Source: a virus
Strand: one strand, 5' to 3'
DNA length: 25,309 bases
IMG/VR virus record: IMGVR_UViG_3300034072_000439
Span: 1-25,309 of that record
Of this stretch, positions 1-25,309 are shown piece by piece. The translations under genes were made by a program, and so were the position numbers. A model generated the notes under the pieces. The model had not been told where the DNA came from, made no database searches, and saw only the letters and a list, made by a program, of their open reading frames with translations. Each line of letters starts with the position of its first letter. Position 1 is the first letter of the stretch.

Positions 1-273
1 ACATCGACCACCGGACGCATTGACCTTCAGCGGTGGGCCGGCGGCGGCTACATCGTGGACAGTCTCGCCACCGGCGTGACGATCACCTGGCACGTGTCAA
101 CGTCGCTCACCGGAACGACCTTTGCCTTGAAGGATCGCAGCAATGTGGCTGTGACGCAAAGCGTCACGGACGATACGGCCTATCCGATCCCAGACGAGTG
201 CTACGGGTTCCCGTTTGCGGTGCCCGTCCTCAATGCCGGCTCGGCAACGCTTTATGCTTGCCCGAAGGGCTGA
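1..273 (+). CDS. C-terminal part of an unidentified probable virion protein (5' truncated)
   Basis: The frame is open from the first base and stops with TGA at 271-273, so only about 90 C-terminal residues are present and the start lies outside the window. The visible part is rich in Thr, Ser, Gly and Val, with alternating hydrophobic residues and a short C-terminal strand-like stretch (residues SATLYACPKG), as expected for a beta-rich virion or decoration domain. No catalytic motif is visible. It sits just upstream of a glycan cassette and then tail genes, which fits the end of a head or neck module. The structural role is inferred from context only; I do not recognise the family. Confidence 0.55.
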   Translation, partial: TSTTGRIDLQRWAGGGYIVDSLATGVTITWHVSTSLTGTTFALKDRSNVAVTQSVTDDTAYPIPDECYGFPFAVPVLNAGSATLYACPKG

Positions 274-320
274 TTTCCCGACGTTCCCAACGAAAGCCGA
301 TCACGCTACGTTCGGGACGC

Positions 321-1376
321 ATGATCGAACACCTTTACCAACTCGCGGCTCACGCTTGGCATTGCGGCGAGTATGACGTCGGCCGCGAGGCGTGCGAAAA
401 GCTCCTTGCCACGGAAGGCTTGTCGAAGTCCCGCGAGGAGAAGGTGCGACGCAACCGCACGTGGTACACGCGGCCGCTCCGCCAGGTGATCGACTGCGAG
501 CCTCGGTTCGTGGAACTGCTGCCGGAGGTGCGGCCGGGATGGTCGCGGTTCAACCCGTGCATCATCGCTGGTGATCGCTTGCCGTTCGTCAACGTGCGGT
601 CATCGAACTATCAGATTGTCGATGGCAAGTATGTCATGCCGCCGGAGGATGGCGAAACTATTGTCACAGACAACATTGGCTGCACGCTCGACCCGGAGAC
701 GCTGGCAATCGCCATCCAAGTTCGTGCGGAAGCCGAATACGAACGCACGGCGTTTCCGGTGGACGGACTTGAGGACGTTCGGCTCAACCGGGTAGGCAAC
801 GAGTGCGTCGTCTCTGCCACCGTTCGCAACGCAGCACCGCACGATGGCACGTGCCGCATCGGCGTTGCCAGAATGGAACACGGCAACCACGTTGACCTCA
901 TCGTCCGTGAAACGATGGACGGCATCCCTGAGAAGAACTGGATGCCGATTCTCGGGCGTCGTGAATGGCTCTACTCGTGCAGCGTGCAAGGCCACACGGC
1001 AACGGCGGTGGAAGAGGGCGACACGTGGCGGGTGACGATCGGCTCGCCATCGCCTGCCATCGCTCGAGGGTTCCGCGGCGGCTCGCAGCTTGTGCCGGTC
1101 GGCATGGGCCAGTGGCTTTGCATCATCCACGAGGTGGCGCAGGACGGCAACCGCCGCATCTACGAACACCGGTTCGTGCTGTTCCGCGAGGACAGCTGGC
1201 GGATCATCGGCGTATCGGAGCCGTTCTGGTTCCGCGAGCATCGAGCCATTGAGTTCTGCGCCGGGCTTGCCGTGATCGGCGGCAGTGCGGTTGCATCGTT
1301 TGGCGTGCGTGATGCCGAGGCGTGGCTGGCTGAGTTCCCGTTGGGCGCGGCACTCCATGCCGTGAGGATGCTATGA
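321..1376 (+). CDS. TPR-like plus GH130-like beta-propeller protein of a glycan cassette
   Basis: 351 residues. The N-terminus (about 4-30, LYQLAAHAWHCGEYDVGREA) looks like one TPR helix pair. The remainder is beta-rich: FNPCI near 75, SSNYQIVDGKY near 94, and a C-terminal block with RGGSQLVP, YEHRFVLF, SEPFWFR, IEFCAGLAV and ASFGVRDAEAW. That order of motifs resembles the GH130-type five-bladed propeller domains attached to TPR/glycosyltransferase proteins. Whether it hydrolyses, phosphorolyses or only binds glycans cannot be told from sequence. I chose ATG 321 because the upstream extension overlaps the preceding gene in another frame and is low-complexity basic; CGGGA precedes it by 3 bases. 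Its last codons overlap the next gene by ATGA, so it is translationally coupled to the glycosyltransferases downstream. Confidence 0.55.
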   Translation: MIEHLYQLAAHAWHCGEYDVGREACEKLLATEGLSKSREEKVRRNRTWYTRPLRQVIDCEPRFVELLPEVRPGWSRFNPCIIAGDRLPFVNVRSSNYQIVDGKYVMPPEDGETIVTDNIGCTLDPETLAIAIQVRAEAEYERTAFPVDGLEDVRLNRVGNECVVSATVRNAAPHDGTCRIGVARMEHGNHVDLIVRETMDGIPEKNWMPILGRREWLYSCSVQGHTATAVEEGDTWRVTIGSPSPAIARGFRGGSQLVPVGMGQWLCIIHEVAQDGNRRIYEHRFVLFREDSWRIIGVSEPFWFREHRAIEFCAGLAVIGGSAVASFGVRDAEAWLAEFPLGAALHAVRML

Positions 1377-2077
1377 AAGTCCGCATCGTTACCGGGTATC
1401 ACCGCCTGGACGCTCACCGCTCGCACGCGGAGTATGCGAGGCTTGGCCACAAACTGCTTTCGCTGCCGGTGCCTATCACGTTCTTCTGCGATCGGCCGGA
1501 TGGATTCTTGACCGGTCCGACTGTTGATGTGATGCCAGCCGGGCAGTATTGGCTTTCGGAGATGATTTCCAGCCGTCCAAGCGGCATCGAGCCTCGGCTG
1601 CCGCGATCCGACAACCCGGAGAAGGACACGCTGGCCTTCCATGTGATTCAGCATCAAAAAACGAAGTGGCTCGCGCAGGCCGCCGTAGAGCATCCGTTCG
1701 ACATGCTCGTGTGGGTTGATCTTGGCATCTTCCACGTACCGGGCGTGACGGCCGAAGGCGTTCTGTCGCTTGTCGAGCGTGCATTGCGGCTGCCGACCAA
1801 TCAGGTGACGCTTGCGAGCATTTGGGGGCCGCCAACCCGGACGCATTGCCAGGCTTCGCCTGTTGCCTGGTACTGTGCAGGCGGCGTTGCGATTACATGC
1901 GGACTGTGGGCCGCAGCATGGCACGGAATGGTGATGGCGGAAGCGGAGGAGCTTTACCGCACGTGCGGAGCGTTGACGTACGAGGTCAACACGTGGGCCT
2001 CCGCGTGGGCCAGGAACCCGCAATTCTTCCGACACTACCTTTGCGACCACAACCAAACCATCTTGGAGGCGGCATGA
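1373..2077 (+). CDS. HtrL/YibB-like glycosyltransferase
   Basis: 234 residues. It opens with the strand MKVRIVTGYH and has VWVDLG at 113-118 in the place of the acidic sugar-nucleotide site, a CAGGVAI strand at 168-174 and CDHNQTIL at 224-231. This order matches the HtrL/YibB (WlaTC) family of GT-A-type glycosyltransferases, whose members modify surface glycans. Donor and acceptor are unknown. Start ATG 1373 overlaps the previous stop as ATGA, and its own stop overlaps the next start in the same way. The next gene begins MKARIVTG and shares the W-x-(D/E) and C-terminal (D/N)-(E/Q)-T patterns, so the two look like diverged duplicates. Family call is by motif recognition, not alignment. Confidence 0.6.
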   Translation: MKVRIVTGYHRLDAHRSHAEYARLGHKLLSLPVPITFFCDRPDGFLTGPTVDVMPAGQYWLSEMISSRPSGIEPRLPRSDNPEKDTLAFHVIQHQKTKWLAQAAVEHPFDMLVWVDLGIFHVPGVTAEGVLSLVERALRLPTNQVTLASIWGPPTRTHCQASPVAWYCAGGVAITCGLWAAAWHGMVMAEAEELYRTCGALTYEVNTWASAWARNPQFFRHYLCDHNQTILEAA

Positions 2078-2766
2078 AAGCCCGCATCGTCACTGGATTC
2101 GTGCCGGACGCATTCCCGGCGAAGCACTTGAGCCAGGAGCAATTCCGTAGCCTCGGGGCTCGGCTCAAGGATGCCGCTGGCGATTGTCTCATGGCTTTCG
2201 AGACGCCGTTTGCGGAGTGTTGGGTGCCGCAGAAGCTCGACCTAAGACAGTTGCTGCCATCGTGTGCGAACCCTCCGGCCGATCGCTTTGCTACGCCGCA
2301 AGACATGGTGCGGAGTAATGCCGTTTTGCTGCAACGGTTCCAGTGGCTTTATGAGGCGGCAGCGGCCGACGATGATGCCGAGGTGCTTGCTTGGGTGGAG
2401 TATTCGGCTCTGAAACAGACGAACGTGACTGAGGACGTCATCCGGCAATTCGCTCGGGACTTGCAAGAGGTCAAGCCGTTCGACGGCGTGTGTGCCGGTG
2501 GTTGCTGGCCGATCGGGCCTATCAATGATTCCGAGGCCCACTGGCGGTTCGTCGGCTCGTGCTTCGTCGTCCATGCCGATTGGGTGCTGGACTTGTACGA
2601 GGCAGTTCGAGAAGTCGTGTTGACACGCACAAGCATCACCGGCCGCCTGTCGTGGGACATGAACACGCTCGCGTTCGTGGAGATTCTCAATGTGATTCCG
2701 TTCAAGTGGTTCAAGGCGAACCATGACGAGACGCAATTCCTCAACTATCGAAAGGCGTTGACATGA
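2074..2766 (+). CDS. Second HtrL/YibB-like glycosyltransferase (paralogue of the preceding gene)
   Basis: 230 residues with ATG at 2074 behind GGAGG at 2065-2069. It opens with MKARIVTG, nearly the same as the preceding protein. LAWVEYSAL at 105-113 replaces the upstream VWVDLG motif, WRFVGSCFVVH at 157-167 corresponds to the CAGG strand, and WDMNTLAF (194-201) and NHDETQFLNY (216-225) close the fold. The Asp-to-Glu change in the putative metal/donor site could mean altered activity. Both ends overlap neighbours by ATGA. The role is inferred: a sugar transfer step in the same phage glycan pathway. Confidence 0.55.
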   Translation: MKARIVTGFVPDAFPAKHLSQEQFRSLGARLKDAAGDCLMAFETPFAECWVPQKLDLRQLLPSCANPPADRFATPQDMVRSNAVLLQRFQWLYEAAAADDDAEVLAWVEYSALKQTNVTEDVIRQFARDLQEVKPFDGVCAGGCWPIGPINDSEAHWRFVGSCFVVHADWVLDLYEAVREVVLTRTSITGRLSWDMNTLAFVEILNVIPFKWFKANHDETQFLNYRKALT

Positions 2767-3371
2767 CACCGCTCTGCGAACTGGCACGGAAGCACGCTTG
2801 CGACAAGGGCGGCAACCACACGCTCGCGGGCGAGCATTGCCATAACTACACGCCGGCGTATCACGAGTTGCTGGGCCACCGGCGGGACAAAGTGAAGCGG
2901 GTTCTGGAAATCGGCGTCCACAAGGGTGCGAGCCTTCGCATGTGGGAGGAGTATTTCCTGAATGCGGAGATTGTGGGCGTGGATATTGACCGGGCGTGCA
3001 TGTTTGAGACAAATCGCATTGTCTGTCTTTATGGGGACGCTTGTGCCAGTGGAGTTCATGCGGCAATCAAAGAGTTCGGCCCGTTCGACCTCATCATTGA
3101 CGACGGCTCGCACCTGGCCGCCGACCAGATTCGCACGGCAAACGCTCTGCTGCCGCTCCTCGCTCCTGGCGGCATCTACGTCTGCGAAGACATCGAGATC
3201 GACTGCAAGGCGGACTTGATCGGCGAGGCACCGCAGCGGCCGGATGACATCACCGTCCGCTACATCAAAACCGGCATCGGCCTCGGCTCGGCTACCCGTT
3301 GTGCTGCGAGGTGTACGGAGTGCCAAGGCACGGCCGGCGAAGTCCTTGTCGTGTGGGAGCGTGCGGTATGA
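2763..3371 (+). CDS. Class I SAM-dependent methyltransferase, sugar/CmcI-like
   Basis: 202 residues. Rossmann motif I is VLEIGVHKGAS (47-57), followed by the acidic ribose-binding strand VGVDID (71-76), DLIIDDGSH (109-117) and LLAPGGIYVCEDIE (132-145). The DDGSH and EDIE motifs are typical of the cephalosporin hydroxylase/macrocin O-methyltransferase-like group that methylates hydroxyls on sugars or macrolides, with the acidic residues binding metal. The C-terminus carries CAARCTEC (180-187), an extra cysteine cluster that could bind zinc. ATGA overlaps on both sides place it inside the glycosyltransferase cassette, so methylation of a glycan is the likely job; the substrate is not visible. 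Confidence 0.75.
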   Translation: MTPLCELARKHACDKGGNHTLAGEHCHNYTPAYHELLGHRRDKVKRVLEIGVHKGASLRMWEEYFLNAEIVGVDIDRACMFETNRIVCLYGDACASGVHAAIKEFGPFDLIIDDGSHLAADQIRTANALLPLLAPGGIYVCEDIEIDCKADLIGEAPQRPDDITVRYIKTGIGLGSATRCAARCTECQGTAGEVLVVWERAV

Positions 3372-4420
3372 AGATCGGCGTCTATGCCTTGGCGAAGAAC
3401 GAAGCCGCGAACGTGGCACGCTGGGAGGCTTGCTGCCGCGAGGCTGATGTGCGGGTGGTCACGGACACCGGCAGCACGGACGGCACCGTAGAGGCTCTGC
3501 AATCGCTTGGCGTGACGGTCTACCACGGCTCGCCGATCCCGTGGCGTTGGGACGACGCTCACAACCTCTCGCTGATGCACCTTCCGGCCGACGTTGACGT
3601 TGCCGTTCGCCTGGACCTTGACGAGTCGATCGAGCCGGGTTGGCGGCAAGCGATCGAGGCTGCGTGGGTGGATGGCTGCACGCAGCTTCGCTACCCGTAC
3701 CGGTGGGGGCCTGGCGTAGTGTTCCGGCTCGACCGCATCCACTCGCGGCACGGCTACCGCTGGACCGGCGCGACCCACGAAGGCCTCGTGCCGTGGTCCG
3801 TAGATCACAAGCCGATCCATACCGAGGCGGTCGTCATTCATCATCACCGCGACCCGAACAAAAAGCACAAGTCGGACTTGACGTTGCTCAAGCAAGCGGT
3901 CAAGGAGTCGCCGCACGATGCCAGGATGCACTGGTATCTGGCTCGGGAACTGGACACCGAGAACGAAACCGGCGCGGCCGACGCCTACCGCCACTACCTT
4001 GCCATGCCTGGCGGCACGCCGCACGAGCGGTCGTTTGCCTATCGTCGGCTTTCGGTTCTCGACAAAGATCAGCGGCAACGGCACCTACTGCGGGCAGTGC
4101 TTGAGTCGCCGGAGCCGGAGGCACGTGCAGAGCTTGCCGCGATGGCCTACGAGATCGGCGACCACGTAACGGCCATTTACTATTCGCGGCTTGCCGTGGC
4201 GGGCCAGGAGTGCGACCAGACGCATTCAAGCGACCCGAACGCATACGGCCCGCTGCCTGCCTCGATCGGTGCGAGTGCTGCCGTGGAAGTCGGCCGCTAC
4301 CGCGAGGCTCTGCGTTTTGCCAAGGTGGCAGCGGCAAGGGCACCGAGCAATCCTGAACTGGCCCGCAACGTAGCGGTGCTGGAATCCTTGGTCACGGAGG
4401 ACGGGCCGAAGCCCGATTGA
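3368..4420 (+). CDS. GT2-family glycosyltransferase with C-terminal TPR-like helices
   Basis: 350 residues. The N-terminal GT-A domain has KNE (10-12), DTGSTDGT (33-40), and the DxD-like LDLDE (82-86), all standard for inverting GT2 enzymes, then WTGATHEGL (132-140) and HHHRD (158-162). From about 170 the protein is helical with TPR-like spacing (WYLARELD, AAMAYEIGDHVTAIYYSRLA, YREALRFAKVAAARAP). This GT2-plus-TPR layout is common in bacterial and phage glycan loci. Start ATG 3368 overlaps the methyltransferase stop (ATGA) and is followed directly by AKNE; longer forms would overlap the methyltransferase. It is the last gene of the cassette; one base separates it from the tail genes. Confidence 0.8.
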   Translation: MKIGVYALAKNEAANVARWEACCREADVRVVTDTGSTDGTVEALQSLGVTVYHGSPIPWRWDDAHNLSLMHLPADVDVAVRLDLDESIEPGWRQAIEAAWVDGCTQLRYPYRWGPGVVFRLDRIHSRHGYRWTGATHEGLVPWSVDHKPIHTEAVVIHHHRDPNKKHKSDLTLLKQAVKESPHDARMHWYLARELDTENETGAADAYRHYLAMPGGTPHERSFAYRRLSVLDKDQRQRHLLRAVLESPEPEARAELAAMAYEIGDHVTAIYYSRLAVAGQECDQTHSSDPNAYGPLPASIGASAAVEVGRYREALRFAKVAAARAPSNPELARNVAVLESLVTEDGPKPD

Positions 4421-4421
4421 C

Positions 4422-4886
4422 ATGGCAGCGGTTGAAGCAATCGAGGTGCTTGTGGCGGCGAGCCTTGCTGACAGCCTTTCGCGGTACGACTTCTCCACCG
4501 GCATCGCGCCGGAACTGGAATACGTGCCGGACTTTGAGCGGTTGGAAGCCGGCCTGCTACGGGTGTCGGTCGTGCCGGGTGCGGTGGACATCACCGAAGC
4601 GGCGCGTGGTGCCAATCTGCACGAGGTGACGGTCAACGTCGTGTTCGCCAAGGCGATCACGAACAACTACGAGCTTCAGGAATTGACTAGGCTACGTGCC
4701 GAGGTGGCCGACAAGATTCGCTCCAACATCCTGCCGGAGAGCGTGCCTGCCATGCCGTACGGGATGCAGTTCGTTAGCATCGAGAATCCGGTTCTGTACG
4801 ATGCCAAGTCCGTCATCCACGGGCGGATTTTCCTGGCTGAGATTGCGGTGACGTATCGCGGGTTGGTTGAGAAGCATGATGCGTGA
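4422..4886 (+). CDS. Putative tail-terminator or tail-completion protein
   Basis: 154 residues, acidic, mixed alpha/beta. It lies one base after the GT2 stop and directly before a gp10-like neck gene, where siphoviruses encode tail-terminator/completion proteins. The central pattern HEVTVNVVFAKAI, followed by a helix (ELTRLRAEVADKIRSNIL) and the late strand IFLAEIAVTYRGL, is the strand-helix-strand order of that group. There is no strong ribosome site, so translation is probably coupled to the upstream gene. The assignment rests mostly on position and size. Confidence 0.5.
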   Translation: MAAVEAIEVLVAASLADSLSRYDFSTGIAPELEYVPDFERLEAGLLRVSVVPGAVDITEAARGANLHEVTVNVVFAKAITNNYELQELTRLRAEVADKIRSNILPESVPAMPYGMQFVSIENPVLYDAKSVIHGRIFLAEIAVTYRGLVEKHDA

Positions 4887-4904
4887 GCGTGCTACGATGA
4901 CGGT

Positions 4905-5630
4905 ATGGCACGCCCACGCATCGCACTCCGCGGCTCGATCGACTTTTTCTTTGATCGGAAGCACGTTCAGGACTCGCTGAACGCTGCCGAATACACCGCA
5001 CTCACCAAGGCGTCGATGAAGGTCAAGGACTTCGCGAGGAAGTCCATCAAGAAGCGTGGCATGGCGAAGTTGTCCAACAACGCCTCGCTACAGATTGCCA
5101 GCGGCCAAACGCTATCGATGCTCGTGGCGAATGGTGTCATCAGCGAGCGGGTGCGTGGCACGATCGTCAAGCAGATTCGCAACCCCCCGGCGTCGTCTCC
5201 CGGCACTCCACCGCACACCCACACGCCGTACGCCGGCGACCCGGCGAGCTTTGTAGGATTCCGCCGCAACCTCTGGAACTTCTATGACCCGATGAGCCAT
5301 TCGGCGGTTGTCGGGCCGTCCGCAAAGGGCAGGGCGTTGCCGTTCCTCCATGAGTTCGGCGGTACGGTGAATCTCCGTACGCAAGTCTGGATTCCTCGGT
5401 ACGGCCGCTCGATGCGGCGGCCGATCATTCGCACGGTGGGTGATTCCGGCGTGATGCGTCCGACGCCGGGGTGGGAGACGATGCGAACCGACACTGCACG
5501 CTACCCGGCTCGGCCTTTCATGCGACCGGCACTCCTGAAGGCCGTGCGGCTCGGCCACATCGCCAAGGCGTTCAAGGGAGTTTTCGGCAAGCCGAAGATG
5601 AGCGTGGCGGGCATGTCGGCCGGGGGCTGA
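4905..5630 (+). CDS. HK97 gp10-like neck / minor tail component
   Basis: 241 residues. The N-terminal half is basic and helical (AEYTALTKASMKVKDFARKS). A proline/histidine loop PPASSPGTPPHTHTPYAGDP near 99-118 is followed by RRNLWNFYDP, AVVGPSAKG, LPFLHEFGGT and a C-terminal YPARPFMRPAL. The 'HEFGGT' and 'RPFMRPAL' pieces are the hallmark of the HK97-gp10-like head-tail joining family. It is somewhat longer than simple gp10 proteins because of a middle insertion. It lies between the putative tail terminator and tube proteins, as expected. The start has only a weak purine stretch upstream. Confidence 0.7.
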   Translation: MARPRIALRGSIDFFFDRKHVQDSLNAAEYTALTKASMKVKDFARKSIKKRGMAKLSNNASLQIASGQTLSMLVANGVISERVRGTIVKQIRNPPASSPGTPPHTHTPYAGDPASFVGFRRNLWNFYDPMSHSAVVGPSAKGRALPFLHEFGGTVNLRTQVWIPRYGRSMRRPIIRTVGDSGVMRPTPGWETMRTDTARYPARPFMRPALLKAVRLGHIAKAFKGVFGKPKMSVAGMSAGG

Positions 5631-5687
5631 AAGCGGTAGCGGTATACTGACGTATAGGTACGCTACATCGCACACGGAGCCGCAAAA

Positions 5688-6077
5688 ATGCCAGCCGGCC
5701 AGTCCTATCGTCTCGGAAAAAACAACCTTTTCCAGTTCGGCTCGTCCGCTGATACCGAGACCTACATCGCCAACAAGGACGTTCAGAACGTCACGGTGAC
5801 GGTTGAGACTTCGGCGGAAGCCGAGGTGACGACGCGAGGCTCTGGCGAGATTCAAGAGTTCCTTCCGGTTCGCAAGAACACGGTCTACGAAGTGACCGTC
5901 TTTGCCCACGCTGCAACGATGCACGGCACTGGCGTTGTCACGATCAGGCCGACCGGCGCGGGCTCAACCGGAATGCTCGCGACGGGCATGTACTACGTCA
6001 ACAACATCGGCGAGCCGCAGGAGATCGACGGCGCGATCGTCAACACGATCACGCTCCGCAAGTACGCATTGGGGTGA
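5688..6077 (+). CDS. Putative tail tube protein (first of two)
   Basis: 129 residues. The start ATG 5688 has GGAG at 5676-5679. The protein is beta-rich (VQNVTVTVETSAEAEVTTRG, VYEVTVFAHAA) with a conserved-looking early FQFGSSADTETYI. Size, all-beta character and position between neck genes and the assembly chaperone fit a tail tube or tube-related protein. A 57-base gap precedes it with a TATACT hexamer at 5643-5648 but no convincing -35, so an internal promoter is possible but unproven. The next gene may instead be the main tube protein. Confidence 0.5.
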   Translation: MPAGQSYRLGKNNLFQFGSSADTETYIANKDVQNVTVTVETSAEAEVTTRGSGEIQEFLPVRKNTVYEVTVFAHAATMHGTGVVTIRPTGAGSTGMLATGMYYVNNIGEPQEIDGAIVNTITLRKYALG

Positions 6078-6080
6078 TGC

Positions 6081-6473
6081 GTGGCTAATGCCGAAAAAAT
6101 CTACAAGCTCGGCCGGCAGTGCGAGTTGCAAATAGACGGCGAGCCGTATGAAGGCATTGCCGATGTAGTGGTTCGAGAGCGGACCGAAACGCTGGACGTA
6201 ACCGGGTTCGGCCAAACGGTCGTCAGCGAAATCCCGGTCACTCGCACGTATCAAGTTCTAGTCACGTTCCCGGAAATCCGACAAGCCCGGATGCTGTGGA
6301 CGCAGCGAGTCGCGCCAGCGGGTGACTTTCTGCTGCCCCGCATATTTGAGATTCAGATCGACGGGTCCGTAATCAACATCAATGAGCGGTTCGTCATTGC
6401 GGACATTGACGACGACCAGCCTGTTGACGGGGCTGTTCAACCTCGCATTCAGTTCAACCAGTGGGGGCATTGA
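6081..6473 (+). CDS. Putative tail tube or tube-associated protein (second of two)
   Basis: 130 residues starting at GTG 6081, three bases after the previous stop, with GGGGTGA at 6071-6077 acting as ribosome site. Motifs GEPYEGIADVVVRERTETLD, VTRTYQVLVTFPE and FVIADIDDDQP point to an all-beta fold like the previous protein. It directly precedes the gpG-like chaperone gene, the usual place of the major tail protein in lambda-like and HK97-like modules. I cannot tell which of the two neighbours forms the tube. Confidence 0.5.
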   Translation: MANAEKIYKLGRQCELQIDGEPYEGIADVVVRERTETLDVTGFGQTVVSEIPVTRTYQVLVTFPEIRQARMLWTQRVAPAGDFLLPRIFEIQIDGSVININERFVIADIDDDQPVDGAVQPRIQFNQWGH

Positions 6474-6479
6474 GAACGC

Positions 6480-6947
6480 ATGAAATCTTTCAAGGATGCG
6501 GAGAATCGGGAGTGGTTCCTTCGCTTGGACTTCGAGACGCTTGAGCGTGTCGAGGCCTCCACGGGCGTCAAGCTGGACGACATCGCCTCGGACAACCCGC
6601 AGAGCGTGGTTGCCGTGCAATCGGCAGTCACTCGCGGCAAGGTGCTGTGGGCGATGGTGGAGCCGCAAGCGGTGGAGCGTGGCATCACCCGGGCGCAGTT
6701 TGCAAAGGCGATGGACGGCACCGCTATGTACGCCGCTCACAAGGCGTTGCTTGACGAGCAAGTTTTTTTTTCTCCGCCGGAATACCGAGCGATTCTCGAA
6801 CTGAGCCTGAGGGCTCAGGAGATTCACAACGCAAAGGCGGTGGAGGCGGCGAAGGCGGAGGCGGCGCATCTTCTGTCCGATGCCTCTGCCTTGAAATTGC
6901 CGGAGTTATCGGAGTCCATCCAGCCCGTTGGAGCCTCGGAGAGCTAG
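6480..6947 (+). CDS. Tail assembly chaperone, gpG-like
   Basis: 155 residues. Early part KSFKDAENREWFLRLDFETL resembles the beta-hairpin plus helix start of gpG-type chaperones (residues such as 'LDFETLERVE'), followed by helices. It sits between tube proteins and the tape measure, the defining place for this family, which binds the tape measure during tail assembly. A run of nine T (6763-6771) inside the gene carries a slippery heptamer in the right frame; see that entry. If ribosomes do not slip, this 155-residue form is made. Its Ala/Glu-rich C-terminus after the slip site is present only in the unshifted product. Confidence 0.7.
   Translation: MKSFKDAENREWFLRLDFETLERVEASTGVKLDDIASDNPQSVVAVQSAVTRGKVLWAMVEPQAVERGITRAQFAKAMDGTAMYAAHKALLDEQVFFSPPEYRAILELSLRAQEIHNAKAVEAAKAEAAHLLSDASALKLPELSESIQPVGASES
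6764..6818 (+). promoter_or_regulatory. Programmed -1 ribosomal frameshift site (slippery T TTT TTT) in the chaperone gene
   Basis: In the chaperone frame (codons starting at 6480) positions 6764-6770 read T TTT TTT, the X XXY YYZ form that allows both tRNAs to slip back one base. After slipping, the -1 frame starts with TTC at 6770. I translated it codon by codon to 7144 and found no stop; it runs into the frame of the 64-codon ORF at 6950. The shifted product would be about 221 residues (97 shared, 124 new). A perfect 7-bp hairpin (CTGAGCC at 6801-6807, GGCTCAG at 6812-6818) lies about 30 bases downstream; this is farther than usual for a stimulator, so its role is open. Confidence 0.75.
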
Positions 6948-6949
6948 TA

Positions 6950-7144
6950 GTGGCTTCCCGTGGCCGGCAGCGGGAGTCTTGGAACCACACGTGCGCGATG
7001 CTGGCTCAGATGGCGGAGATTCACCGCGACCCTAAAAAGCGATCCAGGCCGTTTGACGCGGCGGAGATGCACCCGATGCGAACAAAATCGAAGACGCCGG
7101 AGATTGGCGTTGCTGACCTTGTAGCAATGGGAGCGATGACATGA
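6950..7144 (+). CDS. T-part of gpGT-type chaperone, reached by -1 frameshift (or short separate ORF from GTG)
   Basis: 64 codons in the -1 frame relative to the chaperone gene. The frame is open all the way back to the slippery site, so the likely product is a G-T fusion covering 6480-6770 plus 6770-7144. GTG 6950 has GGAGAG at 6938-6943, so independent initiation cannot be excluded. The sequence is basic and helical (WNHTCAMLAQMAEIHRDPKK), then a linker and a short C-terminal segment ending at the tape measure start (ATGA overlap at 7141). In lambda and many siphoviruses this part recruits the tape measure. Confidence 0.7.
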   Translation: MASRGRQRESWNHTCAMLAQMAEIHRDPKKRSRPFDAAEMHPMRTKSKTPEIGVADLVAMGAMT

Positions 7145-9054
7145 GCAGCTTCGGCGGAGTCGTCGCGGGTAAGGCTTTTGTCCGTCTGTTCATGGACGAC
7201 GGGCCGTTTCAGAAGAGCCTCAAGGATACGAGCCGACGCATCCAAGGCCTCGGCCGTCCGCTTGCGGACCCGACGGGGAGGAGCAGGCTGCAGGCGACTA
7301 GTGCCGGGCTGATTACCGGTGGTGCGAAGATGCTTGGCGGCGGCCTGGCTCTCGGCACGCCGATGGTGATGGCGGCTCGTGCGGCTGCCACGTTCCAAGA
7401 CTCGCTGCTTGAACTCAAGGGTGCGGTGTCGAGCCTTTCCCCGCAGCAGTTTGAGGCCGTCCGTGCCTCCGCGATCCGCATGTCGAAAGACTTGAAAGTC
7501 GGGCCGGCGGACGCTGCCGCTGCGATGACGTTGCTCATCAAGGCTGGCATGAGCGTTGAGGATGTTTTGAAGGGTGCCGGCCGCGCTGCGGTGGAGTTTG
7601 CCAAGGTCGGCGGCGTCGATGCTGCGACTGCTGCCGAGTTCATGAAGGTGTCCATGAACGTGTTCGGAACTTCTGCCGAGGAGGCCGTCAACACGCTCTC
7701 GGCCGCGGCGGACGCGAGCGAAACCAGCATTGCCCAGATGGTCGAGGCGTTCCCGCAGATTGCATCGGTTGCCAAGGGCACCGGTCAAAGCCTGTTCGGG
7801 TTGTCGCAAGCCATCGCGGTACTCGCTCGCTACGGGATGACGGGAGAAGAGGCAGGCACCGGCATCAAGACGGTACTCACGAAACTGCTGGCACCGACGA
7901 ACGACGCCAAGGAAGCCCTGGCAACGCTGGGGCTTTCGATGAACGACTTCGTGGACGCTTCTGGCAAGCTGTTGCCGATCTCACAGATCGCTGCCTTGTT
8001 TGAGAAGCGGCTTGGCGGCATGAGCGATTCCGCCAAGGAAGCCATGCTCGCGAATGAGGCGTTGGTCAAGGTGTTCGACGTTCGCGGCATCAAGGTCATC
8101 CAGGCGTTCGCCGATGCCGGCCAAAAGGGCTTCGGCGACATCGCGACGGAAATGGAGAACGCCCGCAGCGTAGCCGAGAAGTACGCGATCATGATGGAGG
8201 GGCTGACCGGATTCTTCGCCGGGCTCTATGCGGCGACGATGCGGCTTGCAGATGCGTTCGGTACGTCGCTCGGGCCGAGCCTTCGCATCATCCAGCCGTT
8301 GCTCACAGGGCTGATTGACACTGCGGCGTGGCTCCTGGCGAACGTGCCAGGGCTTTCGACGGCACTGGCAACGCTGGCCGCAACGCTCACTGCATTCGGC
8401 GGCGGAATGCTTTTGGTGGGCGGCGGCGTTTCGCTGACGGTCAAGGCGTTTGATGCCATCATCAAGTTCGGGCCGATGGTGGTTGCCGCGTTGGCACGCA
8501 TTCGCTTTGCCATGTTCGCAACCGCTCGATCGGTCAAGGCTCTGATGGCAAACCTCGGGCCGGTGGGCTGGGGGCTGCTTGCGGTCGGTGCCGCGGTCGA
8601 GGCGTACGTCTTGTGGGGCGGTGACAACAAAGCCGTCGAAGAGGTCAAGCTGGCACGCGACGAAGAGAAGCAGTCGCTGGCGGACGCTGGCGGTGGCGTC
8701 GGCATGGCAACGACCGCCGGCCAAAAGCGAGGCGACACCTACGGCACGTTCGGAGGCGGTGCCTTGGGCCAGCTTGGCATCGGTGCTTCGCTCACCGCTG
8801 CGATGGAGACTGCCGGCAATACGGCCCGCATGGCGAGTTCTCTTGATGAAATCAAGCGGAATACCGCGGCCTCGGCCGAGACCGCACGAGCGACTGTGCG
8901 AACCGGCGGAAGCGGCGTGCGTGGTGGCGTTGCCGCCGTGAGCGATCGCGGCCTGCTGTCTGCCGCGGAGCGGGCCGCACTGGCTGGCGAACGCACCAAC
9001 GAAATCCTGCGGCAGATTGCATCCCGCACGAGCCAGCCGCTGGCCTTTGCCTAA
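7141..9054 (+). CDS. Phage tail tape measure protein, TP901-type
   Basis: 637 residues. After a short start (KAFVRLFMDDGPFQKSLKD) comes an Ala-rich helical block from about 75 to 330 with AATFQDSLLELKGAV, MSKDLKVGPADAA, AGMSVEDVLKGAG, VGGVDAATAAEFMKV and ARYGMTGEEAGTGIKTVL, the core of the TP901 tape-measure family. Hydrophobic segments follow at about 385-465 (LLTGLIDTAAWLLANV and GGGMLLVGGGVSLTV), usual for proteins that enter the host membrane at ejection. The C-terminus is Gly/Ala-rich with a basic helical end. It is short for a tape measure, so a short tail of roughly 90-100 nm is inferred from the usual length-residue relation. ATG overlaps the preceding stop (ATGA). Confidence 0.9.
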   Translation: MSSFGGVVAGKAFVRLFMDDGPFQKSLKDTSRRIQGLGRPLADPTGRSRLQATSAGLITGGAKMLGGGLALGTPMVMAARAAATFQDSLLELKGAVSSLSPQQFEAVRASAIRMSKDLKVGPADAAAAMTLLIKAGMSVEDVLKGAGRAAVEFAKVGGVDAATAAEFMKVSMNVFGTSAEEAVNTLSAAADASETSIAQMVEAFPQIASVAKGTGQSLFGLSQAIAVLARYGMTGEEAGTGIKTVLTKLLAPTNDAKEALATLGLSMNDFVDASGKLLPISQIAALFEKRLGGMSDSAKEAMLANEALVKVFDVRGIKVIQAFADAGQKGFGDIATEMENARSVAEKYAIMMEGLTGFFAGLYAATMRLADAFGTSLGPSLRIIQPLLTGLIDTAAWLLANVPGLSTALATLAATLTAFGGGMLLVGGGVSLTVKAFDAIIKFGPMVVAALARIRFAMFATARSVKALMANLGPVGWGLLAVGAAVEAYVLWGGDNKAVEEVKLARDEEKQSLADAGGGVGMATTAGQKRGDTYGTFGGGALGQLGIGASLTAAMETAGNTARMASSLDEIKRNTAASAETARATVRTGGSGVRGGVAAVSDRGLLSAAERAALAGERTNEILRQIASRTSQPLAFA

Positions 9055-9063
9055 GAGGATCAG

Positions 9064-10035
9064 ATGGCCGAAACGCCAAGGAACGACATCGAGCATCGCG
9101 AGTCCGGGTCAGGCTCGGTATCGCGAGACGGCGGAATCGTCGCCAGGAGTGCCGAGCTTCGGTGGATGATTCACTCCATGAGCGGCTATTCGGCTGCCGA
9201 GGAGCGGGCTTTGACGCTGGCTCCGACGCTTTACTTCGGCCACCGCCGTACCAATCTGAGCGTTCGGCCGGTCTCGGGCAGCTGGTATGCGGTGACGGCG
9301 GATTACGCCAATGTTGGCATTGATCTGTATGACGATGGCGAGTCCGTGGAGAACGACGACGGGGCGACGATCGTTCCGCACTCAGTTTCGGTTGAGTTCA
9401 CGGACGGCACTGAGCATGTGACGCAAGCGTGGTCAGACTCCGGCGACCCAGACGCCTACGTCACAGGATACGCAGCGACTGGTTCCGCACCGCTTACCTA
9501 CGGTGCGATCAATACAAGTGGCAACCAAGTCAACGGCGTTGACATTCCGGTCGGGGCGATGCAGTTCTCCGAGACGTGGATGATGCCGGCAAGCTATTTG
9601 CTGTTCGGGGCCGGCGGTGGTGCCGACCCGTACATCAAGACGCTTTCGGACATGAATTGCACCGTCAACTCCGACACGTTCCGGGGCTTCGAGCAAGGGT
9701 CCGTTTTGTTCCGCGGGGCCAGGTGGGAGGCCTCGGCAACGGCAACGATGGTTCCGGTCACGTTCCGCTTCGACGTTCGCAGAAGGCGGACCGATGTAGG
9801 CATCGGCGAGATTGCCGGCATTTTCAAGGACGGTTGGGATTATCTCTGGGTCGAGTACGAGAACGAGGTGGAAAGTAACAGCCTTATTCGCAAGCCGAAG
9901 TTCGCCTACGTGGCCCGCGTGATCGAGCGGAAGCCATTTGCAAACCTGAAGATCGGCAGCGAGTGGAGCAACCTCTACCTATCGACGCATGAGTTTACGC
10001 ACCCGCTCCAATCGGCTGGCTTCGGGGTGGCGTAA
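9064..10035 (+). CDS. Putative distal tail / minor tail protein
   Basis: 323 residues, start behind AGAGGA (9054-9059). Beta-rich with VRPVSGSWYAVTADYANVG, ATIVPHSVSVEF, a Gly/Ala loop, then GARWEASATATMVPVTFRFD and DGWDYLWVEYE. It follows the tape measure, where distal tail or tail-tip proteins are encoded. No enzyme motif is visible. The stop TAA shares its last A with the next ATG, so it is coupled to the following gene. Function inferred from position. Confidence 0.5.
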   Translation: MAETPRNDIEHRESGSGSVSRDGGIVARSAELRWMIHSMSGYSAAEERALTLAPTLYFGHRRTNLSVRPVSGSWYAVTADYANVGIDLYDDGESVENDDGATIVPHSVSVEFTDGTEHVTQAWSDSGDPDAYVTGYAATGSAPLTYGAINTSGNQVNGVDIPVGAMQFSETWMMPASYLLFGAGGGADPYIKTLSDMNCTVNSDTFRGFEQGSVLFRGARWEASATATMVPVTFRFDVRRRRTDVGIGEIAGIFKDGWDYLWVEYENEVESNSLIRKPKFAYVARVIERKPFANLKIGSEWSNLYLSTHEFTHPLQSAGFGVA

Positions 10036-10790
10036 TGAGCGATCCATTTCGCCGCGTGGCACCTGGCGAGAGGCTGACCATCCATGCGGCGGCGTGGAAC
10101 CGCACGATGGATGTCGTCTCTCCGCGTGCGGACTTCGGCGGAGCCCAGGCCGCAGATGCCTTGCTCAACTTTCGGGTCGCCGTCCGCAACGACACGACGG
10201 GCTTGGCCGACATTTACTCAGTGTTGAAGATCGGCAACGCAATCATCTCGCCTACCGGCGGGGCCGGCGGGCAATTCTCAGCGGTGCCGGTTTTTATTGG
10301 CACCGAGCCTGACGAAGATACCGGTGCTGGTTTCTGCGTACTGGCGGCACCATGTGCCACCGGTGCCTATGCAATGGGGGCAGTGGCAGGCGTCACGCCT
10401 GTCAAGCTAAACGTCATAGACGCGGACCACAGGTACGCAAAAGCGAAAGACGGCGACATCACGGAATTGCAGACAGCCGTGGCGGGGCCGGCGTTCATCC
10501 TGTGGAAGGAAAGCGGCACCGGCGGTGGGAAGTGGGGTTACGTGCGGCTTGGCAATGACGATGAGTCGTTCCGGCTTGGCCGCGTGACCGGTGGAGCGTC
10601 CGGGGCGTGGGCAAAGGACACGACCGGATCGGTGGAGCCGATTGACGAGAACGGAACGGCGTTGGCGACCGGCATCTTTGAGGCGAGCAACTGGTTCGCG
10701 GATGTGACGATAGCGACCGGTTATGCCCGGGTGGCGTGCCACAAGTTCGGGCCGAAGTGGTTCCTCATCGCCGCGGAGTGCTTGCCGTAA
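10035..10790 (+). CDS. Putative minor tail / virion protein
   Basis: 251 residues. The N-terminus (SDPFRRVAPGERLTIHAAAW) leads into a Gly/Ala-rich beta region with LNFRVAVRNDTTGLADIYSV and later GKWGYVRLGNDDES. It begins on the last base of the previous stop (TAATG) and ends the same way into the next gene. Position after the distal tail protein suggests a tail-tip or fibre-attachment role. I do not recognise the family. Confidence 0.45.
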   Translation: MSDPFRRVAPGERLTIHAAAWNRTMDVVSPRADFGGAQAADALLNFRVAVRNDTTGLADIYSVLKIGNAIISPTGGAGGQFSAVPVFIGTEPDEDTGAGFCVLAAPCATGAYAMGAVAGVTPVKLNVIDADHRYAKAKDGDITELQTAVAGPAFILWKESGTGGGKWGYVRLGNDDESFRLGRVTGGASGAWAKDTTGSVEPIDENGTALATGIFEASNWFADVTIATGYARVACHKFGPKWFLIAAECLP

Positions 10791-11479
10791 TGGGTGGCTT
10801 CCTATTCGGTGCGTGTTCGTGCCATTGCGATGCCTGCGGGGACTGCTGCAATTGCATAACGTACATCCCGCTCGGCGCAGTCATCACTGAAAATCACTAC
10901 AGCACGCAATGTTGTGCCTACATCACGGCCGGCATCGTTGCCGGTCAAGGCTACCCGGCAACAATCCCTATTGGCATCCAGGGCACATGGATTTCTTCGT
11001 CGCTATTCAACGTGCCTATCGACGTAGGTTCTACGTGCGTATCCTCGTACTATATTGACTACTACCACGTTGACGGCGAGCCTGCTGAACACCAGCACCT
11101 TACTACAACAAGCCGGTCGATCCTCATGACTATCGGCACGGCACTGGTTGAAATATTTCTTGGCAGCGACTGCTGCCCAACGAGCATTCAGGTTCACGAC
11201 CCGGACGGCTACTTGACCGATCCGGTCTTGGGGTTTGGGCCTGCAACAATCGAAGGCTATTTTGAGGCAGGATTCAACAATGGCACTGGCGGGCCATATG
11301 ACCTGGTCATATGCCCAGATCCGCCGCGTGGTGTCTGCTGTGTCGATGGCGTGTCAATCGGAGAACAGATAACCCAGTTCTATTGCGAGACGAACGGCGA
11401 CGATATCAACCCAGGCACATGGTACGAGGACGGCACCTATGACCCCAACGACCCTTGCAGCGGTGACCCATGGCCGTGA
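10790..11479 (+). CDS. Cysteine-rich probable structural protein
   Basis: 229 residues starting at ATG 10790 (TAATG with the previous gene). The N-terminus holds seven cysteines within residues 9-22 (GACSCHCDACGDCCNC), dense enough for metal binding or disulphides. Further CC pairs occur (STQCC, GSDCC). The C-terminus, GVCCVDGVS then FYCETNGDD and DPNDPCSGD, resembles the short CC-DG-x-C repeats seen in many planctomycete extracellular proteins. No signal peptide is visible, so it may be a virion component rather than a secreted protein. AT content is a little higher than the flanking tail genes. Confidence 0.45.
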   Translation: MGGFLFGACSCHCDACGDCCNCITYIPLGAVITENHYSTQCCAYITAGIVAGQGYPATIPIGIQGTWISSSLFNVPIDVGSTCVSSYYIDYYHVDGEPAEHQHLTTTSRSILMTIGTALVEIFLGSDCCPTSIQVHDPDGYLTDPVLGFGPATIEGYFEAGFNNGTGGPYDLVICPDPPRGVCCVDGVSIGEQITQFYCETNGDDINPGTWYEDGTYDPNDPCSGDPWP

Positions 11480-11964
11480 TCGCCGGGAGCCGCAAGGTGT
11501 TCGTGGCGAAGATGGCGAGGCGTGGCTACACGCTCAATGAGGTCGCCGCGTGCATCACAAGCGACGACGGCACGACCATAGCAGTGGACGTTGACCACCC
11601 GGCATACCCGCGGGAGGCAAGGCTGGGCTTCTCGCCGCCATCGCTCGCCCGCAAGGCCGCCAACTTCGCCAAGGCCGCCATGCGGCACATCGCCGATCGT
11701 GGCCGGCAGTGCACGCCAGCAGAGGTCGAGGCCCGGTTCGCAATTTGCGAACAATGCCCGCTCTACGTGGATCATCACTGCTCGCACCAGAAGTGCGGCT
11801 GCAAGATCAGCAAAAACCTTGCCCTCGTTTCTAAGTTGTCTTGGGCCAGCGAGTCCTGCCCCGAGGGAAAGTGGTCCGCAATCCCTCTTCCCAACGAAGC
11901 CGATTCACGTTCAATTCCGCCGCAACCGGAGGCGGACCCGTGCCACCAAAAGACCATCACGTAA
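11470..11964 (+). CDS. Small zinc-ribbon-like protein
   Basis: 164 residues. A cysteine cluster at residues 93, 96, 104, 109, 111 and 130 (ICEQCPLYVDHHC, KCGCK, ESCPEGKW) has the spacing of a zinc-binding ribbon. The N-terminal third is basic (SRKVFVAKMARRGY) and the middle is an Ala-rich helix. The start overlaps the preceding gene by 10 bases. The CxxC...CPxGKW pattern is common in phage accessory proteins of unknown role. The C-terminal tail after residue 140 is Pro-rich and overlaps the start of the next gene. Confidence 0.5.
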   Translation: MAVIAGSRKVFVAKMARRGYTLNEVAACITSDDGTTIAVDVDHPAYPREARLGFSPPSLARKAANFAKAAMRHIADRGRQCTPAEVEARFAICEQCPLYVDHHCSHQKCGCKISKNLALVSKLSWASESCPEGKWSAIPLPNEADSRSIPPQPEADPCHQKTIT

Positions 11965-12224
11965 CGATCCACAAGCGGCGGTGGACGATCCGCTTCACGA
12001 AGCTACGCGGCGGTGCTGCTGGGTGGTGCGATTGGGACAAGCGGCTCATCCACATCGACAGCAGGCTCAAGGGCCAGGCCAAAGTTGACACGATCGTCCA
12101 CGAGATTGTTCACGCAACGATGGGCGAACACGCCTCCGAGGAGTGTGTGACCGAGGCCGGGCGAGTTGCTGCGTCGGTTATCCATCGGATTCTCAAGTAC
12201 CGGGAGCAAGCGAATGGCGCGTGA
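11940..12224 (+). CDS. Small HExxH zinc-peptidase-like protein
   Basis: 94 residues from GTG 11940, chosen because GGAGG lies at 11928-11932 with a 7-base gap; longer forms lack a ribosome site. HEIVH at 54-58 is the zinc metallopeptidase signature, followed by EHASEECVTEAG, where a glutamate could be the third ligand as in gluzincins or ImmA/SprT-like proteins. At 94 residues it is a minimal domain. Activity is inferred from the motif. In phages such proteins can process structural proteins or cleave repressors. It overlaps both neighbours, so it is co-translated with them. Confidence 0.6.
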   Translation: MPPKDHHVTIHKRRWTIRFTKLRGGAAGWCDWDKRLIHIDSRLKGQAKVDTIVHEIVHATMGEHASEECVTEAGRVAASVIHRILKYREQANGA

Positions 12225-13215
12225 CGCAATCACATCAATCGTCAAGAGGCTTGTGCAAAAGCACCCGGACCACCCTGCACGAGGCATTGCCAGGATGGTT
12301 GTGAAGGAGACACGCAACGCCATCACGCTAGAAGCCGCTCGCCGCCGCGTGCGTGGCTTCCTTGGCACTGCAGGCGTCAAGGCTCGCAAGGAATACAAGG
12401 ACAAGACGCCGCGCGAGCCACGCCAGGCGGGCGTCGTCTACAACCTCCCCACGTCGATAGCAGAGCCGTGGACCCCGTACGACCTCGGCGTAGCCGGACG
12501 CATCGGCATCATTTCCGACGTTCATATTCCGTACCACTCGGAGAACGCCGTGCTGGCGTCGGTCGGCTACCTCAAGAAAGCCAAGGTAGACGCTGTTCTC
12601 GTCAACGGCGACATGGCTGACTTCTATTCCATCAGCCGGCACATGAAAGACCCACGGCAGCGGGACTTCTCAGGCGAGTTGACATCGTGCCGTGAGTTCC
12701 TTGGGTGGCTGCGGCAACAGCTCCCGAAGATTCCGATTGTCTACAAGGCTGGCAACCACGAGGAACGCTGGCAGCACTACATCTGGCAGCACGCGCCGGA
12801 GTTGTCCAAGGAAGCCCGCATGTCGTTGCAGGCGTGGTTGGACTTGCGTGACCACGGCATCGAGATGGTTGAGGACAAGCGACCGGTGCTGCTTGGCAAG
12901 CTGCCGGTGCTGCACGGTCACGAGCTGCCAAACGGCATCGCCGCTCCAGTGAACCCTGCTCGCGGTGCGTTCATGCGGACGCTGCACACCGTGCTGGTGG
13001 GACACTCGCACCGCACGAGTGCTCATGCCGAGGCCGACATGTGGCACGACGAGACGGCGTGCTGGTCAACCGGCTGCCTTTGTGACCTGACGCCAGAGTA
13101 CGCACGCATCAATCGCTGGAACCACGGCTTTGCAATGGCGACCGTCGAAAGCGATGGCGAGTTCGGGATTGAGAACTTCCGCATATCAGCCAATTGGAAG
13201 GTGAGATCGTCATGA
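12214..13215 (+). CDS. Calcineurin-like metallophosphoesterase with N-terminal helical extension
   Basis: 333 residues from ATG 12214 behind GGGAG (12202-12206). All metal-binding motifs of the family are present in order: SDVH (101-104), NGDMAD (131-136), GNHEER (180-185), HGHE (234-237) and GHSHRT (263-268). The first 60 residues are basic and helical (ITSIVKRLVQKHP, EAARRRVRGFLG), resembling a small DNA-binding domain. The substrate is unknown; phage members may act on nucleic acids or nucleotides. The gene overlaps the upstream HExxH gene by 11 bases and the kinase gene by ATGA. Confidence 0.85.
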   Translation: MARDAITSIVKRLVQKHPDHPARGIARMVVKETRNAITLEAARRRVRGFLGTAGVKARKEYKDKTPREPRQAGVVYNLPTSIAEPWTPYDLGVAGRIGIISDVHIPYHSENAVLASVGYLKKAKVDAVLVNGDMADFYSISRHMKDPRQRDFSGELTSCREFLGWLRQQLPKIPIVYKAGNHEERWQHYIWQHAPELSKEARMSLQAWLDLRDHGIEMVEDKRPVLLGKLPVLHGHELPNGIAAPVNPARGAFMRTLHTVLVGHSHRTSAHAEADMWHDETACWSTGCLCDLTPEYARINRWNHGFAMATVESDGEFGIENFRISANWKVRSS

Positions 13216-13790
13216 CCCGCACAAGCATCATCGGCCTTGCCGGCCACATCGGAGCCGGCAAGACGCTGGCCGCCAGCATGGTTCCCGGTGCAACGCATCT
13301 CCAATGGAGCGATGCGGTGTACCGCGGCATCGCCGCCATCCTTGGCGTCGAGGAAGCCATCCTCCGCGACCGTCGATGCAAGGACGCCACGATCCGCGTG
13401 GCAGGCATGGACTTGTCGCCGCGGCATCTGCTGCGGACGCTCGGCACCGAATGGGGCCGGGAGATGATCCACTACGACTTGTGGGTCCAACTCACGATGG
13501 ACCGTATTCGGTTGCTGCGGGAAAGCACCGGTTGCCGCCGGTTCACCATCTGCGGCACCCGGTTCGGCAACGAGGTTGCCGCGATCCGCGAGCGTGGCGG
13601 CGAAGTGTGGTGGATCGAGCGGCCGGGCCTGTCGGCAGGCGAACACGTTTCGGACCAGCTTCTCACGGCCGACCGGTGCGATCGGGTGATCGACAACATC
13701 GGCACCGTCGATGACTTGCGGCAGGAAATCGAGGCTGCGTGGGAGGCGTTTGCCACCGGCCGGGCACCACTGAACGCCCGTATAGAATAA
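13212..13790 (+). CDS. Deoxynucleoside monophosphate kinase-like P-loop protein
   Basis: 192 residues. Walker A is GHIGAGKT (11-18) right after a hydrophobic strand, and LSPRHLLRTLGTEWGRE (68-84) matches the conserved helix of phage dNMP kinases of the T4 gp1 type. A C-terminal D-x-VIDN stretch precedes the last helix, as in the family. It would phosphorylate dNMPs for phage DNA synthesis. Its location inside the late region, next to a phosphoesterase, is unusual. ATG 13212 overlaps the preceding stop as ATGA; a start 18 bases upstream is possible but has no advantage. Confidence 0.75.
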   Translation: MTRTSIIGLAGHIGAGKTLAASMVPGATHLQWSDAVYRGIAAILGVEEAILRDRRCKDATIRVAGMDLSPRHLLRTLGTEWGREMIHYDLWVQLTMDRIRLLRESTGCRRFTICGTRFGNEVAAIRERGGEVWWIERPGLSAGEHVSDQLLTADRCDRVIDNIGTVDDLRQEIEAAWEAFATGRAPLNARIE

Positions 13791-13807
13791 CGGTAAGGAG
13801 ACCGCCA

Positions 13808-14029
13808 GTGTACCAGCAGTCGGAAGGCGTCTATCGGCGGTCGAAGTTCGGCCGCGATCCGCTTTCAACGCCAGCCACAAGCGGCATCCACCCACACGTT
13901 CACGGCCGACATTCGCACGGCATCGGTTGCATCACGAGCCGACCGTCAACCGAGCAGGAATACGAGGCTTGGCTACGTGGTGTCACCATCGCCCAACTGA
14001 TCGAGGAGCAAAAGCAAGATGGCAAATAG
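13808..14029 (+). CDS. Small His-rich hypothetical protein
   Basis: 73 residues from GTG 13808, placed by AAGGAG at 13794-13799. The middle is His/Gly-rich (GIHPHVHGRHSHGIG), which could bind metal or be a flexible linker, followed by a short acidic helix EYEAWLRGVTIAQLIEEQ. Its end overlaps the next gene by 11 bases. I do not recognise it; the good ribosome site and coupling support its reality. Confidence 0.55.
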   Translation: MYQQSEGVYRRSKFGRDPLSTPATSGIHPHVHGRHSHGIGCITSRPSTEQEYEAWLRGVTIAQLIEEQKQDGK

Positions 14030-14510
14030 TCTGACCGCAAGCGGATCGACCCGGCTTTCGTGGACGCTCACCGACACGCAAGCGGTAGGCACTGTCAGTC
14101 GCGGTGCCACTATCAGCACCTCTCGCACGATCACCAACGGCACCGGGCCGGATCAAGCGACCGCAGGCTACACGAACACTCACACCGTTACCGGAACGGC
14201 AACGCTTGAGCTGGACTTCGCCGGCATCGAATACAGTTCGTTTGGGTCGACAGGCCTCGTTGCGTTTACCTCCATCAAGGAGATTCTCGTCAAGGTTGCC
14301 GCGACAACCGGGGCTCAGTTGTTCGTCGGCTACGCAACCGGCGTGACCGGCCACCGCGTTCCGTACGGTGGCGAGTACCACATGTGCAGCTACACGACCG
14401 GCATCGCTGTGAGCGATTGGGCCGGCTCGGCGTTGCGGATTCACAACCCAACGTCAACCGACGTGAGCATCGACATCGCGATCATCGGCGTGGGTTCGTA
14501 TTCGTCCTAG
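14019..14510 (+). CDS. Probable virion structural protein, beta-rich
   Basis: 163 residues, Thr/Ser/Gly-rich, with GAGGAG about 10 bases upstream. It has repeated Thr-rich strands (TVSRGATISTSRTI, THTVTGTATLELDF), VPYGGEYHMCSY in the last third, and ends in IAIIGVGSYSS. This is the composition of small phage decoration or minor virion proteins. No enzymatic motif. Function is inferred from composition and position. Confidence 0.45.
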   Translation: MANSLTASGSTRLSWTLTDTQAVGTVSRGATISTSRTITNGTGPDQATAGYTNTHTVTGTATLELDFAGIEYSSFGSTGLVAFTSIKEILVKVAATTGAQLFVGYATGVTGHRVPYGGEYHMCSYTTGIAVSDWAGSALRIHNPTSTDVSIDIAIIGVGSYSS

Positions 14511-14524
14511 TCCCAAGGTGACAC

Positions 14525-14791
14525 ATGAACTTCCTTGACAAGCTCAGGCTCATTGGCGAGTGGTCGCCGATGCTCGCCATCCTGCAACAGTACGCCGCCG
14601 AGCCCGACGGGCACAAGAAGGTGCTTGTGGTCATGGATGCGGTGGAGTTCCTGGCAAGCAAGTCCGAGACCAAGCTGGATGACGGCATTGTCACCCGGCT
14701 GGAGGCGATGCTCCGCACGCCGCAAGGCGAGGACTTCGTGAAGTACGTCATCGACCAGATTCAGAACATGATGCCGGAGGGCGACAAGTGA
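14525..14791 (+). CDS. Small acidic helical protein, unknown
   Basis: 88 residues behind AAGGTG (14515-14520). Predominantly helical and acidic (FLDKLRLIGEWSPMLAILQQ, HKKVLVVMDAVEFLAS, GEDFVKYVIDQIQNMM). No membrane segment. It overlaps the next gene at GTGA, so the pair is translationally coupled. It begins a run of small genes leading to a cysteine peptidase. Function unknown. Confidence 0.6.
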   Translation: MNFLDKLRLIGEWSPMLAILQQYAAEPDGHKKVLVVMDAVEFLASKSETKLDDGIVTRLEAMLRTPQGEDFVKYVIDQIQNMMPEGDK

Positions 14792-15036
14792 TCGACCTCG
14801 AAGCGGCAGCACAGATTGCGGTGGGTGCCGGGCTTGTCGGCTACGGCCTGTGGGAAGGCTGGAAGAGGCTGCCAGCGTTCCGGCTGCCGTCGCTTGGCAA
14901 GGCTGCCAGCGTTGACGGCGACGTGCATACCGTCGTCAACATCTCCATGCGGCTTGATGCTGCTGGGCGATCCAAGGCTGCCGACCTGGCCCGTGCGTTG
15001 GTTCAGGAAATGCTTTCGCCATCCAAGGGCAAGTGA
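14788..15036 (+). CDS. Small protein with weak N-terminal membrane-like helix, unknown
   Basis: 82 residues from GTG 14788 (GTGA overlap). Residues 5-24 (EAAAQIAVGAGLVGYGLWEG) are Ala/Gly-rich and mildly hydrophobic, so they could form one membrane helix, followed by a basic stretch and a C-terminal helix. Size and position before a candidate lysin make a holin-like role possible, but a single weak helix is thin evidence. Confidence 0.5.
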   Translation: MIDLEAAAQIAVGAGLVGYGLWEGWKRLPAFRLPSLGKAASVDGDVHTVVNISMRLDAAGRSKAADLARALVQEMLSPSKGK

Positions 15037-15422
15037 GCGTGAAGCCTTTCGTCCTAATCGCCGCCGGTCTGTTCGTGCTGTTCGGCGTGCCGGACGTATC
15101 GCAATTTAGCGATTGGCTGCCGGTTGCGGTGGTCAAGCCGGTGGAGGTGGACGCCGTTGTCTACGTGTTCGAGAAAGACGAACACGTCGTATCTCCCGCA
15201 GTCCGTGCGGCGTTGAACACGCTCAATCGCCGCAACGTGCTTGCGACTCTGTTTGAGGATGACACCGTATCGGGCGATGGCGACGTGCCGGAACAGTATC
15301 GCCTTCCGCTAGAGGCTGCACGCAAGGCCGGGTTGCCGTGCCTGGTTGTGATGGCGGGCGGCAAGGTGCTGCGGGTGGTGGCGAACCCGACCGCCGAGCA
15401 GATTGAGGGGGTGGGGAAGTGA
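15033..15422 (+). CDS. Membrane-anchored or exported small protein, possibly thioredoxin-like
   Basis: 129 residues from GTG 15033, overlapping the previous stop. Residues 3-20 (VKPFVLIAAGLFVLFGVP) form a signal or membrane segment. The rest has the order strand (DAVVYVFEKDE), helix (SPAVRAALNTLN), strand (VLATLFEDD), helix, then a cis-Pro-like GLPCLVVMAGGKVLRVV, resembling a thioredoxin-type fold, but no CxxC pair is present. It would face the periplasm. Its GTGA overlap with the cysteine peptidase gene suggests joint expression. Confidence 0.5.
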   Translation: MSVKPFVLIAAGLFVLFGVPDVSQFSDWLPVAVVKPVEVDAVVYVFEKDEHVVSPAVRAALNTLNRRNVLATLFEDDTVSGDGDVPEQYRLPLEAARKAGLPCLVVMAGGKVLRVVANPTAEQIEGVGK

Positions 15423-16309
15423 TTGACTCGTTCGCTCCTATCGATCCGAAGCTGGTGGACGTTGCGGTCCCAGAGGACGGGTATCCGGCTGATCTTGCTG
15501 CTGGCGACACGCCGGATGTCGTCTGGGACATGTGCGGCGATGCGTCCCGTAAGTTCCCTGACCATCTTTGGATCGATCCAAAGGATTGGGAGGACAAGGC
15601 ACGCGAAAACGATCGCCTGAAAACTTGGCCGGCACATCATTGCGATCGCTTCACAAATCAAAATCCAAATCATTTCTGTACATGCCATTCGCTCGGCACT
15701 GCGTTTGAGATTGTTCGCAATCGGCAGCGAGGCGTGATCTATCCCGAAGGGCCAAAGAAGGATTTCCGCTATCCCGAGTCGGCTCAGTTCGATTCGGTGT
15801 GGGTGTCACCAATGAGCATCTACAGCGAGGCCAATCCTCGCGAACATGGCGGCGCGTCAATCCGCAACGTGCTTTCGATCTGCATTCGTCGTGGCTTTCT
15901 CCCCGACCGTATCCAACCAAAAGACTACGGCTTTCGCCATGTCATGGACGGCACCACAGGCAAGGGCGGGATAAATCAGTCTCGCGGGCCGTGGGTTCCG
16001 CTTTCCAAGTTCCCGGCTGGATGGACCGAGACTGCCAAGCATTTCCGCATTCAAGAGGTCATCTTTCCTGAGACTGTCGAGCAGATTGCCTGCTTGATCC
16101 TGCATGGATACCCGGTGTGCGTCGGTAGGGACGGTCATGCAATTCCCTATGCGTTGCTCAATGTCCGTGAGCGGCTGTTCGGTCAGATCGACAGCTACGA
16201 CGTCATTCGATGGGACTCATGGCGAACCGCAGAGCGATCCGCTCGCGGAGCGCCTTACGCGATTGTTTCTGTTAGTGCACCGGACGATTGGAGTCGCCCG
16301 GCTGGATAG
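15419..16309 (+). CDS. Papain-like cysteine peptidase, candidate phage lysin
   Basis: 296 residues from GTG 15419 (GTGA overlap). The motif FCTCHSLGTAFE at 86-97 resembles the papain CxxCWAF helix, with Cys89 (or 87) as nucleophile; GGASIRNVLSICIRRG (144-159) matches the following helix region; GHAIPYALLN (239-248) carries the candidate His240; and SYDVIRWDSWRTAE (259-272) matches the family's NSWG-like third site with Asp266 in place of Asn. No signal peptide is seen. The substrate could be peptidoglycan peptides or host or virion protein; since many planctomycetes have a thin wall, a protein target is plausible. Start of the catalytic domain is preceded by about 80 residues of unknown role. 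Confidence 0.6.
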   Translation: MIDSFAPIDPKLVDVAVPEDGYPADLAAGDTPDVVWDMCGDASRKFPDHLWIDPKDWEDKARENDRLKTWPAHHCDRFTNQNPNHFCTCHSLGTAFEIVRNRQRGVIYPEGPKKDFRYPESAQFDSVWVSPMSIYSEANPREHGGASIRNVLSICIRRGFLPDRIQPKDYGFRHVMDGTTGKGGINQSRGPWVPLSKFPAGWTETAKHFRIQEVIFPETVEQIACLILHGYPVCVGRDGHAIPYALLNVRERLFGQIDSYDVIRWDSWRTAERSARGAPYAIVSVSAPDDWSRPAG

Positions 16310-16321
16310 TGGAACGAAAAA

Positions 16322-16348
16322 CCCCCGCGTCGCGCAAACGACCGGGGG
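16322..16348. terminator. Strong GC hairpin, terminator-like on the minus strand; leader hairpin of the HNH gene
   Basis: CCCCCG (16322-16327) pairs with CGGGGG (16343-16348), and GTCG (16329-16332) with CGAC (16339-16342), with one bulged C and a 6-base loop. Five A precede it, so on the minus strand it has the T-tract of an intrinsic terminator. On the plus strand no T-tract follows; there it lies 16 bases before the HNH ribosome site (AGGAGG 16365-16370) and may limit read-through or translation. Confidence 0.5.
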
Positions 16349-16376
16349 CAGGCCAATCCTGTTTAGGAGGATCGAC

Positions 16377-17123
16377 ATGTCCAATGTATCGGAAGTGTGG
16401 AAGCCAGTGGTAGGTCACGAGACAACTCACGAAGTGTCGAATCTTGGGCGCGTCAAGGCGTTGCCGTACGAGATGCGCCATTGGTGCGGGAAGATGCTTC
16501 CGCAGCCTGAGCGGATTCTCAAGGACTCCAGCCACCCCGGAGGCTACCGCACGATTTGTTTTCGCGGTCGCGGGCGGGAGTACGTCCACCGCGTAGTCAT
16601 GGCGGCATTCGTCGGTCCTGGCAAGGGCATGGACGTGAACCACATCGACGGCGACAAGACAAACAACGCACTGTCGAACCTTGAGTATTGCGATCGCCTG
16701 CACAACGTCAGGCACGCCATCAGAACAGGGCTGCAAAACAACGCAGGCGAAAACAATGGATGCTGCAAATACACGGACGATCAGGTCCGGCATGCGATCA
16801 GCTTGGTTGTCGCCGGCGATTCTGTTGCCACTGCTTCCGCACGTTTAGGCGTCAGCGAAGGCATGATTCAGCAAGTGCTTGGCGGGGTGCGGAGACAGTA
16901 TCTCGGGTTGGCAAACAAGGGATTGCTTGCTGCTCGCAGTCAGGGGCGAGGCCAGCGGCACCCCCGGGCGTCGTTCACAGAGCAGCAAGTCCGCGACATC
17001 CGATCATCTGACGAGAGGACATACATCCTCGCGGTTCGATATGGCGTAAGCCAGCAATGCATCGCGGGCATTCGGTCCGGTCGCACGTGGAAGCACCTTT
17101 TGCAGCAGGAGGCCGTGGCATGA
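16377..17123 (+). CDS. HNH homing endonuclease with NUMOD4 and HTH repeats
   Basis: 248 residues; ATG 16377 has a perfect AGGAGG six bases upstream. NUMOD4 motif at 7-28 (VWKPVVGHETTHEVSNLGRV), HNH core at 70-114 with VHRVVMAAFVG, NHIDGDKTNN and NLEYCDRLHN, then two HTH-type DNA-binding segments: 132-177 (YTDDQVRHAISLVVAGDS, ASARLGVSEGMIQQVL) and 200-240. This is the usual free-standing phage homing endonuclease of this class, which cuts a phage or host site to spread itself. It separates the cysteine peptidase from the serine protease, has its own strong ribosome site, and is preceded by a hairpin. Confidence 0.9.
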   Translation: MSNVSEVWKPVVGHETTHEVSNLGRVKALPYEMRHWCGKMLPQPERILKDSSHPGGYRTICFRGRGREYVHRVVMAAFVGPGKGMDVNHIDGDKTNNALSNLEYCDRLHNVRHAIRTGLQNNAGENNGCCKYTDDQVRHAISLVVAGDSVATASARLGVSEGMIQQVLGGVRRQYLGLANKGLLAARSQGRGQRHPRASFTEQQVRDIRSSDERTYILAVRYGVSQQCIAGIRSGRTWKHLLQQEAVA

Positions 17124-18079
17124 AACTCAAAGAGTTCCTCGCCGACTGCGTGCTGCTGCTCGGCATGGTCATTGCGACGTTGACCATAGCCTGCTGGCTC
17201 GCCGGCTACTGTGACGCCGCCGAAATGTGCCCGAACGGCTGCGACAACGGATTGGTCGGGAAAACAGCGGTGAAGTACGTGTGCCCCGTTTGCTCGGGTG
17301 TAGGGAAAATTGACCATTTTTCCTACCATGCTGATCCCCTTGTGGGCTTTCAAGACCGGGCAAGCGATGCTTCGGCATCGCCCCCGGCAAACGCCCCTGG
17401 CACAAATCCGGCAAAAACGCCAGAACACGGCAACGCTACTGCTGCTAGTCAGGATAAAACGCAGGACCACCGCAAGGCAGTCGTGCGGATTGTCGTTGCC
17501 GATGGCCCGTCCGTGAGCCGTGGCAGCGGCGTTGCCATCGGCGGCAACCGAGTGCTGACGGCGTGGCACGTCGTCCGCACCAATAGCTCTGCGAATATAC
17601 CCACGGTGTATTTTCAGGACGGCACTCAAAGCAAAGCCAAGGTCATCAAGACCGATGACGCTTTCGACCTGGCGTTGCTCGAGTGCGAAACGGTAGCGTC
17701 GGTGGCCGCAAAATTGGCTGGTAGCGAACCGGCTGGCACGCTCACCGTCACCGGATACGGGCCGCACCCCAGCACGTTCCGCGAATCCCGTGGCCGGATC
17801 GTTGGCCGGGCGAGACCAACCCGCGAGCATCAGATGGATCACATTGTGATTTCCACGGGTGCTAGGCAAGGCGACAGCGGCGGTCCGGTGTTCAACGAAG
17901 CTGGCGAAGTGGCTGGCATCCTGTGGGGCAGCCGGGACGGTCAGACCTACGCAACGCACGCCGGGCGGATTCAGGCTTGGCTGGCCACGCCGGAGGCTGA
18001 GTTCGTGGCGTGCGATAAAGATCGCAGCAAATCGACAAATGTGCAGGGGAATTGTCCCAACGGGCAATGCCGCAAATGA
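17120..18079 (+). CDS. Membrane-anchored trypsin-like serine protease with N-terminal Cys-rich motif
   Basis: 319 residues from ATG 17120 (ATGA overlap with the HNH gene). Residues 9-29 (DCVLLLGMVIATLTIACWLA) form a membrane anchor or signal. A DnaJ-like pair of Cys motifs follows (CPNGCDNG at 37-44 and CPVCSG at 55-60), then a Pro/Ala linker. The catalytic triad is complete: His150 in TAWHVV, Asp183 in FDLALLE, Ser253 in QGDSGGPVFN. The C-terminus has a third Cys pair, CPNGQC. It would act outside the cytoplasmic membrane. The target is unknown; lysis, virion processing or defence are possible. Confidence 0.8.
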   Translation: MKLKEFLADCVLLLGMVIATLTIACWLAGYCDAAEMCPNGCDNGLVGKTAVKYVCPVCSGVGKIDHFSYHADPLVGFQDRASDASASPPANAPGTNPAKTPEHGNATAASQDKTQDHRKAVVRIVVADGPSVSRGSGVAIGGNRVLTAWHVVRTNSSANIPTVYFQDGTQSKAKVIKTDDAFDLALLECETVASVAAKLAGSEPAGTLTVTGYGPHPSTFRESRGRIVGRARPTREHQMDHIVISTGARQGDSGGPVFNEAGEVAGILWGSRDGQTYATHAGRIQAWLATPEAEFVACDKDRSKSTNVQGNCPNGQCRK

Positions 18080-18369
18080 CCACCGAAGACGTCTACGAAG
18101 CCGCCTGGGAAGACTTGGCCGCGTCATCGTGGCGGCGTGGGCTGCTTGGTCGCCAGCGTTGCATCAAACTCACAAAGTTGGCAGTCCGCAACATGCCGCT
18201 TACGGCTCGCACGTTGTCGTCGGAAGGGCGGAAAGCGATCAAACGACGTGTGCGTGACCAGTACAGTGAACAGTGCGGCAGCGTCTTTATCGCGTTCGTC
18301 CTTAGCTGGGCCATTGGCAGAATCGTGGACATGCTCATTGACCGTTGGTGGAATCGGGAGGCCAAGTGA
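18076..18369 (+). CDS. Small basic protein with one C-terminal membrane helix
   Basis: 97 residues from ATG 18076 (ATGA overlap with the protease gene); an in-frame ATG at 18067 is an alternative. The N-terminal half is basic and helical (EDVYEAAWEDLAASSWRRG); a single membrane helix lies near 68-90 (CGSVFIAFVLSWAIGRIVDM). Its place before another one-helix protein and after a secreted protease suggests a lysis accessory role. Function unknown. Confidence 0.5.
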   Translation: MTTEDVYEAAWEDLAASSWRRGLLGRQRCIKLTKLAVRNMPLTARTLSSEGRKAIKRRVRDQYSEQCGSVFIAFVLSWAIGRIVDMLIDRWWNREAK

Positions 18370-18716
18370 TGACGCGGGAAACGCTCACTGGGTGGTTCTG
18401 GTCGGCGCTCGACCGATTTGGGTTCCCAACGGCGGCGTTGGTCGTCGTCGGAATGCTGATCCACAGTTCAGGCAGCGTGGTCTACAAGGACATCGTGCTG
18501 CCGATGGTGCAGCAGGACCGGGCCATCAAGGCACAGCAGGCCGACGCACTCGACATCCTGGCAGAACACAAGATCGAGCAGACTCGACAACTTCAGCGGC
18601 ACACGGAACTGCTTACCGCTCACACCGACTTGCTGGGCGAGATCAACGACTCGCAGCAGGAAATCAAGGACGCTGTTAAGCGGCTCCAGCCCAGCATCCA
18701 GGCACCGAGGAAATAG
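18369..18716 (+). CDS. Holin- or spanin-like protein: membrane helix plus coiled coil
   Basis: 115 residues. ATG 18369 has GGGAGG six bases upstream; GTG 18366 would be too close. One membrane helix at about 19-42 (FPTAALVVVGMLIHSSGSVV), then a long polar helix with coiled-coil periodicity (QQDRAIKAQQADALDILAEH, LQRHTELLTAHTDLLGEIND). This layout is typical of phage holin-associated or spanin-like proteins, but it lacks a lipobox or a clear holin pattern. Function inferred. Confidence 0.5.
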   Translation: MTRETLTGWFWSALDRFGFPTAALVVVGMLIHSSGSVVYKDIVLPMVQQDRAIKAQQADALDILAEHKIEQTRQLQRHTELLTAHTDLLGEINDSQQEIKDAVKRLQPSIQAPRK

Positions 18717-18718
18717 CC

Positions 18719-19570
18719 ATGCCGATGAACAACCGCTTGCTGGTGCCGAGGGCTTCGTTCAGCCCCAGCAAAATATCGGGCTTGCTGTCCAACTGCGATT
18801 GCAGCGTGCTTTCGTCGCTCAAGCAGAACAGCGACGGCACGACCGACGTGACAGCCAACGGCGACCCGATTGGCTATATCGGCGACCTGAGCGGCAACGG
18901 CAACCACGCTCGGCAAACCGTAGCCACGGGGTCACGCCCGCTTGCCGCATTTGGGAACCAAGCCGGAAAGCCGGGCGCGAGCTTCGACGGTAGTAACGAC
19001 TTCCTGACGGTCAACATTCCTGGGTTCCAGTCGCTTACTGGCGTGACGATCATCCAGGTTGTGAAGACCGCTGCGGCAGCAGCAGCGGATACGAACACGG
19101 CATTGTTTTGGGGTTTCGGGAACGTGGGCCTCTCTGGCGGTGGGTATCCGGCTGAAAGGTGTATGCAACTTGTCAGCACAACAAGCGTGCTTTCCGGCGA
19201 GAGGATTTGTATTTACGGAGGCGCTGGCGTTGCTGGAAGAATTGGGGCAAGTTCGTATTCTCGCGCAGCAAACTCAGCACAGCTTTTGGCATTCACTGCT
19301 GGATCGGCTGGCTCTGCAATTTTTGCGAACGGATCGTCTGTGTCGATCAATCTTGTTTCCGCAATTACCGCCGCGACAGACATTTCGCCAGCAGCTACTG
19401 GCTACACCACCGACAACGACCTTCATATTGGGGCAATTCGGTCAGTCGGCAGTCTTTTATACACGCCCGCGATGGTTCTACTCCAGAACATCGTCTACAA
19501 CCGAGTGTTGACAGCCTCGGAGTTGAACTACCTCTGGCTTGGACTTAAAGCAAAGTGGGGGATTTCATGA
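18719..19570 (+). CDS. LamG/concanavalin-like glycan-binding protein, candidate receptor-binding or tail protein
   Basis: 283 residues, ribosome site GAGGA at 18708-18712. GDLSGNGNHARQ at 55-66 is the conserved start of phage LamG-type jelly-roll domains; FDGSNDFLTV, LTGVTIIQVVKT, TTDNDLHIGAIR and the C-terminal VLTASELNYLWLGLKAKWG complete the pattern. Such domains bind glycans and are common in tail or receptor-binding proteins. No signal peptide is evident. Its stop overlaps the next gene (ATGA). It sits well downstream of the tail module, so it may be a late-acquired tip or surface protein. Confidence 0.65.
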   Translation: MPMNNRLLVPRASFSPSKISGLLSNCDCSVLSSLKQNSDGTTDVTANGDPIGYIGDLSGNGNHARQTVATGSRPLAAFGNQAGKPGASFDGSNDFLTVNIPGFQSLTGVTIIQVVKTAAAAAADTNTALFWGFGNVGLSGGGYPAERCMQLVSTTSVLSGERICIYGGAGVAGRIGASSYSRAANSAQLLAFTAGSAGSAIFANGSSVSINLVSAITAATDISPAATGYTTDNDLHIGAIRSVGSLLYTPAMVLLQNIVYNRVLTASELNYLWLGLKAKWGIS

Positions 19571-19839
19571 GCCAGGTTTACATGCGAGCCACGCCGGAAG
19601 TTTACGCACAAGTGCTTGCCACGCTTGACGCCGCATGGGGCTTCCCGAAGTACGGCTGCGAGCATGTGTTCCTGCCGCTTGGCTACGCACCGCAGAAGGA
19701 TGGCTACGCCTATCTTGCCGTCATGGAGTCCGACATGTCGATGCCGCCAGCAGACACGATGTTGCCGCAGCTTGTGCAGGCCGGGCAGGTGGAGTTTGTC
19801 ACCGAGCAGGAGTACCGCGATGCGTTTCCGAGCTTGTGA
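19567..19839 (+). CDS. Small hypothetical protein coupled to the LamG gene
   Basis: 90 residues from ATG 19567 (ATGA overlap). Compact alpha/beta sequence: VYAQVLATLDAAWGFPKYGC, HVFLPLGYAPQKDGYAYLAV, LPQLVQAGQVEFVTEQEYRD. No membrane segment. Size and position right after a lectin-like protein could indicate a fibre chaperone, but this is speculation. I do not recognise the family. Confidence 0.6.
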   Translation: MSQVYMRATPEVYAQVLATLDAAWGFPKYGCEHVFLPLGYAPQKDGYAYLAVMESDMSMPPADTMLPQLVQAGQVEFVTEQEYRDAFPSL

Positions 19840-19845
19840 CGCCGT

Positions 19846-20376
19846 GTGGAACAAGCCGCTGTGACCGCCATCGCTGCGGTCGATGCGGTCGTCGTCGTCT
19901 CGTCTACGGCGGCCTACGCAACATCGGCTGACAAGGTGTCGTTCATCGCCATCGCACCAGCCCTTGGCTCCGTGGACATCGTCGGCGGTTGGAGCGGCAC
20001 CACGGCGATGCCTGCCGAGGTGGCTCACTCGGCGTATTTCTTTGAGTCGTTCCTGCCGCTGTACGAAGGCACCATCCTGGCGAACGTCAACGCCGACGTG
20101 GTCGGCTCGCGGACGGGCTGGGGCGGCATCACGGTGGCGGACAACTACGGCAACAGCGAGACGTTCTTGAACGATGGCTTCGTCTCGTGGCCGGTGCTTG
20201 CCAATCAGCCGTACACGTTCAGCGTGAGCGTGGACAACGCCAGGACGCTACGCAACTCGTCGATGGGCTTCGCAAGCGAAGTGACGTGGGTGGTGGTGCC
20301 TGAGCCGGACGCCTTCGTCATCGCAGCCGTGGGGCTGGGGCTGGTGTGGCAATTCGTCGTAGCGAGGACACGATGA
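19846..20376 (+). CDS. PEP-CTERM-type surface protein
   Basis: 176 residues from GTG 19846; GTG 19861 is an alternative start and neither has a strong ribosome site. The N-terminus (VTAIAAVDAVVVVSSTAAYA) resembles a signal peptide. The body is beta-rich with no known domain. The C-terminus carries VPEP at 151-154, a hydrophobic segment (FVIAAVGLGLVWQFVV) and a final ARTR, the tripartite PEP-CTERM signal recognised by exosortase in planctomycetes and other bacteria. If functional, the product would be sorted to the cell surface of the host. It overlaps the next gene (ATGA) and lies among phage genes, which is unusual for this class. Confidence 0.65.
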   Translation: MEQAAVTAIAAVDAVVVVSSTAAYATSADKVSFIAIAPALGSVDIVGGWSGTTAMPAEVAHSAYFFESFLPLYEGTILANVNADVVGSRTGWGGITVADNYGNSETFLNDGFVSWPVLANQPYTFSVSVDNARTLRNSSMGFASEVTWVVVPEPDAFVIAAVGLGLVWQFVVARTR

Positions 20377-20588
20377 GGACGCTATTTCCACCAGTCACGG
20401 CAGCCGACCTAGCCGAGATGGAGCGGCGAGCCAGGCGGCTAGGTGCTGCAAACTGCTGGACCGGCAGCGGTGGGTCTGTGGCAGCGGATGTGGTGCGACT
20501 CATTGACGCCTACCGGCGGCAGTGCGAGGCGTTGGCGGTGGCACGCGGGCATTGCGGGGATAAGTCGCTGCTAAGCGGTGCTAAGTGA
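20373..20588 (+). CDS. Small hypothetical protein
   Basis: 71 residues from ATG 20373 (ATGA overlap with the PEP-CTERM gene). Basic helix ADLAEMERRARRLGA, then GGSVAADVVRLIDAYRRQCE. Last gene of the plus-strand block before the convergent minus-strand genes. Its final codons run into a short repeat (TGCTAAG). Function unknown. Confidence 0.55.
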   Translation: MRTLFPPVTAADLAEMERRARRLGAANCWTGSGGSVAADVVRLIDAYRRQCEALAVARGHCGDKSLLSGAK

Positions 20589-20642
20589 CGGGCTGAACCG
20601 GGTGCTAAGTCGCAGCGGGCGGGCAACCGGGACTAATAGCTA
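20561..20642. repeat. Short direct repeats (TGCTAAG x3, TAAGTCGC x2) in the convergent gap
   Basis: TGCTAAG occurs at 20569, 20579 and 20603; TAAGTCGC at 20561 and 20606. They span the end of the last plus-strand gene and the intergenic gap. No intrinsic terminator with a T-tract is seen although two gene blocks converge here. They may be the degraded part of the attC-like site whose end box is at 20643. Confidence 0.4.
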
Positions 20643-20650
20643 GTTCTCCG
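20643..20650 (-). repeat. Lone attC-type end box (GTTCTCCG)
   Basis: The same 8-base box that ends the palindrome at 21004-21096 appears here two bases beyond the stop of the minus-strand gene, in the orientation expected of the 5' box of a following attC-like site. The rest of such a site is not recognisable. One chance match also exists at 9564 inside a tail gene, so the 8-mer alone is weak; position is what argues for it. Confidence 0.35.
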
Positions 20651-20652
20651 AC

Positions 20653-21051
20653 CTAAATATCCAGAGGCCACGGTTGGACCTGTTCCTTCACGAGCCGCTT
20701 GTCCTCTGCCCTCAACTCTCGGTATAGCCTGGTCGCCAAAGACTTCCACTCCGGGGCGTCGATTGTCTCGCTCCCAGCGGTGCCGTCTCGCAATGCCCTG
20801 GCCGTGTCCCGCACGATCATGTAGAGCGTGTTTCGCTCAAAGTTCGCCCTGTGCTTCCAGAGCCAGTCCATACAGGCGTGCGCCATGTAAGTCTGCCGCC
20901 CGAGGCAGTAGTTGTGGGCAGCCATCACCATGAGTTGTGTGTCCAGTTCGTCCCACGGGAGAATTGAATCCTTCCGTTTTGGCGAAGCCGCAACAGAACC
21001 AGACGGAGAACAAGGCCTTGCAGCCGACTTGCGATCACGTTTCTTTTTCAT
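20653..21051 (-). CDS. Hypothetical protein, candidate cassette-borne gene
   Basis: 132 residues reading from 21051 down. AAAGGA with a 7-base gap favours this ATG over one seven codons upstream. The basic start (KKKRDRKSAARPCSPSG) is encoded inside the palindromic repeat, so the natural protein may begin later. The body, with WDELDTQLMVMAAHNYCLGR, AHACMDWLWKHRANFERN and TLYMIVRDTARALRDG, is well-formed and helical. I do not recognise the family. The gene is directly followed by a repeat end box, as expected for a cassette. Confidence 0.65.
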   Translation of the reverse strand: MKKKRDRKSAARPCSPSGSVAASPKRKDSILPWDELDTQLMVMAAHNYCLGRQTYMAHACMDWLWKHRANFERNTLYMIVRDTARALRDGTAGSETIDAPEWKSLATRLYRELRAEDKRLVKEQVQPWPLDI

Positions 21052-21096
21052 AGCAGTATCCTTTGGTCGCAAGCGGCTGAAGGCAGCCGTTCTCCG
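21004..21096 (-). repeat. Integron attC-like imperfect palindrome
   Basis: CGGAGAAC at 21004-21011 pairs exactly with GTTCTCCG at 21089-21096 (R boxes). Inside, GCCTT (21016-21020 region) and AGCCG pair with CGGCT and AAGGC on the right arm (L boxes), and TTGCGATCA pairs with TGGTCGCAA with one mismatch. Spacers between boxes differ in length (3 against 4; 2 against 1; 2 against 1), leaving unpaired extrahelical bases on one side as in attC sites. The loop is about 25 bases and holds the ribosome site and ATG of the minus-strand gene. On the minus strand it follows the DUF551-like gene by 36 bases, the usual gene-attC order. Confidence 0.6.
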
Positions 21097-21107
21097 ACGG
21101 GGGGATG

Positions 21108-21129
21108 ATCCCGAAATCTGTTTCGGGAT
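21108..21129. other. Perfect 9-bp hairpin between cassette genes
   Basis: ATCCCGAAA (21108-21116) and TTTCGGGAT (21121-21129) are exact reverse complements around a 4-base loop. It lies three bases after the stop of the DUF551-like gene (minus strand). No T-tract follows on the minus strand (CATCCCCCC instead), so it could be a weak terminator, an mRNA-stabilising hairpin or a protein-binding dyad. Confidence 0.55.
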
Positions 21130-21132
21130 GAT

Positions 21133-21372
21133 TCACGAAACACCTTGTTTTCTAGTGCTTTTCCATCGCGTCTTCTTTGGCGGTTTCGGCATCGGCATCC
21201 AGTGTGTAGCGACGTTCGTGCGTCCCCGTGAAAACAAGTTGAGCGTCATTTGGTCGCTCGTGTCCCGTATGGCGATGTCTACCAGCCAGCCATGCGAGTC
21301 ATTCCACCAGCCAGCAATTACAACTTGCTTTGCCGCTGGCGGCCTTTTGCTCAGGGGAATCCACTCATTCAT
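21133..21372 (-). CDS. DUF551-like small phage protein
   Basis: 79 residues. It opens MNEWIPLSKRPPAAKQVVIA and ends around THWMPMPKPPKKTRW; the 'EWIPxxxRxP' start and 'THWMPxPxPP' end are the signature of DUF551, a small domain found mainly in phages and prophages, of unknown function. Its start overlaps the stop of the upstream minus-strand gene by 8 bases, so the pair forms an operon. It lies in a lower-GC stretch than the neighbouring integrase. Confidence 0.75.
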   Translation of the reverse strand: MNEWIPLSKRPPAAKQVVIAGWWNDSHGWLVDIAIRDTSDQMTLNLFSRGRTNVATHWMPMPKPPKKTRWKSTRKQGVS

Positions 21373-21598
21373 GTTTTCCGACTCCCCATGATTCGTCCAG
21401 GTTCTTCCACATCACCCCCAACGCCAAATCCGAAAGCTTCTGCATCTTCCACTCAAAGACGGCCATCTCTCGCCAGAAGCCCAGCGGATCGGGAACGCCT
21501 TGGAGTCGCCTGCGGGTAAGCTCAACGCCGCAAATGTTTTCCGTCACGAACTCAGACGGAGAACAAAGCCTTGCAGCAGAATCGCGGTCGGTGTTCAT
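21365..21598 (-). CDS. Hypothetical protein whose N-terminus is encoded in the repeat
   Basis: 77 residues from 21598 down. The first residues NTDRDSAARLCSPSEF parallel KKRDRKSAARPCSPSG of the other minus-strand gene because both are encoded by copies of the same repeat. An internal GTG right after the repeat (giving TENICGVELTRRR) is an alternative start. The body, with LGFWREMAVFEWKMQKLSDL and GVMWKNLDESW, is helical and of unknown function. Coupled to the DUF551-like gene by an 8-base overlap. Confidence 0.5.
   Translation of the reverse strand: MNTDRDSAARLCSPSEFVTENICGVELTRRRLQGVPDPLGFWREMAVFEWKMQKLSDLALGVMWKNLDESWGVGKHE
21554..21580 (-). repeat. Second, partial copy of the attC-like repeat
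   Basis: 27 bases match 21001-21027 with only two differences, covering the CGGAGAAC box and the GCCTTGCAGC inner box. The matching other arm is absent: the sequence between 21600 and the integrase stop (21635) bears no resemblance. It therefore looks like half a site, cut off where the integrase segment begins. Confidence 0.65.
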
Positions 21599-21634
21599 GC
21601 CGCCATTGTCGCCGCTTCGCCATGCTTTGCCAGA

Positions 21635-22543
21635 TCAAGCAACGCCGGACACTTCGCCGGAATCGTCATCCGGCGGTGGTTGCCATATCTGCGGCAGCCG
21701 CTGCCAGTCAGCCGGACGGCTGGCGTGCGTGATTCGCGGGTCCAAATACTTCCGGGTCACGGACTCGGAAGAATGCCCCAGTCCTTCCCGTGCATCGCCA
21801 CCAGCGGCTTCCAGGTGCGAAGCGTAGGACTTCCGCAAAGCGTGGAACTGCACGTCTCGCCCATCGCCAAGCCCGGCACGCTTCGTGATGCGGTGCCACC
21901 GCTTCCGTAATGCCGTGTCGCTCGCCGGCCACCACAAGAGAAAAGGCCCGTCATGCCGGCTGGCAGCGTCCACCAGGTCAGCGACCTCGTCGGGCAGTTG
22001 GTACAGCATCGCCTTCCTGCCACCCTTCCGGCACGCCGCTGGCACGTCTAGCCAAGGTCGCCGCCAGCAACCAGGCGGCACCCGCAGGATCGCCGTGATG
22101 CGTTCGCCGGTGCAGAACAGCGTGGCACACAACGCCCGGAACCACGTTGCAGCAGGCACTGGGCCAACCCAGCCCTTTGCTTCACCGCAGCTACGGTAGA
22201 GCGACGTCAACTCGTCTGCCGTAAACGCCCGTGGCATCCGTTCGGGGATCAACTCAGGCATGACGCACGGTCGCTGCCGCAGCAGGCCACGAGCTTGGGC
22301 AAGGTTCCATATCGCCAACAGTCCGCTGCGTTCCCGTGCCACGGACAGCGGCGACAGCGTGGTGCCACGGTGGGCAAGGAACTGGCTGACGGTGAGATCG
22401 TCGAAGTCCTCGAGGACGGCAGGCCGGCCTAGCCATCGGCTGAATTGCCGCACGGCGTGTTCAAGCAGCCGCACCGATTCAGGCGAGCGGCCACGTAGCC
22501 GAAGGGGGACGTAGGTGGTCCGCAGAAAGTCAGAGAGAGTCAT
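21635..22543 (-). CDS. int: Tyrosine recombinase / phage integrase
   Basis: 302 residues. The N-terminal SAM-like domain covers about 1-90. Catalytic residues can be placed: Arg148 in TGERITAIL, Lys near 173-177 in CRKGGRKAM, His234 and Arg237 in FHALRKSYASHL, His257 in GLGHSSESVT and the nucleophile Tyr266 in RKYLDP. It lacks the extra helix between the second and third patches that marks integron integrases (IntI), so it is a phage/ICE-type integrase. It would integrate the phage; the attachment site is not identified. It faces away from an excisionase-like gene across 265 bases. Confidence 0.9.
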   Translation of the reverse strand: MTLSDFLRTTYVPLRLRGRSPESVRLLEHAVRQFSRWLGRPAVLEDFDDLTVSQFLAHRGTTLSPLSVARERSGLLAIWNLAQARGLLRQRPCVMPELIPERMPRAFTADELTSLYRSCGEAKGWVGPVPAATWFRALCATLFCTGERITAILRVPPGCWRRPWLDVPAACRKGGRKAMLYQLPDEVADLVDAASRHDGPFLLWWPASDTALRKRWHRITKRAGLGDGRDVQFHALRKSYASHLEAAGGDAREGLGHSSESVTRKYLDPRITHASRPADWQRLPQIWQPPPDDDSGEVSGVA

Positions 22544-22808
22544 TGCGTGGCTCCTTGTGATTCCCGCCTACAGGGCGAGATAGGTCACGCATCCATGCCT
22601 GTCAAAAAGGCCAGCATCCGAGGGCTGGTCGTAGCGGTTTTTCCAGCGGGAGCAGGTTCGATGTTGCCCCCACCACTTCCGATGGTTCGTATCCCCAGCA
22701 GGGGATGCAAACCCGTCGGCGTTTCCGCCTACCCACATCGTATGCACGACGGTGCCGGGTGGCGACATTTTGGTATCCGAAGCCACCGGAGGCCCGTAGG
22801 ATGCGGGT
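22544..22808. promoter_or_regulatory. Divergent int / excisionase-like intergenic region with hairpins
   Basis: 265 bases without a credible gene. Three inverted repeats are visible: CCAGC/GCTGG (22611-22628), ATCCCC/GGGGAT with flanking pairs (22689-22708, 4-base loop) and GGTGGC/GCCACC (22758-22787, extended by CC/GG around a bulge). As the only space between the divergent integrase and excisionase-like genes it must hold both promoters and perhaps arm-type sites or attP. No promoter hexamers stood out and no tRNA could be folded. Confidence 0.45.
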
Positions 22809-23066
22809 ATGGTTGCGATGGACATGATCGACGGGAAGACGGGCCGCAAGCTCATTTCCACGGATGAGGCCGCCGCTCTCTACGACTGCGATGCAAGCGT
22901 AATCCGCAAGCTCCGCATCGAAGGCGAGTTGCACGCCATCGTCCATTCGCCGCACCGAATCTTCTTCTTTGAGGATGAGGTCCGCGAACTGTCCGCAGCC
23001 AAGGCCGAGGTCCGCCGCAAGCGTGGTGGACGGCCTCGGTCAGCAAGGGATCGCAAGTCCGGGTGA
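22809..23066 (+). CDS. Excisionase / MerR-like HTH protein
   Basis: 85 residues from ATG 22809 behind AGGA (22798-22801); ATG 22818 and 22824 are alternatives. The HTH runs from about 17 to 62: LISTDEAAALYDCDASVIRK, then a wing with HSPHRIFFFEDEVREL. This is the helix-turn-helix-17 type used by excisionases and small regulators. The tail is strongly basic (RRKRGGRPRSARDRK). Position opposite the integrase supports an excisionase or lysogeny-control role. Confidence 0.7.
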   Translation: MVAMDMIDGKTGRKLISTDEAAALYDCDASVIRKLRIEGELHAIVHSPHRIFFFEDEVRELSAAKAEVRRKRGGRPRSARDRKSG

Positions 23067-23070
23067 CGCG

Positions 23071-23490
23071 ATGGGTGAGTTCGATTTCCTGAGTGCGGAG
23101 CCAGCCAAGAAAAAGCCGATCGCAAAAAAGCGATCACAAGCGGAACCGGTTGACCCGAAATACAAGACGGCCGCCGGTTGCTTCACCGTCCTCCTGGCGT
23201 TGTTCATCGTCGGCACGCTGGCGAATCATTTCGGACTCACCGGCGGGCCGGACGAAGTGCAGGCATCCATCGACGCACGCGACGTCGTGCGTGGAATGCT
23301 CAAGTCGCCATCCACGGCCAGCTTCCCGTGGGAATACTCGGCAAACAAGTGGGGCAAGAACGGATTCACAATCAAGTCCTACGTGGATGCACAGAACGGA
23401 TTCGGTGCGACCGTCCGCACGCAGTGGATTGTCCGGCTCCGCTACACGTCTCGAGACGAGTACGAAGTCCTAGATGCCATGCTCTACTAG
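23071..23490 (+). CDS. Single-pass membrane protein with 'SPSTASFP' domain
   Basis: 139 residues from ATG 23071, four bases after GGGTGA. The N-terminal 30 residues are Lys-rich, a membrane helix lies at about 35-55 (AGCFTVLLALFIVGTLANHF), and the outer domain has VVRGMLKSPSTASFPW, SYVDAQNGFGATVRTQW and a final strand. The LKSPSTAxFP...YVDAQNxFGA signature occurs in many small membrane proteins and lipoproteins of bacteria and phages; function unknown. Possible role in superinfection exclusion is speculation. Confidence 0.65.
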   Translation: MGEFDFLSAEPAKKKPIAKKRSQAEPVDPKYKTAAGCFTVLLALFIVGTLANHFGLTGGPDEVQASIDARDVVRGMLKSPSTASFPWEYSANKWGKNGFTIKSYVDAQNGFGATVRTQWIVRLRYTSRDEYEVLDAMLY

Positions 23491-23552
23491 CACCGAAAAC
23501 CGCTTGTTTTTGCGGGCGAAATGCACGCCGAAAAAAATCTTTCAAGTCCCTC

Positions 23553-23582
23553 TTGACCAATGCACGATTCCGTGGATAGATT
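23553..23582 (+). promoter_or_regulatory. Candidate sigma70-type promoter for the early small-gene operon
   Basis: TTGACC (23553-23558, five of six consensus) and TAGATT (23577-23582, four of six) are separated by 18 bases. The pair sits in the 148-base gap before a run of coupled small genes, AT-richer than its surroundings. A start would fall near 23590, about 50 bases before the first small gene. Confidence 0.45.
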
Positions 23583-23638
23583 CTCCGCCACACGTCACGG
23601 ATGACGAACGGTGAGTGAATCGCTTACCGGAGTCAGAC

Positions 23639-23710
23639 ATGGACGCGACAGTGTGGATCGAGTTGCTGATTGTGGTTCTGAGAATCTTTGCTGCCGGCCT
23701 TGCTGGTTAG
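23639..23710 (+). CDS. 23-residue hydrophobic peptide
   Basis: ATG 23639 follows GGAG (23629-23632) by six bases. The peptide is DATVWIELLIVVLRIFAAGL with a Met in front and AG behind, almost entirely one membrane-type helix. It is the first reading frame after the candidate promoter. Short hydrophobic peptides of this kind occur in phages, but without comparison this could also be a leader peptide or chance. Confidence 0.4.
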   Translation: MDATVWIELLIVVLRIFAAGLAG

Positions 23711-23762
23711 CATTGCACGAAAACGAGGAATGGCATGGAAGCCAAACGACAAGGAGGTCGCA

Positions 23763-23939
23763 ATGTTTCGCAATCGCATCGTGCTACCCAGCACGGAACG
23801 GCCAGGACGGCCAGACGAACGTGCCGACGAGTTGACTGCGGCGACGAATGCCGCGTGGTCACGATCGGAACGGAAGCGGCGACGGATTGCAGCGGAACTG
23901 ATACGGCTGCGGTTGCTGCAACGCATCTGCGGCAAGTGA
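23763..23939 (+). CDS. Small basic hypothetical protein
   Basis: 58 residues; ATG 23763 has AAGGAGG at 23751-23757. The C-terminal half is a strongly basic helix (WSRSERKRRRIAAELIRLRL), suggesting nucleic acid or partner binding. TGATG overlap with the next gene. Unknown family. Confidence 0.55.
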   Translation: MFRNRIVLPSTERPGRPDERADELTAATNAAWSRSERKRRRIAAELIRLRLLQRICGK

Positions 23940-24253
23940 TGCGGTCGGCGTGGTCAGCGTACTACGCCGCCAACAAGGCAGACCCACGCAACCCGCAGGA
24001 CGTTGCTGACGTGGCTCATACGGCTCGCGTTGCAGCGTTGGCACTCATTGCCATCGCGGCGAGCTTGGAAGCGGATCACGGCTCGGCTGGCAATGGGCAG
24101 CACGAGCCAGGCGTTGGCGCGTTGCCATCGTCGGTGCCTTCGCGGCAACGGGCGAAAGCTCCTGCCGCGAAGGCCACCGATCAACCCTCCGGTGGAACCG
24201 GAGCGGACGGATCGACCGGGGGCACCACGGAGGGCCACACCCGCAAGGCATGA
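23939..24253 (+). CDS. Hypothetical protein: Ala-rich helix with low-complexity tail
   Basis: 104 residues from ATG 23939, sharing the last base of the previous stop. The first 45 residues form an Ala-rich helical block (WSAYYAANKADPRNPQDVAD, VAALALIAIAASLEAD); the rest is Gly/Ser/Thr/Pro-rich and probably disordered. No clear ribosome site, so likely coupled to the upstream gene. Function unknown. Confidence 0.5.
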   Translation: MRSAWSAYYAANKADPRNPQDVADVAHTARVAALALIAIAASLEADHGSAGNGQHEPGVGALPSSVPSRQRAKAPAAKATDQPSGGTGADGSTGGTTEGHTRKA

Positions 24254-24274
24254 GGCCGAGCGGGCACCGCACAC

Positions 24275-24472
24275 ATGTTGAGTCTGACAAGGGGAGTAGG
24301 CGACGAGGTGGTCATCACGGTTGCGAAGCCGTGCCAGATCGTCGTTGCACCGCTGGCGATCCGTGGCAACGCCGTACGGCTTGGCTTCGATGCACCGCCG
24401 CACGTCGTCATCAATCGCTACGAGGTGCAGGAAGAGATGGACCGCAAGAAGGAGCAAGGCATCAATGATTGA
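24275..24472 (+). CDS. csrA: CsrA-family translational regulator
   Basis: 65 residues, the usual CsrA length. It begins MLSLTRGVGDEVVI, has the central IRGNAVRLGFDAP strand and the VINRYEVQEEM segment, matching the two RNA-contact regions of CsrA (the LTR near the start and the Arg before the E-x-x-x-E helix). CsrA dimers bind GGA motifs in mRNA leaders and block or alter translation. The upstream ribosome site is weak (GCGGGC), which may itself invite regulation. It lies within a coupled row of phage genes, so it is probably phage-borne rather than the host's own copy. Confidence 0.85.
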   Translation: MLSLTRGVGDEVVITVAKPCQIVVAPLAIRGNAVRLGFDAPPHVVINRYEVQEEMDRKKEQGIND

Positions 24473-24767
24473 ACGCGACGAATCAGCGACCGCAATCGTG
24501 CCTCAAGAGTGGGGCGTTTTTGCCGGCTTGCCAAAGCGAAGCGAACGCACCTGGCTGACACGCAGCGAGGTGATCGCGTTGCTCAAGAGCGAAGGCTTGC
24601 GGCTCGACTTCCCGATGCTGGCCGAGGCCGTCAAGGACGATCGGCCAAAGAAGTTCCGAGCCTACTACTGCTATGAGCCTCGGCACGTTGCCGCGGCTCG
24701 TGTGATTGCACGGAGAGCAATTCCATCGCCACGGCGGCGATGCAACACCAAGGAGGTAGCGACATGA
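24465..24767 (+). CDS. Hypothetical protein, possible DNA-binding
   Basis: 100 residues from ATG 24465, overlapping the csrA stop by 8 bases; AAGGAG lies at 24449-24454. TWLTRSEVIALLKSEGLRLD resembles an HTH or winged-helix start, followed by FPMLAEAVKDDRPKKFRAYY and a basic C-terminus (RVIARRAIPSPRRRC). Coupling to csrA suggests a regulatory role; I do not recognise the family. Confidence 0.6.
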   Translation: MIERDESATAIVPQEWGVFAGLPKRSERTWLTRSEVIALLKSEGLRLDFPMLAEAVKDDRPKKFRAYYCYEPRHVAAARVIARRAIPSPRRRCNTKEVAT

Positions 24768-24949
24768 TCGGGTTGTTTACACGGTGGCGAACGGTCAAGG
24801 AACTCAAGGCAACTGCGGCAACGCTTGAGCGTGAGAACGCAAGGCTGCGGGATGAGTTGTCGGTTTGCAAGGCAGTGCTGCGAGGCATCGCCACGCAAGC
24901 CGAGAAGGTGTCGCGGGAGTCTCGCAGCACCACGGAGGCCTTCGCATGA
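24764..24949 (+). CDS. Small coiled-coil protein
   Basis: 61 residues; ATG 24764 has a near-perfect AAGGAGG at 24750-24756 and overlaps the previous stop (ATGA). Residues 10-40 (TVKELKATAATLERENARLR) have heptad spacing with a following Cys-containing helix. Probably a dimer. Function unknown. Confidence 0.6.
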   Translation: MIGLFTRWRTVKELKATAATLERENARLRDELSVCKAVLRGIATQAEKVSRESRSTTEAFA

Positions 24950-25293
24950 ATCGCCACATGACGCCAGAGAAACGGCAGGCCATCCTCGCTTTGTGGCGGC
25001 AAGACAAGCCGCTCACCGAGATCATGTTCGTCTGCCACGTGTCGGCACCGACCGTGCGGAAGATTGCCAAGGACGAAGGGCTTTTTCCTCGTGCCAGCGA
25101 TGCCAAGCGGCGTTACCTCGCTCCAGGCACGTCGGCTGCCGAGTTGACGCCGGAGGAGGTGGAGCAGCGGAAGCTGGAGGTGCAGGCCAGGTGGAGCGAG
25201 GCCGAGCGGCGGCACGCTTGGCAGCATCATCACCCGGCCACGATTCGCACCTACGGAGTCCGTGGCTACGGGCTGGTGGAGGTGGGCCAATGA
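24946..25293 (+). CDS. Homeodomain-like HTH protein
   Basis: 115 residues from ATG 24946 behind GGAGG (24934-24938), ATGA overlap. Residues 6-47 form an HTH: TPEKRQAILALWRQDKPLTE, then VCHVSAPTVRKIAKDEGLF, as in Hin/homeodomain-like recruiters of phage and transposase proteins. The remainder is acidic then aromatic/His-rich without a catalytic motif, so a regulator is more likely than a transposase. Confidence 0.65.
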   Translation: MNRHMTPEKRQAILALWRQDKPLTEIMFVCHVSAPTVRKIAKDEGLFPRASDAKRRYLAPGTSAAELTPEEVEQRKLEVQARWSEAERRHAWQHHHPATIRTYGVRGYGLVEVGQ

Positions 25294-25309
25294 ATGAGGC
25301 AACGTCATT
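25290..25309 (+). CDS. Start of a further coupled gene (cut by the window)
   Basis: ATG 25290 overlaps the preceding stop (ATGA) and has GGAGGTGG just upstream; only six codons (MNEATS) are present. Called from the coupling pattern alone. Confidence 0.45.

Follow-up and report, generated by a model that had tools for sequence, protein, structure and literature searches.

Integrons have been regarded as bacterial devices, and their occurrences in phages as captured fragments. Two kinds of described system come closest to the array reported here. The first are the phage CALINs of Qi et al. 2023 (PMC9892861), published with functional attC sites and DNA methyltransferase cassettes; other phage attC sites were recombined by IntI1 in vivo, and attI sites were reported in a Shewanella prophage (PMC9892861), hence an attI in a phage is not new by itself. 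Our array resembles these CALINs in having attC sites without IntI and cassettes for DNA methyltransferases. By the published description it differs from them in its conserved attI-like site, its reversed genes and the SD and ATG in its attC loops, and also in its planctomycete type of attC and a single cassette pool common to many related phages. The CALIN of phage TJE1 was not located by a simple RYYYAAC/GTTRRRY search. The earlier note on this DNA held that a phage CALIN was little described; such CALINs have been in print since 2023 (PMC9892861), and it is for phage cassettes with reversed genes and attC start codons, and for planctomycete phage arrays, that no description was found in the open-licence literature. 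The second kind are the sedentary chromosomal integrons of Planctomycetota (L050, L051 and L052), which have the same attC core, the same R-box types and the same 8-nt match between the two ends of a cassette, as well as an attI homologous to one of the two phage types described below (b2). They differ in encoding IntI, in the canonical direction of their genes (18 of 19 scorable) and in their loops, none of which, at 45 sites, holds SD and ATG.

The window, ie the whole stretch of DNA analysed, comprises 25,309 nucleotides of an IMG/VR virus record and contains genes for a tail tape-measure protein and for an integrase of the phage type. It would be a fragment of a tailed phage, the host of which is probably a planctomycete-type bacterium, to judge from attC similarity alone. 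A gene for a trypsin-like serine protease lies at 17057-18079, in the phage structural region. We consider it highly probable that the window carries an integron platform without an integrase, in which cassettes are exchanged at G|TT through the IntI of the host, translation starts in the attC loops and the reversed genes are read as an operon. The features concerned are listed below.

20553-20643, plus strand: attI-like site, type b1; direct repeats GGGGATAAGTC, GCTGCTAAGCG, GGTGCTAAGTG and GGTGCTAAGTC, then CCGGGACTAATAGCTAG
20643-20650, plus strand: junction R box GTTCTCCG, with 8-nt pairing to the start box of the same cassette
20644-21089, plus strand: complete cassette 1, 446 bp; gene C and its attC, from G|TT to G|TT
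20653-21051, minus strand: gene C, 132 aa; weak match to PHROG 11947 (unknown function); ATG at 21051 and AAAGGA in the attC loop
21004-21096, plus strand (the canonical top strand): full attC; R'' 21004-21011, R' 21089-21096; 85.2 bits with covariance model R1
21107-21130, minus strand: terminator-like hairpin UCCCGAAA..UUUCGGGA (RNA fold), between gene B and the attC
21133-21372, minus strand: gene B, 79 aa; DUF551 (PF04448)
21365-21598, minus strand: gene A, 77 aa; first codons formed by the truncated attC arm (MNTDRDSAARLCSPS)
21557-21589, plus strand: truncated attC, reduced to its R'' and L'' half, at the distal array end and fused to the integrase flank; the partial copy as a whole, 21553-21589, matches at 86% over 37 nt
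21635-22543, minus strand: phage-type tyrosine integrase, not IntI; 302 aa; PF00589; PHROG integrase

No relatives of the gene C protein were found by protein search, and none of the window stretch by blastn.

The element at 21004-21096 had been put forward as an attC-like hairpin, and both its architecture and its single-strand fold were borne out. Folded as DNA, each strand forms a single imperfect hairpin, with free energies of -25.5 and -24.9 kcal/mol (z scores -5.7 and -5.4; none of 200 shuffles did as well). The outer boxes, CGGAGAAC/GTTCTCCG, and the inner pairs, GCCTT and CAGCCG, provide the inverted R''/R' and L''/L' boxes of an attC, together with a central spacer and a variable loop. 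In the canonical attC top strand the extra bases sit in the 5' arm, and the plus-strand 5' arm here likewise holds the extrahelical single bases, 21020 (G) and 21027 (A). Their spacing on the bottom strand, T-N6-C, falls within the range that IntI enzymes excise efficiently (PMC3053210). The R' box, GTTCTCC, does not fit the consensus GTTRRRY, and another planctomycete repeat had been suggested on account of the odd outer boxes. That suggestion is abandoned, as planctomycete arrays with IntI normally have boxes of the GTTC type too, for instance GTTCTCCC. The R' boxes of sister phages are GTTAGGC/GTTAGCC, with the GTT itself invariant across sites; the strict consensus fails across this lineage, not just at the window site. 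Because the same core forms rows beside IntI in planctomycete genomes, we read 21004-21096 as a bona fide integron attC. The box CGGAGAAC occurs seven times in the window against 1.1 expected, four of the seven being the boxes described here. A partial copy previously placed at 21554-21580 is real, though it extends over 21553-21589; it represents the front half of an attC that was cut short on the side of the integrase. The same distal arrangement is present in G001 and G009 and, more diverged, in G006.

The attC core was found in nine viral contigs, at about 21 sites between small cassette genes, which upholds the claim of a phage with attC sites and cassettes. A first gapped viral pattern, requiring GAAC/GTTC boxes, gave only two contigs; a looser pattern of the core DNA gave seven (G005-G011). 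The phage sites are often in rows, with four full sites within 2.1 kb in G006. Over 85,000 bacterial and archaeal genomes the core pattern matched mainly attC-like sites, and cores near that of the phages came from Planctomycetaceae, Pirellulales, Pirellula and Planctomyces records and from one Verrucomicrobiota-labelled bin. IntI above the NCBIfam cut-off was present in three of five planctomycete genomes tested, with arrays sharing the attC core. A covariance model of the sites detected 4 to 23 of them in four planctomycete genomes and one in the fifth, and in G013 and G015 the rows adjoin IntI. The search of planctomycete genomes for the element thus gave homologous arrays beside genuine IntI, the opposite of what would speak against an attC. 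The site in the Verrucomicrobiota-labelled bin (L029) is of the planctomycete type with nearly the same core, which reflects either mis-binning or transfer. Another attC type (GCCTTCAGCCG...GACCGAAGGGAAGTAGCGGAAAGTGGGTCGGCTGCAAGGCATTGTT) recurs nearly unchanged in L026, L028, L032, L033 and L037, from genomes labelled Alcanivorax, Hahella, Methylococcaceae and Alphaproteobacteria.

The earlier note had read the array on the minus strand as genes, site, gene and end box. The genes are indeed on that strand, but attC polarity follows the plus strand. The array therefore begins with the attI-like site, at 20643, and its genes point backwards towards that site. Reading the array in gene direction would have required a model of recombinase-mediated exchange, which was dropped once the polarity had put the start at 20643. 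The box there does lie two nucleotides after the stop codon of gene C; rather than a free-standing end box, it is the place where the attI-like site joins the array. Similarly, the description as CALIN-like is right in that there is no IntI and there are at least two attC sites (one full and one truncated in the window, 2 to 6 in the relatives), but since an attI is present the array exceeds the definition of a CALIN.

The b1 repeats are copies of GGTGMTAAGTG at fixed distances, and the crossover would lie between 20643 (G) and 20644 (TT), ie at CCGGGACTAATAGCTAG|TT. The spacings are kept in five phages (the window, G001, G007, G008 and G009), and among viral contigs the exact b1 core is confined to array-bearing phages. 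In G007 the array bordered by b1 sits between a gene reading as SSB and a helicase. The exact core was found in 0 of 392 planctomycete genomes and no homologue was detected among host attI sites, so the putative use of b1 by IntI is argued from its anatomy, namely G|TT at the proximal end, an L box and putative integrase-binding repeats. The attI1 of class 1 integrons has direct repeats DR1 and DR2. Like attI1, b1 has its direct repeats upstream of the L box and G|TT; unlike attI1, it has an unrelated sequence, more repeats and no adjacent intI.

The second border type, b2, occurs in G010 and G011. In the host locus L051 it aligns with a stretch that lies about 217 bp downstream of IntI, up to the same G|TT (score 47, best of shuffled 28), and is identified as an attI because of this homology. 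No exact b2-like pattern was found in the 392 planctomycete genomes, so the host match is that with L051 (G012, outside those genomes). Scanning viral contigs with b2 alone gave 12 contigs, 10 of them new, which were used for a blind test. In all ten contigs with enough upstream DNA (eight new ones, G010 and G011; chance match about 4% each) the box adjacent to b2 correctly predicted the other end of the cassette, and every predicted 8-nt start box upstream of b2 adjoins an attC arm.

This relation between the two ends is general. In 18 of 19 phage cassettes, bounded by G|TT, the first 8 nt (GTT and five more) are the reverse complement of the last 8 nt, as expected of gene cassettes with complementary R boxes of their own. 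The match is exactly 8 nt in 17 cassettes and 10 nt in one; one G007 cassette matches over only 5 nt. The rule holds across box variants such as CTCCG, CTCGC, CTCTC, AGCTT, AGCCC, AGGCA and ATGCC (p<=1e-5 against shuffled pairings), the two boxes flanking one in-array phage site match over only 4.1 nt on average, and host cassettes obey it too, with a mean of 7.1 nt. A circular cassette that has a single folded attC and is opened at G|TT would show such pairing, which we take to be the signature of cassette recombination at that point.

Methyltransferases recur as cassette genes, in L064 (10466-11275), in L076 (16488-17063, minus strand) and next to attI in L157 and L160; Pfam assigns N6_N4_Mtase and MT-A70, and two more were recognised by eye. 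Their N-terminus is often encoded by the attC arm. One phage cassette (L065, in G007) contains a tRNA-Glu(TTC) gene at 17076-17148 on the minus strand.

Related phages differ by whole cassettes. A close relative found through its integrase (L003, in G001; 94% protein identity) shares homologous DNA with the window as far as 20648 and again from 21559 onwards, and has a different single cassette, with one gene, in place of the 911 bp of the window. Insertion of a prophage into a host attC is not needed, because phage DNA lies on either side of the array, in the window as well as in L003. G006 and G009 have a 414-bp cassette in common at 100% DNA identity, sitting behind different half-sites, while their flanks and integrases differ; beside it G006 has one extra whole cassette. 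Part of another cassette is common to G005 and G008/G009 at 90%. These shared cassettes point to recent exchange, between metagenome contigs with neighbouring numbers; all the contigs are metagenome fragments, in which shared cassettes can mislead assembly. G008 (L068) has the same array as G009, with 100% identity over 2.5 kb. Array sequence is found at both ends of the G009 contig (L070 at the start, L072 at the end), which suggests that the genome, of about 40 kb, is circular or permuted.

Homologous recombination, or annealing of the RecT type, at the conserved arms could have produced some of the cassette polymorphism. If the differences between phages arose in this way, at arms of 25-28 nt, the array might be a relic CALIN, ie a dead piece of a host integron that the phage took up and that recombines no more. 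The lack of an integrase in cis, the truncated distal attC and a broken internal site in G008/G009 would fit a relic, as would an ORF in G006 that reads by eye like RecT and the distal half-site that the window and L003 both keep while the adjoining cassette differs. We nevertheless think a relic unlikely, because it would not retain exact G|TT boundaries, own-box pairing over 8 nt through many box variants, a conserved attI with repeats at fixed spacings, from which boundaries were predicted correctly 10 times out of 10, or phage-specific loops common to many phages.

The integrase near the array had been described as not being IntI, and it is an ordinary phage-type tyrosine integrase; no IntI model in NCBIfam matched it (TIGR02249, 15 bits against a cut-off of 265). 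As no IntI above the cut-off was found in any of the phage contigs, none has a complete integron with IntI in cis. IntI-like matches (E <= 1e-60) are present in 53 of 294 planctomycete genomes, 50 of them above the cut-off, so the host enzyme is commonly available. With IntI encoded by none of the phage contigs, the host most likely supplies the recombinase, and mobilisation in trans, as originally proposed, is the best reading.

The other candidate enzyme is the neighbouring tyrosine recombinase of the P0003 family, acting as a non-IntI integron integrase. Its gene adjoins the array in the window, G001, G006, G009 and G010, and R, HxxR, GH and Y can be made out in the window copy, but we regard this role as very improbable. 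The IntI signature is absent, no tyrosine recombinase was detected in the examined parts of the array-bearing G005, G007, G008 and G011, only a C-terminal part with a stop is left in G006, and the relatives L004 and L005 have the integrase with no site after it. The G006 copy (L064, 7873-8298) is readable as the C-terminal half only, with a TGA inside, and is probably a decayed gene beside an intact array. No P0003 homologues above 33% identity were found in the 294 planctomycete genomes.

Host IntI would act on cassettes of an unusual layout. The genes are reversed in all seven scorable phage cassettes, compared with one of 19 host cassettes, and the longer ORF is reversed, ie directed towards attI, in 10 of 10 b2-adjacent cassettes. 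On the gene strand the attC loop holds SD and ATG at 18 of 21 phage sites, against none of the 45 host sites; ATG, with or without SD, is found at 20 of 21 and 15 of 45, respectively. The loop ATG opens the whole cassette gene in the case of gene C, of a 269-aa DNA methyltransferase in G006 and of methyltransferase-like proteins of 271 aa (L157) and 371 aa (L160). Other loop ATGs lead into short leaders, in more than one reading frame. That the hairpin is only an RNA element, a translational control at a start codon or a REP-type repeat with a coincidental likeness to attC, would account for SD and ATG in the loop and for a very stable RNA fold around the ribosome-binding site, but is scarcely credible given the same core without SD/ATG in IntI-associated host arrays, the G|TT boundaries and attI, and the lack of an Rfam match for the window hairpin. 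A host loop in L021 (CTATGAACAACACGCAAGAC) resembles the phage loops without the SD and may be their starting point. No phage-type loops were found in the scanned host genomes, so direct cassette traffic between host and phage was not seen.

In the arrangement we propose, one complete cassette would come after the attI-like site at 20553-20643 on the plus strand, and behind it a distal cassette, the attC of which was truncated at the phage integrase gene. Cassettes would be exchanged at G|TT between the folded bottom strand of an attC and either attI or another attC, most likely by IntI that the infected host provides in trans. As the genes lie backwards in their cassettes, the array would be read as an extension of the phage operon from the integrase side. 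The SD and ATG of a loop would then either give the cassette protein a short N-terminus encoded by attC or direct translation of a short leader ending near the next start. We incline, with some reserve, to the view that the platform evolved in the phages, with an attI class of its own, a private shared pool of reversed cassettes, translation starts in attC and a recombinase borrowed from the host.

The presence of a docking site and cassettes without the enzyme in many related phages suggests a modular region for gene swapping, parasitic on the host's integron integrase. Cassettes that are far from a promoter, or have no ribosome-binding site, are silent, which is a known problem. Translation-starting attC sites would solve it and, if this is true, captured genes would be translated at once. 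Several of the cassette genes, the DNA methyltransferases, are plausible anti-restriction genes, and the system allows a direct test of whether phages reshuffle their accessory genes on infecting an IntI-positive planctomycete.
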